The translations under genes and the position numbers were made by a program. A DNA stretch of 64,000 bases, taken from positions 1 through 64,000 of the forward strand of contig JAGXFI010000079.1 in NCBI GenBank assembly GCA_024637305.1, given 5' to 3'. This stretch comes from Sulfitobacter sp. (lineage in GTDB: Bacteria; Pseudomonadota; Alphaproteobacteria; Rhodobacterales; Rhodobacteraceae). This document shows, piece after piece, positions 1 through 64,000 of this stretch (positions are counted from its first letter, which is position 1; the number at the start of each line of letters is the position of its first letter). A model generated the notes under the pieces. That model searched no databases, was not told where the DNA came from, and was given only the letters and a program-made list of their open reading frames with translations.

Positions 1-10
1 CCTCACCGGG

Positions 11-466
11 ATGACCCGTCGCGATATGCGCCATCTCGCGCGTACTCATATCGACCAGCTGCCGCCTGAATTTCACGCGCTTGCGCAGATCGTCAACTGG
101 GCGGAAAACGGCGGCGCATGGCCGCGTCTTGACAGCAGTCACCCAGCCTATTTCTACACCCTGCGCGCGGCGGACACCCCCGATGCCGCGCTGGTCAACA
201 TGCTGCTTGCCGAACTCGCCCCCAAGGACATCCGGCAGCTCTTTATCTGCCATAAAGATCTCTTCTATCAAACATACGCCAGCTGGCCCGACAACAAGCG
301 CGAATATGTTGCCGAGTTTTTGCAGCGTGAATATCAGGTGGACAAGGCGGGTGCCCGCGACGCACTCTTTGGTCACGAGGCCGCAATGGACGAGCCTTCT
401 GGCCCGCCACCATTGCCTGAGATGATCCGAAAAACCGGCCCTTGGGGCGCGGTAAGGAGACGTTAG
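11..466 (+). CDS. Hypothetical protein, possibly 5' partial
   Basis: I do not recognise this 151-residue soluble protein. It has no signal peptide or membrane segment and carries a mid-region of aromatic residues with Cys-His (LFICHKDLFYQTY). The reading frame stays open back to the left edge of the window, so the true start may lie outside it. Its stop codon TAG directly abuts the ATG of the next gene, which indicates a three-gene operon with the two small membrane proteins downstream. The Pro-rich C-terminus (about residues 128-137) looks like a flexible tail. Confidence 0.6.
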   Translation: MTRRDMRHLARTHIDQLPPEFHALAQIVNWAENGGAWPRLDSSHPAYFYTLRAADTPDAALVNMLLAELAPKDIRQLFICHKDLFYQTYASWPDNKREYVAEFLQREYQVDKAGARDALFGHEAAMDEPSGPPPLPEMIRKTGPWGAVRRR

Positions 467-733
467 ATGTTCGCACTCGCCAGGTTGCTATTTCTGGGAT
501 TTATCGCCCTGACGGTTATTTACGTGAGCTTGTCGTTTTATTCCCGCGCGGTCCGGCGTGGCAAGCTGCGCGATGAATGGCACGAGGGGCCGCAAGATGT
601 GGACAAGGAAACCTTTGTCGAAGAAGGGCTTGCGGAATACGACAGATCGCTCAGGCGCAAGCTGATCCTCGGCGTTTATGTTGTCCCGCTTGTGACGATG
701 GGCGTCATCATCTATCTGACAAACCATAGCTGA
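467..733 (+). CDS. Small two-TM membrane protein, unknown function
   Basis: This 88-residue protein has a hydrophobic helix at about residues 3-24 and another at about 66-84. Between them is a charged, acidic and basic loop (GPQDVDKETFVEEGLAEYDR region), so both ends probably anchor in the inner membrane with a soluble middle. It starts on the base after the previous stop and is followed after 10 bases by a DUF1523-type gene, so translation is probably coupled. I do not recognise a named family, but the reading frame, spacing and composition support a real gene. Confidence 0.65.
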   Translation: MFALARLLFLGFIALTVIYVSLSFYSRAVRRGKLRDEWHEGPQDVDKETFVEEGLAEYDRSLRRKLILGVYVVPLVTMGVIIYLTNHS

Positions 734-743
734 GGGGACTCTG

Positions 744-1373
744 ATGGTTTCGATACTCAAATGGACGTTCTGGATCACCGTTTGGGTGCTGATCGCGGGG
801 TTCTTTCACTACACGTTGCCGCAGCGCGACATCGTGCGCATCGTCAACACCTATGAAGAGCGTCAGGATCTTGATGGCTGGACCAGGATTTTCTGGTCAG
901 CGCCCGATGATCAGGTCGCCAGCCTGAATAACCGCGACGTTCAATTCATTCAGGCCGTGCGCCCGGATGGTTCGCCAATGGTCTATCGCAACGAGGACAC
1001 GGGTTGGGGTTGGCCACCCTATTTCAAGCTGGACACGGCCAACCTTTATACCGAAGCGAATGATGCGGTCTCGACCAAGGCCGCGCCGGAATGGTATCTG
1101 CTAAAGCACTATGGCTGGCGCAATCTTTATTGGTCGATTTTCCCCAACGCGATTTCGCTGACGCAGGTCGAGGGCCCCGAGGCACCGAAGGGTCTGCCCT
1201 GGCTGAATATCTTTATTATCACGATATTCCTGACGGTGGTCTATGGTGTCTGGGTCCGCTGGCGTCGCTTCCGCATCGCCCGGATCGACCCCACGTTCGA
1301 GGCCATCGAAGACGACTTTGCCGAACGCTCGGGCCGGTTCAGCCGGTGGCTGGGGACGTGGCGCAAGAAGTAG
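744..1373 (+). CDS. DUF1523 family membrane protein
   Basis: The protein has 209 residues, an N-terminal membrane anchor (about 5-24) and a second helix near the C-terminus (about 153-171) followed by a basic, Arg-rich cytoplasmic tail. The Trp- and Tyr-rich central part, with the motif YGWRNLYWSIFPNAISL, is what I associate with DUF1523, a family of unknown function common in Alphaproteobacteria. The central domain is probably periplasmic. It follows the 88-residue membrane protein by 10 bases with GAGG upstream of the ATG and is probably the last gene of the operon. The convergent HIT gene ends 29 bases beyond it. Confidence 0.7.
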   Translation: MVSILKWTFWITVWVLIAGFFHYTLPQRDIVRIVNTYEERQDLDGWTRIFWSAPDDQVASLNNRDVQFIQAVRPDGSPMVYRNEDTGWGWPPYFKLDTANLYTEANDAVSTKAAPEWYLLKHYGWRNLYWSIFPNAISLTQVEGPEAPKGLPWLNIFIITIFLTVVYGVWVRWRRFRIARIDPTFEAIEDDFAERSGRFSRWLGTWRKK

Positions 1374-1402
1374 ATCTGCCGCTCGCGCCCATTTGCGCCG
1401 CT

Positions 1403-1780
1403 TCAGGCCGGTTCGACCATCCGCCCCATGCGACGCCCGCCCAGCACATGCACATGCAAATGCGGTACATCCTGAACACCGTGCGCGCCGGCGTTACTGA
1501 TCAATCGGTAGCCATCGGCGTTATCAGCTTCTACGCGCTGCATCTTGCAGACCTTCGCCAATGTGCGCGTGAAGTCGACGATCTCTTCGTCTGACGCTTC
1601 CGCAGCAAAATGGTCGTAGGTCACGTATGGCCCTTTGGGGATGACCAGAACATGCACCGGCGCTTGTGGCTGGATGTCATGAAAGGCGAGCGTATGCGTC
1701 GTCTCGATCACCGTGTTGTTGGGGATTTCGCCGCGCAAGATCTTGGCAAAGATATTCTGGTCGTCATAGGCGTAGGCCAT
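1403..1780 (-). CDS. HIT family protein (histidine triad hydrolase)
   Basis: This is a 125-residue histidine triad protein. The triad H-x-H-x-H lies at residues 107-111 (HLHVH) followed by VLGGR, the nucleotide-phosphate binding and catalytic motif of the HINT branch. The N-terminus (DDQNIFAKILRGEIP) is also typical. HINT enzymes hydrolyse purine nucleoside phosphoramidates and aminoacyl adenylates in the cytosol. Length matches the family. The gene begins 12 bases after the stop of the upstream glycosyltransferase gene on the same strand, so the two are probably co-transcribed, although no functional link is obvious. Confidence 0.9.
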   Translation of the reverse strand: MAYAYDDQNIFAKILRGEIPNNTVIETTHTLAFHDIQPQAPVHVLVIPKGPYVTYDHFAAEASDEEIVDFTRTLAKVCKMQRVEADNADGYRLISNAGAHGVQDVPHLHVHVLGGRRMGRMVEPA

Positions 1781-1792
1781 CGGCTAGATCCC

Positions 1793-3370
1793 TTAGTCGG
1801 AGTAGAGGTATGCGGATTTGGCGATGTCATGCGCCTTGTCCTGCGTGATGCTCAAGAAGCTCGAAAGTGCGCGCGCGTTTTCAGTCTCGCTCGCGCTTTC
1901 GCGCATCCGGTCATAGTTTTCGAATTGCGCGTCGCGGATACGGTCGGATTCAAAAACCATGTCATTGCGGATCGTAGGAAGCAACCGTTCCAACGTTTCC
2001 TGCGATGTCTGCTCTCCTGCGAGGCCGACCCGCATGGCGTGCCCCACCAGATAATCGTCGCTGAACTGGCACTCGATTTCGAGCAGTCGCGTCACTGACC
2101 TGTCAGAGGCAAAATCGTTCAGCAATTCGATATTACCCGGGTCCATGCATACGATAAGCCGATCGGTCTCGAAGTAATCGAAGAGCATCCGCATCAGCGC
2201 CCTGCGGTGACGGGTCCGTTTGCCCAACGTCTTCTGGATACCACCCAGATCAGGCAGCGGCGTTTCCTCTTCGTTGAACAAATACTCGATCGCGGGCACG
2301 TTGGTGGTCTGTCTGATCCGCTCCAGCACCCGTTTGGCCACGTGCCATTTCTTGCAAACGACGATCATCAGTTCCCGTTCGCGGCCAAGCGTGCTTTCCG
2401 TCTCCCAGAACCGTGTTGCGAAACGCCGGCCCATCCGGCCCCGCCCGCTGAGGAACTTGAACAGGCTGCGTCCTTCGTTGCTGATCTGGAACTGCACGCC
2501 TTTCGCGGCATAAAGCAGTCCGAGGCGGCGTTTGAGATCTGCCGCTTCTGCCGAGATTTTGCGCGCAAACAGATAGTCCTGCCCCAGCAGCAGGTCGTAA
2601 TGATCATTGTAGAACGTCACCGGCATCCCGTAATCGGTGAACATCAGAAATGTCAGCGTCCGGTTCTGTATCTCTTGCTCGGGCACCAGATGACGCACGA
2701 GCGTCTGGAAGAAAGTCTCGTCCGGTATCCATGTCGTGCGGAAAAATCGTATCACGTCGCGACGTTCCCTGGTGAAATCCAGGATCCATTCAATCGTCTG
2801 CCGGCGCAGACACCACCATTGGCTTCCGATCTGGACCTGGATATCCGCTGGGATGGATCGTTCCAACCGCAGTTTCCGTTGGAAATTGAACGCCGCGTAA
2901 AATCGTCTTTTCTGCGACCGTTCATTGAAGAAGTGGCGGTAGATGAGCCGCTCCTCCTTCATTCCCGTCTTGATCCAGTCGCTCTCGAAAAAATCGAAAC
3001 TCTCGATGAAATCCGCGTCATTCCTGTTCAGGAAAGCATGCGTATACTCTGCCGATTTGATCGCCATGCAATCACCGGAAAGCATGTAGAAATGCGTCGC
3101 TTTGGGGAATTTTTCAACAGCGGTTTCAATCGCGTATAGGGTCGCTTGCACCAACGACCATTCACCCCAACCACAGCGGATGCGTTTGCGGGCGAAGGTA
3201 ACGTTCGGGTTGTCCTTCAGCGCGCGCTGAATGCTGCGGAACTGGGCGGGATCGGCGGATGCGTCAAAGTGAATAGACATGTAATCGCCAACTGCCGTCA
3301 GCCGTTCTGCCTGCTTGATGACCGCTTCGGGGTCCTTGTGGCAGAGCAATATGTAGGCGATCTTTGCCAT
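1793..3370 (-). CDS. GT14-type (Branch/core-2) beta-1,6-N-acetylglucosaminyltransferase with C-terminal extension
   Basis: I place the start at 3370 (MAKIAYILLCHKD), because residues read further upstream look like non-coding translation. The N-terminal ~300 residues resemble the core-2/I-branching family: YILLCHKDPEAV, ISIHFDAS-like segment, HFYMLSGDCMAI, and a conserved GSQWWCLRR motif. The remaining ~225 residues form a second domain that in Rhodobacterales homologues is an uncharacterised DUF (DUF5927/5928 type, from memory). It probably transfers a sugar to a surface glycan in the cytosol or at the inner membrane. It is divergent from a sulfotransferase gene 145 bases away, suggesting a sulfated or branched glycan pathway. 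The acceptor is unknown. Confidence 0.8.
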   Translation of the reverse strand: MAKIAYILLCHKDPEAVIKQAERLTAVGDYMSIHFDASADPAQFRSIQRALKDNPNVTFARKRIRCGWGEWSLVQATLYAIETAVEKFPKATHFYMLSGDCMAIKSAEYTHAFLNRNDADFIESFDFFESDWIKTGMKEERLIYRHFFNERSQKRRFYAAFNFQRKLRLERSIPADIQVQIGSQWWCLRRQTIEWILDFTRERRDVIRFFRTTWIPDETFFQTLVRHLVPEQEIQNRTLTFLMFTDYGMPVTFYNDHYDLLLGQDYLFARKISAEAADLKRRLGLLYAAKGVQFQISNEGRSLFKFLSGRGRMGRRFATRFWETESTLGRERELMIVVCKKWHVAKRVLERIRQTTNVPAIEYLFNEEETPLPDLGGIQKTLGKRTRHRRALMRMLFDYFETDRLIVCMDPGNIELLNDFASDRSVTRLLEIECQFSDDYLVGHAMRVGLAGEQTSQETLERLLPTIRNDMVFESDRIRDAQFENYDRMRESASETENARALSSFLSITQDKAHDIAKSAYLYSD

Positions 3371-3515
3371 CTGGGAAACGCTTAGCCTCTTGTCGCTCGA
3401 TTGTTTACCTAGATAATGGTGAAGACTGATTGAATAAACAGGATTTATTTGCTTTTCTCGGTCAAAAGCGATCTGTGACCACATTGCAGGGTCGGGACAG
3501 AGGCAGGAGCGGCGG

Positions 3516-4334
3516 ATGGGTTTTCCCGGAACTTGGATGACGGCAAGCGAAAGCGTGGTCTACCGCGTGGTTCCCAAATGTGCCTGCTCCACCATCGGAC
3601 AGATCATGTATTACTCCGATCACGGTGAATTCTTTGACGGTGACATCCACGATGCCAAGGCTGGGATGCACAAATGGGCGATGGACGACAGTCAGAAACT
3701 CATTGCGTCCAACGTCCAGAACCATACCTCCTACGCCTTTACCTGCGTGCGCAATCCCTACACGCGGATACTGTCGAGCTTTTTTGACAAGATTTGCGGC
3801 ATCCAGCGCAACGGCAAGCGGTATCGTGGCAATCTCGTGCCCTTGCTCATCCAGAAATACGGGATTGATGTAGGCGGAGAGGACGGCAAAGCCGATTTCG
3901 ACCAGATCGCGTCTTTCCGGCGGTTCCTGCTGTTCGCGAGGGACACCATACGCTTTCGCCGTCCAATGGACCCCGATATTCATTGGTCGGCCATGTCGGG
4001 CCATGTCAGCACCTATATCGTCAACGGCGGCACCTATGACAAGATCGTCTGGACGGAAGCGTTCAATGCCGGCATGCAGGATGTGCTGGACGCGATAGAG
4101 ACCCCACACAAGGTCACGCTTGAGGACATACCCCGTTTCAACGAAAGCGAAGGGCACGGCCCAAAGCGCGCGCATCCGGTCGGAGATTATTTCGACGATC
4201 TGTCGATGCATCTGGTCCGTGAAATCTACAAACGCGATTTTGAGGTGTTCAAATATGATCTCGACAACCCGGGCAACAAGCTACCGGTGGGTGAGATCGA
4301 CCTCGAAGAAGTGCACGCGAAACTCGGCGACTAG
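3516..4334 (+). CDS. Sulfotransferase family 2 protein
   Basis: A 272-residue PAPS-dependent sulfotransferase. The 5'-phosphosulfate loop is VVPKCACSTIGQ at residues 18-29 and the 3'-phosphate motif CVRNPYTRILSSFF at about 77-90, with the conserved Arg and Ser. This is the pattern of family 2 carbohydrate sulfotransferases (chondroitin/HNK-1 type). The start is supported by AGGAG at 3505-3509. No signal peptide is visible. It is divergent from the GT14 glycosyltransferase, consistent with a shared glycan substrate, and a perfect-stem terminator follows at 4415-4445. The acceptor cannot be read from the sequence. Confidence 0.85.
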   Translation: MGFPGTWMTASESVVYRVVPKCACSTIGQIMYYSDHGEFFDGDIHDAKAGMHKWAMDDSQKLIASNVQNHTSYAFTCVRNPYTRILSSFFDKICGIQRNGKRYRGNLVPLLIQKYGIDVGGEDGKADFDQIASFRRFLLFARDTIRFRRPMDPDIHWSAMSGHVSTYIVNGGTYDKIVWTEAFNAGMQDVLDAIETPHKVTLEDIPRFNESEGHGPKRAHPVGDYFDDLSMHLVREIYKRDFEVFKYDLDNPGNKLPVGEIDLEEVHAKLGD

Positions 4335-4414
4335 CGACGGTTCGGTGGGCCCGCCGATATGGTGACGCATTCCGCTCAGTGGGACACTGACTGGCAGGAT
4401 CTGACCCGATGAGT

Positions 4415-4447
4415 AATGGCCGCGATGGGTTTTGTCGCGGCCATTTG
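4415..4447 (+). terminator. Intrinsic terminator after the sulfotransferase gene
   Basis: Perfect 11-bp inverted repeat AATGGCCGCGA / TCGCGGCCATT (4415-4425 and 4435-4445) around a 9-base loop, followed by TTG. It lies 80 bases beyond the sulfotransferase stop. Its right arm ends exactly where the left terminal repeat of the probable insertion sequence begins. Confidence 0.75.
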
Positions 4448-4457
4448 TTGTGGTGCA
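4445..4457 (+). repeat. Left terminal inverted repeat of the IS
   Basis: TTGTTGTGGTGCA, an exact reverse complement of 7100-7112. It lies 37 bases beyond the transposase stop codon. Confidence 0.6.
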
Positions 4458-4494
4458 GCATATGATTTGCACAAGATGCTGGGCGTTTACAGGA

Positions 4495-6974
4495 TCAGGT
4501 TCCTGTCGCCGTCTGCTCGTCGTCGGACGGTAAGTCGGGCGGAATACCCAAAATCTCGGGAATCGTTGCGACTTCTGGGGTCTGGGTTCTGATTTCCGAC
4601 TGGTCTGTCGATGGGGAATCCGCTTTGCTTGCGGGTGATTTCCATGACCGGTCCAGCTTGGCACCCACTTTCGTGCCGGCATAGAGCACGCGGTATAGAT
4701 CAGGCACATCTTCGCCTCCGCCTTTCCGGAGCTTGCGCGCATCCAGGCCGTGGCGCATTGCTGGCGTGCGCTTTTGCGGCGAACGCCGCGCACGAGGCGA
4801 CATCTGCACAAACTCGTCTGTCCCCGGAATGCGGAGAGCGCGTGGCATCAGCTTTCCCGCCTTTGCGAAGTCGTCGATTTCTTCGTATGGTGGCGTGTAG
4901 ACCCTCGGCTCGAAGAAGTTGTAGTTGATCCGAAAGATGTTGATGATCGAGATCAGCATCGCAGGATTGAAGATTGCACCCTGAACATAGGAACCGCCGA
5001 TCCGTGCGCCCCCGCTGCCAGCTCTGTCCGCCAAGCTGAGGCGCTCTCGAAGCGAGTTCATGAAGGTGCTCGCCGGTTGCAGCGTTGCCTTGTAGATCCA
5101 CTGGGCCAGCTCTTCACGGATCTCGGTGTCGAGATGACCATCTAACGGAATGCGCTTCACCTGCCGACGGAGATACCGTGGCAGGATCGGGAATCCGACA
5201 ACCTTGTCGAGTTCTCCGCTCGCCTGCGTGGGCGCAGACACCCAGAGCTTCGGAAATGACGGGATCTGGTAGTTCGATCCGGAGTATGGGCCGGTGCCAC
5301 GCAGCGCAGGGGCCATATGATCGGCGATGTAGGCTTCCGTGATGGTGCGGGCATCAGTCTCCGGGGAGAAGCGACCGGCATACATGCCGTCGTTGTGGAA
5401 CTGACGGCGCGCCTTCTTGTATGCCTTCACCTTCCCGAGCTTTTCCGGCTTTGTCGTTTTTTTCTTGAACTTCATCGCCAACCAAACGAAGCGGTCTTCG
5501 CGGATCTCCTCTTCGAATATGTGCGGTAGGATATTCGGGAGCGTCGCTTCCTGTTCCGTCGTCAGGACAACCCTTCCCTTTGGAAGCATCTCCTTGAGAA
5601 GAACGAAATGCGCGGCCTTCGTGTAGAAGTCGTCTGTCGTCATTCCCTTGAAGGAGCCGCGTTCGGCCTCCGTGTCGGCAGGAAAGCCGAACCAGTCTTC
5701 GGCGATGACGCGAATATCCTCTTTCATTCCGTTCACGCGGACGGTGAGATCATTCCTGGTCTTGGTGTCGGCCTTTGATTTCTTGGGCATCCGGCGTCGC
5801 GCCCGCACGCGGAAGGCCTCCAACTCATTGACGCACGCCGCGAAGAACTGTGGTTCATGCAGACGCCCGGTTGGCCTCTGCCAAGAGAACTTCGGCGCCG
5901 ATCCGAACTTGCTGCCGGGGTAGCCCTGCGACAGGTTCCGAGGGCCTCCTTGGCCATCGGTGTAGGTTTCGTTAAAGAGATCCAGCGGTTTGACTCGTGG
6001 GTCGAAATCGACATCTAGGCGATAGACATACCCACTCTTCGCGTCCGCCGTGATAGCGCAGTTGAGCTGCGTGTTGCGCTGATCGGTCGCCGTCTCCCAG
6101 TTCACGGTGAGAACCATGTCGTCGTGGCTGAGGCAGTGTTCTATCGGCTGACCGCTGCATTCGATCTTTTCCCGCCAACGGTGGAGCATCTCGCGCTCGT
6201 AGGCCAAGAATACTTCCTCCAACCAAGCAAAGCGATCGTAGATCCGGGAGAAGCCGATCGTCTTGCCGGTGGCGGCTGTGCCCAGCATGCGCTGCATGTC
6301 AGTGATGCCGGCGCTGTTCAACACCGCCCCAAGAATGCGCAGGTTGTCTGCGGTGGTCTTTTGCCCTGCTTGCGGCAGCAAAATCGAGAACCGGGCGCCC
6401 TTCTTTCCCTTGCAGGGCTTGTGCAAGACCCGGACGGCCTTCGGTGTGGCCTTCTTCTTCGTTGCGTTGCCCTTGCTGTCGCGGGTCCGCTGATGTGCGC
6501 CGTTCAGCGAGAACTCGTCCGGAGCGGCAAGAAAGCGCGTGCCACAGGCACCACAGCCGGGACCATCCAGGATGCCATTATGATTCCGAAGCCGCGCGAC
6601 CTCCTCATCGAGATGCGCGGGCGATACGAGGGAGAAGGCGCTATTGCAGACCTTTCCTTCGAAGGTATGCCCCCGGCATCGCACTGTGCGCTGGTCGGCC
6701 CAGACGTGAGGGGCGTGCTGATACTGAAACGCACAACTGACCCGCCGATGCTTCTTATTCGCGCCCGCAAGTTTGTATGCGCCCGGTTCGTGCTTTGCGA
6801 CGATGTCCAGTTGTTCCTCAGTGAAATCAGGTCGTCTCTTCTCCGCACTGCCGAGTCCGTGAGGGGCTGTCCGAAGTTGGAGCAGTCTGGATTCGCGCAG
6901 GTGTTGAGACAATACTTGCCCGCGCCCGGATAGAGCTGGGAGAGCTCGAAGTTGAAAGTAGCCAAACTTGCCAT
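4495..6974 (-). CDS. Large DDE transposase-like protein, N-terminal zinc-binding segment in the -1 frame
   Basis: An uninterrupted frame of 859 codons runs from 7074 to 4495, but its first ~80 residues look non-native. A different frame starting at 6974, with GAGG before its ATG, encodes about 46 residues with a zinc-binding pattern (CLNTCANPDCSNFGQP). Joining the two near 6836 by a -1 step gives one protein of about 825 residues. Transposase signs are Asp-containing strands (SHDDMVLTVNWE; AITADAKSGYVYRLDVDFD), a further Cys pair (GPGCGACGTRF), and a C-terminal FRINYNFFEPR segment like the YN-x-x-RPH ends of DDE enzymes. The gene is flanked by inverted repeats. The frame change may be programmed, as in several IS families, or may be a disabling deletion. 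Exact family not recognised. Confidence 0.6.
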
Positions 6975-7099
6975 TCGGAACCTCGTCTTTCGCGGTTCCG
7001 CCTCGAGTCATTTTCCGACCAAAGAGCAGATTTTCCGCGGGTATAGGAGTCTTACTTTGCGGAAATCTCCGCATGTCGTTCGGAGAGAACGGTCAAGCT

Positions 7100-7112
7100 T
7101 GCACCACAACAA
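7100..7112 (-). repeat. Right terminal inverted repeat of the IS
   Basis: TGCACCACAACAA on the plus strand, reading TTGTTGTGGTGCA on the minus strand. It is an exact inverted copy of 4445-4457 and lies upstream of the transposase-like gene. Confidence 0.6.
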
Positions 7113-7191
7113 CACTGGCTCTATGATTGAATTCAGAAGCAAAAAGTGCCGGAAAGGCTCTTTTTTTCGTTCAGCAAGCGGCTGCCAGATG

Positions 7192-7215
7192 AGTGCGAGA
7201 CTATTTTCTCGCACT
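7192..7215. other. Perfect hairpin in the IS-IclR intergenic region
   Basis: AGTGCGAGA (7192-7200) and TCTCGCACT (7207-7215) form a perfect 9-bp stem with a 6-base loop, and a further CTCGCA copy occurs at about 7250. There is no T-run, so it is not a convincing terminator. It could be a protein-binding site or a remnant of older element ends. Confidence 0.35.
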
Positions 7216-7260
7216 TGCAGTGCTTGATGCAGTTAAGGCTGCGCTAAAATCTCGCATTAA

Positions 7261-7292
7261 ATCAATAGCCTGCCGCGTTTCCGCGACAGGCT
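7261..7292 (-). terminator. Probable intrinsic terminator after the iclR-type gene
   Basis: On the minus strand an 11-bp stem AGCCTGTCGCG / CGCGGCAGGCT (7267-7292, one G-T pair) closes a GAAA tetraloop and is followed by ATTGATTTAA. It lies about 55 bases beyond the IclR-family stop codon. Confidence 0.6.
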
Positions 7293-7346
7293 TGATCGGG
7301 GCTATGTCCCACAGGGCGGAATGCGTCACTCGGGGAGCTCCCCTTC

Positions 7347-8060
7347 TTAACTGCTACAGAAATTTAGCAAGGCGTCTCGGGCAGGATGGCTTTCTTCCAA
7401 CAGATCCCGCTTGGTTCCGATCAGGGAAATAACGGCCGCCGGCGCGCCCTGAGCGTCCATTACCGGGGCGGAAATGGCATAGAGGCCCGGAATGAATTCG
7501 GCATCAGCCGTGGCGATCCCAGTCCGGCGGATTTCGTCACGAAGCACGGCAAGCATGGTCAAACTGGATCCTTCTGCCGCAACAAGGTCGCCGAGCAGCC
7601 GGTCTGGTAGCCATGCCAGAAATACCCGCCCGGTGGCGGAGCGGGTCACGGGCAGGACTGATCCGACGCCAAGGGTGGTGACGATGCCCGTCGCAGCCTT
7701 TTCCCAACGTACGACTGTTGCACCGTGGGTGCCCCAGACGGCCAGGGTGGCACTTAGGCCGGTCTGTTCTACCAAAGCGGTCAATGCGTCCGCCGCCCGG
7801 TTGACGGGTTCGATCCGGGCCACGGCGCTGATGCCGATTTCGGCGGCGGCAGGGCCCAGATCGTAACGGCCGGTCCCGATCTGGGAAACCATACCTGCCT
7901 CGATGAATGAATGGAGATAACGGTGGGCCTTGCCGCTTGCCATGCCGGTTTCACGTGACAGCTCGCCCAATGTCATCGCGCCTGAATGGCGCGCAAGGGC
8001 GCGGAGCAGCGGGATCGCGACTTCGATCGATTTGACACCTTTGGTACGGGCTTGGGGCAT
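7347..8060 (-). CDS. IclR family transcriptional regulator
   Basis: The 237-residue protein has an N-terminal winged helix-turn-helix (about 10-65; LRALARHSGAMTLGELSRETG and a HRYLHSFIEAGMV recognition region). A C-terminal IclR effector-binding domain follows (about 75-237; GVGSVLPVTRSATGRVFLAWLP). It is divergent from the five-gene gentisate operon, with two perfect palindromes in the 64-base gap, so it most likely controls that operon and itself in response to an aromatic substrate or its CoA ester. Whether it activates or represses cannot be read from the sequence. Confidence 0.9.
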   Translation of the reverse strand: MPQARTKGVKSIEVAIPLLRALARHSGAMTLGELSRETGMASGKAHRYLHSFIEAGMVSQIGTGRYDLGPAAAEIGISAVARIEPVNRAADALTALVEQTGLSATLAVWGTHGATVVRWEKAATGIVTTLGVGSVLPVTRSATGRVFLAWLPDRLLGDLVAAEGSSLTMLAVLRDEIRRTGIATADAEFIPGLYAISAPVMDAQGAPAAVISLIGTKRDLLEESHPARDALLNFCSS

Positions 8061-8075
8061 GCGGGCTCCGGTGTT

Positions 8076-8087
8076 GATTACGTAATC
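8076..8087. promoter_or_regulatory. Operator-like palindrome 1 between iclR and the gentisate operon
   Basis: GATTACGTAATC is a perfect 12-bp palindrome lying 15 bases upstream of the IclR start codon and 37 bases upstream of the hydroxylase ATG. IclR-family regulators bind such short palindromes in divergent promoters. Confidence 0.55.
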
Positions 8088-8101
8088 CGTAACATGTTAC
8101 G
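8088..8101. promoter_or_regulatory. Operator-like palindrome 2 between iclR and the gentisate operon
   Basis: CGTAACATGTTACG is a perfect 14-bp palindrome directly abutting the first one. The shared CGTAA/TTACG half-sites suggest two dimers of the same regulator bound side by side. Confidence 0.55.
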
Positions 8102-8124
8102 CATAAAGGAATCGAGGGGGAATC

Positions 8125-9249
8125 ATGCGCGTCACCATCTTAGGAGCGGGGCCGGCAGGGCTTTATGCGGCGATTCTGCTGAAGCGGGTCAATCCGCGGG
8201 CGCAGGTTAGCGTGTTTGAACAGAACCCCCATGATGCGACCTTTGGTTTCGGTGTCGTCTTTTCGGATCAGGCACTGGAATTTCTGAGGGCGGACGATCC
8301 TGAAACGGTGGAGCTTGTCACACCGCACATGCAGCGCTGGTCCGACATCGTGGTCAACCATCGCGGCACGTCCATCGCGATCGACGGAATCGGATTTGCC
8401 GGCATCGGGCGGCTGGAGTTGCTGGAATTGTTGCAACAGCGCGCCCGGGCGCTGGGCGCAAACCTGCACTATGGTCACCGCATGGATCACATACCCGAAG
8501 GCGATCTGGTGATCGCGGCGGACGGGTTGAATTCGCTGGTCCGCAGCACTGCGCCGGAGCGCTTTGGCGAAGAGATTACTCATCTGCAGAACCGCTTTGT
8601 CTGGTACGGGGCGGACCGGGAATATGACGCGCTGACGCAAAGTTTTATCGACACGCCGCATGGCCCGATGAATGCGCATCATTACAGTTACGCGCCCGGG
8701 CGCAGCACTTTCATCATCGAGATGGGGCCACAGACCTTTTCCCGCTCAGGTTTCGGCGAGATGTCGGAGCCGACGTATCGCGCGGCGTGCGAGACGCTGT
8801 TTGCCGAACATCTCGACGGCGCATCCTTGATCCCGAACAATTCCGTCTGGCGGCAATTCCCAAATCTGTCCTGCGCCAGATGGCACGATGGCAACCGCGT
8901 TCTGGTTGGCGATGCCCTGCATACAGCGCATTTTTCCATCGGGTCGGGAACAAGGTTGGCTTTGGAGGATGTGCAGGCGCTTGTGGCCGCGCTCCGCGAA
9001 GCGGATTGGAATGTCGAAGTGGCCTTGCCTGCCTATCAGGCCGCACGCGCACCGGTGTTGGCCAAGATCACTGGTGCCGCCAGAGCATCCGCAGACTGGT
9101 ATGAAAGATTCGGGGACCACATGGCGCTGGAGCCTTGGCCTTTCGCGCTCAGCTACATCCGGCGGGCAGGGCGGTTGAGCGCGGAGCGGCTTGCCGCGCT
9201 GGCCCCTGACTTTACCACGCAACTCCGCATTCAAGGGGTGGGTTTATGA
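8125..9249 (+). CDS. FAD-dependent monooxygenase, salicylyl-CoA 5-hydroxylase-like
   Basis: A 374-residue group A flavoprotein hydroxylase with the dinucleotide motif GAGPAG at residues 7-12, the DG motif at about 133-134 (AADGLNS) and the GD motif at 262-263 (VGDALHTAHFSIGSGTRLALED). It resembles SdgC-type salicylyl-CoA 5-hydroxylase and the N-terminal half of the bifunctional hydroxylase/oxidoreductase proteins. Here the C-terminal flavin-oxidoreductase half is absent. It would hydroxylate salicylyl-CoA to gentisyl-CoA with NAD(P)H and oxygen. It is the first gene of a five-gene coupled operon and overlaps the CoA ligase by ATGA. A related hydroxybenzoyl- or aminobenzoyl-CoA substrate is possible. 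Confidence 0.8.
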   Translation: MRVTILGAGPAGLYAAILLKRVNPRAQVSVFEQNPHDATFGFGVVFSDQALEFLRADDPETVELVTPHMQRWSDIVVNHRGTSIAIDGIGFAGIGRLELLELLQQRARALGANLHYGHRMDHIPEGDLVIAADGLNSLVRSTAPERFGEEITHLQNRFVWYGADREYDALTQSFIDTPHGPMNAHHYSYAPGRSTFIIEMGPQTFSRSGFGEMSEPTYRAACETLFAEHLDGASLIPNNSVWRQFPNLSCARWHDGNRVLVGDALHTAHFSIGSGTRLALEDVQALVAALREADWNVEVALPAYQAARAPVLAKITGAARASADWYERFGDHMALEPWPFALSYIRRAGRLSAERLAALAPDFTTQLRIQGVGL

Positions 9250-10760
9250 CCCCGATTGATCTGGCCGCTTCCGTTGGTTTCGACCTGCCGGAGCAATACA
9301 ATGCCTCGCGCCTGCTATGGGACAATCTGGCCGATCGGGCCGACCGGCCTGCCATCTTGCATGACAAGGGGGCCTGGACCTATCGTGACCTGATCGCCGA
9401 AGCGGGACGGATCGGGAATTACCTGTTGGCAAGCGGATGTGCTCCGGGCGATCGGGTGATGCTGTATCTGGAGGACGAGCCGGCCTATCCGGCCGCCATC
9501 ATGGGAGCGATGCGCGCCGGGCTGGTGCCGATGCTCATCAACACGCTGAGTACTGACGAGCTGATCCGTTATTATCTGCAAGACAGCGGTGCCAAGGCGG
9601 TCATTGTCAGCACGGCCTTCAAGGACCAGTTCGACGTGCCGGTGATCATCGCAGGCGATTCCCCGTGGCAGGAAACCCCGTCCGAATTGACCGAATACCC
9701 GACGCGGCGGCGCGATATGGCGTTCTGGATGTATTCGTCCGGTTCCACCGGCAAGCCCAAGGGCGTGGTGCACAAGCATGAAGATGCCGCCTATACTGCG
9801 CATACCTATGCGCGCGATATTCTGAAGATCGGACCCGGGGATGTGTGTTTCTCGATCCCCAAGATTTTCTTTGCCTACGGGTTCGGCAATGCCGTCACCT
9901 TCCCAATGGCCGTCGGCGCGGCGTCTGTTTTGCTGTCCGAAAGACCCACCCCCGCGCGGTGTTTTGACCAAATAGACAATCACCGGCCCACCCTCCTTTT
10001 TGGGTTGCCTACCTTGTATACGGCGCTGTCGAATGACGCGGGGATCGACGCGGTCGATATGTCGTCGGTGAGGCTGTGCCTTTCAGCCGCCGAGGTGCTC
10101 TCAACGGAGCTGGCGCGCAGTTGGCATGAGCGGTTCGGCCTGCACATCATCGAAGGGTTGGGCTCTACCGAGATGCTGCACATCTACCTCAGCAATGACG
10201 ATGCTCTGCAAAAGCCGGGGTCGGCGGGTCGTGTCGTGGCCGGTTACAGCATCCGGCTGATGACACCGGAAGGGCGCGAGGCCAGAACCGGCGAAGAGGG
10301 TGTGATGCAGGTAATGGGTCTGTCGGGTGCTGAATACTACTGGAACAGGCCCGACAAAACCGCTGAGACGATGCGGGAAGGTTGGCTGGACACCGGCGAC
10401 CGGTTTACGCGGGATGCGGACGGGTTTTATTTCTTCAAGGGGCGCGCGGACGATCTGGTGAAGGTGTCGGGTCAGTGGGTCTATCCGCTTGAGATCGAAT
10501 GGGCGCTGAATGACCATGCACAGGTGCGCGAATCCTGCGTTCTTGCGTTGCCGATGGCTGACGGGCGTATGACGATCAAGGCTTGGGTTTCGGCGGTCGA
10601 GCCGTCAGAGACGCTTCGTGCCGCACTTGTCGCCCACGCCAAGGCGCGGTTGCTCCCCCATAAATATCCGCGCATCATCGAGTTTATTGATACCTTGCCC
10701 AAGACAGGAACTGACAAGATCGACAGACAGGCGCTTCGCGCCCGAGAGGAGACGATATGA
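9246..10760 (+). CDS. Benzoate-CoA ligase family protein (probable salicylate/hydroxybenzoate-CoA ligase)
   Basis: The 504-residue adenylate-forming ligase has the AMP-binding P-loop YSSGSTGKPKG at about residues 163-173, the GWLDTGDRF motif, the hinge DLVKVSGQWVYPLEIE and the catalytic Lys at about 491 (TGTDK). Sequence order and the short, compact C-terminal domain fit the benzoate/2-aminobenzoate-CoA ligase subfamily. It would activate an aromatic acid with ATP and CoA for the neighbouring FAD hydroxylase. Its start overlaps the stop of the hydroxylase gene (ATGA, 9246-9249), and it overlaps the dioxygenase gene in the same way. The substrate is inferred from context only. Confidence 0.85.
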   Translation: MTPIDLAASVGFDLPEQYNASRLLWDNLADRADRPAILHDKGAWTYRDLIAEAGRIGNYLLASGCAPGDRVMLYLEDEPAYPAAIMGAMRAGLVPMLINTLSTDELIRYYLQDSGAKAVIVSTAFKDQFDVPVIIAGDSPWQETPSELTEYPTRRRDMAFWMYSSGSTGKPKGVVHKHEDAAYTAHTYARDILKIGPGDVCFSIPKIFFAYGFGNAVTFPMAVGAASVLLSERPTPARCFDQIDNHRPTLLFGLPTLYTALSNDAGIDAVDMSSVRLCLSAAEVLSTELARSWHERFGLHIIEGLGSTEMLHIYLSNDDALQKPGSAGRVVAGYSIRLMTPEGREARTGEEGVMQVMGLSGAEYYWNRPDKTAETMREGWLDTGDRFTRDADGFYFFKGRADDLVKVSGQWVYPLEIEWALNDHAQVRESCVLALPMADGRMTIKAWVSAVEPSETLRAALVAHAKARLLPHKYPRIIEFIDTLPKTGTDKIDRQALRAREETI

Positions 10761-11803
10761 GCCAGGCCGCGCCCCCCAATACGCCAGAGCGCGAGGCGTT
10801 CTATGATGCGATCGAACCGGAATCCATGCGCGCCTTGTGGTCCGTCATGGCTGGCATCATTACCCCCGAACCAAAATCGGGATGCGTGCCCTACAAGTGG
10901 TCCTACGACAGCGTCCGGTCCCGGCTGATCGAGGCGGCGGGATTGATTACCGCCAAGGAAGCTGAGCGGCGGGTGCTTATTCTGGAGAACCCCGGCTTGA
11001 AGGGGTCGTCCAAAGTGACAACCAGCCTTTATTGCGGTGTGCAATGTGTGATGCCCGGCGAGGTGGCACCGGCGCACCGGCATACACAGTCGGCGTTGCG
11101 TTTCGTCTTGGAAAGCAGCGGCGGATTCACGGCAGTCGGTGGTGAAAAGACCGAGATGCAGTTCGGCGATTTCGTCATCACGCCCAACTGGGAATGGCAC
11201 GATCACGGCAACACGACGGACGAACCCATATTCTGGCTGGATGGATTGGATATTCCAGTCGTGCAATTCTTCGATGCCAGTTTCGCCGAAGGCTATGGCG
11301 AGGACCAGCAACCGATCACGCGGCCCCAGAATGACAGCGCGGCACGCTACGGGGCCAACATGATGCCCCTGGGATACGAGCGCGCCAAGCCCGCTTCGCC
11401 GATCTTCAATTACCCCTATGCACGGTCGCGCGACGCGCTAGAGCAGATGCGGCGAACCGAGGAATGGGATCCCTGTCACGGGTTGAAGATGCGCTATATC
11501 AATCCGGTGAACGGGGACTGGGCGATGCCGACGATCGGGACCTGCCTGCAGCTTTTGCCCAAAGGGTTCAGCGGCGCGCAGACAAGATCCACGGACGCCA
11601 CGGTCTATGTCGGCGTCGAGGGAAAAGTCCGCGCGCACATCCGCGGCCAGATCATCGAGTTCGGTCCGCGCGATGTTTTCGTCGTACCAAGCTGGCATGA
11701 GTTGAAACTGGAAGCGGAGGAGGACACCGTCCTGTTTTCCTATTCCGACAGACCAATACAGGAAAAGCTGGGTCTTTTCCGCGAACAAAGAGGCAATCAA
11801 TGA
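10757..11803 (+). CDS. Gentisate 1,2-dioxygenase
   Basis: The 348-residue bicupin protein has iron ligands visible in the first cupin as HRH at 107-109 (APAHRHTQSALRF) and H148/H150 (WEWHDHGN). The second cupin (about 250-335) lacks the full metal set (VVPSWHELKLEA). The motifs and length match gentisate 1,2-dioxygenases, which open the gentisate ring between C1 and C2 to maleylpyruvate using Fe(II) and oxygen. The operon order (CoA ligase, hydroxylase, this enzyme, FAH hydrolase, isomerase) supports the assignment strongly. Both ends overlap neighbouring genes by four bases. Confidence 0.93.
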   Translation: MSQAAPPNTPEREAFYDAIEPESMRALWSVMAGIITPEPKSGCVPYKWSYDSVRSRLIEAAGLITAKEAERRVLILENPGLKGSSKVTTSLYCGVQCVMPGEVAPAHRHTQSALRFVLESSGGFTAVGGEKTEMQFGDFVITPNWEWHDHGNTTDEPIFWLDGLDIPVVQFFDASFAEGYGEDQQPITRPQNDSAARYGANMMPLGYERAKPASPIFNYPYARSRDALEQMRRTEEWDPCHGLKMRYINPVNGDWAMPTIGTCLQLLPKGFSGAQTRSTDATVYVGVEGKVRAHIRGQIIEFGPRDVFVVPSWHELKLEAEEDTVLFSYSDRPIQEKLGLFREQRGNQ

Positions 11804-12495
11804 GCTACGTATTCGACGCACCACAACAGGCCAGTCTGGCCGTCAAAGGCACTCAGGACAGGTTTCCGATCCGGCGTATTTTCTGCGTGGGCCGCAACTA
11901 CGAGGCGCATGCGCGCGAGATGGGCAAGGACCCGACCCGTGAGGCACCGTTCTTTTTCACCAAGCCTGCCGATGCTGCTTTGGACACACCCTGCACCGTC
12001 GCTTATCCCAAGCTTACGGAAAACCTGCATTTCGAGGTCGAACTTGTCATCGCCATTGGCAAGGGCGGATCGGAGATAGCCGAAGCGGATGTGATGGACT
12101 ACATCTGGGGCGCTTCCGTGGGATTGGACCTGACGCGCCGTGACTTGCAGCAGGAAGCCAAGGACATGGGCCGCCCTTGGGATTGGGGCAAGGCGTTCGA
12201 CCAGTCAGCGCCCATCGCGCCCATCGTCCCGATTGCCGAGGTGCCAAGCGTCGAGTCCGCCCGGATCTGGCTGGCGGTGAACGGTGAGGTCAAACAGGAC
12301 GCTGACATTGCAGATCTCATCTGGTCCGTGCGCGAGCATGTGTCGATCCTGAGCCATTCAATGACGTTGGCACCCGGCGACATCGTGATGACCGGCACAC
12401 CCGCCGGTGTCGGTGCTATCGTCGCCGGGGACGTGATTACTGGCGGTGTTGACGGTGTTGGAACGTTCGAGGTCACGATCGGGCCGCGGGCGTGA
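11800..12495 (+). CDS. Fumarylacetoacetate hydrolase family protein, probable fumarylpyruvate hydrolase
   Basis: A 231-residue single-domain FAH protein with metal-binding acidic residues in the HFEVELVIAIGKGG segment and the conserved GLDLTRRDLQ and MTGTPAGVG motifs. In the gentisate pathway this family cleaves fumarylpyruvate to fumarate and pyruvate, which is the only step left between the dioxygenase/isomerase pair and central metabolism. Start and stop overlap both neighbours (ATGA at 11800-11803, GTGA at 12492-12495). Confidence 0.88.
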   Translation: MSYVFDAPQQASLAVKGTQDRFPIRRIFCVGRNYEAHAREMGKDPTREAPFFFTKPADAALDTPCTVAYPKLTENLHFEVELVIAIGKGGSEIAEADVMDYIWGASVGLDLTRRDLQQEAKDMGRPWDWGKAFDQSAPIAPIVPIAEVPSVESARIWLAVNGEVKQDADIADLIWSVREHVSILSHSMTLAPGDIVMTGTPAGVGAIVAGDVITGGVDGVGTFEVTIGPRA

Positions 12496-13139
12496 GCGAC
12501 TTCGGGCTGTACAGCTATTTCCGGTCGTCAACATCGGTGCGCGTGCGGGCGGCGTTGAACCTCAAGGGGCCGTCCTACGACTATTTCCCGCTATCCCTAC
12601 TCAAGGGCGAGCAGGCGAGCGCGGAGCATCTGGCACTGAACCCGCAAGGGTTGGTGCCGACGCTGGTGACCGCCGAAGGGGCATTGCCACAAAGTCTGGC
12701 GATCATCGAATGGCTGGATGAGGTGTATCCCGAACCGCCGCTCCTGCCGGCGGATGCGTGGGGCCGTGCGCGGGTACGAAGCCTTGCGCATATCATTGCG
12801 CTTGATGTGCATCCGGTAAACAACCTGCGCATTCTCAAACATCTGGAAACCGAATACGGGGTGGATCAGGACGGCAAGGCCGCGTGGTTTGCCAAATGGT
12901 CGCGTGCCGGGATGCAGGCACTGGAGGCGCGGCTGACCGGGGAGCCCGAGACCGGACAGTTCTGCCACGGGGATACGGTCGGGCTGGCCGATCTGTGTCT
13001 TTATGCCCAGGTTCTGAACAACGGTCGATTTGGCGTGACGGTGGATGATTATCCGACCATCGCGCGTATCCATGAGGCTTGCATGGCGATTCCAGCGCTC
13101 GAATCCGCAATTCCCGCCAATCAACCGGATGCCGACTAG
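12492..13139 (+). CDS. maiA: Maleylpyruvate/maleylacetoacetate isomerase (zeta-class GST fold)
   Basis: The protein has 215 residues. An N-terminal thioredoxin-like glutathione-binding domain carries the zeta-class motif in variant form (YFRSSTSVRVRAALNLKG, Cys of SSC replaced by Thr), followed by a helical domain with DLCLYAQVLN. It would isomerise maleylpyruvate to fumarylpyruvate using glutathione. The GTG start overlaps the upstream stop as GTGA. The gene ends the operon, its TAG sharing a CTAG with the stop of the convergent gene. Within this family pyruvate and acetoacetate substrates are hard to separate, and context favours maleylpyruvate. Confidence 0.87.
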   Translation: MSDFGLYSYFRSSTSVRVRAALNLKGPSYDYFPLSLLKGEQASAEHLALNPQGLVPTLVTAEGALPQSLAIIEWLDEVYPEPPLLPADAWGRARVRSLAHIIALDVHPVNNLRILKHLETEYGVDQDGKAAWFAKWSRAGMQALEARLTGEPETGQFCHGDTVGLADLCLYAQVLNNGRFGVTVDDYPTIARIHEACMAIPALESAIPANQPDAD

Positions 13140-13735
13140 GCTGGGGGGTTACCCCATCTGTTCGGATGCTCTTCGCCTTTGAGGCAGTAGAACACCAGCA
13201 GCACGATCCAACCGATGATCGGAACAATAATAAGAAGCAGCCACCAGCCGGTGCGCCCCGTATCGTGCAGGCGGCGAACCGCGACGGCAAGCGAAGGCAG
13301 CAGCAGCGCCAGCGACGAGAGCCCGTTGATGATGCCGCCCCCTTCCGCCGTCCCGGTGCCCAGAATGCTATCAAGAATGCTGCTGAGCAGGCCGATGATC
13401 AGGGTCCATAGGAAAAAGTACCAGTATTGCGGCCTGTTCGATCTGGTTCTGAAATCGACATAGCGCGACAAGCCGTCCTTGAGCGCGCCTATGAAGGTCG
13501 ATGCGTCGTCGCGTGCAGGGTTATCGCCGCCAAAAGAAGGCGCGCGTGGTGGCAGGGCCGGAATCGAGGCACCGGGCATCTGCCCGAGGGGCAGCCAGTC
13601 GTCCATACCTTCGCGCCAGACCAGCGTATTCGGTCGGATCGTGCCGTTGGCGATCAGCGTGTCGAATTCCGTCTGACCAATCGGCCCCTGCGAGGCACCG
13701 TCAACAGCGTAGTACCATTGTTGTTCATCGCTCAT
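13136..13735 (-). CDS. GYF_2 and DUF805 domain membrane protein
   Basis: The protein has 199 residues. The N-terminus (about 5-52: QQWYYAVDGASQGPIGQTEF, TLVWREGMDDW) is a GYF_2 domain, thought to bind proline-rich peptides. A Pro-rich linker leads to a C-terminal DUF805 domain (about 88-195) with three or four membrane helices and the conserved VRRLHDTGRTGWW segment. Its function is unknown, and the fusion is common in proteobacteria. It is a single gene, convergent with the gentisate operon. Confidence 0.85.
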   Translation of the reverse strand: MSDEQQWYYAVDGASQGPIGQTEFDTLIANGTIRPNTLVWREGMDDWLPLGQMPGASIPALPPRAPSFGGDNPARDDASTFIGALKDGLSRYVDFRTRSNRPQYWYFFLWTLIIGLLSSILDSILGTGTAEGGGIINGLSSLALLLPSLAVAVRRLHDTGRTGWWLLLIIVPIIGWIVLLVFYCLKGEEHPNRWGNPPA

Positions 13736-13809
13736 CGGTCTTGTCTTTCGATTGTTGGCATCGTTTCCCCGAGCTTAGACGGGGTCGTCCGGTCGCGAAA
13801 GCCACCCCG

Positions 13810-15186
13810 TCAAATGCTATGGGCCGACCGCGTCATTTCTGCACGGGCGCGCGCCTCCGACGCGAGGACGGGCAGACCGGTTCGGGTATAGATATCAGAC
13901 AAAAGCAGGTTGAGCGGCACGCCGTCGGGGTCATAGGTCCGGCGCATTTCCAGTACCTGTTGCGCGGCAGACGCACGACCGGCGCGGACGAGAGCATCCA
14001 GATGTATCTGCTCGAACAGGTCGCGCTGGGCGTGGCTGCCGCCGCATTCCGACATACGTGGAAGCGCGCGGGACAACTGCGTGATCGCGGTATCCCAGTC
14101 GCCACGGGTATGCGCGAGGACCCCTATCGCAGCTGGCAACGCCACATCGCACCAGATGCTGTGATCGTGGCGTGATGTGTCCTCTGCCCGAGCGCGGACC
14201 GCGTCGATCAGCGCGTCGGCCTCCAGTCGACCTGTGCGGCCCAGCGCGTAGAGATATTGCAGCGTGAGGAACGGATTGACCATATCGACGCCCCGTGCGG
14301 CGACATGATCGGCCACGTCCCCCCATCGGTCGCCCACATCGACGCCCGCGAATTCCATCCGCGCCAACAGGGAAACCGCACCGACCTGGTCCTGGCTGTA
14401 ATCCTTGGCCAGGCCCCAGACATGCGCGTCATAAGCCGCGCGCACATCATCGTGCCGACCCTGGCTGAGGTAGAACAGCGCGAGATGCCACCAATTGTGG
14501 CTGCGCATGAAGCTGTTGAGCCCTGCCCATGTGTCGGCCACGCTTTCAAGAAACTCCGCGCCCTCATCGACGCGTCCTTGCGTCAGCATGACATGCGCAA
14601 GCGCGTGATGCGCCCATGCGTCGTCGTGTTGCAAAGCCATCGCCTGCCGTGCCGCGGTCTCCGCGCGGTCAAGCAGGTGGCATTGTTCATACCCGAACGC
14701 CACCATGCTGTGCGTATAGGCAATGTCGCCAGCCTGCGGCAGAGTCGTGAGCGCGAGGCGCAGCATGGTAGGCGCGTCGCCGATGTTGAAGCTGTGATAT
14801 TGTCCGAGCTTAAGCATGACCATGTCACGTGGGTGGTCCCGTGCAGCGGTCTCGGACAGCTGCAAGAGCGCCGGAATGTCCTCGCCGATCCAGGCTTCGA
14901 CGGCTTGGATGCTAAGCTGTTCGCGCGGGGACGCGTCGCTTGCCGCAGCTTTGGCGCGGGCAAGATAGGGGGCCGCCTTTTGCGGTGCCACCGGCGCTTC
15001 GAGAAACATCCAGAGCATCGCGGCATAGGCGTTCGCCAGCGCACAATCGGGATCCGCATCGGCGGCGGCCATGATGCCAGTCGCCTTGGGTTGATAGGCG
15101 ATAAACCCGTGAATGAAGTCGTTGATGCCTTGAAGGGTTGCCTCGTTGTCGGTGGTTACGGGCAGGCCATAGAGATCAGGTGTCAT
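13810..15186 (-). CDS. TPR protein of the TTC38 type
   Basis: The start is placed at 15186 (MTPDLYGLPVTTDNE), giving 458 residues. The protein is alpha-helical with TPR-like repeats (about 95-300, e.g. DDAWAHHALAHVMLTQGR). The signature SHNWWHLALFYLSQGR is typical of tetratricopeptide repeat protein 38 homologues. No signal peptide is present. It overlaps the upstream alpha/beta hydrolase gene by 11 bases and ends the minus-strand run of coupled genes behind the peptide transporter. The role is unknown and may be scaffolding. Confidence 0.8.
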   Translation of the reverse strand: MTPDLYGLPVTTDNEATLQGINDFIHGFIAYQPKATGIMAAADADPDCALANAYAAMLWMFLEAPVAPQKAAPYLARAKAAASDASPREQLSIQAVEAWIGEDIPALLQLSETAARDHPRDMVMLKLGQYHSFNIGDAPTMLRLALTTLPQAGDIAYTHSMVAFGYEQCHLLDRAETAARQAMALQHDDAWAHHALAHVMLTQGRVDEGAEFLESVADTWAGLNSFMRSHNWWHLALFYLSQGRHDDVRAAYDAHVWGLAKDYSQDQVGAVSLLARMEFAGVDVGDRWGDVADHVAARGVDMVNPFLTLQYLYALGRTGRLEADALIDAVRARAEDTSRHDHSIWCDVALPAAIGVLAHTRGDWDTAITQLSRALPRMSECGGSHAQRDLFEQIHLDALVRAGRASAAQQVLEMRRTYDPDGVPLNLLLSDIYTRTGLPVLASEARARAEMTRSAHSI

Positions 15187-15973
15187 GGGTGGCTCCGTTG
15201 ATGAAGTCGATGAGGTGGCGTGCGACTGCTTGTGGTGCGTCCCAGTGGATCGAATGACCCGCATCAGGTATCGCATGTGTCGCAGTTATGCCCAGAGATG
15301 CCTGCGCGGCCGCGCGCGGAATCAACAGGTCGTCTTCGGCCAGAAGCGCTTGAACCGGGCAGGCGATGCCGGCGGGATCTTCCGCTTTGTAGCTTCGCAA
15401 AGCGGCAAGCTGGTGCGCCATGGCTTCGGTTGATTGCGCATAAGGATAGGCAAGTGACGCGGCAAGTGCCTGGTCCACGGCACCGGGTAGATCATAAGCG
15501 GCGGGCGCGAAAAGCCACGGAAAAAGGGCGCGAAGCCAAGTGTCTTCGGCAGCGTCGCTGCGTCGGATGTCAAGCAGCGTCTCGAACAGCGCGACGTTGC
15601 GGGACAGGCGCATCGGCGCAGAAGCTGCAAGCGTCACAGTGGCGACATGGTCTGGAGTGCATCTGGCGAGGCGCAAGGCGATCAGGCCACCCAGCGAATG
15701 ACCCACAACATGCGCCGGGCCGCAGTCCAGATGGTCAAGAAGCGACGCGCAGTCCTGCGCAAAGTGATCGACCGAGGCTGGCGCGTCCCAAGGCGTGGTC
15801 CGCCCCGTCGTGCGATTGTCGGGCCGGATCAGGGTAAAGTGATCTTGCAGCAGCGGAAGCAGCGGTATCCAGCTTGCGCTGTCGCTCATCATGCCCGCGA
15901 TCATCAGAAGCGGCGGACCGGAGCCGCCGATCTCGTAATGGAGCGTGACTTCGGGCAGTTCGAGGTCAGGCAT
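15176..15973 (-). CDS. Alpha/beta hydrolase
   Basis: The 265-residue alpha/beta fold has the nucleophile elbow GHSLGG (Ser at about 92), a late acidic residue in LLAEDDLLIPRAAA and a catalytic His in DAGHSIHWDAP. The oxyanion segment is near LLMIAGMMSD. No signal peptide is present, so the enzyme is cytosolic. It overlaps the P1 peptidase gene upstream by 8 bases and the TPR gene downstream by 11 bases, so it belongs to the peptide-transporter operon. Substrate unknown: an ester, lactone or amide of an imported compound is possible. Confidence 0.85.
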   Translation of the reverse strand: MPDLELPEVTLHYEIGGSGPPLLMIAGMMSDSASWIPLLPLLQDHFTLIRPDNRTTGRTTPWDAPASVDHFAQDCASLLDHLDCGPAHVVGHSLGGLIALRLARCTPDHVATVTLAASAPMRLSRNVALFETLLDIRRSDAAEDTWLRALFPWLFAPAAYDLPGAVDQALAASLAYPYAQSTEAMAHQLAALRSYKAEDPAGIACPVQALLAEDDLLIPRAAAQASLGITATHAIPDAGHSIHWDAPQAVARHLIDFINGATHDT

Positions 15974-16988
15974 TCAAAGTGCTCCAGCAAGGCAACAGAT
16001 CACCCGGCGCGGGCGTTGCGGCAAACACGCCGCGGGCGATGGCACGGCTGAGGCACAAGGCGGCGGCATGCCCGATCAGCATGACGTTGCCTTGCGTTCG
16101 GGTGCCCGTCGAAACCCCAAAGACGAGGTCGCCGTCATTGGGTGTATGCGCCGGAACCGTGGCGCGCGCGATGCCGTCATGCGCTGCTGTGGCGATCCGG
16201 TGGCATTCCGCTTTGGTCAATGCCGCATCGGTGGCGACAATGGCTATCGTGGTGTTGGCCCCGGCAGCGATGCCGGTGGCCTTGCGGCTATCAAGGGTAA
16301 GCCCGAGGCCAGACGCGGGATCTGGTCCGACGCCGCCGAATTCGCCGTTCAGCTCGAACGGGGCGGCGTAGAAATGGCGGTCTCCCGGTGTGGTCACGGC
16401 ACCCACCGGATTTACCCCCACAAGCGCCGCGACGGTCGTGCCGTCCGGCAACACCAGCGAGGCTGTCCCAAGGCCGCCTTTGACCATCGCGGTCATGGCC
16501 CCCGTTCCTGCGCCAACGCTGCCAATGTCAAAATCGGTACTTGCGGCGTCAAACGCAGCGCGTCCAAGCGCACGGTACGGGTTGTCGATCCAGCTTTTGT
16601 CGCCACCGTTGACCAGGTCAAAAAGGATCGCGCCCGGTACCAGTGGGATCCGCATATCGTGGACCGCAAACCCCCGCCCCGCCGCGCGCAGGCCATCCAC
16701 GACGCCCGAACAGGCATCCAGCCCGAAGGCAGAGCCGCCGGATAACACTAGCGCATCGACAGCGGGGACAGATTTGTCAGGTGCCAAAAGGTCGGTTTCG
16801 CGGGTTCCGGGCGCGCCGCCCATGACGTGGACTGACGTGGTAAACGGCACGTCGCCGACAAGAACGGTGGTACCGGATTTGAGCGCGTCGTCCTGGGCGT
16901 TGCCAACACGCAACCCGGTGACATCCGTGATGCTATTGCGGGGTCCGGGGGTCATGGGATTCGCCTTTTGGAATTGGCCATACGTCAT
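15966..16988 (-). CDS. P1 family (DmpA-like, S58) aminopeptidase
   Basis: A 340-residue N-terminal nucleophile hydrolase. Family features are PRNSITDVTGLRVGNA near the start, LSGGSAFGLDACSGVVDGL and PVGAVTTPGDRHFYAAPF. The likely autoprocessing site is Asn245-Thr246 (GANTTIAIVATDA), where the released Thr would be the nucleophile, as Ser is in DmpA and beta-aminopeptidases. Known members release N-terminal D-, L- or beta-amino acids from short peptides. The start at 16988 overlaps the upstream stop as ATGA. A second ATG at 16955 is closer to the usual family start. Co-transcription with a peptide importer fits hydrolysis of imported peptides. Confidence 0.85.
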   Translation of the reverse strand: MTYGQFQKANPMTPGPRNSITDVTGLRVGNAQDDALKSGTTVLVGDVPFTTSVHVMGGAPGTRETDLLAPDKSVPAVDALVLSGGSAFGLDACSGVVDGLRAAGRGFAVHDMRIPLVPGAILFDLVNGGDKSWIDNPYRALGRAAFDAASTDFDIGSVGAGTGAMTAMVKGGLGTASLVLPDGTTVAALVGVNPVGAVTTPGDRHFYAAPFELNGEFGGVGPDPASGLGLTLDSRKATGIAAGANTTIAIVATDAALTKAECHRIATAAHDGIARATVPAHTPNDGDLVFGVSTGTRTQGNVMLIGHAAALCLSRAIARGVFAATPAPGDLLPCWSTLNA

Positions 16989-17449
16989 CTCGCTATTCTG
17001 AAGGTAAGGCAGCCTGATTGAGCGGCGTGTTTCGGTGGGCCTTCGTTTACTTCATGCGCTGCTTCGATGGTGTCCAGACAGTGCTGCCAGAATGTCAGCG
17101 CGCCGGGTGGCTCAGATGATACCCCGAGCATCCAGTCGCCACCCAATGCAAGAAAGATCATTTCTGCCGCGTCCGTCCCGAAACCGCGGTGCCGCCACTC
17201 AGGCCGTATCGTGAATTCCGCAAGCTCATGCGTCCCGTCCCCGTGCGTCCAGACAAGGGCAAAACCGATTGGCTCGGTCCCGAATTCGATAAGATAGGGA
17301 TGACGTCCCCTTTCGCGCCAGTAGCTGTCCAGTGTGACAGGTACATAGGGGGGGCCGTCCGGCAGTACTTCGGCAAAGTAGCTTCGGGCGATCGCGTCAA
17401 GCTCGGCGCGGCGGGTCTCGGGGATCTGGGTAATAGTCAGGCGCGTCAT
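16985..17449 (-). CDS. GNAT family N-acetyltransferase
   Basis: A 154-residue protein with a GNAT core. The acetyl-CoA loop is in the IRPEWRHRGFGTDAAEMIF region (Q/R-x-x-G-x-G/A type) and a C-terminal strand carries ALTFWQHCLDTI. The acceptor amine cannot be deduced. The gene overlaps the transporter ATPase gene (ATGA, 17446-17449) and the P1 peptidase gene (16985-16988), so it is made from the peptide uptake operon and may modify an imported amino compound. Confidence 0.8.
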   Translation of the reverse strand: MTRLTITQIPETRRAELDAIARSYFAEVLPDGPPYVPVTLDSYWRERGRHPYLIEFGTEPIGFALVWTHGDGTHELAEFTIRPEWRHRGFGTDAAEMIFLALGGDWMLGVSSEPPGALTFWQHCLDTIEAAHEVNEGPPKHAAQSGCLTFRIAR

Positions 17450-19041
17450 GCTGAATGTTTCAGTTGCGGAAGCACAGGTGCCGCGTCGATGAGGGCGCGG
17501 GTATAGGGGTGTTGCGGGTTGGTGAATACGTCTTCGGTGGCACCCTGTTCAACGATCTTGCCGGATTTCATCACCAAAACGCGGTCGGTGACGGTGCGCA
17601 CCACGCTAAGGTCGTGAGAGATGAACAGATAGGTCAGATCATAGGCGGCGCAAAGCTCTGCCAGGAGATCGAGGATTTGCGCACGCACGGAAACGTCGAG
17701 CGCGCTGACCGCTTCGTCAAAAAGAATGAGGTCCGGCCGGATGATTAGCGCGCGCGCAATGGCAATGCGCTGGCGCTGGCCGCCCGAGAATTCGTGGATA
17801 TATTTGTGAGCGTCCCGTGGCGTCAGCCCAACAGCTTGAAGGGCTTCGTCGATCGCGCGCACGCGGTCGGCACCTTCAGGCGGGTCGGGCAGCAGATGAA
17901 ATGGTTCCGTAATCAGGCGGTCGACGCGGTGGCGTGGATTGAAGCTGCCGAAGGGGTCCTGGAATACCACCTGCATGCGCCGGCGTACGGCGAGGTTGGG
18001 TTTGGTGCCGGTAAAGACTGGCTCCCCGCCCAGCGTAATGGTGCCGTGCTGGATCTGTTCCAGCCCGAGGATTGCCCGCGTCAGGGTGGATTTGCCGCAG
18101 CCGCTTTCCCCCACAAGGCCTAGGCGTTCACCGCGGTTCAGCGTGAAGCTGACATCGTCCACCGCGCGGAAACTGCCCGGCGCGCCGAAAAGCGTCAGAC
18201 GCGGGGTGCGGTAATCGCGTGATACGCTATTGACCTCCAGCAGCGGTGCGGGAGGCGGTGGCGCGGGCAGGGTCACTTGATGACCCGAAGCGGCAAACAG
18301 CATTCGGGTATAGGGGTGACGCATCTCTTTGAGCAGCGCCTGTGTTTCGCCAAGCTCCACGACTTCGCCATTGCGCATGACGACGATACGGTCGGCCATG
18401 TCGGCCACGACGGCCAGATCATGGGTTATCATCATCAGACCCATCCCGTCTTCGCGCGCAAGCCTTTCCAACAGATCGAGGATCTGCGCCTGGGTGGTCA
18501 CGTCCAGCGCCGTCGTCGGTTCGTCGGCAATCAGCAGACGGGGCTGCAATGCGATCGCCATTGCGATGACGACGCGCTGCCGCTGGCCGCCGGATAGTTC
18601 ATGTGGAAAGCGCGACAGCGGATACCTGTCGTTGGGCAGGCCAACCCGTTCGAGGGTCTGCGCCGCCTGTGCAAAGGCTTCGGATTTGGTGGTTTTTGTG
18701 TGGATCAGGATCGTCTCGGCCACTTGTGCGCCGATGGATTTAACCGGATTGAGGGCGGTCATCGGTTCCTGAAACACCATTCCGATGTCGTTGCCGCGAA
18801 TATTGCAAAGCTCGGATTCGGTAAGCTTGCAGAGATCCCGGTCCCCCAACATAATGCGGCCCGTGATGCTGGCCCCTTTGGGTAGCAACTGCATCGCGGC
18901 AAGGGCCGTCATGGATTTGCCCGACCCGCTCTCACCAGTGACGGCGATAATTTCGCCTGCGGCTATGTCAAATGTTACGCCCTTCAGAATCGGGAACTCA
19001 TGGATTGACATGTTCAGATTTTGGAGGCTGAGCAGCGTCAT
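17446..19041 (-). CDS. Peptide ABC transporter, fused double ATP-binding protein (DppD-DppF/GsiA type)
   Basis: The 531 residues hold two complete ABC ATPase cassettes. The first has Walker A GESGSGKS at about 36-43, LSGGQRQR and the Walker B LLIADEPTTALD. The second has GESGCGKST near 314, FSGGQRQRIAIARAL and LILFDEAVSALD. This is the fused form of the two ATPases that energise dipeptide/oligopeptide importers. It overlaps the DppC-type permease upstream (19038-19041) and the GNAT gene downstream. It belongs with the two permeases and the binding protein at 21496-22974. Confidence 0.93.
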   Translation of the reverse strand: MTLLSLQNLNMSIHEFPILKGVTFDIAAGEIIAVTGESGSGKSMTALAAMQLLPKGASITGRIMLGDRDLCKLTESELCNIRGNDIGMVFQEPMTALNPVKSIGAQVAETILIHTKTTKSEAFAQAAQTLERVGLPNDRYPLSRFPHELSGGQRQRVVIAMAIALQPRLLIADEPTTALDVTTQAQILDLLERLAREDGMGLMMITHDLAVVADMADRIVVMRNGEVVELGETQALLKEMRHPYTRMLFAASGHQVTLPAPPPPAPLLEVNSVSRDYRTPRLTLFGAPGSFRAVDDVSFTLNRGERLGLVGESGCGKSTLTRAILGLEQIQHGTITLGGEPVFTGTKPNLAVRRRMQVVFQDPFGSFNPRHRVDRLITEPFHLLPDPPEGADRVRAIDEALQAVGLTPRDAHKYIHEFSGGQRQRIAIARALIIRPDLILFDEAVSALDVSVRAQILDLLAELCAAYDLTYLFISHDLSVVRTVTDRVLVMKSGKIVEQGATEDVFTNPQHPYTRALIDAAPVLPQLKHSA

Positions 19042-19853
19042 ATGCGCGCCACCCTCAGACGCGGGTCGAGGTAGTCACGCAGGCCGTCGCCCATCAGGTT
19101 CAGCCCCAGCACCGTGAGGATGATGGCAAAGCCGGGCATCAGTGCCATGTGAGGCGCGATACTGACCATCGTTTGTGCATCCGCCAGCATGCGGCCCCAT
19201 GACGGTGTTGGCGGTTGCGCGCCAAGCCCGACATAGCTGAGGCCCGCCTCGGCCAGAATGCCAAGGCTGAATTGGATGGTGCCCTGCACGATCAGCAGGT
19301 TGGTGACGTTCGGCAGAATATGTTCCGCCGAGATACGCGCGGCGGATTTTCCGGCGACCCGCGCGGCAAGGATGAATTCGCGCTCCCACAAGCTCAGAGC
19401 AGCGCCACGGGTGATACGGGCGAATACGGGGATGTTGAAAATACCGATCGCAATGATCGCATTCACGGCACCCGCGCCGAAAATCGCCGTGATCAGGATG
19501 GCGATGACGAGAGACGGAAACGCAAAAACAAGGTCATTGCCGCGCATGATGATCTCGTCCAGCCAACTGCCGCGCCGCGCCGCAGCCCAAAGGCCCAGCG
19601 GGATCCCCAGACCCATGCCAATGCCAACGGCCACTAGCGCCACGGCAATGGATGTGCGCGCACCGACCATGATCATGCTGAGAATGTCCCGGCCAAAATG
19701 GTCCGTTCCCAGAAGACGCTTCATGTTCGGCGGTTGCAGTTTTTCCGGAATGTTCAGGGCCGTGTGATCGAACGGTGTCCAAACGAAGGACAAAAGCGCC
19801 GCAAAGACGAACACTGCAGTCAGCATGCCACCAAAAACAAGGTTGCGGGTCAT
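19038..19853 (-). CDS. Peptide ABC transporter permease (DppC type)
   Basis: The start is placed at 19853 (MTRNLVFGGML), giving 271 residues. Residues read further upstream are Arg/His/Pro-rich and unlike a permease. The protein has an N-terminal helix, the LLGTDHFGRDILS motif of DppC/OppC proteins, about six membrane spans and the EAA-type loop (REFILAARVAGKSAARISAEHILPN region) that docks to the ATPase. The start overlaps the DppB-type stop as ATGA. Confidence 0.93.
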   Translation of the reverse strand: MTRNLVFGGMLTAVFVFAALLSFVWTPFDHTALNIPEKLQPPNMKRLLGTDHFGRDILSMIMVGARTSIAVALVAVGIGMGLGIPLGLWAAARRGSWLDEIIMRGNDLVFAFPSLVIAILITAIFGAGAVNAIIAIGIFNIPVFARITRGAALSLWEREFILAARVAGKSAARISAEHILPNVTNLLIVQGTIQFSLGILAEAGLSYVGLGAQPPTPSWGRMLADAQTMVSIAPHMALMPGFAIILTVLGLNLMGDGLRDYLDPRLRVARI

Positions 19854-20815
19854 GCGCGGGACCTCAGGCGCGGGTCCACTGCGGCGTAGGCTAGATCGAC
19901 GAGGAAGTTCACCAGGATGACGGAAAAAACCAGCAGCATGACCACAGATTCCACGACAATGAGGTCCCGCGCAGAGATGGATTGAAACACCAGTCGACCG
20001 AGGCCGGGAAGGTAGAACACCTGTTCGATGATGATCGACCCCGCGAGAAGGAAGGAGAATTGCAGCCCGATGATGGTCAGTACGGGGATCAGCGCGTTGC
20101 GCACACCGTGCCGCCACAGGGCCTGGCGTGCAGTCAGCCCCTTGGCGCGGGCCGTGCGCATGAAATCTTCGCCCAGCACATCAAGCAGCGAGGACCGCAT
20201 GACCCGCGCAAGAATGGCAGCTTGCGGCAGGGCAAGGGCGATGGCGGGCAGGGTCAGCGAATGCAGACCCGCAAACAGCCCTTCGTCCCATCCGACGAAA
20301 CCCCCGGCAGAAAACCAGCGCAGATTGATCGCAAAGATCAGGACCAGCATCATCGCGAACCAGAAGTTTGGCACGGCGACACCCAGTTGCGTGGCACCCA
20401 TGACCCCGATATCGCCTGCCTGTCCGCGCCGCGCAGCAGCGTAGATGCCAGCCGGGAACGCGATCAGCGTTGACAGTGTCAGCGCGTAAAGTGCGAGCGG
20501 CAGCGACACCCACAAACGCGCACCGATCATTTCGGAAACCGGCGTGCGGTACGTATAGGAAGTGCCGAAATCACCCATCAGCATGCCGGAGGTCCAGGCC
20601 AGGTAGCGTTCGAGTTTCGGGACATCCAGACCCAATTCTGTGCGCAGCGCGGCCAGGGTTTCCGGTTGCGCATTCATGCCAAGCATGAACGAAGCGGGAT
20701 CGCCCGGTGCCACTTCGATCACGCCAAAAATTACCAGCGACGCGATGACGAGGCTGATGGCCAACGAAAAGATACGTTTGAGGGCATAGCGCAACATTCC
20801 TGCGAGATTAGGCAT
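19850..20815 (-). CDS. Peptide ABC transporter permease (DppB type)
   Basis: A 321-residue inner-membrane protein with the N-terminal helix MLRYALKRIFSLAIS and the family motif VIEVAPGDPASFMLG. About six membrane spans follow, with the EAA loop ARAKGLTARQALWRHGVRN and the terminal segment DLAYAAVDPRLR. The first ATG is at 20815, and an internal Met at 20797 is also possible. It is separated from its likely binding-protein gene (21496-22974, same strand) by the oppositely oriented HdeA-like gene, so its own promoter must lie within 20816-20962 or transcription reads through. Confidence 0.92.
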   Translation of the reverse strand: MPNLAGMLRYALKRIFSLAISLVIASLVIFGVIEVAPGDPASFMLGMNAQPETLAALRTELGLDVPKLERYLAWTSGMLMGDFGTSYTYRTPVSEMIGARLWVSLPLALYALTLSTLIAFPAGIYAAARRGQAGDIGVMGATQLGVAVPNFWFAMMLVLIFAINLRWFSAGGFVGWDEGLFAGLHSLTLPAIALALPQAAILARVMRSSLLDVLGEDFMRTARAKGLTARQALWRHGVRNALIPVLTIIGLQFSFLLAGSIIIEQVFYLPGLGRLVFQSISARDLIVVESVVMLLVFSVILVNFLVDLAYAAVDPRLRSRA

Positions 20816-20880
20816 GTGTTGCGGTGCGGTCCAGAGCGGACGTCAATATCCCTGAGCGAATTCAAAAGACATGAGAATTT

Positions 20881-20892
20881 CGATCATGATCG
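20881..20892. promoter_or_regulatory. Perfect 12-bp palindrome upstream of the HdeA-like gene
   Basis: CGATCATGATCG lies in the gap between the divergent DppB-type and HdeA-like genes, 8 bases before the GGAAC element. It is a possible binding site for a regulator of either gene, though a palindrome of this length could be chance. Confidence 0.35.
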
Positions 20893-20899
20893 CTGTCGT

Positions 20900-20924
20900 G
20901 GAACCATCTTTGAAATGTCGCGTT
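20900..20924 (+). promoter_or_regulatory. EcfG-type general stress promoter
   Basis: GGAAC (20900-20904), a 16-base spacer, then CGTT (20921-20924). This matches the alphaproteobacterial EcfG/sigma-EcfG consensus GGAAC-N16/17-CGTT. The expected transcript start would be near 20931, about 30 bases before the HdeA-like ATG at 20963. Confidence 0.65.
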
Positions 20925-20962
20925 GTTCCTGCAACGACAAACTAGACTACTGGAGAATAAAC

Positions 20963-21376
20963 ATGACAAATTTCTTTAAGACCACCGCCGTCGCAGCCGT
21001 TTTGGCAGCAGCATCTGTATCCTCGCCGGCATTCGCGGCTGCTCACATGGACCTGAATTCCATGACTTGCGAGCAATACAATCAATTGAACGGTGCCGAG
21101 CGTGACAAGGTCGCGGTCATGGCAATTGCAGAGTTGAATGACAACGCGCAGCCAACCGAAGGCACGGCCACGGCGACAGACGACTCGATCGGTACGACGG
21201 CCGAGGAAAGCAACTCGGCAGTTTCCGAAGGTTCCGCCACGGCGACCACTATTGCAAACGCCGACGATGACCTTACTCGTTTTGCCGAAGAAATCCGCGT
21301 TCTGAACCGGACTTGTTCGCGCAACTGGGATGCGATGGTTACCGAAGCCGCAGCAGGCCAGTTCGGCACACGCTAA
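20963..21376 (+). CDS. Small secreted HdeA-like protein
   Basis: The start is at 20963 with TGGAG 8 bases upstream. A Sec signal peptide (about 1-25, cut after AFAA) precedes a mature part of about 112 residues. Two cysteines, one in MTCEQYNQL and one in NRTCSRNWD, bracket the mature chain as in HdeA/HdeB acid-stress chaperones, where they form one disulfide. The middle (about 70-105) is rich in Thr, Ala, Ser and acidic residues and is longer than in E. coli HdeA. The EcfG-type promoter supports a role in stress. HdeA assignment is tentative. Confidence 0.65.
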   Translation: MTNFFKTTAVAAVLAAASVSSPAFAAAHMDLNSMTCEQYNQLNGAERDKVAVMAIAELNDNAQPTEGTATATDDSIGTTAEESNSAVSEGSATATTIANADDDLTRFAEEIRVLNRTCSRNWDAMVTEAAAGQFGTR

Positions 21377-21398
21377 TTGGCACTGATGCTTAATGATG

Positions 21399-21428
21399 AG
21401 CGCGGATACGAGAGTGTCCGCGCTTTTT
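21399..21428 (+). terminator. Intrinsic terminator of the HdeA-like gene
   Basis: The stem AGCGCGGATAC / GTGTCCGCGCT (21399-21409, 21414-21424; one G-T pair) closes a GAGA tetraloop and runs into TTTTT. It lies 22 bases after the stop codon. Confidence 0.85.
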
Positions 21429-21456
21429 CGTGTGTCATAAAGCGAAGCCAAATCGG

Positions 21457-21487
21457 AAAACAGGCTCCCGCGTGCTGCGGGAGCCTG
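21457..21487 (-). terminator. Intrinsic terminator of the peptide-binding protein gene
   Basis: Perfect 11-bp stem CAGGCTCCCGC / GCGGGAGCCTG (21461-21471, 21477-21487) with a 5-base loop. On the minus strand it is followed by TTTTCC. It lies just beyond the SBP stop, so it would end that transcript before the HdeA-like gene. Confidence 0.8.
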
Positions 21488-21495
21488 TTATGGGA

Positions 21496-22974
21496 TCAGT
21501 CAGCCCAGCTGACGCCTGTCAGGTCCGTTGCCTGTGTCGGTGCGTTGGACCACAGCCCCTGCACGCCTGTTTTTGCCACCGAAAGAGCGGCAAGTTGGAA
21601 CAGATATCCGTTCACGTAATCATCCGCGATCATGCGCTGCGCGTCTGCCATAAGCGTGTTGCGGGTTTCAGGATCCGTCGTTTCGTTCAGTTTGGTCATC
21701 AGTGCCTGAAATTCCGGGTTGTCGTATTGGAAATAGTAGTCCGGATTGGCGTAGATGCCGATGTCCATAGGTTCGGTATGGGACACGATGGTCAGACCAA
21801 AATCCTTGCCCTTGAAGACCGATTCCAGCCACTGCGCCCATTCGACGTTTGTGATGTTGGCAGTGATCCCCACCTCGGCCAGTTGCGACGCGATGATTTC
21901 GCCCCCGCGACGGGCATAAGACGGCGGCGGAAGGTACAGCGTTGTTTCAAATCCGTCCGGAAACCCTGCTTCGGCCAGGAGCGCTTTGGATTTTTCGGGA
22001 TCAAAGACGCTTTGCCCGGTAAGGTCAACATAAGCAGGATTATGCGGTGCGAAATGCGTCCCGATGGGCGTGCCATAACCGAACATGGCACCGTCGATGA
22101 TTGCCTGTCTGTTGATGGCACGAGCGACAGCTTGGCGAACCTTGATGTTGTCGAAGGGGGCGACCTTGTTGTTCATCGCGAGAATCGTCTCGCCCTCGGT
22201 CGACCCGACGAGCACCTGAAAGCGCGGGTCGGCTTCGAACTGCGGTAGGTTCTCCGGGGCGGGAAAGCCACTGAAGACGTCGACGTCTTCGGCCATAACG
22301 GACGCAAAAGCGGCGGTCGGGTCGGAGATGAATTTGAATGTCACATCCGCGAGGTTGGCAGGCGTTCCCCAATAAGCGGGGTTGCGGGACAGTTTGATGT
22401 TGTCGCCCTGCGTCCAGCTGTCGAATTTGAAGGCACCCGTCCCGATAGGTGTCTGTTTGATCTGGTCGATGGATTCAGGTGCCACGATCACTGCATCGCC
22501 CCATGCCAGGTTGAAGAGGAACTGACCGTTAGGTTTGTCCAACGTCACCTTGACTGTTTGCGGGTCGACCGCCTCGACCGATGTGATGCCGTCAAAGAGC
22601 GCCTTTTGCGCGTTCACGCTGTCCTCGGCGCGGGCGCGATCAAGGGTGAACACCACGTCTTCGGCGTCCATCGTGGTGCCGTCGTGGAAAGTTACGCCGT
22701 CGCGGAGCTTGAAAGTATAGACCGTCCCGTCGTCGCTGATTTCCCAGCTTTTCGCGAGACCCGCCACGACGGAACCGTCGCCCATGAAGCGGGTAAGCCC
22801 CTCGAACACATTCGAATAGAGAACCGAATCGATAGCCCCGGCTGCGGCGCTGGTCGGATCGAGATGCGGCGGCTCAAGCTGCATTGCAACGGTGATATCG
22901 TCCTTTGCCAACGCGCTTCCAGCTACGAGAGCAGCGGTGGCGGTGCCAATCAGAAGGTGTCGAATGAGTTTCAC
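21496..22974 (-). CDS. Peptide ABC transporter substrate-binding protein (SBP_bac_5)
   Basis: The 492-residue periplasmic binding protein has a Sec signal peptide (about 1-23, cut after GSALA). Family 5 features follow: AKSWEISDDGTVYTFKLRDGVTFHDG, TPIGTGAFKFDSWTQGD and a C-terminal hinge region. There is no lipobox Cys. It would deliver di- or oligopeptides, or similar amphipathic compounds, to the permeases at 19038-20815. It follows the M20 deacylase gene by about 109 bases, with a hairpin at 23063-23085 between them, and ends in a strong terminator. Confidence 0.93.
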   Translation of the reverse strand: MKLIRHLLIGTATAALVAGSALAKDDITVAMQLEPPHLDPTSAAAGAIDSVLYSNVFEGLTRFMGDGSVVAGLAKSWEISDDGTVYTFKLRDGVTFHDGTTMDAEDVVFTLDRARAEDSVNAQKALFDGITSVEAVDPQTVKVTLDKPNGQFLFNLAWGDAVIVAPESIDQIKQTPIGTGAFKFDSWTQGDNIKLSRNPAYWGTPANLADVTFKFISDPTAAFASVMAEDVDVFSGFPAPENLPQFEADPRFQVLVGSTEGETILAMNNKVAPFDNIKVRQAVARAINRQAIIDGAMFGYGTPIGTHFAPHNPAYVDLTGQSVFDPEKSKALLAEAGFPDGFETTLYLPPPSYARRGGEIIASQLAEVGITANITNVEWAQWLESVFKGKDFGLTIVSHTEPMDIGIYANPDYYFQYDNPEFQALMTKLNETTDPETRNTLMADAQRMIADDYVNGYLFQLAALSVAKTGVQGLWSNAPTQATDLTGVSWAD

Positions 22975-23062
22975 GGTGGTCTCCCCTTTGTCATTATTCG
23001 AAGGCTAGCCGCTGGCGCGCAATCTGGCTAGATAGCGCGTTTGCCAAACCGGCGCGTCTCAG

Positions 23063-23085
23063 AGCGCCTGACAGATACAGGCGCT
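23063..23085 (-). other. Intercistronic hairpin between M20 deacylase and binding-protein genes
   Basis: A perfect 8-bp inverted repeat AGCGCCTG / CAGGCGCT with a 7-base loop overlaps the last bases of the M20 stop codon. With no T-run it is more likely an RNA-processing or stability element than a full terminator. Confidence 0.35.
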
Positions 23086-24361
23086 AATTTTTGGGGAGCA
23101 GTAGCGTCTCCAACGCGGCACCCATGACCTTGGCGCTGTCGATCATGTCTTCGACGCCGATCCATTCGTCGGGTTTATGAGCCAATTCAAGCACACCGGG
23201 GCCATAGGCTATGCAGTTCTTCAGCTTGCCGATGCGGTCGATATGTTTTTGGTCGTAGGTGCCGGGCGACGCGACATATTGGGGCGCTTTGCCCATCACG
23301 TCCTGTATCGCGCGGGCGACCGTCTGGACGACAGGTGCATCACGGTCGGTCATCGAGGGCAGAACGCTGTTCAGTTCCGTCAGTACATATTCGAAATCGG
23401 CGCGGCTGGTGCGCAGACCTTCCAGAAGGGCAGTGACCTCATCACGAACCTGGTCGAGCGGTTCTTCGACCAGAAAACGGCGGTCGATCACGATTCGGCA
23501 ACTGTCAGGGACACAATGGGCTGGCAGGCCGTCGAAATCGGCGTCGTTTTCCCGCTGGCCGCCGTGGATCGAGTTTATGTTCATGGTGGAGCTTCGCGCG
23601 CCTTCGGGGACGACCGGCATATCCGTGGTACGCGATGCCATTGCGGGAAAGAGTTTGGACTCGAATTCACTAAGAACCGCACCCATGTGCCGCACTGCGC
23701 AATCCCCGAGAAAGGGCATGGAGCCGTGCGCAATTTCGCCCTTGGTCTCGATTTCCGCCCACCAGCCGCCGCGGTGTCCAAGACAGATGCGGTCCTTGTT
23801 GAGAGGTTCCGGAATGATGACATGCTGAACCCGCGCGGGATCGAAATAGCCTTTTTCCGCAAGGTAGGCGACGCCGCCATAGCCGCCGGATTCTTCGTCC
23901 GCCGTGCCGGAAATCTCGATAGCACCGGCGAATTCCGGATGCGTTTCGATGAATGCTTCGGCTGCGATGATTGATGCGGCGAGCCCGCCTTTCATGTCGC
24001 AGGCACCGCGACCATAGATCTTGCCGTCCTTGAGTTCCGCGCCGAAAGGGTCGGTCGTCCAGCCGTGGCCGACCTCGACGACATCGGTGTGGCTGTTGAA
24101 ATGCACGCAGTCGCCTTTGTGCGTACCGGACCGACGGGCGACGATGTTCCATCGGGGATATTTTGCGCTGTCTCCGGGCGTCCCGTGGGCGCGGATCAGC
24201 TCCGTCTCGAACCCGTGCGCTTTCAGACGGCGATCAAGATATTCGCAGATCGCGCGATAGTCCTGCCCGGGGGGGTTCAGCGTGGGGATGCGGATGAGGT
24301 CTTGTGTAAGCGCAACGAGATCGTCGCGTTTCTGAGCGATGGCGTCGGAGAGATGTGTCAT
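23084..24361 (-). CDS. M20 family deacylase (ArgE/DapE type)
   Basis: A 425-residue metallo-hydrolase. Metal and catalytic features are FNSHTDVVEVG (His and Asp), YGRGACDMKGG (bridging Asp) and TADEESGGYGG (Glu pair), with the dimerisation domain in the middle and a C-terminal His motif region. This group includes acetylornithine deacetylase and succinyl-diaminopimelate desuccinylase. Here the neighbours are a PLP enzyme and a peptide importer, so deacylation of an imported N-acyl amino acid or peptide is more likely than arginine or lysine synthesis. It lies 9 bases downstream of the aminotransferase gene. Confidence 0.88.
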   Translation of the reverse strand: MTHLSDAIAQKRDDLVALTQDLIRIPTLNPPGQDYRAICEYLDRRLKAHGFETELIRAHGTPGDSAKYPRWNIVARRSGTHKGDCVHFNSHTDVVEVGHGWTTDPFGAELKDGKIYGRGACDMKGGLAASIIAAEAFIETHPEFAGAIEISGTADEESGGYGGVAYLAEKGYFDPARVQHVIIPEPLNKDRICLGHRGGWWAEIETKGEIAHGSMPFLGDCAVRHMGAVLSEFESKLFPAMASRTTDMPVVPEGARSSTMNINSIHGGQRENDADFDGLPAHCVPDSCRIVIDRRFLVEEPLDQVRDEVTALLEGLRTSRADFEYVLTELNSVLPSMTDRDAPVVQTVARAIQDVMGKAPQYVASPGTYDQKHIDRIGKLKNCIAYGPGVLELAHKPDEWIGVEDMIDSAKVMGAALETLLLPKN

Positions 24362-24370
24362 GAGATCATC

Positions 24371-25609
24371 CTAAGCGAAGTCTTTCATCGCGGCCAGCAG
24401 GGCGGAAACTTCTTCGAGCGTGTTGTAGTGGCAAAGCGACACGCGGACTGCGGCGTCCAATCCGAGGGGTGTGAGGATATTGCCGGAATAATGGTCAGCC
24501 TTTCGGATGTGGGTCCGGATGCCCTGATCGTTCAGCTTGGTCACGATCTCTGCTGCTGGCACGTGGTCGAGCGCGAAACAGACCAGACCCTCGCGGCCGG
24601 GATTGTCGATGCCGCCAAGGATCGTAACGCCCGGCAATTCGGCCAGGCCGGGCAGGTTGCCGGTGCCATGGATCAGAGCTTGGGTGAGGAAGTGTTCGTG
24701 TTCGTGGATCGCTTTGCCCGCAGCTTCGATGCGCGCGCGCGGGGTCTTGGCGTCGCTGCCGAGCCAATCGAAATAGGCAACCACGTCAGAGAAGGTGGCA
24801 TAGGCCCCGGTGTCGCGGGTGCCCATTTCCCAATTGCCTTCAGGCCCGTCCTTGAGCGTCTCGATCGGCAGGGACGACAGGCGATCAGATGCCCATGCCA
24901 CGCCGTATCCGTGCCGGGAAAATACCTTGTAGGGCGACACGACATAGCCGTCGATATCGTAAGCGTCGATGTCGATCCGTCCGTGGCTTGCGTGCTGAAT
25001 GCCGTCAACAAAGATGACCGCGTCCGGCGACACCGCGCGGACAGCAGCAGCAATGGCGGCCACATCATTGGCGATCCCGGTGACGGGAGAGGTATGCAGG
25101 ATCGTGGCCACGCGCACGTCCGGCGTCATCAGCGCGGCATAGGCTTCGGCGGTGACGCCGCCCGTGGCATTGTCATGCTGCACGTTGATGTAGCTTTTGT
25201 CCGCCATCTTTGCCCAATGCAACGCGGCGCTTCGCGAGGCGGGATGCTCTACGGAACTGCCGATGACGCTGCCGTCGGGCGTCCCCATGATCGCCGTGCG
25301 AATCAGACGGAACGACAGCTCTGTTCCGCTTTCGCCGACAAAGAACTGGCCTGTGGATGCGCCGAAAAACCTGTGCATGTCTTGCTTGGCCTGACGGATG
25401 ATCTCGACCAGCGCTTTGGCTGCCGGGTTGTCGCGGCCCTGGTTGTCGGGAATCGCCGCAAACTTTCCCGAGGTGGCCACGACCGAATTCAACGTGAGCG
25501 CACCCCCCGCGTTCTCGAAAAATATCCGCGGCCCCTGAAACGGGCAGCTGTCCACATGGGCAAAGCGGCTGCGGATGTCTTGCATCAATGGGGGGGCGAA
25601 ATGGGTCAT
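24371..25609 (-). CDS. Class V aminotransferase-fold PLP enzyme
   Basis: The start is at 25609 (MTHFAPPLMQDIRSRF), with AAGGAC upstream, giving 412 residues. It has the cysteine desulfurase/kynureninase-like fold: FFENAGGALT near the N-terminus, AVSPDAVIFVDGIQHASHGRI with the cofactor Asp, and the Schiff-base Lys in SPYKVFSRHGYGVAW. It could be a lyase, desulfurase or racemase-like enzyme, and the substrate cannot be assigned. It heads the minus-strand run with the M20 deacylase and the peptide-binding protein, suggesting processing of an imported amino acid derivative. Divergent from the BrkB-family gene. Confidence 0.85.
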   Translation of the reverse strand: MTHFAPPLMQDIRSRFAHVDSCPFQGPRIFFENAGGALTLNSVVATSGKFAAIPDNQGRDNPAAKALVEIIRQAKQDMHRFFGASTGQFFVGESGTELSFRLIRTAIMGTPDGSVIGSSVEHPASRSAALHWAKMADKSYINVQHDNATGGVTAEAYAALMTPDVRVATILHTSPVTGIANDVAAIAAAVRAVSPDAVIFVDGIQHASHGRIDIDAYDIDGYVVSPYKVFSRHGYGVAWASDRLSSLPIETLKDGPEGNWEMGTRDTGAYATFSDVVAYFDWLGSDAKTPRARIEAAGKAIHEHEHFLTQALIHGTGNLPGLAELPGVTILGGIDNPGREGLVCFALDHVPAAEIVTKLNDQGIRTHIRKADHYSGNILTPLGLDAAVRVSLCHYNTLEEVSALLAAMKDFA

Positions 25610-25761
25610 GCTGTTGTCCTTTGTCCCGACCGTCGCATCATTGCGGATCGTTTGGGCCGTGCAAGGTGATTTCACCTCAAAAATCGAAATATTTCCGGCC
25701 CCTTGTTGCGCGCGCCGGTGCAGCGTGCTGTGTTGAACGAACCCGTGGGAAGGCGAAGATA

Positions 25762-26622
25762 ATGCAGCAGGAATCATCATTCGCGCTATATTGGGCAGCG
25801 ATCAAAGGCAGCTTCGTAAAAATCACCGAAACGAATATGCCGCTGATCTCTGCCGGAGTCGCGTTTTTCGTGATGCTGTCGATTTTTCCCGCCCTCGCGG
25901 CGCTGATCGCAATTTTCGGTTTGATAGCAAACCCGGCGGTCGTGGTCGCGCAATTGGAACAGATGCGGGGCCTGCTGCCAAATGACGTCTACGAAATCAT
26001 CAACAAACAGGTGGTCACGCTCGTCAGCACGAGTTCCGATAAGCTGGGATGGGCCAGTATCATATCCTTGCTTGCGGCACTTTGGTCCGCGCGTGCGGGT
26101 GTCGGCGCGCTGATGATCGGGTTGAATGCCGTCCAGGACGAACGGAACCGGGGTGCCGCACGGCATTATGCGCGGGCATTGTTGCTGACGATTTCGTTGG
26201 TCGCTGTCGGGATCGTCGCCTTGCTGACGGTGGTTGTGGCTCCGGTCGTGCTGGCGTTCCTGCCGCTTGGACCATTAGGCAATTTTGTCGCGGACGTGGT
26301 GCGGTGGACAATTGCCATTCTTGTGCTGCTGGGGGGGCTCAGCGTCCTGTACCGGTTCGGCTCCAACCGAAGACACAAGCGCTACAGGCTGATTACGATC
26401 GGGTCCGTTTTCGCCGTGCTTAGCTGGGCGCTGGTTTCCATCGGGTTTTCTTACTACGTGAAGAATTTCGGGAGTTACAATCAGGTCTATGGGTCTATCG
26501 GTGCGGTGATCGCGATGCTTGTCTGGCTTTGGATCAGCAGCTTCCTCGTGCTGCTGGGGGCGGCGCTGAATGCGCAGATCGACAGGCGGACAGGGGCTGT
26601 GCCAACCCAGACCAATGAATGA
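25762..26622 (+). CDS. YihY/BrkB family inner-membrane protein
   Basis: The start at 25762 follows a purine-rich GGGAAGGCGAAG. The protein has 286 residues, with about six membrane helices and the family signatures ISAGVAFFVMLSIFPALAAL and a C-terminal YGSIGAVIAMLVWLWISSF. The family was once called ribonuclease BN by mistake. Its transport or envelope role is unresolved. It is convergent with the XRE-cupin gene, with 9 bases between stops. No operon partner is visible. Confidence 0.9.
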   Translation: MQQESSFALYWAAIKGSFVKITETNMPLISAGVAFFVMLSIFPALAALIAIFGLIANPAVVVAQLEQMRGLLPNDVYEIINKQVVTLVSTSSDKLGWASIISLLAALWSARAGVGALMIGLNAVQDERNRGAARHYARALLLTISLVAVGIVALLTVVVAPVVLAFLPLGPLGNFVADVVRWTIAILVLLGGLSVLYRFGSNRRHKRYRLITIGSVFAVLSWALVSIGFSYYVKNFGSYNQVYGSIGAVIAMLVWLWISSFLVLLGAALNAQIDRRTGAVPTQTNE

Positions 26623-26631
26623 CAGAAGGCT

Positions 26632-27183
26632 CTAGAAAGAAGGCGGCGTGCAGGCACTGACAATGACGCAGACCGTATCGCCGGTGTTTTGGAACCGGTG
26701 CGGCAGGCGGCTGTCAAAAATGTAGCCATGCCCGGTTTCCAGCGTGGCGGTACGGTCGCCAACCGTCAATTCGATGCGTCCGCTGATGACGACGCCTGCT
26801 TCTTCGCCATCGTGTTCAATCAGTTCGGGACCGGTGTCGGCACCCGGCGGATAGGATTCGTGCAAGACCTGAAGGGTATGTTGCTGAGCATTGCCCAGTT
26901 GCCGCAGGGAAACCTGACCCGGGGTGCGGGCGGCCAGTTCCGTGAATTCGTCGGGGGCGTAGAAGACCTTGGGCGTGTCGTTTTCCTCAAGGGTCGCGAA
27001 AAACTCCGCCATGCTGATCGGAATCGCGTCCAGCAGACTCTTGAGCGACGCGACGGACGGGCTTGTCCGGTTCTTTTCGATCAGTGAGATCGTTCCGTTG
27101 GTCAATCCGGCCCGCGCGGCCAGTTCGCGTTGCGACAGCCCACGGGTTTTGCGGATCGTTTTTAGCCTGTCACCGATGTCCAC
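26632..27183 (-). CDS. XRE-family regulator with cupin domain (PuuR-like)
   Basis: The 183-residue protein has an N-terminal helix-turn-helix (about 4-60: GDRLKTIRKTRGLSQREL, NGTISLIEKNRTSPS) and a C-terminal cupin (about 108-178: YPPGADTGPELIEHDGEEAGVV, ETGHGYIFDSRLPHRF). This is the architecture of PuuR-type repressors of putrescine and GABA catabolism. It is divergent from a GABA aminotransferase gene, so it probably controls it, with the effector sensed in the cupin. Confidence 0.9.
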   Translation of the reverse strand: MDIGDRLKTIRKTRGLSQRELAARAGLTNGTISLIEKNRTSPSVASLKSLLDAIPISMAEFFATLEENDTPKVFYAPDEFTELAARTPGQVSLRQLGNAQQHTLQVLHESYPPGADTGPELIEHDGEEAGVVISGRIELTVGDRTATLETGHGYIFDSRLPHRFQNTGDTVCVIVSACTPPSF

Positions 27184-27275
27184 GTGCTGCCTTGCGATAA
27201 TTGGCCGAAGGGCCCCAGTTTTTCCTTAGGAGAAAAGATGATTATTGACAATTAAATTAAACAACCTCAGGGGTA

Positions 27276-27295
27276 TTTTAAACGCCTTTTTAAAA
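27276..27295. promoter_or_regulatory. AT-rich inverted repeat before the gabT-like gene
   Basis: TTTTAAA (27276-27282) and TTTAAAA (27289-27295) form perfect 7-bp arms with a 6-base spacer, directly before the AGGAG at 27297-27301. A TTGACA lies at 27245-27250. It is a candidate operator for the divergent XRE-cupin regulator, but AT-rich palindromes arise easily by chance. Confidence 0.35.
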
Positions 27296-27307
27296 CAGGA
27301 GTCTGCC

Positions 27308-28684
27308 ATGTCTACGACTGCCAAGAAATCCATCCGTAAATCCCCTTCCAAACAAAAGTCGCAGATCGCGGTTGTCAAGGACGCGCTGGTGGCTTCGGCC
27401 AGCAATGCCGACTTGCGCGCGCGCCGTGACGCGGCCGTTCCGCGCGGCGTAGCCTCTGCCGCTCCGATCTATGCAAAATATGCGGAGAACGCAGAGCTTT
27501 GGGATGTCGAGGGCAACCGCTACATCGATTTTGTCGGCGGCATTGGCGTGTTGAACACAGGTCACCGGCACCCGCGCGTGATCGAAGCTGCGAAGGCGCA
27601 GGAAGATCATTACACGCATACCTCGTTTCAGGTCGTTCCATACGCGCCATACGTTGAGCTGGCAGAGCGTCTGAACGCGCTGGCCCCCGGCAATGCGCCG
27701 AAAAAGACGTTGCTGGTGACGACAGGTGCTGAAGCGGTGGAGAACGCGGTCAAGATTGCGCGCGCTGCAACGGGGCGTCCCGGCGTTATCGCCTTCACCG
27801 GTGCCTATCACGGTCGGACGCTGCTGACGCTCGGCATGACGGGCAAGGTCTCGCCGTACAAGATGAATGTCGGTCCCTTCCCGGCGGACGTATTTCGCGC
27901 GCCATTCCCCTCCGTGCGTGACGGAATCACCGTCGAGGATGCCCTGATCGGCCTGAAGAACCTGTTCAAGACAGATGCCCAGCCCGAGCGGGTCGCGGCA
28001 ATCATCATCGAACCGGTACTGGGCGAAGGCGGATATACTCCCGTTCCGTTCGAAATGATGACTGCCCTGCGCGAAATCTGCGATCAGCACGGTATCCTGT
28101 TGATCGCGGACGAGGTTCAGGCGGGCTTTGGCCGGACCGGCAAATGGTTCGCCATCGAACATTCAGGCGTCGTGCCTGACCTCATCACCGTGGCGAAATC
28201 CATGGCGGGCGGCTATCCGCTGGCCGGTGTCATCGGACGCGCCGACGTGATGGACGCGATGGATCCGGGCGGTCTGGGCGGCACCTACGGCGGCAACCCC
28301 GTGGCTTGTGCGGCAGCATTGGCGGCGATTGATGCGATCGAGGACGAGGATCTGTTGCAGCGGTCGCTCGACATGGGCGAACACCTCAAGGCACGCTTTG
28401 CCGAGATTGGCGCACGCACGGCACCCTTCCGGATGTGGGACATTCGTGGGCTGGGTGCGATGGTCGCGGTGGAGTTTGTGACCGATTTCGATAGCGCCAA
28501 ACCGGATGCCGAGTTGACCAAGAGCATTATCGCCCATGCGCTGAAGCGTGGTCTGCTGCTACTGTCGTGCGGAATGTACGGGAATGCGGTGCGCGTAATG
28601 GTGCCGCTGACGGCAAGCGACGAGATCCTGAACGAAGGCCTCGCGATCTTCGAAGAAGCGCTGGCAGCGGCCGTCAAGGGCTGA
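27308..28684 (+). CDS. gabT: 4-aminobutyrate aminotransferase (class III)
   Basis: The start is at 27308, set by AGGAG at 27297-27301, giving 458 residues. Class III signs are [46 protein letters not shown], the PLP Lys at about 297 ([16 protein letters not shown]) and [16 protein letters not shown]. It converts GABA (or delta-aminovalerate) and 2-oxoglutarate to succinic semialdehyde and glutamate. The first ~35 residues are an unusual Lys/Ser-rich extension. No succinic semialdehyde dehydrogenase is adjacent. A strong terminator follows. Confidence 0.9.
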
Positions 28685-28717
28685 CCTGACCGCTTTGCAC
28701 GGCCGAAACTGCTGAAG

Positions 28718-28755
28718 AAAAAAGGGCCCCCGAAATAATGTTTCGGGGGCCTTTT
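28718..28755. terminator. Bidirectional intrinsic terminator
   Basis: Perfect 11-bp stem GGCCCCCGAAA / TTTCGGGGGCC (28725-28735, 28741-28751) with a 5-base loop, TTTT on the right and an A-run on the left. It therefore works in both directions, between gabT and the convergent secreted-protein gene. Confidence 0.9.
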
Positions 28756-28867
28756 CCAGATTAATCGCGCCCGCGATCCGCGAACAGATGCGGGCGCATT
28801 CCTCAGCAGGCTCCAGTTCCTCATTAACGTAGTCGAATCTTCTAATCGCAGGAGCGCCGCAGTCGGA

Positions 28868-29281
28868 TCATTTGGCCGAGATGACCGTCATGACGAGTTC
28901 GTCGTCAATCATGATAGGGCCATCTTCCTTGGCTCCTAAGGTATACTCGAAACTGCCGGTCATGGTTCCACCCTTCTCCGAGTGAATCATCAACATCAGC
29001 ATATCGCCGGATTTGACGTCTTCGGTGAGTATCGCGGCGACATCGATGTTTTCACCCATGCGCAGGGGGGCATACCCGACAACTGGGCCCGGTTTCATCC
29101 CGGCGTCCGTGCGGTGAACGACCATCCAGCCGTTTTCGCCGGCAACGACCATGTCGGCACTTACGCTTCCGCTTTCGACGGACTGATCCGTGCCTTCGAT
29201 CATGGGCGCGGGGCCATGGCCTGCGGCGTATGCACTGGTTGCCGCGATTGTCACTGCGAGGGCGGAAATGAGTTTGTTCAT
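28868..29281 (-). CDS. Secreted DUF7282-like protein
   Basis: The start is at 29281, giving 137 residues with a Sec signal peptide (about 1-19, cut after AYA). The mature domain has VSADMVVAGENGWMVVHRTD, GPVVGYAPLRMGENIDVAAIL and LMLMIHSEKGGTMTGSFEY, a pattern I associate with DUF7282, a beta-rich domain of unknown function in secreted proteins. It is divergent from the ECF sigma factor gene 173 bases away and may belong to its regulon. Family name is from memory. Confidence 0.65.
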   Translation of the reverse strand: MNKLISALAVTIAATSAYAAGHGPAPMIEGTDQSVESGSVSADMVVAGENGWMVVHRTDAGMKPGPVVGYAPLRMGENIDVAAILTEDVKSGDMLMLMIHSEKGGTMTGSFEYTLGAKEDGPIMIDDELVMTVISAK

Positions 29282-29305
29282 GTGTCTCTCCATGTTGATG
29301 GTTGA

Positions 29306-29320
29306 CGTACATCTTGTACG
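29306..29320. promoter_or_regulatory. Short palindrome in the sigma/secreted-protein divergent promoter region
   Basis: CGTAC-ATCTT-GTACG lies 24 bases upstream of the secreted-protein start codon and 135 bases upstream of the ECF sigma start. It is a possible regulator site, with only 5-bp arms. Confidence 0.25.
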
Positions 29321-29454
29321 CCATTGCAGGTAGACACGCAGCGCGGTCGGCAAGAGTTTCAGGGTCGCGGGTATATTTTTTCGGGCACCAATTAAGGTTT
29401 GCAAAATACCGGAGTGTGCTCCTTAGTCTCGCCTTGAGCGGCAGCAGCGCCTTG

Positions 29455-30027
29455 ATGCTTTTCAACCATGAAGAACGGCGGATCATATTGGAAAACAATG
29501 AAATAGAGACATTGATCGGGCGGCTCGCTTTGGGCGACACTGCCGCGTTCGGGCGTCTCTATGACCTTACATCCGGGAAACTTTTCGCTGTTTGCTTGCG
29601 TGTCCTGGGTCAAAGGGCAAGTGCCGAGGATGCAATGCAAGACAGCTTTGTGAAAATTTGGAAGAATGCAGACCGGTACCGCGTAAACGGTTACAGCCCG
29701 ATGTCGTGGCTCATCACGATCGCGCGCAATACGGCGATTGACCGGTTGCGTGCAACCCGTCCCGAAACGGATCTGGGGCGATATGTGGAGTTTCTTCCGG
29801 CAGCCGGTTTGAACCCCGAACAATCTGCAGTGGCTGCTTCGGAGGCGGCGCGTCTGGCAGATTGCTTTGCCGAGCTTGAAGAAGATAGCAGGGCCGCGAT
29901 AACGGGTGCCTATTTGCAAGGTGACAGCTACAAGGATCTCTCTGCACGGTTCGGCGTGCCGCTGAATACAATGCGCACCTGGCTGCGGCGCGGCCTGATG
30001 AGCCTGAGGGAGTGCATGTCCCGATGA
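29455..30027 (+). CDS. ECF-family RNA polymerase sigma factor
   Basis: The most likely start is the ATG at 29455, giving 190 residues. Sigma region 2 covers about 20-90 (LYDLTSGKLFAVCLRVLGQ, AEDAMQDSFVKIWKNADRY) and region 4 about 130-185 (DSYKDLSARFGVPLNTMRTWLRRG). Only these two regions are present, as in group IV sigma factors. The downstream anti-sigma gene overlaps by ATGA, the usual arrangement for a sequestered sigma factor. The start is uncertain because the frame is open further upstream. Confidence 0.9.
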   Translation: MLFNHEERRIILENNEIETLIGRLALGDTAAFGRLYDLTSGKLFAVCLRVLGQRASAEDAMQDSFVKIWKNADRYRVNGYSPMSWLITIARNTAIDRLRATRPETDLGRYVEFLPAAGLNPEQSAVAASEAARLADCFAELEEDSRAAITGAYLQGDSYKDLSARFGVPLNTMRTWLRRGLMSLRECMSR

Positions 30028-30725
30028 GCAGCGAAACAGATCGCGAAGAAATGGATATGCTGGCCGCGGAATACGCGCTGCGGCTTCTGGAGGGCGAGGA
30101 TCTGGCGCGTGCCAACGCCTTGATGAACAGCGATCAGGATTTTGTTCGCGCGGTCGAGGGCTGGACCATGAGGCTGACCAGTTTGGCCGAAGACCTGGCC
30201 CCCGTTGATCCCGCGCCATCAGTGAAACGCGCTTTGATGCGGCGGATGTTTCCGGCAATGCAGCCGACGAAATCGTTCTGGGATCGGGTCGGCCCGTGGC
30301 TGGGTGTCGCGACAGCTGCATCTGTGGCCTTGGCCGCCGCCTTGGCGTGGCAGGTATTCAGCGTATCTGTCCGTTCGCCCGGCCCCTTGTACACAGCCGA
30401 GATCGCATCCGACACGAATGATTTCCGCGTCGTGGCCGTCGTGGACAAGACGGCGAACGAGGTGTTCCTGACCCGTACCGCAGGGGCTGCACCGGAAGGG
30501 CGTATCCTGCAGGTCTGGGCGCATGGTGAAGGCGCGCCTGCGCAATCGGTCGGATTATGGCCAGAGGGGGCTTCGGTCCGGTTGGTACTGCCACCCGAGA
30601 TTGCAGCTGTCGAGGGGACGCTGACACTTGGGGTCAGCGAGGAACCACCGGGCGGATCACCGACCGACGCGCCAACCGGCCGCGTCTTTGGGACCGCGGA
30701 TATACCCAACGTATCCGTGAACTAG
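30024..30725 (+). CDS. Anti-sigma factor, RskA type
   Basis: The start at 30024 overlaps the sigma stop (ATGA), giving 233 residues. An N-terminal anti-sigma domain (about 1-75: DMLAAEYALRLLEGEDLARA) precedes a single membrane helix (about 93-115) and a periplasmic RskA domain (about 125-230: FRVVAVVDKTANEVFLTRTAG, GRILQVWAHGEGAPAQSVG). It should hold the ECF sigma factor at the inner membrane until an envelope or redox signal releases it. No zinc-binding HxxxCxxC motif is visible, so this is not a ZAS-type anti-sigma. Confidence 0.9.
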   Translation: MSSETDREEMDMLAAEYALRLLEGEDLARANALMNSDQDFVRAVEGWTMRLTSLAEDLAPVDPAPSVKRALMRRMFPAMQPTKSFWDRVGPWLGVATAASVALAAALAWQVFSVSVRSPGPLYTAEIASDTNDFRVVAVVDKTANEVFLTRTAGAAPEGRILQVWAHGEGAPAQSVGLWPEGASVRLVLPPEIAAVEGTLTLGVSEEPPGGSPTDAPTGRVFGTADIPNVSVN

Positions 30726-30769
30726 AGATAGCTGGCAGCGTGGCCGCCCGCACGTGTTGCGCGGGACCG

Positions 30770-31167
30770 GTCGTTCTTTCCGCTTCGGCGGCGGCTGAGC
30801 CAAACGCGCCGAGGCCTGCAAGCAACTTCAGACCCGCTGCTGGCAGTGGCACGGGCGTCACTGCCCGAACTTCACCAGCCAGTACCGGCAGGGCTATATT
30901 GTAGCTGGGGTTCGAGGCAAACAACGGGTTTTCGAAACTGTCGTCAAGCACGCAACCGGGTGCTGTGGGAAAACCGCCAAGGCCCGATACCGTGTCGTCG
31001 GTAAGCGACAGCACGATCGGACCATAGGTCGCGGCCTCTTTGCTCAGCTCGATAAAGCCGTCGCCATCCGTATCCTGCGATGCGGCCGGTGTGACTGAAT
31101 TGCCATCCGGTACGCCGTGGATGTGCTGAGCATGCGCCAGATTGGGGTCGAGCCCGCTTGCCTGAAC
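30770..31167 (-). pseudogene. Truncated CHRD-like/VPLPA-CTERM secreted protein remnant
   Basis: The minus strand reads VQASGLDPNLAHAQHIHGV, then DTDGDGFIEL, YGPIVLSLTD and a C-terminal VPLPAAG sorting signal (30832-30852) with a hydrophobic helix. A stop codon (31168-31170) directly precedes VQASGL and no start is available, so the N-terminal half is missing. The usual basic tail after the helix (KRKERP) is present only in the next frame, near 30785. Intact relatives have CHRD-type folds and are exported with a VPLPA-CTERM anchor. This fills most of the 541-base gap 30726-31266. The rest holds only the promoter region of the next gene. Confidence 0.65.
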
Positions 31168-31266
31168 TCATTTTCCGGGTCCGGCGGATGCCTTCACCGG
31201 CGGCGCTTGAACGCGGTGAACCATCCCCCTAGGGTCAGAGACTGTAACGGAAATGGGGGGCACCAG

Positions 31267-32385
31267 ATGGCTGGACCGTTGACATCACTGAAAGTCGTGG
31301 AGTTTTCGGGGTTGGGACCGGCACCTCTTGCAGGGCAGTTGCTTGCCGATTTGGGGGCGGATGTCATCACCGTCGATCGGGTTGCAGGGCCTGCGGACCC
31401 CACCGACATCAACCGGCGCGGCAAAAGGTCTGTTGTGCTGAACCTGAAACATGCAGACGGGTTGGAGGCCGCAAGACGTTTGATTGCGGCGAGCGACGTG
31501 TTGATCGAAGGATTTCGTCCCGGTGTGATGGAGCGGCTGGGTCTTGGCCCTTCGGAATGCCCCGAGACGCTCATTTATGCGCGCATGACGGGTTGGGGTC
31601 AGGACGGTCCATGGGCTCAGATGGCGGGGCATGATATCAACTATCTTGGGCTGACGGGCGCGCTGCACGCGATGGGCGCGCCGGAGTCGGCACCGGTTCC
31701 GCCGCTCAATCTGGTTGCGGATTATGGCGGCGGCACGATGTTTCTTTTGCTCGGCATTCTTTCTGCCGTGATAGAGCGGGGCGTGTCCGGCAAAGGGCAG
31801 GTCGTAGACGCCGCAATGGTGGACGGCGTGCCGGCGATGATGGGCTTGATCCATACGATGTTGGCGCAGGGCCGCTGGACCGAAACGCGCGGCGCGAACT
31901 GGCTGGACGGGGCGGCCCCCTTCTATCGCTGCTATACATGTGCCTGCGGTGGTTTCATTGCCGTTGGTGCCTTGGAGCCGCAGTTCCATGCGCTGCTGCT
32001 CAAGCACGCAGATCTCCCGGCGGAGCACCAGCAGGACCAGAATGACAGTGCATTATGGGACGAACGCGTGGGGCTTTATGCTCGTGCCTTCGCGGCCCGG
32101 ACGCGTGATGATTGGGCCAAGATATTCGAAGGAACGGATGCCTGTGTTTCGCCCGTGCTGACGTTCTCCGAAGCGCCTCAGCATCCACATCTGGCCGCAC
32201 GCACCACTTTCTTCGCCAACGCGGGCGTGGAACAAGCCGCTCCCGCACCGCGATTCAGCAGGACCGCCACAGAAATGCCGCGACCGCCGGAAGCGATCGG
32301 TGCCGCGACCTATGAGGTTCTGGACACGCTTGGATATGACGAAAAACAGCGCGCCGAAATGTGCAAGGCCGGTGCAGTCGTTTAG
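31267..32385 (+). CDS. Alpha-methylacyl-CoA racemase (CaiB/BaiF family)
   Basis: The start at 31267 gives 372 residues. The N-terminus GLGPAPLAGQLLADLGADVITVDR and the CoA-binding RRGKRSVVLNLKHADG are typical. The racemase catalytic pair is visible as His in AGHDINYLGLTGAL and Asp in LVADYGGGTMF, matching His126/Asp156 of mycobacterial MCR. It would interconvert 2R- and 2S-methylacyl-CoA esters in branched-chain lipid breakdown. It stands alone between the pseudogene and the Pqi operon. Confidence 0.9.
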   Translation: MAGPLTSLKVVEFSGLGPAPLAGQLLADLGADVITVDRVAGPADPTDINRRGKRSVVLNLKHADGLEAARRLIAASDVLIEGFRPGVMERLGLGPSECPETLIYARMTGWGQDGPWAQMAGHDINYLGLTGALHAMGAPESAPVPPLNLVADYGGGTMFLLLGILSAVIERGVSGKGQVVDAAMVDGVPAMMGLIHTMLAQGRWTETRGANWLDGAAPFYRCYTCACGGFIAVGALEPQFHALLLKHADLPAEHQQDQNDSALWDERVGLYARAFAARTRDDWAKIFEGTDACVSPVLTFSEAPQHPHLAARTTFFANAGVEQAAPAPRFSRTATEMPRPPEAIGAATYEVLDTLGYDEKQRAEMCKAGAVV

Positions 32386-32437
32386 GGTTCGGCAGCGCAT
32401 TTATGCGATGTCACTCGCCCGACGGTTCGCGTAAGAT

Positions 32438-33091
32438 ATGGCGATGCACGATCAAACAGCCCCTCTGATAGACGTTCCGCTGAGTGAACTGATCATTTGC
32501 CCGGTTTGCGACGCGACCTATCGCCTTCAACGGCCAAAGCATGGCGAGCGCGCCGTTTGCCAGCGCTGTCACAAGGTCTTGATCGCGCCCCGTCGCAAGG
32601 CTGGACTGCAGATCATCGCCGTGGCGACGGCCGTGGTGATCCTGATTATCGCTGCGACCGTTTTCCCGTTTTTGCAGATCAGCGCGGCAGGGCAAACGAA
32701 CGCAGTCTCGATCCTTGATGCGGCGCTTTCTTTCACGGACGGCTGGCTTGTCCTGCTGTCGTTGGCCACGGCCGCGCTGATAATCTTTGTCCCGCTCTTG
32801 CGAATGCTGCTGACGCTCTATGTTCTGGTTCCAATCGTGATGGACCGCCCGCCCGCGCGGCATGCGATCAAGGCATTTCGCTTTTCCGAGGCGCTGCGGC
32901 CTTGGTCAATGGCCGAGATTTTCGCTCTGGGATGTGCCGTCGCGTTGGTTAAAATTGCTGATCTTGCGCAGGTTGCGTTCGGTCCGGCGTTCTGGATGTT
33001 CGGAGTGCTGGTCGTGCTTGTGATCGCGCAGGACAGTTTCTTGTGTAAATGGTCGGTATGGGACTCTCTGGAAAACGACAGGCATTCATAA
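32438..33091 (+). CDS. pqiA: Paraquat-inducible protein A-like, first copy
   Basis: A 217-residue inner-membrane protein with an N-terminal zinc-ribbon (CPVCDATYRL and CQRCHKVL) followed by four membrane helices of the PqiA domain. E. coli PqiA has two such domains in one chain. Here they are split into two genes, and this first one overlaps the second by 43 bases. With PqiB- and PqiC-like products it would form an envelope-spanning lipid transport system. Confidence 0.85.
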   Translation: MAMHDQTAPLIDVPLSELIICPVCDATYRLQRPKHGERAVCQRCHKVLIAPRRKAGLQIIAVATAVVILIIAATVFPFLQISAAGQTNAVSILDAALSFTDGWLVLLSLATAALIIFVPLLRMLLTLYVLVPIVMDRPPARHAIKAFRFSEALRPWSMAEIFALGCAVALVKIADLAQVAFGPAFWMFGVLVVLVIAQDSFLCKWSVWDSLENDRHS

Positions 33092-33708
33092 CAGCGCGCG
33101 AAGCCGGGCTGGTTGCCTGCATCCGATGCACCAAGGCGTGGCCGCTTGGCACGCAGGTATGCGGGCGTTGCGGCCAAGCGCTGGTATCGCGCGACCGGCT
33201 GAGCCTGCAACGGGTCTGGGCGCTCTGGTTCATGGGGTTTTTGTGCTATATTCCGGCGAACCTGTATCCAATGCTGAAGACGCGGACGCTGTTCGTAGTA
33301 GAGGAAAGCACCATCATTGGTGGTGCGGTGGAACTGGCGCAACACGGGGCTTTCGGCATTGCGGCTATCATTCTGTTCGCGTCTGTTGTGATCCCTTTGG
33401 GCAAGTTCTGGGCAATTGCGTATCTGGCCGTCAGCGTGCGAAGCGAATCCACCGTCTCCTATCACCAGCGGTTACGCCTGTATGAGGTGGTCGAATACAT
33501 CGGGCGCTGGTCGATGATCGACATCTTTGTGGTTGCGATTTTGTCCTCTCTGGTGCAACTCCAGGCGCTCGCCGCGATCAATCCGGGACCGGCAAGTTTT
33601 TTCTTCGCGCTGTCGGTGATTTTCACGATGCTGTCGGCGCAGGCATTTGACGCGCGCACGATCTGGGACATCCAGGCCAAGCAGAAAGAGGCATCGGACC
33701 ATGTCTGA
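33049..33708 (+). CDS. pqiA: Paraquat-inducible protein A-like, second copy
   Basis: The 219-residue protein is the second PqiA domain as a separate chain. It has a zinc-ribbon (CIRCTKAWPLGTQVCGRCGQAL) and four helices, with GFLCYIPANLYPML and SVVIPLGKFWAIAYL typical of the family. The first codon is at 33049, and a Met three codons later is also possible. Its end overlaps the MCE-protein start by 8 bases, so translation along the operon is coupled. Confidence 0.85.
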   Translation: MVGMGLSGKRQAFITAREAGLVACIRCTKAWPLGTQVCGRCGQALVSRDRLSLQRVWALWFMGFLCYIPANLYPMLKTRTLFVVEESTIIGGAVELAQHGAFGIAAIILFASVVIPLGKFWAIAYLAVSVRSESTVSYHQRLRLYEVVEYIGRWSMIDIFVVAILSSLVQLQALAAINPGPASFFFALSVIFTMLSAQAFDARTIWDIQAKQKEASDHV

Positions 33709-35785
33709 CACTCCGCCCGAAGTAACTATCGAAGCTGCGCGCGAGTCCCGATTCAGCGGTACGAGCTTTGTCTGGATCATCCCCATTCTTGCGCTCGTCA
33801 TTGCGCTGGGCGTGGCGTGGCAATCCTATAATGCCCGTGGACCCTTGATCGAAGTGGAATTCGAAAAGGGTGCCGGGATTGCCGCAGGCGCGACAGAGCT
33901 GAAATATCGCGATATCACAGTGGGTCGCGTCGAAGAGGTCGGGTTTACCGAGGGGTTGGACCGCGTGCTTGCGCGGATCCGCGTGGACAAGGCCGTCGCG
34001 CCCTACATTGACGATGGTTCGGTCTTCTGGATCGTGGAGCCGGAAGTGACCGCGCAGGGGATCACCGGATTGAGCACCGTGTTGAGCGGTGTCTACATCG
34101 AAGGGTCCTGGGACACGCAGATCGGGCAGGCGGAGACCAGGTTTCAAGGGGCGTCACAGACGCCATTGATCCGACCAGGCAAATCCGGGCTGCAACTAGC
34201 GTTCCGCACGTCGGCGACGGGGACGTTGACGGACAATGCGCCGATCCTGTTTCGTGGCATCGAAGTGGGGCGCGTCGGCAAGGCCCAGATCGCGCGCGGC
34301 GGTACCTTTGCCATTGTCGAGGCGCTTATCTACGAAGAGCATCGCAGTCTTGTGAATTCATCCACGCGGTTCTGGGACACTTCCGGTTTCAGCGTGTCTA
34401 TTGGACCGGGAGGGGCCGAGATCGACTTCTCCTCCTTGGCGACGCTGGTAGGGGGCGGAATCACGTTCGACACTTTTGTCTCGGGCGGCGCGCGCGTGCA
34501 GGACGGGCAGGTTTTTGAAATCTTTCCTGACCGTGGAACCGCCCGCAACAGCGTCTTCAGCGCCTCTGAGGTCGATCCGCTGCGGATCAGCGTGATCTTC
34601 GACGAGAATGTGTCGGGCTTGGCGACCGGAGCACCGGTAGAACTGAGCGGCCTCAAGATAGGCGAAGTCGAGACGCTGGGCGGGGTCATCGACAATGACC
34701 AGTTCGGGGACAGCCGCGTCCGGTTGAATGCCACGCTTCTGGTTCAGCCTGCGCGGCTCGGCCTGCCCGATCAAGTGACGGCAGAGAATGCACTGAGCTT
34801 TTTGCAGGAGCGGGTGGAAAACGGTCTGCGCGCGCGTCTCGCCTCGGCGAGCCTGCTGACCGGCGGTCTGAAGGTCGAAATGGTCGAAGTACCGGACGCC
34901 GAGCCTGCGCGCCTTATCATGACGGAAAATGAAATTCCGGTAATGCCCACAACCAAAAGCGAAGTATCCGATACGGCGGCAACCGTCGAAGGTGTGTTTA
35001 CCCGTATCAACAACTTGCCGATCGAAGAGTTGCTGAACAGCGCGATTGATTTCCTTGGTGCCGCAGAAGCGCTGATTTCCGACGAAGATTTGCGGCAGAC
35101 GCCCGAAGATGTGCGCACGCTGCTGGCCGACCTTTCGGCGCTGGTGAACTCCGATGGCGTGCAGAATGTGCCGGTTTCGCTAAACCAGACACTGACACGG
35201 ATCGAGGGTTTGGTGGCCGAACTCGAGCAGCAGCAGATCACTGCCAAGCTGGTCGCGGCGCTCGATTCCGCCGCCAGTGCTGCCGATACCGTCACCGCCT
35301 CTGTCGAAGGGGTGCCCGCGCTGGTCGAGCAGATACAGTCCGTGGCCGCCAAAGCCGATTCGCTTGAGCTGAACGCGCTGTTGGAAGAGCTGACGCTGCT
35401 GACCCGTTCGGCTGAAAGAGTCCTCGGGACGGAGGATGCGGTGGCATTGCCGGGGGCGCTGAAGGGCGCGTTGGACGAGCTGAACGCCACTCTCACTGAG
35501 CTGCGCGAAGGCGGGGCCGTGGCGAACGTGAACCAGACGCTTGCTTCAGCGCGCACCGCGGCCGATAATATCGCCGTCTCGGCACAGGAGTTGCCGGACG
35601 TGGTGGAACGGCTGACCGCGTTGTTTGCGCAGGCCAGCAGGACCATCGAAGGCTATAACAAAGGCGACGAGATCAGCCGGACGGCGCAGGAAACGATGCG
35701 TGACATCCAGCAGGCCGCCGACGCGCTCGCCAAGCTGGCGCGAACCATCGAACGAAATCCGAACTCTTTGCTGCTGGGACGATAG
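33701..35785 (+). CDS. pqiB: MCE-domain protein, PqiB type
   Basis: The start at 33701 gives 694 residues. One N-terminal membrane helix (about 24-42) precedes three MCE domains at about 47-140, 160-255 and 285-390 (GPLIEVEFEKGAGIAAGATELKYR; APILFRGIEVGRV; GAPVELSGLKIGEV). A long helical C-terminus (about 440-690) is rich in Ala, Glu and Leu, as in the needle of PqiB/YebT that bridges the periplasm for lipid transfer. It is longer than E. coli PqiB (546). Confidence 0.9.
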   Translation: MSDTPPEVTIEAARESRFSGTSFVWIIPILALVIALGVAWQSYNARGPLIEVEFEKGAGIAAGATELKYRDITVGRVEEVGFTEGLDRVLARIRVDKAVAPYIDDGSVFWIVEPEVTAQGITGLSTVLSGVYIEGSWDTQIGQAETRFQGASQTPLIRPGKSGLQLAFRTSATGTLTDNAPILFRGIEVGRVGKAQIARGGTFAIVEALIYEEHRSLVNSSTRFWDTSGFSVSIGPGGAEIDFSSLATLVGGGITFDTFVSGGARVQDGQVFEIFPDRGTARNSVFSASEVDPLRISVIFDENVSGLATGAPVELSGLKIGEVETLGGVIDNDQFGDSRVRLNATLLVQPARLGLPDQVTAENALSFLQERVENGLRARLASASLLTGGLKVEMVEVPDAEPARLIMTENEIPVMPTTKSEVSDTAATVEGVFTRINNLPIEELLNSAIDFLGAAEALISDEDLRQTPEDVRTLLADLSALVNSDGVQNVPVSLNQTLTRIEGLVAELEQQQITAKLVAALDSAASAADTVTASVEGVPALVEQIQSVAAKADSLELNALLEELTLLTRSAERVLGTEDAVALPGALKGALDELNATLTELREGGAVANVNQTLASARTAADNIAVSAQELPDVVERLTALFAQASRTIEGYNKGDEISRTAQETMRDIQQAADALAKLARTIERNPNSLLLGR

Positions 35786-35788
35786 AAC

Positions 35789-36340
35789 ATGAAAATCCTG
35801 ACCCTTTTGCCACTTCTTCTAGTGCTGGCCGCCTGCAGCACCGCCAGCCGGATTGCAGTGCAGGCCCCAGCAGTGACCGATAACATTCCCATTTCCTTTC
35901 GCACGGTCGAGGTGCGGGACGTGTCGTTGCCAGCCTATGCGGCTGCGGACGAGCTTTCGCAGCAGGCCGAGGACGGGACCATAGTGGAGTCCGACGTTCT
36001 TTGGGCGGACACGCCTGAGCGCGCTGTCGCCCTGCAAGTGAGCGAAAATCTGTCGCGGTTGACCCGCGCGCGCGTTGCCTCTGAACCATGGCCTTTCGAA
36101 GCGTACCCGCAGGCCCGGCTTACCGTGCGGTTTTCCGAGATGATTGCCGGCACCAACGGGGTTTTCAGGATCTCGGGCCAGTACTTCGTCGCCAACCTCG
36201 AAGACGGTCCCGAGCGTTCGGGACTGTTTGACCTGACCCAGCCTTACGACGTTGGCGGTGGGCCTTCCGCCATCGCTCGGGCGCGGGGGCAGATCATCCT
36301 CGACCTGTCCAAGCTGATCGCCCGAGAAGGCCTGCGTTAA
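35789..36340 (+). CDS. pqiC: PqiC-like membrane integrity lipoprotein
   Basis: A 183-residue lipoprotein with signal peptide and lipobox LAAC (Cys at about 16) followed by an ABC-type auxiliary (PqiC/YmbA) domain: SLPAYAAADELSQQ, WADTPERAVALQVSENL. It would sit at the outer membrane and dock the PqiB needle. It starts 3 bases after the pqiB-like stop and ends the operon. Confidence 0.85.
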   Translation: MKILTLLPLLLVLAACSTASRIAVQAPAVTDNIPISFRTVEVRDVSLPAYAAADELSQQAEDGTIVESDVLWADTPERAVALQVSENLSRLTRARVASEPWPFEAYPQARLTVRFSEMIAGTNGVFRISGQYFVANLEDGPERSGLFDLTQPYDVGGGPSAIARARGQIILDLSKLIAREGLR

Positions 36341-36400
36341 CCGCGACGACCCTGTGCGCCTCTCTTGCGCAGAGTCCGGTCAGAGACTACATCAACCCGC

Positions 36401-36889
36401 ATGGCTCAGGTAAAATCATCCAGCAAGTCCGACCCGAACTACAAGGTGATCGCCGAAAACCGTCGCGCCCGGTTTGATTACGCGATCGAGGAAGATATCG
36501 AATGCGGGATCATTCTTGAGGGCTCGGAGGTCAAATCGCTGCGCATGGGCGGCTCCAACATCGCCGAAAGCTATGCCGCGGTCGAAGATGGCGAGCTGTG
36601 GCTCGTCAACAGCTATATCGCGCCCTACAAGCAGGCCAAGACCTTTGGCCATGAAGAGCGCCGCCGGCGCAAGATGCTGGTGTCCCGCAAGCAACTTGCC
36701 CATCTGTGGAACGCGACGCAGCGCAAGGGTATGACCCTGGTGCCGCTGGTAATGTATTTCAACCACCGCGGCATGGCCAAGATCAAGATCGGCATCGCCA
36801 AGGGCAAAAAGCTGCACGACAAGCGCGAAACTGCGGCCAAGCGTGACTGGTCACGTCAAAAGCAGCGTTTGCTGAAGGATCACGGCTAG
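36401..36889 (+). CDS. smpB: SsrA-binding protein SmpB
   Basis: The start at 36401 gives 162 residues, the usual size. Motifs are [42 protein letters not shown] and the C-terminal basic tail [19 protein letters not shown], which inserts in the decoding centre. It binds tmRNA in ribosome rescue. No tmRNA gene was seen within the window. Confidence 0.97.
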
Positions 36890-37035
36890 TCCGCGCATCC
36901 TCTGGCAAGTTCTGGGTGGAACGCGACATATTGTCGAAATGACCGGCGATCTACTCGAAGACAGGCTCTCGCACACTTGCCACCTGTGAGCCGTGGGGTT
37001 AGCTAAAGAAAACCCAACAGAGGGGGATTTTCCCT

Positions 37036-37890
37036 ATGTCCGACGACCCCAGAACGCTTGTTTCGACAGATTGGCTGGCACAGCACCTCAAGGACCCCGA
37101 CTTGCGGATTCTCGATGCGTCTTGGTATCTGCCCAACGTAGGCCGTGACCCCGAGGCCGAATACCGGGAAGGGCATATTCCCGGCGCGCGGTTTTTTGAC
37201 ATTGATGATATCTCGGATGCGCGGTCCGACCTGCCCCACATGGCTCCCCCGATCGAGAAATTCATGTCGCGCATGCGTGCAATGGGCGTGGGGGACGGTC
37301 ATCAGGTGGTGGTTTACGACGGCGCGGGTCTGTTGTCGGCTGCGCGCGTCTGGTGGTTGTTCAAGCTGATGGGGCAGGAAAACGTTGCGGTGTTGGACGG
37401 TGGTCTGCCCAAGTGGCTGGCCGAGGATCGCCCGACCGAGGACATGCCCCCCATTGCTCGCGAGCGTCACATGACGGTGCGGTTCCAGAACCAGTTGGTG
37501 CGCGACGTAACGCAGGTTGCGCAGGCCTCCAAGCTGGGCGAACCGCAGATCGTGGACGCCCGTTCCGCCGAGCGTTTTCGCGGCGAAGCGCCAGAGCCGC
37601 GCGAAGGTCTGCGTGCCGGCCATATTCCGGGATCGCGGAATGTGCCCTATGACGCGCTGCTGAATGATGACAAGACGATGAGATCCCCCAAAGAATGCCG
37701 TGCCATATTTGAGGCTGCGGGGCTCGATCTGTCCAAGCCGGTCGTCACGACATGCGGGTCCGGCGTAACGGCGGCGATTCTGGCTCTTGCGCTTGAGCGG
37801 ATGGGCCACGGTGCCTGGTCGCTATACGATGGTTCATGGGCCGAGTGGGGCCAGTTCCCCACCGTCCCGGTCGCGACAGGAGACGCGTGA
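37036..37890 (+). CDS. sseA: 3-mercaptopyruvate sulfurtransferase
   Basis: The 284-residue protein has two rhodanese domains (about 5-140 and 160-280). The active Cys240 lies in the loop CGSGVTA, the signature of mercaptopyruvate rather than thiosulfate sulfurtransferases. It transfers sulfur from 3-mercaptopyruvate to thiols, giving persulfides. The aromatic aminotransferase gene overlaps its stop (TGATG), which is fitting because aminotransferases can make 3-mercaptopyruvate from cysteine. Confidence 0.93.
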   Translation: MSDDPRTLVSTDWLAQHLKDPDLRILDASWYLPNVGRDPEAEYREGHIPGARFFDIDDISDARSDLPHMAPPIEKFMSRMRAMGVGDGHQVVVYDGAGLLSAARVWWLFKLMGQENVAVLDGGLPKWLAEDRPTEDMPPIARERHMTVRFQNQLVRDVTQVAQASKLGEPQIVDARSAERFRGEAPEPREGLRAGHIPGSRNVPYDALLNDDKTMRSPKECRAIFEAAGLDLSKPVVTTCGSGVTAAILALALERMGHGAWSLYDGSWAEWGQFPTVPVATGDA

Positions 37891-39074
37891 TGTTCGAGAC
37901 CCTCAAGGCGCAGCCCGCCGACAAGATCCTGATGCTGATGCAGATGTATCGCGAAGACCCGCGCGAGAACAAGATCGACCTCGGCGTCGGGGTCTACAAG
38001 GATGCAACGGGTCTTACCCCCGTGATGCGGGCGGTCAAGGCGGCAGAGCATAAGCTTTGGAAAGATCAGGACAGCAAGGTTTATACCGGTCTTGTCGGCG
38101 ACCCTGCGTTCGGTGATGCGATGGTGGATCTGGTCCTGGCCGATACCGTCCCGCGCGCCAATGTCGCGGCGGCTGCGACACCCGGTGGCACCGGTGCCGT
38201 GCGCCAAGGGTTCGAGATGATCCGGATGGCCCGACCTGATGCGCGTGTCTTTGTGTCCGATCCCACCTGGCCCAACCACCTGTCGATGCTTTCCTATCTC
38301 GGTATCGAAACGGTTCAATACCGCTATTTCGACGACGAAACGCGGGGTGTCGATTTTGACGGCATGATCGCCGATCTGAAGACGGCTCATGCGGGCGACG
38401 TGATCTTGCTGCATGGGTGCTGTCACAATCCGACGGGCGCGAACCTCACCGCGCAGCAGTGGGACGAGGTGATCGCGGTTTTGCTGGAAACCGGTGCCAC
38501 ACCGATGATCGACCTTGCCTATCAAGGGTTTGGCGATGGGCTGGAACAGGACGCGGCCGCCACACGCAAGGTTGCAGCGGCAGTGCCGGAATGTCTGATT
38601 GCGGCCAGTTGTTCGAAGAACTTCGGTATCTACCGCGAGCGGACCGGTATCTTGATGGCTGTGACTGCGGATGCTGCGGCGCAAAAGCTCAATCAGGGAA
38701 CGCTGGCGTATCTCAACCGTCAGAATTTCAGCTTTCCACCCGATCACGGCGCGCGCGTCGTGACGATGATCTTGAGCGACGATGCCTTGCGCGCCGACTG
38801 GAAGGCCGAACTGGAGGAGGTTCGAAATACCATGCTTGGCTTGCGCAGTCAGTTGGCCAAGGAGTTGCAGCAGCGCTCCGGTTCTGACCGCTTTGCCTTT
38901 CTGGCGGCGCATCGGGGCATGTTTTCCCGGCTTGGCACGACGCCAGACAAGGTTGAGGCGTTGCGCGACAAACACGGTATTTACATGGTCGGTGACAGCC
39001 GCATGAATATTGCCGGGCTCAACACGACCACGGTGCCGATCCTTGCTCAGGCGATTTTGGATGTAGGTATCTGA
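37890..39074 (+). CDS. Aromatic amino acid/aspartate aminotransferase (class I)
   Basis: The start at 37890 shares one base with the sseA stop, giving 394 residues. Fold type I aminotransferase of the AspC/TyrB group: NKIDLGVGVYKDATGLTPVM, HGCCHNPTGANLT, the PLP Lys at about 243 (ASCSKNFGIYRERTG) and the substrate Arg in SRMNIAGL. It transaminates aromatic amino acids and aspartate with 2-oxoglutarate. Coupling to sseA suggests a role in cysteine transamination, which is inference. Confidence 0.9.
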   Translation: MFETLKAQPADKILMLMQMYREDPRENKIDLGVGVYKDATGLTPVMRAVKAAEHKLWKDQDSKVYTGLVGDPAFGDAMVDLVLADTVPRANVAAAATPGGTGAVRQGFEMIRMARPDARVFVSDPTWPNHLSMLSYLGIETVQYRYFDDETRGVDFDGMIADLKTAHAGDVILLHGCCHNPTGANLTAQQWDEVIAVLLETGATPMIDLAYQGFGDGLEQDAAATRKVAAAVPECLIAASCSKNFGIYRERTGILMAVTADAAAQKLNQGTLAYLNRQNFSFPPDHGARVVTMILSDDALRADWKAELEEVRNTMLGLRSQLAKELQQRSGSDRFAFLAAHRGMFSRLGTTPDKVEALRDKHGIYMVGDSRMNIAGLNTTTVPILAQAILDVGI

Positions 39075-39130
39075 ACAAATTTGTCTCTGATGCGTTTTTC
39101 TGCATATGTAAGAATGACCGAGGAGTGCAG

Positions 39131-40051
39131 ATGTTTACCAGATTCAGCGAAAACAGAGGCGCAGACAGTCCTGACGTCACCGGATTCTACCATGAGGACA
39201 CGGGGTCAGTGCAGTATGTCGTGTCTGATCCGGCAAGTGGTGAGGCCGCTCTCATTGATGTGGTGCAGGATTTCGACGCGGCCGCCGCCGCCATCAGTCC
39301 GGCGAACGCGGATGCCATATTGGCGCATGTCGCCGACAAGGGCCTGACGGTCAAATGGGTGCTGGATACGCATCCGCACGCCGACCACCTGATGGCGTCA
39401 AGCTATCTGAAGGAAAAAACCGGCGCGCCAAATGCAATCGGCGCGAAAGTCGCCGAAATCGCAGACCTGTGGCGCGACATTTACCATATGTCCGATGCCT
39501 TCGATGTCTCGGCTGACTTCGACCGTCTCTTCAATGACGGCGACACCTTTCGGATCGGCGGACTGGATGTGCGGGTCATGCTGTCGCCGGGGCATACGTT
39601 GGGGTCGATCACATATGTGATCGGTGATGCGGCGTTTGTGCATGACACGTTCATGCATGTCGATGTCGGTACAGCGCGCGCGGATTTTCCCGGAGGCAGC
39701 GCCAGCGAGCTCTATCAGTCGTTGCAGCGCATTCTCGATCTTGCGGATCAGACCCGCCTGTTCATCGGCCACGACTATCCGCCGGTGGATGACCGCGACG
39801 ATCCCGCATGGGAAGCAACGGTCGCAGAGCATCGCGAGAAAAATCCGCACATTGGCGGCGGCACATCAGAGGCGGAGTTCGTCAAGCTGCGCGAGGAGCG
39901 CGACGCGACGCTGAGCCTACCGGATCGGATGCTATATGTTTTGCAGCTGAACCTGCGCGCAGGAAGGGTGCCGGAGGCTGAATCGGATGGCCGTGCGTAT
40001 CTGAAAATTCCATTGAATTATTTTGAAGGAGCCAAGAGCGATGAAGACTGA
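39131..40051 (+). CDS. MBL-fold hydrolase, persulfide dioxygenase-like (Blh/ETHE1 type)
   Basis: The ATG at 39131 is set by AGGAG at 39121-39125, giving 306 residues. The metal motif is THPHADH (H81, H83, D85, H86) with a later His in SPGHTLGS and Asp in FVHDTFMHVD. ETHE1/Blh enzymes oxidise glutathione persulfide to sulfite with one iron. A rhodanese gene overlaps its end by 11 bases, a pairing typical of persulfide oxidation modules. Confidence 0.85.
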   Translation: MFTRFSENRGADSPDVTGFYHEDTGSVQYVVSDPASGEAALIDVVQDFDAAAAAISPANADAILAHVADKGLTVKWVLDTHPHADHLMASSYLKEKTGAPNAIGAKVAEIADLWRDIYHMSDAFDVSADFDRLFNDGDTFRIGGLDVRVMLSPGHTLGSITYVIGDAAFVHDTFMHVDVGTARADFPGGSASELYQSLQRILDLADQTRLFIGHDYPPVDDRDDPAWEATVAEHREKNPHIGGGTSEAEFVKLREERDATLSLPDRMLYVLQLNLRAGRVPEAESDGRAYLKIPLNYFEGAKSDED

Positions 40052-40424
40052 AAATGTAGAGAATGCAGTGCTTGAGACATGGACCGTAGATGAGGTTGCA
40101 CGCGCGCGCGACAAGCAGGAAATCGTCTTGATCGACGTGCGAACACCGCAGGAATATATGTTTGAACATATAGAGGGCGCGCTGTTGATGCCGCTGGTTT
40201 TTTTCGATGCAAAGTCATTGCCGGGTCAAAGCGACAAGCGGATCGTCTTTCACTGCGGATCGGGTGCACGTTCCGAAAAGGTCGCCCGACAGGCTGTTGC
40301 CGCAGGGTTCGAAAAGGTTGCGCATCTTGATGGGGGCTTCGGCGCGTGGAAATCGGCGGGCCAGCCCTATATCGGAACGGACATGGGGTCCGGCGCGCCC
40401 AAACGCATGAGTCAGGAAAAGTAA
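40041..40424 (+). CDS. Single-domain rhodanese
   Basis: The ATG at 40041 follows GAAGGAG, giving 127 residues with one rhodanese domain and Cys72 in the loop CGSGARS. It is cytosolic, with no signal peptide. It probably exchanges sulfane sulfur between thiosulfate or glutathione persulfide and the preceding dioxygenase. It overlaps that gene by 11 bases and is followed by a perfect-stem terminator. Confidence 0.9.
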   Translation: MKTENVENAVLETWTVDEVARARDKQEIVLIDVRTPQEYMFEHIEGALLMPLVFFDAKSLPGQSDKRIVFHCGSGARSEKVARQAVAAGFEKVAHLDGGFGAWKSAGQPYIGTDMGSGAPKRMSQEK

Positions 40425-40426
40425 GA

Positions 40427-40455
40427 TCCTGCGCCGGAGAAAGACCGGCGCAGGA
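40427..40455. terminator. Bidirectional terminator between rhodanese and amtB
   Basis: A perfect 11-bp stem TCCTGCGCCGG / CCGGCGCAGGA with a 7-base AGAAAGA loop sits between two convergent genes. The T-richness on the exits is weak (CTATCTT, and TCTTACTTTT on the minus strand). Confidence 0.7.
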
Positions 40456-40475
40456 CTATCTTGGAACGGGGTCGC

Positions 40476-41780
40476 TTAGCCTTTGGCGAATTCAGGGTAC
40501 GCTTCCATACCCAGCTCCGACATATCCAAACCTGTGATTTCAGCTTCTTGATCGACCCGGATGCCGGTGGTCGCCTTCAGGATGAACCACACGATCATGC
40601 TGGCGACAAAGACAAAGGCACCGATGGCGAAAAAGCCGATGATTTGCGTGATGAATGATGTACCGTCAGTATAGACTGGCACAACCAGCGTGCCCCAGAA
40701 CCCGGCGAGCAGGTGTACAGGGATCGCACCGACCACATCGTCGATTTTGAGTTTGTCGAGCATCGGTACAGCGAATACCACGATCACGCCGCCTATCGCA
40801 CCGATCCAAAGCGCGCCGAACAATGTCGGGTCAAGTGGTCCGGCCGTGATAGACACGAGGCCTGCCAGTGCGCCGTTGAGGACCATGGTAAGGTCCACCT
40901 TGCCATACATTACCTGAGTCAGGATCAATGCGGCTACTGCACCTGCAGCGGCGGCCATGTTGGTGTTGGCAAAGATTTGCGCCACGGCGTCCACATCGCT
41001 GATCGTGCCCATGGCAAGCTGCGACGCGCCGTTAAAGCCGAACCAGCCCATCCACAGGATGAACGTACCCAGCGTCGCCAGTGCAAGGTTTGAGCCGGGC
41101 ATCGGGATGACACGACCGTCCTTGCTGTATTTGCCGAGACGTGGACCAAGTACGATAGCACCGGCCAGTGCCGCGAATCCACCGGCGGCATGAACCAGTG
41201 ACGAGCCGGCAAAGTCGGAAAAGCCCATCTGCGAGAGGAACCCGCCACCCCACTGCCAGGAGGCTTCGATCGGGTAGATGAACCCGGTAAGAACGACGAC
41301 AAAGATCAGGAACGGCCAAAGCTTTATGCGCTCTGCCAAAGTGCCGGATACGATGGATGCCGTTGTCGCGCAGAACATCAACTGGAAGAAGAAGTCGGAA
41401 GCGTTGGAATAGCCGCCCGCGTCGATCTCTGACTTGATGTCCTTGGGACCGATGGTGCCGAAAACGTCCTGGATGATCCAGTTGCCGTCTCCGGGGTACA
41501 TGATGTTGTAGCCTACCAGCCAGTACATCAGTGCTGCGATGGAAAAGAGCGCGATGTTCTTGGTCAGCTGCGTGGTAACGTTCTTGGAGCGCACCAGGCC
41601 CGCCTCAAGCATGGCGAAGCCTGCCGCCATCCAGAAGACAAGAAAGCCGCCGATGAGAAACAGCAGCGTGTTGAAGATGAATTGCGTGTCGGCCAGCGTG
41701 GCATATTCAGGGTCCTGCGCCAGCGCCATTCCCGGCAACAAGGCGGCAGCGGCCGCCAATGAGAGAAGTGTCGGTTTCAT
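40476..41780 (-). CDS. amtB: Ammonium transporter
   Basis: The start at 41780 gives 434 residues. A signal peptide (about 1-22, cut after ALA) precedes about 11 membrane helices. The pore His pair is visible in SSLVHAAGGFAAL and IPVHLLAGFWGTL, and the phenylalanine-gate and Trp regions are present. It imports ammonium and is blocked by P-II, whose gene lies 25 bases upstream on the same strand, the usual glnK-amtB pair. Confidence 0.95.
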   Translation of the reverse strand: MKPTLLSLAAAAALLPGMALAQDPEYATLADTQFIFNTLLFLIGGFLVFWMAAGFAMLEAGLVRSKNVTTQLTKNIALFSIAALMYWLVGYNIMYPGDGNWIIQDVFGTIGPKDIKSEIDAGGYSNASDFFFQLMFCATTASIVSGTLAERIKLWPFLIFVVVLTGFIYPIEASWQWGGGFLSQMGFSDFAGSSLVHAAGGFAALAGAIVLGPRLGKYSKDGRVIPMPGSNLALATLGTFILWMGWFGFNGASQLAMGTISDVDAVAQIFANTNMAAAAGAVAALILTQVMYGKVDLTMVLNGALAGLVSITAGPLDPTLFGALWIGAIGGVIVVFAVPMLDKLKIDDVVGAIPVHLLAGFWGTLVVPVYTDGTSFITQIIGFFAIGAFVFVASMIVWFILKATTGIRVDQEAEITGLDMSELGMEAYPEFAKG

Positions 41781-41805
41781 GTTCTCGGTCCTTGATAGAG
41801 GGGGA

Positions 41806-42144
41806 TCAAATGGCTTCGTCGCCGGTTTCGCCAGTCCGCACGCGCACGGCCTGTTCGACGTCCAGAACAAACACCTTGCCATCGCCGATCTTGCCGGTCT
41901 TTGCCGCTTTGCTGATGACTTCGACCATCTGATCGGCGGCGCTGTCAGGTACGACAAGCTCCAGCTTGATCTTCGGCACGAAGTTCACGACGTATTCGGC
42001 GCCGCGGTAGATTTCTGTATGGCCTGACTGTGCGCCAAACCCCTTGATTTCCGTCACCATCAATCCGCGCACGCCCGCGTCAGTCAGTGCTTCGCGCACC
42101 TCTTCGAGCTTGAATGGTTTGATGGTGGCTATGATCAGTTTCAC
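41806..42144 (-). CDS. glnK: Nitrogen regulatory protein P-II
   Basis: The GTG start at 42144 is supported by AAAGGGG upstream and gives exactly 112 residues, the family length. It has the T-loop with Tyr51 (GHTEIYRGAEY), target of uridylylation, and the B- and C-loops (KTGKIGDGKVF, RTGE). It senses 2-oxoglutarate and ATP/ADP and plugs AmtB when nitrogen is ample. No clear sigma-54 site was found in the upstream gap. Confidence 0.95.
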   Translation of the reverse strand: MKLIIATIKPFKLEEVREALTDAGVRGLMVTEIKGFGAQSGHTEIYRGAEYVVNFVPKIKLELVVPDSAADQMVEVISKAAKTGKIGDGKVFVLDVEQAVRVRTGETGDEAI

Positions 42145-42403
42145 GTCTGATAACCCCTTTATGATCCGCAGGTCGCCCCGCATTGTGCAAGTGCAGCAAA
42201 AGGGAAATCGGCTGGAATCGGGAAGGGTGCAGTGGCTGTATTGCGGGTTGTTACAGGCCTAGATGCTTAAAAAGTAATCTAATATCGTGATTTGCACAAA
42301 AAATAAGCATATAATTGACGGGGTGCGCGTGCTACAGGCGCTAAACATTCCCGACGGTGACAGGTATGGTGTTCGAAAATCAAAAGCCGGGCAGGCATCC
42401 GAC

Positions 42404-44617
42404 ATGAGCGATTCTTCAAAGCGCAAGCGCCCCTTGGTGGCGGACAAACGCTATCCGTCAAAGGCTGGCAAAAAGCCGGGCGTTGCGCGCAGTCAAGCCA
42501 AGCCGGCACCAAAACGCAAACCCGCCCGCAAGCGTCCGGCCCGACGTCGCGGCCCGTTGGGCTGGTTGAGCGCACTGGCGCGTTGGATCATGCGACTGAT
42601 CTGGGTCGTGACCTCCCGCGCTGTCTTGGTTGCGGCACTGATCCTCGCGCTGGCGGTTGGCTATTACTACACGACATTGCCGCCGGTGACCGACTTGCTG
42701 GACGGTCGGGCGCGCGGGTCCGTCACCTTGCTGGACTATCAGGGCGACGTTTTTGCTTGGCGCGGCGATCAGTTTGGCGGCGTGGTGACAGCGGATAGCG
42801 TGTCGCCGCATCTCAAGAATGCCGTGGTGGCGACGGAGGACAAACGCTTTTACCGCCATTTCGGGCTTAGCCCGCGCGGCATCGCTTCGGCGGTGCGCAT
42901 CAACCTTTCCGAAGGGCGCGGCCCGTTGTCCGGTCACGGCGGATCGACGATCACGCAGCAGACTGCCAAGCTGTTGTGTCTCGGCGTGCCTTTCGATCCG
43001 GCATCCGGCCAGACCGAAAAGGAATACGAGTCGGAGTGCCGCCGTGGCTCCATCAAGCGCAAGGCCGAAGAGGCGATCTTTGCGCTGGCGATGGAGGCGA
43101 AATATTCCAAGGATGAAATTCTGTCGATCTACCTGAACCGCGCTTACATGGGCGGCGGGGCCTACGGCGCAGAAGCTGCGGCGCAGCGGTTCTTTGGAAA
43201 ATCGGCCGCTCAGGTCAACCCGGCCGAGGGGGCGATGTTGGCTGGTCTGCTGACGGCCCCGACGACGCTGTCGCCGACGAACAATCTCGACCGTTCGCAG
43301 CGGCGCGCGCGGACAGTGATCGCGCTGATGGAAGATCAGGGCTATCTCACGAAGGCTCAGTCAGATGATGCGCAAACGAATCCTGCCGTCTTGTCCGAGG
43401 CAGCAGAGGCAAGGGCGGGCGGTTATTTCGCGGATTGGGTCATGTCGTCAGGCCCGGAATTCTTTACGCGCAACACGACCGAAGATGTCATCATCCGCAC
43501 CACGCTGGATCCGCGTATCCAGAAAGCAGCAGAAGACGCGCTGAAGTTCGTCTTCGAAAACAAGGTCCAGGACGGGTCCAAGGCGCAGGCGGCGATCGTG
43601 GTCATGTCCGCCGACGGTGCCGTGCGAGCGATGGTTGGCGGGCGCAAGACCAAAGTGGCCGGCGCTTTCAACCGTGCGACACAGGCGTTGCGTCAGACAG
43701 GATCCGCGTTCAAGCCGTTCATTTATGCAGCAGCGCTTGATCTGGGGTACTCGCCCGAAGATCTGATCGAGGATGCGCCATATTGTCTGAACGTGCCAGG
43801 ATCGGGGGAATGGTGCCCGAAGAACTACAGCCGTAATTACCGTGGTGCCGTCACATTAACCGACGCTTTGAAAGACTCTCTGAATATCCCTGCAATCAAG
43901 GTGTCAGAGAGCGTCGGGCGCGAACTTGTCGGCACTGTTGCCACACAATTCGGCATCAAGAGCGACCTCGCTGCCGGTCCGGCGCTGGCATTGGGTGTGT
44001 CCGAAAGCACGCTATTGGAAATGACGGGCGCGTATGCTGGAATTCTGAACGGCGGGTCGGCGGTACAACCCTACGGGCTCATTGATCTGCGCCTGATGGG
44101 GGACACTGAGCCGATGATGGGTACCGGCGGGGGTATCGGCGAACGTGTGATTCAAGAGAATGCCGCCCAGCAGTTGATCTACATGATGGAACGTGTGGTG
44201 TCCCAGGGCACGGGCAGCCGCGCGCAGTTTGGCGGTCGCGAGTTGGCGGGAAAGACCGGTACGACCCAATCCGCGCGGGATGCCTGGTTCGTCGGGTTCT
44301 CTGCTGACTATGTTGCGGGCGTCTGGATGGGCTATGACGACAATACGCCGCTGCAGGGCGTGACCGGCGCAGGATTGCCGACCGATATCTGGCGCGAAAC
44401 GATGGAGCGAGTGCATGAAGGCCTGCCAATGACACCATTGCCGATGGCACCACCTGCCCCACCACAAGGCGGGTTTGAAGGAGATTTCATCGCGATGCCA
44501 GAGTCGCGGCCACAAGGCGGCAGACGAAGCATTATCGATCAGGTTCTCAATGACATCTTCGGGGGCGGCGGTGGCAGTGGTAGCGGTACTGGCAATCCGG
44601 TTGGCGGTACCCGCTAG
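42404..44617 (+). CDS. Class A penicillin-binding protein (PBP1a family)
   Basis: The start at 42404 gives 737 residues. A very basic cytoplasmic tail (about 1-50, Lys/Arg/Pro rich) precedes one membrane helix (about 70-90). The glycosyltransferase domain has ATEDKRFYRHFG, GGSTITQQTAK and NRAYMGGGAYG. The transpeptidase domain has SxxK at about 431 (TGSAFKPF), SLN and KTGT at about 616. The C-terminus is Gly-rich. It polymerises and cross-links peptidoglycan. The stop overlaps the convergent mlaC-like stop in CTAG. Confidence 0.93.
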   Translation: MSDSSKRKRPLVADKRYPSKAGKKPGVARSQAKPAPKRKPARKRPARRRGPLGWLSALARWIMRLIWVVTSRAVLVAALILALAVGYYYTTLPPVTDLLDGRARGSVTLLDYQGDVFAWRGDQFGGVVTADSVSPHLKNAVVATEDKRFYRHFGLSPRGIASAVRINLSEGRGPLSGHGGSTITQQTAKLLCLGVPFDPASGQTEKEYESECRRGSIKRKAEEAIFALAMEAKYSKDEILSIYLNRAYMGGGAYGAEAAAQRFFGKSAAQVNPAEGAMLAGLLTAPTTLSPTNNLDRSQRRARTVIALMEDQGYLTKAQSDDAQTNPAVLSEAAEARAGGYFADWVMSSGPEFFTRNTTEDVIIRTTLDPRIQKAAEDALKFVFENKVQDGSKAQAAIVVMSADGAVRAMVGGRKTKVAGAFNRATQALRQTGSAFKPFIYAAALDLGYSPEDLIEDAPYCLNVPGSGEWCPKNYSRNYRGAVTLTDALKDSLNIPAIKVSESVGRELVGTVATQFGIKSDLAAGPALALGVSESTLLEMTGAYAGILNGGSAVQPYGLIDLRLMGDTEPMMGTGGGIGERVIQENAAQQLIYMMERVVSQGTGSRAQFGGRELAGKTGTTQSARDAWFVGFSADYVAGVWMGYDDNTPLQGVTGAGLPTDIWRETMERVHEGLPMTPLPMAPPAPPQGGFEGDFIAMPESRPQGGRRSIIDQVLNDIFGGGGGSGSGTGNPVGGTR

Positions 44618-45213
44618 GATGCGTTGCGCAAATCTGCGGTAAGCTCGCCGATATCGCCGCCGCGGCGGTCAAGCATCGCACCGATTTCCGCACGTTCGGT
44701 CAGCAGCAGGTTCACCCCTTCGATGAACATGTTGAAGAATTGCAGTTTGCCGGATTTGTCGGACACCAGAAAGATCACTTCCAGCGGAGATTCCCCGCGC
44801 AAGTGGGCGGTTGTGCGTATTTCGAATCCGGGCTTGATCTTGCGCGCGCCCTCGATTTCGATCCGGCCGCCGATGAACTGCCGAAAGCGTTTGCCGTATT
44901 TGCGCGAGATGTAGCCGGCAAAGGCGTCCCCGAAGGCGGATTTTTGCGCGGGCGATGCACTGCGGCCATCGGCACCCAGCGCATATTGCGCCATGATCCG
45001 CACGTCAGCATATTGTTGGAAGAGCCCTTCGAAATCCCGGATCATCGCGGCCTCTGCCTTGCCGGTGGCAATAACCTTGTCGATGTCTGCGACCAATCTG
45101 GCAATATAGGCGGTTGCAGCGTCGGCATCGAGCGCCAGCGCGGGGCGTGCGGCCAGGAACATGAACGCGCCAGCACCTGCAAGCAGTCCGCGCCGGTTGA
45201 TGTTATTGTGCAT
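44614..45213 (-). CDS. MlaC/Ttg2D-like phospholipid-binding protein
   Basis: The start at 45213 gives 199 residues. An N-terminal twin-arginine-like signal (INRRGLLAGAGAF) and AxA cut site precede an MlaC domain (YADVRIMAQYALG, FRQFIGGRIEIEGARK, QFFNMFIEGVNLLLTERAEIGAML). It would carry phospholipids through the periplasm. It overlaps the mlaA-like gene by 11 bases. The MlaFED transporter genes are not in the window. Confidence 0.85.
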   Translation of the reverse strand: MHNNINRRGLLAGAGAFMFLAARPALALDADAATAYIARLVADIDKVIATGKAEAAMIRDFEGLFQQYADVRIMAQYALGADGRSASPAQKSAFGDAFAGYISRKYGKRFRQFIGGRIEIEGARKIKPGFEIRTTAHLRGESPLEVIFLVSDKSGKLQFFNMFIEGVNLLLTERAEIGAMLDRRGGDIGELTADLRNAS

Positions 45214-45949
45214 AAGGATCCTCGTAAATGGGCAGGGCACTAGCCTTGCCCTTCAGTTCATAGCGACGCTTCTGAAGGTAAATCAACCGTGCCTGCGCAT
45301 AGCTGTCCGCACTGTCATTGAGCAGATCGCCGATCGCATCGCTGCGACGGCTGCCCTTTCCGAGCTTGTCCAGAACCTTGAAACCGGTGCGCGCATATTT
45401 ATCAGGGCTTTCAATGGCATAGCCAAGCGGATCGGTAAACAGATCCACGACGCGCCCCGCCGTGTCTCGCTGGGTAGAGGGTCCAAAAAGCGGCAATTCC
45501 AGATAGGCTCCTTCGTCCACCCCCCAGACATGCAGCGTTTCGCCGAAATCGGTGTCATGTTCGGGGCCGTTGAATTCACCTGTGGCGTCGATAAGCCCCG
45601 CAAGTCCAATTGTCGAATTGACGGCGAACCGGTAAGTGGCGACCCCGGCTCCGCGCAGGTTACCCTGAAGCAAACTGTTCACGGCGACTTGCGGCATCGA
45701 CAGGTTGTCGGCGACATTGTGGATCAACGTCTGGAATTCATCGGGTACCACACGCGCATAGGTCCCGTTGCTTTTGCCGAAAAGCCGCTTGTTGAATGCG
45801 TGGACCTTGCGGTTGTCCGCCTCGTAGGGATCACGAATGCCATCATCAGAAACGCCTTGCGGAACGGGCGCACATGCGGCAAGCGTCGCGGCTGTCAATA
45901 TAGCGAAAATCGGGCGTTTCGCGGAGAACATCTTGCAAAACGCAATCAT
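45203..45949 (-). CDS. mlaA: MlaA (VacJ) family outer-membrane lipoprotein
   Basis: The 248-residue protein has a lipobox LAAC (Cys about 25), then the MlaA domain: DPYEADNRKVHAFNK, DNLSMPQVAVNSLLQG, DFGETLHVWGVDEGAYLELPLFGPST. MlaA removes mislocalised phospholipids from the outer leaflet and hands them to MlaC. The mlaC-like gene follows with an 11-base overlap, which fits a shared lipid pathway. Confidence 0.92.
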   Translation of the reverse strand: MIAFCKMFSAKRPIFAILTAATLAACAPVPQGVSDDGIRDPYEADNRKVHAFNKRLFGKSNGTYARVVPDEFQTLIHNVADNLSMPQVAVNSLLQGNLRGAGVATYRFAVNSTIGLAGLIDATGEFNGPEHDTDFGETLHVWGVDEGAYLELPLFGPSTQRDTAGRVVDLFTDPLGYAIESPDKYARTGFKVLDKLGKGSRRSDAIGDLLNDSADSYAQARLIYLQKRRYELKGKASALPIYEDPYAQ

Positions 45950-46085
45950 GGAAATTCCTTGTTAATGCCGCTATGGCTTGATGATAGGGTACGGCAGCAT
46001 ATTGCATGACTTGCTAAGTATTTCGATGTGTCTTGCATGACAGCACCTCCGGCGCAACGGGGGCCGAACAAGCGGAAAGGTGCCC

Positions 46086-47822
46086 ATGGGGGATAGACAG
46101 GTAACACAAGGTCGCGCGGAACTGCGCGATGTGCGCAAGCGGAGCAGGGCGCTTTACTGGACTGTGGGGCTTTTCAGTCTTTTCGCCAATCTGCTGATGT
46201 TGACCGGTCCGATCTACATGCTTCAGGTCTATGACCGCGTGCTTGGCTCGGGCTCCGAAGAGACATTGATCGCGCTCTCGATCCTAGTGGTCTTTCTCTA
46301 CGGCATCATGGGCATTCTCGACTATACCCGCGGCCGGATCATGGCCCGTGTGGGGGCGCGTTTTCAGGACGATCTTGACCGGCGGGTGTTCGACGCCGTG
46401 GTGCGCAAGTCCGCCGTGGCACCGGACGTCAAGACCAACGCGGGTCTGGCGGATCTAGAGGCGGTGCAGAGATTGATGACGTCACCAGTGTTGATGGCGG
46501 CGTTCGACCTTCCGTGGACGCCGATCTTTTTCGCAGGAATTTTCATCTTTCATCCGCTGCTGGGGTATCTCGCCGTTGTTGGCGGTGCAATTCTTATCCT
46601 GATCGCTGTTGCCAACCAACTGTTGTCGCGCGGCGCTCAGGCGCGTGCGGGCGTCGCGGGGCAATCGGCGGGGGCGATGGCCGACCAGATCCGCACAGAA
46701 GCAGAAATGGTGCAGGCAATGGGCATGCGGGGCGCTGCCTTCGACCGTTGGCAGAAGGCGCGTAGTGTGGCCTTGGACAGCCAGGTGCGTGCGACGGATG
46801 TTGGCGGCACGTTCAGTTCGATGACCAAGACGATCCGGTTGTTTCTGCAATCGGCGATGCTGGGTCTGGGCGCGTATCTTGTGTTGCAGAACGAGTTGAC
46901 GCCGGGTGCGATGATCGCCGGTTCAATCTTGCTGGGCCGTGCGCTGGCACCTGTCGAAATGGCGTTGAACCAATGGCCGATCGTCCAGCGTGGCGTGAGC
47001 GCCTGGAACAACCTCGCAGAGCTTTTGGGCGTTGTCCCGCCCGATCCAGTACGCACCGAACTTCCCAAACCGCGCGCGCATCTGGCGGCCAAGAACCTAA
47101 CAGTCGTGCCGCCGGGCGAAAAACAGGCAGCGTTGAAGTCGGTGACTTTCACCGTCGAGCCAGGTCAGGCCGTCGGTGTGATTGGCCCTTCGGGTGCTGG
47201 CAAGACGACGCTTGCGCGCACACTTACCGGCGTTTGGCGTCCTGCAGGCGGGTCCGTGCGACTGGATAGCGCGGCGCTTGAGCATTACGGGACCGAAACG
47301 CTGGGTAAACATATCGGCTATCTGCCGCAGCGGGTGCAGCTGTTCGACGGAACCATCGCACAGAACATTGCGCGGCTGGCCGACACTCCGGACGATGCAA
47401 AGGTCGTCGCGGCGGCCAAGATGGCGGCGGCGCACGAGATGATCCTCGAGTTCGCGGATGGCTATGATACGATGATCCAGTCGGGGCAGGTCCGCCTGTC
47501 CGGCGGGCAGATGCAGCGTATCGGGTTGGCGCGCGCACTCTATGACGATCCGGTTATCCTCGTGCTGGACGAGCCGAATTCGAACCTCGACAATGTCGGT
47601 TCGCAGGCGCTGAACCACGCGATCCGCGAGATGAAGGCGTCGGGCCGGTCGGTGCTTATCATGGCGCATCGTCCAGCGGCCATTCAGGAATGCGATATGC
47701 TGCTGGTACTGGACAACGGGATGCGCATGGCCTTCGGGCCAAAGGACGAGGTGTTGGCGGGCATGGTCAAGAATCACAAGGAAATCCAGAAAGCGCCAGC
47801 CGGTTCGGGAGGGGTAACATGA
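46086..47822 (+). CDS. Type I secretion system permease/ATPase (PrtD type)
   Basis: The ATG at 46086 follows GGAAAGG, giving 578 residues. An exporter membrane domain of about six helices ([23 protein letters not shown]) precedes an ABC domain with Walker [10 protein letters not shown] at about 368, LSGGQMQR and [13 protein letters not shown]. It lacks the N-terminal peptidase domain of bacteriocin exporters, which is the PrtD/LapB-like pattern for C-terminal-signal substrates. It overlaps the adaptor gene (ATGA, 47819-47822). Confidence 0.92.
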
Positions 47823-49126
47823 GCAAGGCACCCAACCGATGGACCGCGTGGCGCCCGGTGCTGATCGGCTTTGTCGGCCTTAGCCTGTTGTTCGGCGGAT
47901 TCGGCACCTGGGCCGTCACCAGCCAGATTGCCGGTGCGGTCGTCGCTTCCGGCCGGATTGAGGTCGAGCGGAATCGCCAGATCGTGCAGCACGACAAGGG
48001 CGGGACGGTCGCCAAGATCGAAGTGAAAGAGGGCGATAGTGTCAAGGCGGGCGAATTGCTGATCCGTCTCGATCCCGAACAGATCAACTCGCAACTGGTG
48101 ATCGTCGAAGGGCAGCTATTCGAACTGATGGCCCGCCGCGGCCGCCTCGAAGCGGAGCGGGACGAGGCAGACGCGCTGAAATTTGACAAGGAGCTGGTTG
48201 CTGCTAGCGCACAAAATCCCGTCTTGCTGGAATTGATGAACGGGCAGGAGAACCTCTTCCATGCCCGTCGTGAATCTGTTTCGCAGGAAATCGACCAGTT
48301 GGGCAAACGGCGCGAGCAAACCCGGAACCAAATTGAAGGCGTCGTGGCGCAGGAAGCGTCGCTCAAGACCCAGCTGGAGCTTATTGAAGAGCAGTTGGGC
48401 AGCCAGCAGTCGCTTCTGGACCGCGGACTGGCGCAGGCGGCGACGGTAATCGGTCTCAAGCGCGAGCAAGCACGGCTTCGCGGTCAGATCGGTGAACTGG
48501 CTGCGAACAAGGCGGAGGCCGAGGGCCGTGTTACGGAAATCAATATCGAGGTGCTGAAGCTTGGTACGACTGCGCGCGAAGAGGCGATTACCCAGCTTCG
48601 GGATCTTCGCTACCGCGAATTGGAACTGATCGAACAGCGCCGTGCGCTGAAGGCCGAGATCGACCGTCTCGATATCCGCGCGCCGGTTTCTGGTATCATC
48701 TACGGGTTGACGGTGCAGACACCGCGGTCGGTCATCCGCGCGGCAGAACCGCTGATGTATCTTGTGCCACAGGACCGCCCGCTTGTGATCGCAGCGCGGG
48801 TCCCACCCATTCACATCGACGAAATTTCCGTCGGTCAGAAAGTGAACTTGCGCCTGTCGTCGCTTGACCAGCGCACGACGCCGGACTTAATCGGGCAGGT
48901 GATACAGATATCGGCAGATTCCATAGATGATGAAACCACAGGTCAATCGTATTTCCGCGCCGAAATCACGCTGGACCCAGGCGAAATGGAAAAATTGCCG
49001 GAAGGCACGCAACTTGTGCCAGGGATGCTAGTGGATGCGTTCATTAACACGGGCGAGCGGTCGCCAATGGCATATCTGATAAAACCTTTGGCGGATTATT
49101 TCGTGCGCGCTTTCCGCGAAAGCTGA
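47819..49126 (+). CDS. Type I secretion membrane fusion protein (HlyD family)
   Basis: The start overlaps the ATPase stop (ATGA), giving 435 residues. One N-terminal membrane helix (about 13-35) precedes a lipoyl/barrel-sandwich segment ([26 protein letters not shown]), a long coiled-coil (about 100-290) and the C-terminal HlyD beta-barrel ([28 protein letters not shown]). It links the ATPase to an outer-membrane channel. Neither that channel nor a secreted substrate is nearby. Confidence 0.92.
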
Positions 49127-49196
49127 ATTGCGGCCTTTTCGTCGCAGCGGATCGCAGGTAGCGTCGGCGACGAACGCTTACCCTAGGAGACGCGAC

Positions 49197-49655
49197 ATGA
49201 CTATTACCGCCCGACTGAAAGAGCTTGGTGTCGAATTACCAGATGCGCCCGCACCCGCAGCCAATTACGTTCCCTTCGTCAAGTTGGGGAACACGGTTTA
49301 CGTCTCGGGGCAGATTTCCATGGGGCCGGATGGGCTTATCACCGGCAAACTGGGTGATGGCATGAGCGTAGAAGACGGTGCCGCTGCGGCAAAGACCTGC
49401 GCGATCAGTTTGCTGGCCCAGGTCAAAAAGGCCTGTGAGGGAGACATCGAGCGGTTGGTGCGCGTCGTCAAACTGACCGGGTTTGTCAATTCGACGGCGG
49501 ATTTCACGCAGCAACCGCAGGTCATCAACGGTGCGTCCGATTTTCTTGTCGAAGCGTTGGGCGATGCCGGTCGCCACTCTCGGTCGGCTGTCTCGGCGGC
49601 GTCGCTACCGTTGGGTGTGGCGGTCGAAATCGAAGGAATTTTCGAGATCAAATGA
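49197..49655 (+). CDS. RidA family protein
   Basis: The ATG at 49197 follows AGGAG at 49185-49189, giving 152 residues of the YjgF/YER057c/UK114 fold (GNTVYVSGQISMGPDG, SAVSAASLPLGVAVEIEGIF). Canonical RidA uses a Arg for enamine/imine hydrolysis. Here the strand reads GRHSRSAVS, so the Arg is probably present. It belongs to the longer RidA subgroup with an N-terminal helix. It overlaps the GDPD gene by ATGA. Confidence 0.88.
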   Translation: MTITARLKELGVELPDAPAPAANYVPFVKLGNTVYVSGQISMGPDGLITGKLGDGMSVEDGAAAAKTCAISLLAQVKKACEGDIERLVRVVKLTGFVNSTADFTQQPQVINGASDFLVEALGDAGRHSRSAVSAASLPLGVAVEIEGIFEIK

Positions 49656-50413
49656 TTCTGCCCCGGTCCTTTCGAGAGGTGCCGCTGGCCCATCGCGCGC
49701 TGCATGATGTCACCGATGGCCGGCCCGAGAACAGTCGCGCGGCGATTTCAGCGGCAATGATAGCGGGTTACGGTATAGAAATCGACGTGCAACTGAGCGC
49801 GGACAACGTCGCGATGGTCTTTCATGATTACACGTTGGATCGTCTGACCAGCGCGCAAGGCGCAGTGCGCCTTCGGGAATCGGGAGCGCTCGAGGCAATA
49901 GCGCTGACCGGTGGCGACGAGGGGATCCCGACGCTGGCAGAGGTGTTGACGCTGGTTGCTGGGCAGGTGCCTTTGCTTATTGAACTGAAGGACCAAGATG
50001 GCGCGATGGGTCCCGATGTGGGCCTGCTTGAGCGGGCCGTGGCCGCCGATCTGACTGCATATGATGGCGATGTCGCCGTGATGTCGTTCAATCCGCATTC
50101 AGTCGCGATGATGCGCGATCTTGCACCGGATATTCCGCGCGGACTGGTAACAAGCGCGTATCGCTATGATGAATGGCCGTTGGCCCGCGCCGTCTGTGAC
50201 CGGCTGCGCGAGATCCCTGATTACGACCGGGTCGGGGCATGTTTCCTTAGTCACGAGGTGGATGACCTTGATCGCCCGCGCATCGCCGCCTTGAAAGATC
50301 AAGGGGCGATGATCTGTTGCTGGACAGTACGCACCCCCGCCCAAGAGGCAGAGGCGCGCAAGGTCGCCGACAATATCACCTTCGAAGGCTATCTGGCTGT
50401 CCGGCCTGCTTGA
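49652..50413 (+). CDS. Glycerophosphodiester phosphodiesterase
   Basis: A 253-residue TIM-barrel GDPD with H14 (LAHRALHD), E43 and D45 (EIDVQLSAD), H58 (FHDYTLDRLT) and the later LIELK metal Glu. There is no signal peptide, so it is cytosolic and close to UgpQ. It releases glycerol-3-phosphate from deacylated phospholipids. Its start overlaps the RidA stop. The HGAAD/HR motif is in variant form HRALHD. Confidence 0.9.
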   Translation: MILPRSFREVPLAHRALHDVTDGRPENSRAAISAAMIAGYGIEIDVQLSADNVAMVFHDYTLDRLTSAQGAVRLRESGALEAIALTGGDEGIPTLAEVLTLVAGQVPLLIELKDQDGAMGPDVGLLERAVAADLTAYDGDVAVMSFNPHSVAMMRDLAPDIPRGLVTSAYRYDEWPLARAVCDRLREIPDYDRVGACFLSHEVDDLDRPRIAALKDQGAMICCWTVRTPAQEAEARKVADNITFEGYLAVRPA

Positions 50414-50459
50414 ACCCGGCGTTTGCAGCATCAGATATGGCGTCTAAGGGGGCCGGAGC

Positions 50460-51647
50460 ATGAGTGCGCAAGAGATAGAAATCAGGGTCATTCCATCGCT
50501 GCACGAGATTGCGGCGACGGATTGGGACGCCTGCGCATGCCCCGAGGCTGCCAGCGGCGGGCGTCCGGTCGATCCTTTCACCACGCATCGCTTCCTGCTG
50601 GCACTTGAAGACAGCGGCAGTGTCGGGCCGGGAACCGGTTGGCTACCGCAGTATCTGACCGCCTGGGCGGACGGGCTTTTGATCGCGGTGGCACCGCTTT
50701 ATGCAAAGTCTCATAGTCAGGGCGAATATATTTTCGATCACAGTTGGGCGCACGCATATGAACGTGCGGGGGGGCGCTATTATCCCAAGCTGCAGATTGC
50801 GGTGCCGTTTACACCGGCCACTGGCCGACGGTTTCTTACGCGTCCCGGGTTTGAGGGTGCGGGATTGGCGGCGCTGGTGCAGGGGGGCATTCAACTTACG
50901 GAGAACAACGGGATATCATCGCTGAATGTGACCTTCTGCACGGCTGACGAGGCGCAGCACGCGCAAAAGCTGGGGATGATGGTCCGCAAAAGCCAGCAGT
51001 TTCATTGGCGCAATGACGGCTATGGAAGTTTCGAGGCTTTCCTCGCCGAACTCAGCTCGCGCAAGCGCAAGAACATCCGCAAGGAGCGCAGCGTTGCGCA
51101 GGCCTTTGGTGGCACGATCCAGACGTTTACAGGTGCTGCGATCCAACCGGAGCATTGGGATGCTTTCTGGGCCTTCTATCAGGACACCGGCGCGCGCAAA
51201 TGGGGCTCGCCGTATCTCACGCGGCGTTTTTTCGATATCGCTCATGAGACGCTTGGGGATGATATTGCCTTGGTACTTGCCAAGCGGGATGGGCGCTGGA
51301 TCGCCGGCGCGCTGAACTTTATCGGTGCCAATGCGCTATTTGGCCGGTATTGGGGGGCTTCGGAACATCATTCCTGTCTGCATTTTGAATTGTGCTACTA
51401 TCAGGCCATCGATATTGCCATCGACATGGGCCTTGGCACCGTAGAGGCGGGTGCACAGGGCGAACATAAGCTGGCGCGTGGATATTTGCCGACGCCCACA
51501 TGGTCGCTTCACTGGATGCGCGATCCGGGATTTGGCCGTGCGGTGCATGATTATCTGGAAGCCGAAATGGCGGCAGTGGATGAAGAAATTGAAATTTTGA
51601 CGGATTATGGTCCGTTTAAAAAGAGCAACATTGAGGAACAGGAATGA
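50460..51647 (+). CDS. FemAB-like GNAT-fold protein (PF04339)
   Basis: The 395-residue protein belongs to the peptidogalycan biosynthesis/recognition-like family. It has [39 protein letters not shown] and [17 protein letters not shown], two joined GNAT-type folds. Its biochemical role is unproven. By relation to FemAB it may use aminoacyl-tRNA or acyl donors. It overlaps the phhB gene by ATGA. Confidence 0.85.
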
Positions 51648-51940
51648 CAGAACGATTAAGCGACGAGACACGCGGCCCATTGCTGGACCCGCTTTTCAAG
51701 ACCGGGTGGTCCATGACCGAAGGGCGGGACGCGATCACCAAGAGCTTCAAGTTCAAGGACTTTGCAGATGCCTTTGGATGGATGACGCGCGTTGCGATCT
51801 GGGCGGAGAAATGGAATCATCATCCCGAATGGCAAAACATCTACAACAATGTGCATGTGACGCTGACCACGCATGATGTCGATGGGCTTAGCACTTTGGA
51901 CGCCAAGCTGGCACGCAAGATGGACGGCTTGCTGGGCTGA
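51644..51940 (+). CDS. phhB: 4a-hydroxytetrahydrobiopterin dehydratase
   Basis: A 98-residue PCD/DCoH protein with the active-site motif EKWNHHPEW (H59, H60) and VHVTLTTHD (H71). It dehydrates the pterin carbinolamine formed by aromatic amino acid hydroxylases. No phenylalanine hydroxylase gene is present in the window. The start overlaps the FemAB-like stop. Confidence 0.93.
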
Positions 51941-51963
51941 ACGCCGCAGCCGTAATAGGGATT

Positions 51964-52809
51964 ATGCAAGACTTGTTGAATTTCGAATTGTGGCAGGGCA
52001 AGACGCTCGCCGATCTGGTAACGTTAGAATTTCTCGCTTCCGCTGCGGGGTCTGTCCTGGGCGCAATCGCGCTTTTGCTGCTGGGGTGGGTGACCTCGGC
52101 GTGGTTGCAACGGCGGGTGCAGAACCTTGGGCGAAGGAACAGGCATCTCGATGAGATGCTGTTTGATTTTCTCGCCTCCATCGTCCGCTACACGGTCATG
52201 GGGTTTGCCGTCCTGTTCGTCCTCAACACCTTCGGTGTGCAGACAACTTCACTGGTTGCCATCATCGGTGCGGCGGGTCTGGCGATTGGTCTGGCGCTAC
52301 AGGGAACTTTGTCGAATGTGGCGGCGGGTGTCATGTTGATCCTCTTCCGTCCCATCCGCACCGGCGATTTCGTCGAAGTCGCGGGCCAGATGGGGACGGT
52401 CAGACAGATCAACCTGAACTTTACGGAAATGGCAGATTTGAGCAATGTGCAGGTGATCGTGCCCAATTCCGAAGTTTGGGGGAATATCATCACCAATTAT
52501 TCGTCCAATCCCGACCGTCGTGCGGAATGGACATTTGGTGTCGGCTACGGTGCCAATTTGAAGGACGCAGAGGATATAATCCGCGCCACGATCATGGCCG
52601 ATCCCCGCGCAAGAGCGGAGCCGGAGCCGTTCATTCAGGTGAACAACCTTGGCGACAGCTCGGTGGATTTTCTGGTGCGGGTGTGGTGCAGCGCTGCTGA
52701 TTATTTTGCCTTCAAGGCCGATATGACCCGCAAGGTCAAAGAAGCGCTGGACGCTGGCGGCGTCGAGATTCCGTTCCCGACACGTACGATCTATCAGGCA
52801 GCCGAATAG
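51964..52809 (+). CDS. Small-conductance mechanosensitive channel, MscS family
   Basis: The 281-residue protein has three N-terminal membrane helices (about 26-47, 68-88, 94-122), the last with the glycine/alanine pore pattern (GAAGLAIGLALQGTLSNVAAGVML). The beta domain follows (RPIRTGDFVEVAGQMGTVRQI) and then an alpha-beta vestibule. It gates under membrane tension during osmotic downshift. A hairpin terminator follows. Confidence 0.95.
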   Translation: MQDLLNFELWQGKTLADLVTLEFLASAAGSVLGAIALLLLGWVTSAWLQRRVQNLGRRNRHLDEMLFDFLASIVRYTVMGFAVLFVLNTFGVQTTSLVAIIGAAGLAIGLALQGTLSNVAAGVMLILFRPIRTGDFVEVAGQMGTVRQINLNFTEMADLSNVQVIVPNSEVWGNIITNYSSNPDRRAEWTFGVGYGANLKDAEDIIRATIMADPRARAEPEPFIQVNNLGDSSVDFLVRVWCSAADYFAFKADMTRKVKEALDAGGVEIPFPTRTIYQAAE

Positions 52810-52814
52810 GAGGA

Positions 52815-52838
52815 CGGGCAGGCGGCATCGCCTGCCCG
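52815..52838. terminator. Hairpin terminator between convergent mscS-like and peroxiredoxin genes
   Basis: Perfect 10-bp stem CGGGCAGGCG / CGCCTGCCCG with a GCAT loop. T-runs on either side are poor, so its strength is uncertain. Confidence 0.6.
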
Positions 52839-52844
52839 ATGGGT

Positions 52845-53333
52845 TTACATGTTGGCCAGCAAGCCTTCGCCGCCGGAGACTTCGCAGACGCCGGGGCTTT
52901 CTTCTTCCTGAAGCAGCGTGACCTTGCCGTCATCGACTAGCATCGCGTAGCGTTTGGACCGCGCGATCAACCCGGCGGGCGGCGCGTCAAAATTCATGCC
53001 GATTGCCTTGGTGAATTCCGAACTGGCGTCCCCGAGCATGGTGATCCCCGCAGCGGTAGCACCCGTCGCTTCGCCCCATGCTTTCATCACGAAAGGATCG
53101 TTGCACGACACACAAATGATTTCGTCCACGCCTTTGGCGTCAAATTGGTCCTTGGTACGAACAAAGCTTGGAACGTGGGCGGAGTGGCATGTGGGTGTGA
53201 ACGCACCCGGTACGGCGAAAATGACGACCTTGCGGCCTTTCACGCGCTCGGCGATGTTGACCTGTGATGGTCCGTCAGCGCCCATTTCGACCAGTGTCGC
53301 GTCGGGGAGCGTATCGCCTTGGGTAATTGTCAT
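52845..53333 (-). CDS. Peroxiredoxin (Prx5-type)
   Basis: The start at 53333 gives 162 residues. The peroxidatic Cys49 lies in PGAFTPTCHSAHVPSF, with FVMKAWGEATGA and the C-terminal VCEVSGGEGLLANM, where the Cys may be the resolving residue. Thioredoxin- or glutaredoxin-dependent reduction of hydroperoxides is expected. It is convergent with the mscS-like gene and divergent from the ferredoxin-reductase-like gene. Confidence 0.93.
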   Translation of the reverse strand: MTITQGDTLPDATLVEMGADGPSQVNIAERVKGRKVVIFAVPGAFTPTCHSAHVPSFVRTKDQFDAKGVDEIICVSCNDPFVMKAWGEATGATAAGITMLGDASSEFTKAIGMNFDAPPAGLIARSKRYAMLVDDGKVTLLQEEESPGVCEVSGGEGLLANM

Positions 53334-53421
53334 GGGTAGACCTCTCATTAGTTTGTGTTTCACTCCGCGCTGCATATAGGTTTCCGTCGGGCAGCCACCA
53401 GTGCTTTGGAAGGTATTTCGG

Positions 53422-54630
53422 ATGCAACATGTTATTGTCGTCGGTGCAGGGCAAGCAGGATCGTCCTGCGTTGCGAAACTGCGCAATGGCGGATTTAAGG
53501 GCAAGGTCACTTTGATAGGATCAGAGCCGGTGCCGCCCTATCAGCGTCCGCCGCTGTCAAAGGCATACCTCATGGGGGAATTAAGCCAGGAACGGTTGTA
53601 CCTGCGCCCCGAGAGCTTCTATGCCGAGCAGGGCATTGATCTGATGATGGATGCGCATGTGGACGCAATTGATGTTGCGCATAGGCAGATTTCGGTGCGG
53701 GGTCAGATGGTGGGCTATGACCAACTGGTGCTGACGACCGGCTCCGTCCCGCATCGCTTGCCGGAACGGATCGGTGGCGCGCTGGACGGTGTGTATGTCG
53801 TGCGAGATCTGGCGAATGTCGATGCGATGTCCCCGCGCTTTGTCCGGGGCGCACGGGTGTTGATCGTCGGCGGCGGCTATATCGGGCTGGAGGCTGCGTC
53901 GGTTGCGGCCAAGCTGGGCCTCGACGTCACCTTGGTCGAAATGGCCCCACGCATCCTGCAACGGGTCGCGGCCCCTGAGACTTCGGATTTCTTTCGCGAT
54001 CTGCACCGTTCCCATGGTGTCGAGATCCGCGAGGGCGTCGGGCTGGAAAGATTGACCGGTACGGGCGCGGTCGACGGTGCCGTTTTGACCGATGGCAGCA
54101 CGCTGGACGTGGATTTTGTCATCGCGGGTGTCGGAATCGCACCGGGTGTCGCTTTGGCCGAGGCGGCGGGGATCGACATTGACAATGGCATCATGGTGGA
54201 CGCGCAGGGGCGAACCAGCGCGCAAAATATCTGGGCGGCGGGGGATTGCACGTCTTTCCCCTATCGTGGTGGGCGCATCCGGTTGGAAAGCGTGCCAAAT
54301 GCCATTGAACAGGCAGAATGCGTCGCCGAAAATATCATGGGAGCCGGCAAGGATTATGTCGCAAAGCCTTGGTTCTGGTCAGATCAATATGACGTCAAGC
54401 TGCAGATCGCAGGGCTCAATACCGGATATGACCGTGTGGTCACGCGCAAACAAGAAGACGGTGCCGTGTCCTACTGGTACTATGCGGGGGATAGGTTGCT
54501 GGCTGTGGACGCCATGAATGATCCGCGCGGATACATGGTTGGCAAGCGGTTGATAGAGAGCTGCAAGTCGCCCGATCCTGCTGTGGTTTCCGATCCTGCT
54601 ACCGATCTCAAGGCCCTGTTGAAGGCGTGA
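53422..54630 (+). CDS. FAD-dependent ferredoxin/rubredoxin reductase-like oxidoreductase
   Basis: The ATG at 53422 follows GGAAGG, giving 402 residues. FAD motif GAGQAGSSCVAKLR, NAD motif GGGYIGLEAASVAAKLG, a second FAD motif IWAAGDCTSFPY and a C-terminal reductase domain place it with putidaredoxin reductase types that feed P450 or dioxygenase ferredoxins. No ferredoxin or oxygenase gene is adjacent. It overlaps the rsmD gene by GTGA. Confidence 0.9.
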   Translation: MQHVIVVGAGQAGSSCVAKLRNGGFKGKVTLIGSEPVPPYQRPPLSKAYLMGELSQERLYLRPESFYAEQGIDLMMDAHVDAIDVAHRQISVRGQMVGYDQLVLTTGSVPHRLPERIGGALDGVYVVRDLANVDAMSPRFVRGARVLIVGGGYIGLEAASVAAKLGLDVTLVEMAPRILQRVAAPETSDFFRDLHRSHGVEIREGVGLERLTGTGAVDGAVLTDGSTLDVDFVIAGVGIAPGVALAEAAGIDIDNGIMVDAQGRTSAQNIWAAGDCTSFPYRGGRIRLESVPNAIEQAECVAENIMGAGKDYVAKPWFWSDQYDVKLQIAGLNTGYDRVVTRKQEDGAVSYWYYAGDRLLAVDAMNDPRGYMVGKRLIESCKSPDPAVVSDPATDLKALLKA

Positions 54631-55178
54631 GGATCATCGCTGGAAAATATCGCGGTCTGCGACTTGCTGACGTCGGAAAGGGCGACGAGGCCGCGCGATT
54701 GCGACCCACGTCGGACAAGGTGCGGGAAAGCCTTTTTTCGTTGCTGACCCACCGTGATGTGCTTGCCGGGGCAAGAGTTCTTGATGTCTTTGCAGGAACC
54801 GGTGCGCTGGGGCTGGAGGCGTTGTCGCGCGGTGCGCGCGATGCCGTGTTCATCGAGAACGGGCGCGTCGGGCAAGGGCTGATTACACAGAATATCGAAA
54901 AGCTGCGCGCGGAGGGCGAAACGCAATTGCTGCGCAATGATGCGACGAAACTCGGGTCATGGCCGCACGCGCCGTTCGATCTGGTGTTTCTTGATCCACC
55001 TTACGGTAAAGGATTGGGTCAGCAGGCGCTTGCAAGCCTCATTGCGGGGGGATGGATCACGCTGGATGCTTTGGTCGTCTGGGAAGAAAATGCGCCGATG
55101 GATGCGCCGGACGGTTTCATGCGGCTGGACCGGCGGAAATATGGCGATACCCATGTGATGCTTTTGCGCCGGGCTTAG
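54627..55178 (+). CDS. rsmD: 16S rRNA (guanine(966)-N2)-methyltransferase
   Basis: A 183-residue class I methyltransferase. SAM motif LDVFAGTGALGLEALSRGA at about 52-70, catalytic DPPY at 123-126 and the N-terminal RIIAGKYRGLRL and RPTSDKVRESLF are diagnostic for RsmD. The GTG start overlaps the upstream stop. Confidence 0.96.
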   Translation: MRIIAGKYRGLRLADVGKGDEAARLRPTSDKVRESLFSLLTHRDVLAGARVLDVFAGTGALGLEALSRGARDAVFIENGRVGQGLITQNIEKLRAEGETQLLRNDATKLGSWPHAPFDLVFLDPPYGKGLGQQALASLIAGGWITLDALVVWEENAPMDAPDGFMRLDRRKYGDTHVMLLRRA

Positions 55179-55198
55179 TGCTGTGATAGTAACGACTT

Positions 55199-55369
55199 AT
55201 GACCGATGCCACGTATTTCCCCGCCGCCATGCAGCAACCCAAGTCCGTCGAGCGCTGCAAGCCCAAGCCGTTCGCGGCCCCGCTGTTCATCGGCGACGCG
55301 GTAACGCCCCTGGCCGGAGAAACCGTCCTGTCGCTTTTGTGGAAACGCATGGACGACGACGATCAGTAG
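55199..55369 (+). CDS. Small hypothetical protein, 56 residues
   Basis: A short frame starting at 55199 reads MTDATYFPAAMQQ, then SVERCKPKPFAAPLFIG, LAGETVLSLLWKRMDDDDQ. The composition is protein-like, with a proline/lysine middle, a hydrophobic C-terminal stretch and an acidic end. It lies 20 bases after rsmD and its last 7 bases overlap the convergent map gene. The ribosome-binding site is weak. Function unknown. Any overlap with map is the main doubt. Confidence 0.5.
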   Translation: MTDATYFPAAMQQPKSVERCKPKPFAAPLFIGDAVTPLAGETVLSLLWKRMDDDDQ

Positions 55370-56178
55370 GTCGGGTGGAATTTACCTGCAGGTGACAGCG
55401 TAAAAATCTCGAAACCGTCTTCGGTTACACCGATGGAATGTTCAAACTGCGCGGACAGCGATTTGTCGCGTGTGACGGCGGTCCAGTCATCGGCGAGGGT
55501 CTTGGTCTCGGCGCGACCCAGATTGACCATGGGTTCGATGGTAAAGAACATGCCCGCTTCAAGGACGGCACCCGTGCCGGGGCGGCCATAATGCAGCACG
55601 TTGGGGGGCGCGTGAAACACACGGCCCAGTCCATGGCCGCAAAAATCGGTGACGACGCTCATCCGGTGACCCTCGACGAAAGACTGGATCGCGTGGCCGA
55701 TATCGCCGAATGTGTTGCCGGGTTTGACGGCCTCGATTCCACGAAAGAGCGCATCATGCGTCACGTTTATCAGCCGCTCCGCCTTGCGCGGAAGCTTGCC
55801 GGCGACGTACATACGCGAGGTGTCGCCAAACCAGCCGTCAAGGATCACGGTCACGTCGATATTCAGGATATCGCCGTCCTTCAGCGTCTTGTCCCCTGGA
55901 ATGCCGTGGCAGACCACATGGTTCACCGAAATACAGCTGGCGTGTTGATACCCCTTATAGCCGATGGTCGCGGATTTTGCCCCCGCGTCATGGACCAGTT
56001 TTTCAATCGCACGGTCGATTTCGCCGGTCGTCTGACCCGGAAAGACCAAGGCCGACATTTCGTCGAGAATGGTCGCAGCAAGACGACCCGCCGCATGCAT
56101 GCCGGCAGAATCCGATGGGTCGTATATACGAATGCCGTCTTTGGTCTGACGGCCACGGTGTGCTTCGTTCACCGGCAT
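55363..56178 (-). CDS. map: Methionine aminopeptidase, type I
   Basis: The 271-residue protein has metal ligands in NIDVTVILDGWFGDTSR (two Asp), GHGLGRVFH (His), FTIEPM (Glu) and AQFEHSI (Glu). An N-terminal extension of about 25 residues, also seen in related alphaproteobacteria, precedes the pita-bread fold. It removes initiator Met cotranslationally. It lies 26 bases downstream of sfsA on the same strand. Confidence 0.96.
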   Translation of the reverse strand: MPVNEAHRGRQTKDGIRIYDPSDSAGMHAAGRLAATILDEMSALVFPGQTTGEIDRAIEKLVHDAGAKSATIGYKGYQHASCISVNHVVCHGIPGDKTLKDGDILNIDVTVILDGWFGDTSRMYVAGKLPRKAERLINVTHDALFRGIEAVKPGNTFGDIGHAIQSFVEGHRMSVVTDFCGHGLGRVFHAPPNVLHYGRPGTGAVLEAGMFFTIEPMVNLGRAETKTLADDWTAVTRDKSLSAQFEHSIGVTEDGFEIFTLSPAGKFHPTY

Positions 56179-56204
56179 CTCCAGTCGATTTGTTTGCGCC
56201 TGTC

Positions 56205-56921
56205 TTAGCGCGGCAAGGGCGCGAGGGCCAGAGGGGCGGCAATTCTAATGCCTTGGGCGTTGATGTGCGTTCCCAGACAGATCGTTTCAACCCCTTGCAG
56301 CGTCGCGGCGTCGTGCGCGGCAGCGTAGACCGGGTCGATATCGCGGGCGATTGTGACGGTGTCGCAATCGGTACGCTGTACGAGGTAAACCAGCACAGCG
56401 CGGTGGCCTGCGCGGACAACATGCGCCAGTTCCGCCATATGCTTGGCTCCGCGGGCGGTGATGCTGTCGGGAAATTCGGCCAGACCGTCGGTGCGGCAGA
56501 GGGTCACCGACTTCACTTCGACGTAGCAATCGGGCAGGCCCGGTTCTGACAACAAAAAGTCGATACGCGAATTCGTCCCGTATTTCACCTCGGGCCTGAT
56601 GGTGCCGTAATCGCTGAACGCAGCCACTTGCCGCGCCATCAGCGCATCGCGCAATACCCGGTTGGGGAGGGATGTATCAACACCGGTGAAATGGCCATTC
56701 TCGTGATCGACGAGCCGCCAGCCAAAATTCAGTTTCTTGCGCGGGTCGTTGTTGGGCTCCAGCCAGATGCGCGTTCCCGGTTGCGCCAACCCCAACATTG
56801 AGCCGGGATTGGCGCAATGGGCGGTCACCTCGGCTCCGGTGCTTTCCAGCGTGCAATCGGCCAGAAAGCGTTTGTAACGACGGATCAGACGTGCCGGGAC
56901 AAGATCAGTTTGAAAGCGCAT
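56205..56921 (-). CDS. sfsA: SfsA family DNA/RNA-binding protein
   Basis: The start at 56921 gives 238 residues, the usual length. Motifs are LIRRYKRFLADC, CANPGSMLGL, DTSLPNRVL, RIDFLLS and the nuclease-like CYVEVKSVTL. First described as a sugar fermentation stimulation factor, it is now seen as a possible nuclease. It is divergent from the CinA-domain gene, with 46 bases between. Confidence 0.93.
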   Translation of the reverse strand: MRFQTDLVPARLIRRYKRFLADCTLESTGAEVTAHCANPGSMLGLAQPGTRIWLEPNNDPRKKLNFGWRLVDHENGHFTGVDTSLPNRVLRDALMARQVAAFSDYGTIRPEVKYGTNSRIDFLLSEPGLPDCYVEVKSVTLCRTDGLAEFPDSITARGAKHMAELAHVVRAGHRAVLVYLVQRTDCDTVTIARDIDPVYAAAHDAATLQGVETICLGTHINAQGIRIAAPLALAPLPR

Positions 56922-56967
56922 GGGAGCGGGCTTATACCGGTGGCAACGGATGCTCAAGGAGTACGCA

Positions 56968-57687
56968 ATGCCCAACCCAACCGCCGCCATGCTGGTGATA
57001 GGCGACGAAATCCTGTCAGGTCGCACGCGTGATGCCAACATGCACCATCTGGCGGGAGAGCTGACACGGATCGGAGTGGACCTGCGCGAAGTCCGGATCG
57101 TCGGCGATGAGGCGGAAGACATCATTGCTGCGGTCCGTGCGTTGTCAGAAAGATATCAGACTGTGTTTACTTCCGGTGGCATAGGGCCGACCCACGACGA
57201 CATAACGGCAGATTGCATTGCCGCGGCATTTCATCAAAGCATTGATGTCCGCGATGACGCGCGTTCCATCCTGGCGGAGCATTACGTGAAAGCCGGTACT
57301 GTGCTCAACGAGGCGCGTTTGCGCATGGCGCGCATCCCGGCGGGTGCGACATTGATTGAAAATCCGGTATCCGCAGCGCCGGGCTTCACCATTGGAAATG
57401 TTCATGTCATGGCCGGGGTCCCGTCGGTGTTCCAGGCGATGGTGGCCACTGTACTGCCGACACTGGTCGGCGGCGCGCCGCTTATCAGCCGAACGGTGAC
57501 GGTGCATCGGGGCGAAGGCGACATCGCGGGGCCATTCGGGGAATTGGCTGCGCAATATCCCGGCCTGTCGATGGGCAGCTATCCTTTCCAGCGCGACGGA
57601 AAATACGGTGCGAACCTCGTCGTCCGGGGACAGGACGAAGCGCTGCTGGACGAGGCTGTGGCCAAACTCGTGGCGGCTTTTGAATGA
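56968..57687 (+). CDS. CinA-like competence/damage-inducible protein A (MoaB domain only)
   Basis: The ATG at 56968 follows AAGGAG at 56955-56960, giving 239 residues. It has the MoaB/CinA N-terminal domain (VIGDEILSGRTRDANM, TSGGIGPTHDDITADCIA, MAGVPSVFQAM). The C-terminal nicotinamide-nucleotide amidase domain of full CinA is absent. CinA N-domains cleave ADP-ribose or NMN-related molecules. It overlaps the GNAT gene by ATGA. Confidence 0.9.
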   Translation: MPNPTAAMLVIGDEILSGRTRDANMHHLAGELTRIGVDLREVRIVGDEAEDIIAAVRALSERYQTVFTSGGIGPTHDDITADCIAAAFHQSIDVRDDARSILAEHYVKAGTVLNEARLRMARIPAGATLIENPVSAAPGFTIGNVHVMAGVPSVFQAMVATVLPTLVGGAPLISRTVTVHRGEGDIAGPFGELAAQYPGLSMGSYPFQRDGKYGANLVVRGQDEALLDEAVAKLVAAFE

Positions 57688-58403
57688 CTGCGACCTCGCA
57701 AGAGCTTTACGAGGTTTGCGAAGGCACCTGGCCTCCCGCACGAAAGTGGCGGGTGGGGCCATGGATGATCCGCGACGGTGCGGGTGGTGGAAAGCGGGTA
57801 TCGGCCGCGACCGCCGAAGGACCCATCGCTGACGCTGATATTCCCGCCGCCGAAAGCGCGATGCGCACTATCGGTCAGCACCCGCTGTTCATGATCCGCG
57901 AAGGAGATGACGCGCTTGACGCCGCGCTTGATGCGCGGGGGTATGACCTGATCGACCGCGTGAATGTCTATGTAGCGCCGATTGACACCCTGACCGACAA
58001 ACCGATTCCGAGGGTCACAGCCTTTACCATCTGGGAGCCATTGGCAATCATGGCCGAGATTTGGGCGCAGGGCGGTGTTGGCCCGGCGCGTCTGGATGTG
58101 ATGCGCCGTGTGAAGGTCAGAACCGGCGTGCTGAATCGCTGGAATGAGAAACCCGGCGGCGTGGCATTTGTCGGTGTGCATAACGGCATGGCAATGGTCC
58201 ACGCCGTCGAGGTGTTGCTGCATCAACGTCGTCAGGGCGTGGCGGAATGGTTGATGCGGGCGGCGGCGATCTGGGCCAAGGAACGTGGTGCGCGCGAAAT
58301 TGCCGTGCTGTGCGTCGCACAGAATGACGCCGCAAACGCGCTTTATCGCAAGCTGGGCTTTGCCGTTGCCGGAAGCTATCATTATCGTCAATCCGCTGAC
58401 TGA
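57684..58403 (+). CDS. GNAT family N-acetyltransferase
   Basis: A 239-residue protein with a C-terminal GNAT domain (about 125-235). The acetyl-CoA loop is in VLLHQRRQGVAEWLM, with VLCVAQNDAANALYRKLGF. The N-terminal half (about 1-110) is a second, degenerate GNAT-like region. Acceptor unknown. The start overlaps the CinA-domain gene stop. Confidence 0.87.
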   Translation: MTATSQELYEVCEGTWPPARKWRVGPWMIRDGAGGGKRVSAATAEGPIADADIPAAESAMRTIGQHPLFMIREGDDALDAALDARGYDLIDRVNVYVAPIDTLTDKPIPRVTAFTIWEPLAIMAEIWAQGGVGPARLDVMRRVKVRTGVLNRWNEKPGGVAFVGVHNGMAMVHAVEVLLHQRRQGVAEWLMRAAAIWAKERGAREIAVLCVAQNDAANALYRKLGFAVAGSYHYRQSAD

Positions 58404-58415
58404 AGGAGGCCCAGA

Positions 58416-58985
58416 ATGGCCGATACCAACCCTACCGCTCTGAACCTGCCGCAGGTCGATCCGTTGCCGGAGGCAACGCAAAAGTATTTCGACATTTGCA
58501 TGGAAAAGCTTGGGATGGTGCCGAACGTGCTGCGATCCTATGCGTTCGACATTGATAAGCTGAACGCCTTTACGGCGATGTACAACGACCTGATGCTGGG
58601 CAACTCGGCCCTTTCCAAGCTCGAGCGTGAGATGATCGCGGTCGCGGTCTCGTCGGTCAACAAATGCTATTATTGTCTTGTGGCCCATGGTGCGGCTGTG
58701 CGCGAATTGTCAGGCGATCCGGCCCTGGGGGAAGCGTTGGTGATGAACTACCGGGTCGCCAAGATTGACGGACGCCAGCGGGCGATGCTTGATTTCGCTG
58801 TGAAACTGACAGAATCCAGCGCCCGGGTCGAAGAGCCGGACCGTGACGCGCTGCGTGCGCACGGCTTCAGCGATCGGGACATTTTCGACATTGCGTCGGT
58901 CGCAGGGTTTTTCAATATGACCAACCGCGTTGCCAGCGGAATCGATATGCGCCCGAACGACGAATATCACGCGCAAGCGAGATGA
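58416..58985 (+). CDS. AhpD-like peroxidase-related protein (carboxymuconolactone decarboxylase family)
   Basis: The 189-residue helical protein has the redox motif KCYYCLVAH (Cys84, Cys87, His91). Members act as alkylhydroperoxidases or related disulfide enzymes. The long N-terminal segment LPEATQKYFDICMEKLG marks the peroxidase-related subgroup. GGAGG before the ATG supports the start, and its stop overlaps the OmpA gene. Confidence 0.88.
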   Translation: MADTNPTALNLPQVDPLPEATQKYFDICMEKLGMVPNVLRSYAFDIDKLNAFTAMYNDLMLGNSALSKLEREMIAVAVSSVNKCYYCLVAHGAAVRELSGDPALGEALVMNYRVAKIDGRQRAMLDFAVKLTESSARVEEPDRDALRAHGFSDRDIFDIASVAGFFNMTNRVASGIDMRPNDEYHAQAR

Positions 58986-59890
58986 TCGCGCGCGCGGCAT
59001 TGGTGGCAGGGCTGGCATTTGCGTCCCCGTTGGCCGCGCTCGAGCTTGCCTTGACGCCTAACGCTCGCCTGACGGTGGAACGAAACACTGCGCCCGACAG
59101 CTATAGCGCACCCGTAGGGGTATTCGCGGACGGTAAGGTGCCTGAACTGGTCGTCGAAGGCCAAATCGACCGCAGTGTCTGGCGTATCGAGGCACCGGGG
59201 CTGACGCCGCTTCAGGTCATGCGCCCCTTGCGTGACCAGATAGAAGCCGCTGGTTACAGCGTGATACTGGATTGTGCGGCAGAAACCTGTGGCGGCTATG
59301 ATTTCCGGTTTGCCACCGAAACGCTGCCGGGGCCGAATATGTACGTGAATATCCGTGCGTTTCATTTTCTGACGGCAATCAAGGGGCCGCAGGAATCACC
59401 CCGCGAAGTCGTCACGATCCTTTCAAGCAGCTCCGCGAGTTCCGCCTATGCACAGGTAATCCGCGCCTCCACGATCCTTGAGCAGACGCCCGCAGACACG
59501 GCACCGGTCCTTTCGGATGATTTCGCGCAGATATTTCTGGCGCAGGGGCACATCGTGCTGAGTGCGTTGGAATTCAACAGCGGAACATCGGATCTGGGTC
59601 AGGGGCCGTTTCCGCGTCTAGCGGCGCTTGCGGCGTTTCTCAAGGAACGTCCCACCGTGCGTATTGCGCTGGTCGGACATACCGATACCGTCGGGGGGTT
59701 GAATGCAAACATCGCGCTTTCGCGTCTGCGCGCCCAATCGGTGCGCGAACGCCTGATCAGCGCGCATGGCATCGCCCCGGACCGGGTCGAGGCCGAGGGG
59801 GTGGGTTATCTCGCGCCCGTGGCGTCAAACCTGACGGCCCAGGGGCGTGACGCCAATCGGCGGGTGGAGGCAGTACTGCTCGGGGAATGA
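58982..59890 (+). CDS. OmpA family protein
   Basis: A 302-residue exported protein with signal peptide (about 1-19), an N-terminal domain of about 170 residues I do not recognise, and a C-terminal OmpA peptidoglycan-binding domain (about 195-300: LEFNSGTSDLG, RIALVGHTDTVGG, NIALSRLRAQSVRERL, GRDANRRVEAVL). It lacks the usual beta-barrel, so it is probably a periplasmic or lipid-independent peptidoglycan anchor. ATGA overlap with the AhpD-like gene. Confidence 0.88.
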   Translation: MIARAALVAGLAFASPLAALELALTPNARLTVERNTAPDSYSAPVGVFADGKVPELVVEGQIDRSVWRIEAPGLTPLQVMRPLRDQIEAAGYSVILDCAAETCGGYDFRFATETLPGPNMYVNIRAFHFLTAIKGPQESPREVVTILSSSSASSAYAQVIRASTILEQTPADTAPVLSDDFAQIFLAQGHIVLSALEFNSGTSDLGQGPFPRLAALAAFLKERPTVRIALVGHTDTVGGLNANIALSRLRAQSVRERLISAHGIAPDRVEAEGVGYLAPVASNLTAQGRDANRRVEAVLLGE

Positions 59891-59919
59891 AAAAGCCCTC
59901 AAAGAGTATCTTTGAGGGC
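59890..59919 (-). terminator. Intrinsic terminator of the LysR gene
   Basis: Perfect 11-bp stem GCCCTCAAAGA / TCTTTGAGGGC (59895-59905, 59909-59919). On the minus strand it is followed by TTTTT, which begins in the OmpA stop codon. It may serve the convergent OmpA gene more weakly. Confidence 0.85.
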
Positions 59920-59944
59920 CTTGATGCTAAGAGTCGTAAAAGAT

Positions 59945-60850
59945 TTACCAGTCCGTCGGACCTTTTTCTGCAAAGGAATGGACCAGAAAGTCGATGAACG
60001 CGCGCACCTTGGGCTGTGTGAACCGGCCCGGCGGATAGACAGCGTAAATCCCTTGGGTTTCAAGCGGCAGATCGGGGATCGCGTCCTCTACCAGACCTTT
60101 TTCCATCGCTTCGGAATAAAGGAAGCTGGGCAGATACGCGATGCCAAGGCCAGATATCGCTGCGTTGAGCAAGGATTGCCCGTCGTTGACCGACAGCCAT
60201 CCCGCCGTGCGCACCTGACGTTTTTCCCCTGAAGGAGCGGTCAGTTTCCAGACGTTGCCCGAGGATTGGTTCGAGTAATGCAGCAACTTGTGCTCGTTCA
60301 AATCGTCGATCTTGGCCGGGTGACCGAATTTTGCGAAATACTCTGGTGAAGCGATCATGCGCTTGGTCGTTTCGGTCAGTTTTCGGGCGCGCAGCGTGCT
60401 GTCTTCCAGTTCTCCAATGCGCACGGCCATGTCGAACCCTTCGGAGATCAGTTCAACGTAGCGGTTGTTGAGCACCATATTGACCGTGATGTCCGGGAAA
60501 TCCGACAGAAATTCCGACAGAACCGGCGAAAGGTGATTGACCCCGAAATCGGTTGCAACAGAGATGCGCAGCAACCCCGAAGGTGCCGATTGCATGGACG
60601 TCACCAATGCGTCTGCTTCGCCGGCGTCATTCAACACGCGGCGGGCGCGGTCATAATAGGCCAGTCCTATTTCCGTTGGGCTGACCCGGCGTGTCGTGCG
60701 ATTGAGAAGCCGAGCGCCGAGGCGCGCTTCGAGCGACGAGACGTGCTTGGACACCGCCGACTTGGAGATGCCCATCTTTTTCGCAGCGTCCGTAAAGCCG
60801 CCCTGATCCACCACGGTGGCGAATGCTTCCATTTCTGTTAGGCGGTCCAT
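59945..60850 (-). CDS. LysR family transcriptional regulator
   Basis: The 301-residue protein has an N-terminal winged HTH (about 1-60: EMEAFATVVDQGGFTDAAKKMGISKSAVSKHVSSLE split over its length) and a LysR substrate-binding domain. It is of the CrgA/DsdC-like subgroup (SVATDFGVNHLSP, GFDMAVRIGELEDS). Targets unknown, because neither neighbour is divergent from it. A strong terminator follows. Confidence 0.93.
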   Translation of the reverse strand: MDRLTEMEAFATVVDQGGFTDAAKKMGISKSAVSKHVSSLEARLGARLLNRTTRRVSPTEIGLAYYDRARRVLNDAGEADALVTSMQSAPSGLLRISVATDFGVNHLSPVLSEFLSDFPDITVNMVLNNRYVELISEGFDMAVRIGELEDSTLRARKLTETTKRMIASPEYFAKFGHPAKIDDLNEHKLLHYSNQSSGNVWKLTAPSGEKRQVRTAGWLSVNDGQSLLNAAISGLGIAYLPSFLYSEAMEKGLVEDAIPDLPLETQGIYAVYPPGRFTQPKVRAFIDFLVHSFAEKGPTDW

Positions 60851-60988
60851 GCCATTCCCTTCACGTCTATTTCAAGTGCAGGGTATGCTGGGCAATAAGG
60901 GCATAATCGCGGCGCATCTGGGACAGTAGCAAGGAAATTCTGTTAACGTCACTGGGGTGGAAACACCGGAAGAGCAATTTCAGAAGCC

Positions 60989-61930
60989 CTAAAACCAGCG
61001 AAAGTACCGCAACAATCCAACCATCACGATGGCAAGGACCAGCATGCCGGTGCACAGGATCCAGAATGCATCCGGGTGCTGCATCCCTGGCATTCCGGCG
61101 ATGTTGACGCCGAACAGCCCCGTCAAAAAGCCCAGCGGCAGGAACACAGCCGCGGCGATGGACAGCACATAGCCGTGCCGCGCCTGACGATGGGAGACGT
61201 TCAGATCGTGTTCTTCCTGTACCGTGATCAGACGTTCTTCGAGCGCGTCGAGCTCTTCGACCGCGATTGTGGTGCGGTTGGCGAGTTCGTGGAGCTTTAG
61301 CGAGTCGTGCAAGGGGATCATTGGCATGTCAATCGCGGCGAGCTTGTCGACCGCGTGGCGCTGCGGTTCAAGATACCGACCAAGCCGGATAACGCTGCGC
61401 CGTGTTTCGGGCAGATCTTTTGGCGGGGGCGTTCCTCTGTCCTCAAGATCATTTTCGTAGAACTCGGTAATCTTGGCGATGCTGGCGACTTCGGCCTGGA
61501 TGCGGGTAGTCAGGCGATTGATGAGGGCCTCAAGAAAGGCGGCGGTCGTGGGCGGTGCCTGATCGGCCTCGATCAGCTTTCGTATCTCGTCGAGCGCGAA
61601 AACGCGCCGGAGACGAACGGTGACCATCACGTTATCTTCGACCCACATACGGACCGACACCATCTGGTCGGTCTCCTGACCTTCGTTCATGTTGATGCCG
61701 CGCAGGTTCAGGATTAGACCACGACCGAAGGGATCACAGCGCGGTCGCGTTTCGGGTTGAAAAAGCGCTGCGGCGGGAATTTCCTCTAGCCATTTTGTAG
61801 CCCAGCCCGACAAATCGGCGTCAGACAAGTCAAAATGCCACCAGCGATAGGTTCCGGGGCCGGTAAGGGCATCGTCGTGCGGCACGGTGGAGGTGCCATC
61901 GGGGTGAATGTCGAAAACGCAAAGCGGCAT
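60989..61930 (-). CDS. zntB: CorA family transporter, ZntB type
   Basis: A 313-residue protein with a large cytosolic N-terminal domain and two C-terminal membrane helices (about 255-275 and 287-309). The pore motif FGVNIAGMPG is the ZntB-type GVN (GxN) signature. ZntB imports zinc with protons, though magnesium transport cannot be excluded. It has no obvious operon partner. Confidence 0.9.
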   Translation of the reverse strand: MPLCVFDIHPDGTSTVPHDDALTGPGTYRWWHFDLSDADLSGWATKWLEEIPAAALFQPETRPRCDPFGRGLILNLRGINMNEGQETDQMVSVRMWVEDNVMVTVRLRRVFALDEIRKLIEADQAPPTTAAFLEALINRLTTRIQAEVASIAKITEFYENDLEDRGTPPPKDLPETRRSVIRLGRYLEPQRHAVDKLAAIDMPMIPLHDSLKLHELANRTTIAVEELDALEERLITVQEEHDLNVSHRQARHGYVLSIAAAVFLPLGFLTGLFGVNIAGMPGMQHPDAFWILCTGMLVLAIVMVGLLRYFRWF

Positions 61931-61978
61931 CAGGCACCTGTTTTACCCTATGCTGCCGCCTTTTTCACTGCTGCGCAA

Positions 61979-64000
<2,022 letters not shown>

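Follow-up and report, generated by a model that had tools for sequence, protein, structure and literature searches.

A putative general-stress unit in Sulfitobacter with an EcfG-type promoter and an HdeA-family gene

On balance, the evidence suggests that Sulfitobacter carries a self-contained general-stress unit, which would probably consist of an EcfG-type promoter, a single HdeA-family gene with a periplasmic product, and a terminator. The unit lies in a window (the whole 64,000-nucleotide stretch of DNA that was analysed) on contig C105 of 183 in a draft Sulfitobacter genome.

The HdeA-like protein and its locus

The hdeA-like gene is found within a peptide-type ABC transporter operon (Table 1). 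The preliminary description had placed it antisense between the binding protein and its permeases, and had predicted a small secreted protein with two cysteines. Both statements hold: the gene is on the plus strand and both flanking genes are on the minus strand, and the product has a signal peptide, C36 and C118. In many relatives, a histone-deacetylase-family gene (L043:13654-14781; Pfam Hist_deacetyl, E 9e-66) adjoins the hdeA-like gene. This neighbour is absent from the site in the window, and only distant homologues of it occur elsewhere in this genome.

Table 1. Features of the hdeA-like unit and its host operon (window positions)
Feature	Position	Strand	Support
EcfG-type -35 element GGAAC	20900..20904	+	sequence; retained in 34/34 genus relatives
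EcfG-type -10 element CGTT	20921..20924	+	sequence; GTT at N16/17 spacing in 32/34 relatives
Expected transcript start, ~7 nt past -10	20931	+	predicted from promoter geometry
Ribosome-binding site GGAG	20952..20955	+	sequence
HdeA-like secreted protein, 137 aa (mature 112 aa)	20963..21376	+	Pfam PF06411, Foldseek
Signal peptide, residues 1-25, predicted cleavage between AFA and AA	20963..21037	+	sequence; kept in alignment
Cys36 codon, invariant	21068..21070	+	alignments
Thr/Ser/Ala/acid-rich insert, 44 residues (61-104)	21143..21274	+	absent from 68-aa short forms
Cys118 codon, invariant	21314..21316	+	alignments
Intrinsic terminator of hdeA-like unit, hairpin and T run	21399..21428	+	fold -24.8 kcal/mol, z -4.9
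Terminator-like hairpin 3' of binding-protein gene	21459..21491	-	fold -26.7 kcal/mol, z -8.2
SBP_bac_5 peptide-type binding protein, host operon	21496..22974	-	Pfam E 2.7e-92
Peptide-type ABC permease, host operon	19850..20815	-	Pfam BPD_transp_1 E 1.6e-36
Second permease, host operon; true start probably further in	19038..20117	-	ORF list, conserved position
Double ABC ATPase, host operon	17446..19041	-	ORF list, conserved position

The proposed HdeA-like identity was borne out by the Pfam HdeA model (PF06411), which the window protein matches with 32.1 bits, the cut-off being 22, and by the predicted structure, for which the first Foldseek matches are HdeA and HdeB. The Pfam match (residues 10-60) spans the N-terminal half only; the same family is matched by 22 of 22 relatives, with E-values up to 0.1, and NCBIfam held no family for the window protein. 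AlphaFold predicts a helical core at pLDDT 70-90. All eight Foldseek matches of the long form, obtained in the comparison with HdeA that had been suggested as a check, are HdeA or HdeB. Matched structures include 1dj8, 1bg8, 2xuv and 4xvv, with TM-scores of about 0.6-0.7 normalized by target. Foldseek probabilities reach 0.99 for the long form and 1.00 for a short form, with weak E-values (best 0.19 and 0.04). This natural 68-residue short form gave a better model (pLDDT 80.7), and its top eight matches were HdeA or HdeB, followed by YmgD. A PDB sequence search with the alignment gave no matches. The same search with the short form gave only a doubtful match to a designed helical repeat, which was rejected, and YmgD at E 1.1.

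In the genus alignments both cysteines are invariant, the EAA end is invariant or nearly so, and the signal peptide is conserved. The open frame, signal peptide, both cysteines and the promoter are retained down to about 30-40% identity. C36 and C118 are expected with considerable confidence to form the HdeA disulfide. Holdase activity is suggested by family membership, and we give it about an even chance.

The middle of the protein, rich in Thr, Ala and acidic residues, had been described as unlike E. coli HdeA, and it proved to be a predicted disordered insert that separates the two halves (pLDDT below 50 at residues 61-100, or mature residues 36-75). Genus-wide, the insert comprises 43-68 residues with 7-20 Asp/Glu, 0-2 Lys/Arg and few hydrophobics; it accounts for over a third of the mature protein, and its sequence drifts fast while its acidity stays. 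The calculated net charge is about -12 at pH 7 and +1.4 at pH 4. Insert-free forms of 68 aa occur in two species (G011 and G083). Only these members fit the compact build of about 70-90 mature residues, with no long disordered insert, that is typical of HdeA though not strictly defining; the Pfam assignment is unaffected by the insert. A role of the loop in solubility, or in a response to pH or salt, is a speculative suggestion that we regard as doubtful.

The promoter and the EcfG-NepR-PhyR system

The motif GGAAC-N16-CGTT (20900-20924) is correctly spaced to the start of the gene, as had been claimed: the ATG at 20963 follows at a quoted distance of 63 nt, with GGAG in between. The motif alone is no evidence, because shuffles of the window give 2.49 matches, compared with one match in the window itself. 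Genome-wide, GGAACN16-17CGTT has 78 matches and a reversed control pattern has 131. The motif count, enriched neither in the window nor in the genome, was rejected as proof of a promoter.

Conservation across the genus carries the weight instead. Upstream of orthologues and paralogues in the genus, GGAAC-N15-18-GTT is present in 33 of 34 regions and GGAAC-N16/17-NGTT occurs at -51 to -82 in 32 of 34, counts that are inflated by near-identical, partly non-independent rows, while the flanking DNA of the others is widely different. Shuffled upstream regions gave a mean of 0.26 matches and a maximum of 2, and the reverse strands gave 2. One match, at -128 in L010, is a chance match; in both L009 and L010, GGAAC stands at the expected position and GTTGT is replaced by ATTGT. 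The promoter is also retained where the surrounding DNA differs, including the copies in G022, in G025, on contig 18 of G027 and on the SK025 plasmid. On the strength of this conservation, we take the predicted promoter to be real.

All three regulators have genes in the source genome: NepR (E 2.7e-13), PhyR (E 3.7e-105) and, as an EcfG-like ORF, the sigma factor. The gap between nepR and phyR has the same GGAAC-type motif reading in either direction, a pattern shared by five of the six relatives that were checked. Because the promoter is conserved, the three regulators are encoded and the motif is shared with the nepR-phyR gap, dependence of the hdeA-like gene on EcfG is very probable. Ten relatives carry nepR-ecfG and the hdeA-like gene on a single contig, and in nine of them, all except G008, the two are separated by about 8-15 kb.

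The two EcfG-type promoters in the nepR-phyR gap (L041:1713-1745, and also L031-L034 and L036) overlap and are interleaved in opposite directions (GGAACCTAACGC...GCGTTGGGTTCC), forming one near-palindrome that serves both directions. The nepR-ecfG-phyR cluster of relatives occupies about 6 kb between genes for BrkB and an HTH-cupin protein. In the window, 10 bp (26622-26632) separate the same two genes, and the cluster is on contig C4 (G000, L041:962-2575); therefore, either the cluster has moved or the assembly differs.

Distribution, history and movement of the unit

The hdeA-like gene was found in 29 of 36 same-genus genomes of a first sample. Each of the seven genomes without a match was opened, and the site holds no such gene. 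In a second genome set, five genomes below the Pfam threshold bear divergent forms at the transporter site. Among 297 other genera of the family, a single protein (G212) scored; only its signal-peptide half aligns and it has no cysteines, and it was rejected as a relative. A class-wide sample had the gene in none of 262 other genera. Ordinary HdeA-family proteins, either short forms or a longer protein, occur in six of the 297 genera, and one of these (L136) has the only promoter-motif match among them, a loose one.

The idea that a stress gene was set into an older operon is supported, because in the closest sister genera the binding protein and permease of the transporter are present, and neither the hdeA-like gene nor the motif occurs at the site. 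In a permease tree Sulfitobacter forms a single branch (99/99), on which presence and absence of the gene require at least nine changes, with scattered absences. The distances of hdeA-like and permease sequences correlate weakly (rho 0.33; none of 999 permutations as high). The single genus branch, the scattered absences and this correlation fit one old acquisition followed by several losses; the transporter site may also have gained the gene more than once. G030 has no such gene but retains GGAAC-N17-CGTT together with a hairpin of terminator type (z -5.7), in what looks like a scar of gene loss. This promoter-terminator scar (L125), located some 75-200 nt upstream of where the permease gene starts, might still give rise to a short stress-induced RNA.

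The unit of promoter, gene and terminator has other, unrelated locations as well, and each copy there has a promoter of its own. It lies about 1.2 kb from phyR-ecfG in G022, and on the 5.9-kb MOBQ plasmid of Sulfitobacter sp. SK025 (NZ_CP025814.1) it fills a slot at 1610-2660. The Phaeobacter inhibens plasmid pP24_h has a backbone 87-98% identical to that of the SK025 plasmid, and its slot holds two other genes. Since the unit is found on a plasmid, in a nest of insertion sequences and beside phyR-ecfG, each time with its own promoter, the three parts seem to travel together and the stress gene seems to be portable cargo.

Further copies were observed in two genomes. The second hdeA-like copy of G025 (L174:4918-5358) has its own promoter and sits amid IS3-type, IS66 and other transposase genes. 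G027 has a tandem pair of hdeA-like genes at the transporter site, and its contig 18 (L173:1876-4402), which bears plasmid-type genes such as those for resolvase and ParA, has an ECF-type sigma factor gene with an hdeA-like copy on either side.

Proposed function, alternatives and relation to known systems

We hypothesize that under stress PhyR would be phosphorylated and would withdraw NepR from EcfG, after which EcfG-RNA polymerase would initiate near 20931. The product would be exported and the disulfide formed, and the small helical core could then act as a holdase that binds unfolding proteins of the periplasm independently of ATP, with the 44-residue polar and acidic disordered loop perhaps keeping the protein soluble and setting a response to pH or salt. 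On this view the Sulfitobacter lineage gained the unit, which would have entered the peptide-transporter operon, been moved as well by plasmid and near transposases, and been lost again in several species. The slightly alkaline marine habitat does not require a chaperone for extreme acid and the trigger need not be acid; several Sulfitobacter species manage without the gene.

GGAAC is a common -35 element of ECF sigma factors in general, so another ECF sigma factor could use the site. The promoter might then be read by a different or by several such factors, and the gene would answer envelope stress rather than general stress. The copy on contig 18 of G027 adjoins the gene of another ECF-type sigma factor, and PhyR of Rhodobacter sphaeroides concerns chiefly membrane stress (PMC5830050). 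We nevertheless consider this improbable, given that spacing and -10 element match both the Sphingomonas EcfG sites (PMC6599016) and the nepR-phyR sites of the genus, and that nepR-ecfG is some 8-15 kb away from the gene in nine of the ten relatives that have both on a single contig. Less probable still is a neutral passenger, a plasmid cargo gene caught in the operon and decaying. The scattered absences, with their nine or more changes on the permease tree, and the G030 scar would suit such decay, but the retention of frame, signal peptide, cysteines and promoter in highly diverged copies makes it very unlikely.

A more serious alternative, which we hold to be possible though short of probable, is that the HdeA fold does another job here (salt, osmotic or metal stress, envelope binding, or inhibition of a partner), with the acidic loop as its working part. 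The marine habitat, the size of the loop and its constant acidity despite sequence drift are in keeping with this, as are the increase of HdeA in Methylocystis under a salt-like NH4+ load (PMC9600857) and the presence of YmgD, of the same fold class, among the weaker Foldseek matches. Against it, conservation falls on the HdeA core (both cysteines and the EAA end), the loop varies freely, and two species do without it. The general-stress unit with an HdeA-type chaperone could also be extended, tentatively and with less than even confidence, to a mobile cassette that is plasmid-borne, pre-wired to EcfG and of the HdeA class, with a loop tuned to non-acid marine stresses; being pre-wired to the EcfG of its host, it would join the stress regulon wherever it landed.

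If the proposal is correct, a general-stress regulon can grow by horizontal transfer of single genes that bring a fitting sigma-factor promoter with them, and HdeA, familiar from enteric bacteria as an acid chaperone, would be tied to the alphaproteobacterial general stress response. Long-loop and loop-free versions occur naturally behind promoters of one kind, so that the role of the disordered insert in a chaperone can be tested directly. A literature search found HdeA and EcfG named together in two papers, with no link between them in the one examined, and did not tie HdeA to Sulfitobacter or Rhodobacteraceae, an absence that is weak evidence as subscription journals were largely outside its coverage. 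What appears to be new is the joint movement of promoter, gene and terminator, together with the fast-changing disordered loop.

The protein resembles HdeA and HdeB of Enterobacteriaceae (PF06411) in being small and secreted, with two cysteines and a helical core, and differs from them in the acidic disordered insert of 43-68 residues that most members have between the cysteine-bearing halves. E. coli HdeA is controlled by RpoS, GadE and H-NS, whereas the Sulfitobacter gene has a predicted EcfG-type promoter and, unlike its enteric counterparts, lies outside any acid-resistance island. Brucella also has an alphaproteobacterial HdeA; hdeA of Brucella ovis is reported to be under the control of MucR (PMC8843074), not of PhyR-EcfG, in contrast to the EcfG-type promoter of the Sulfitobacter unit. 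Motif, spacing and distance to the start are the same as in promoters of the EcfG (RpoE2, SigT) regulon, GGAAC-N16-20-GTT, given as GGAAC-N17-20-GTT for Sphingomonas (PMC6599016). Such promoters are usually described for chromosomal stress genes, whereas here they are also found on a plasmid or near insertion sequences, with one gene. Phage morons are single-gene units with their own promoter and terminator, and offer a general analogy for a promoter-gene-terminator unit within a foreign operon; they differ in that the carriers here are plasmids, insertion-sequence surroundings and an ABC transporter operon, and in that the promoter is of the type read by a stress sigma factor of the host.
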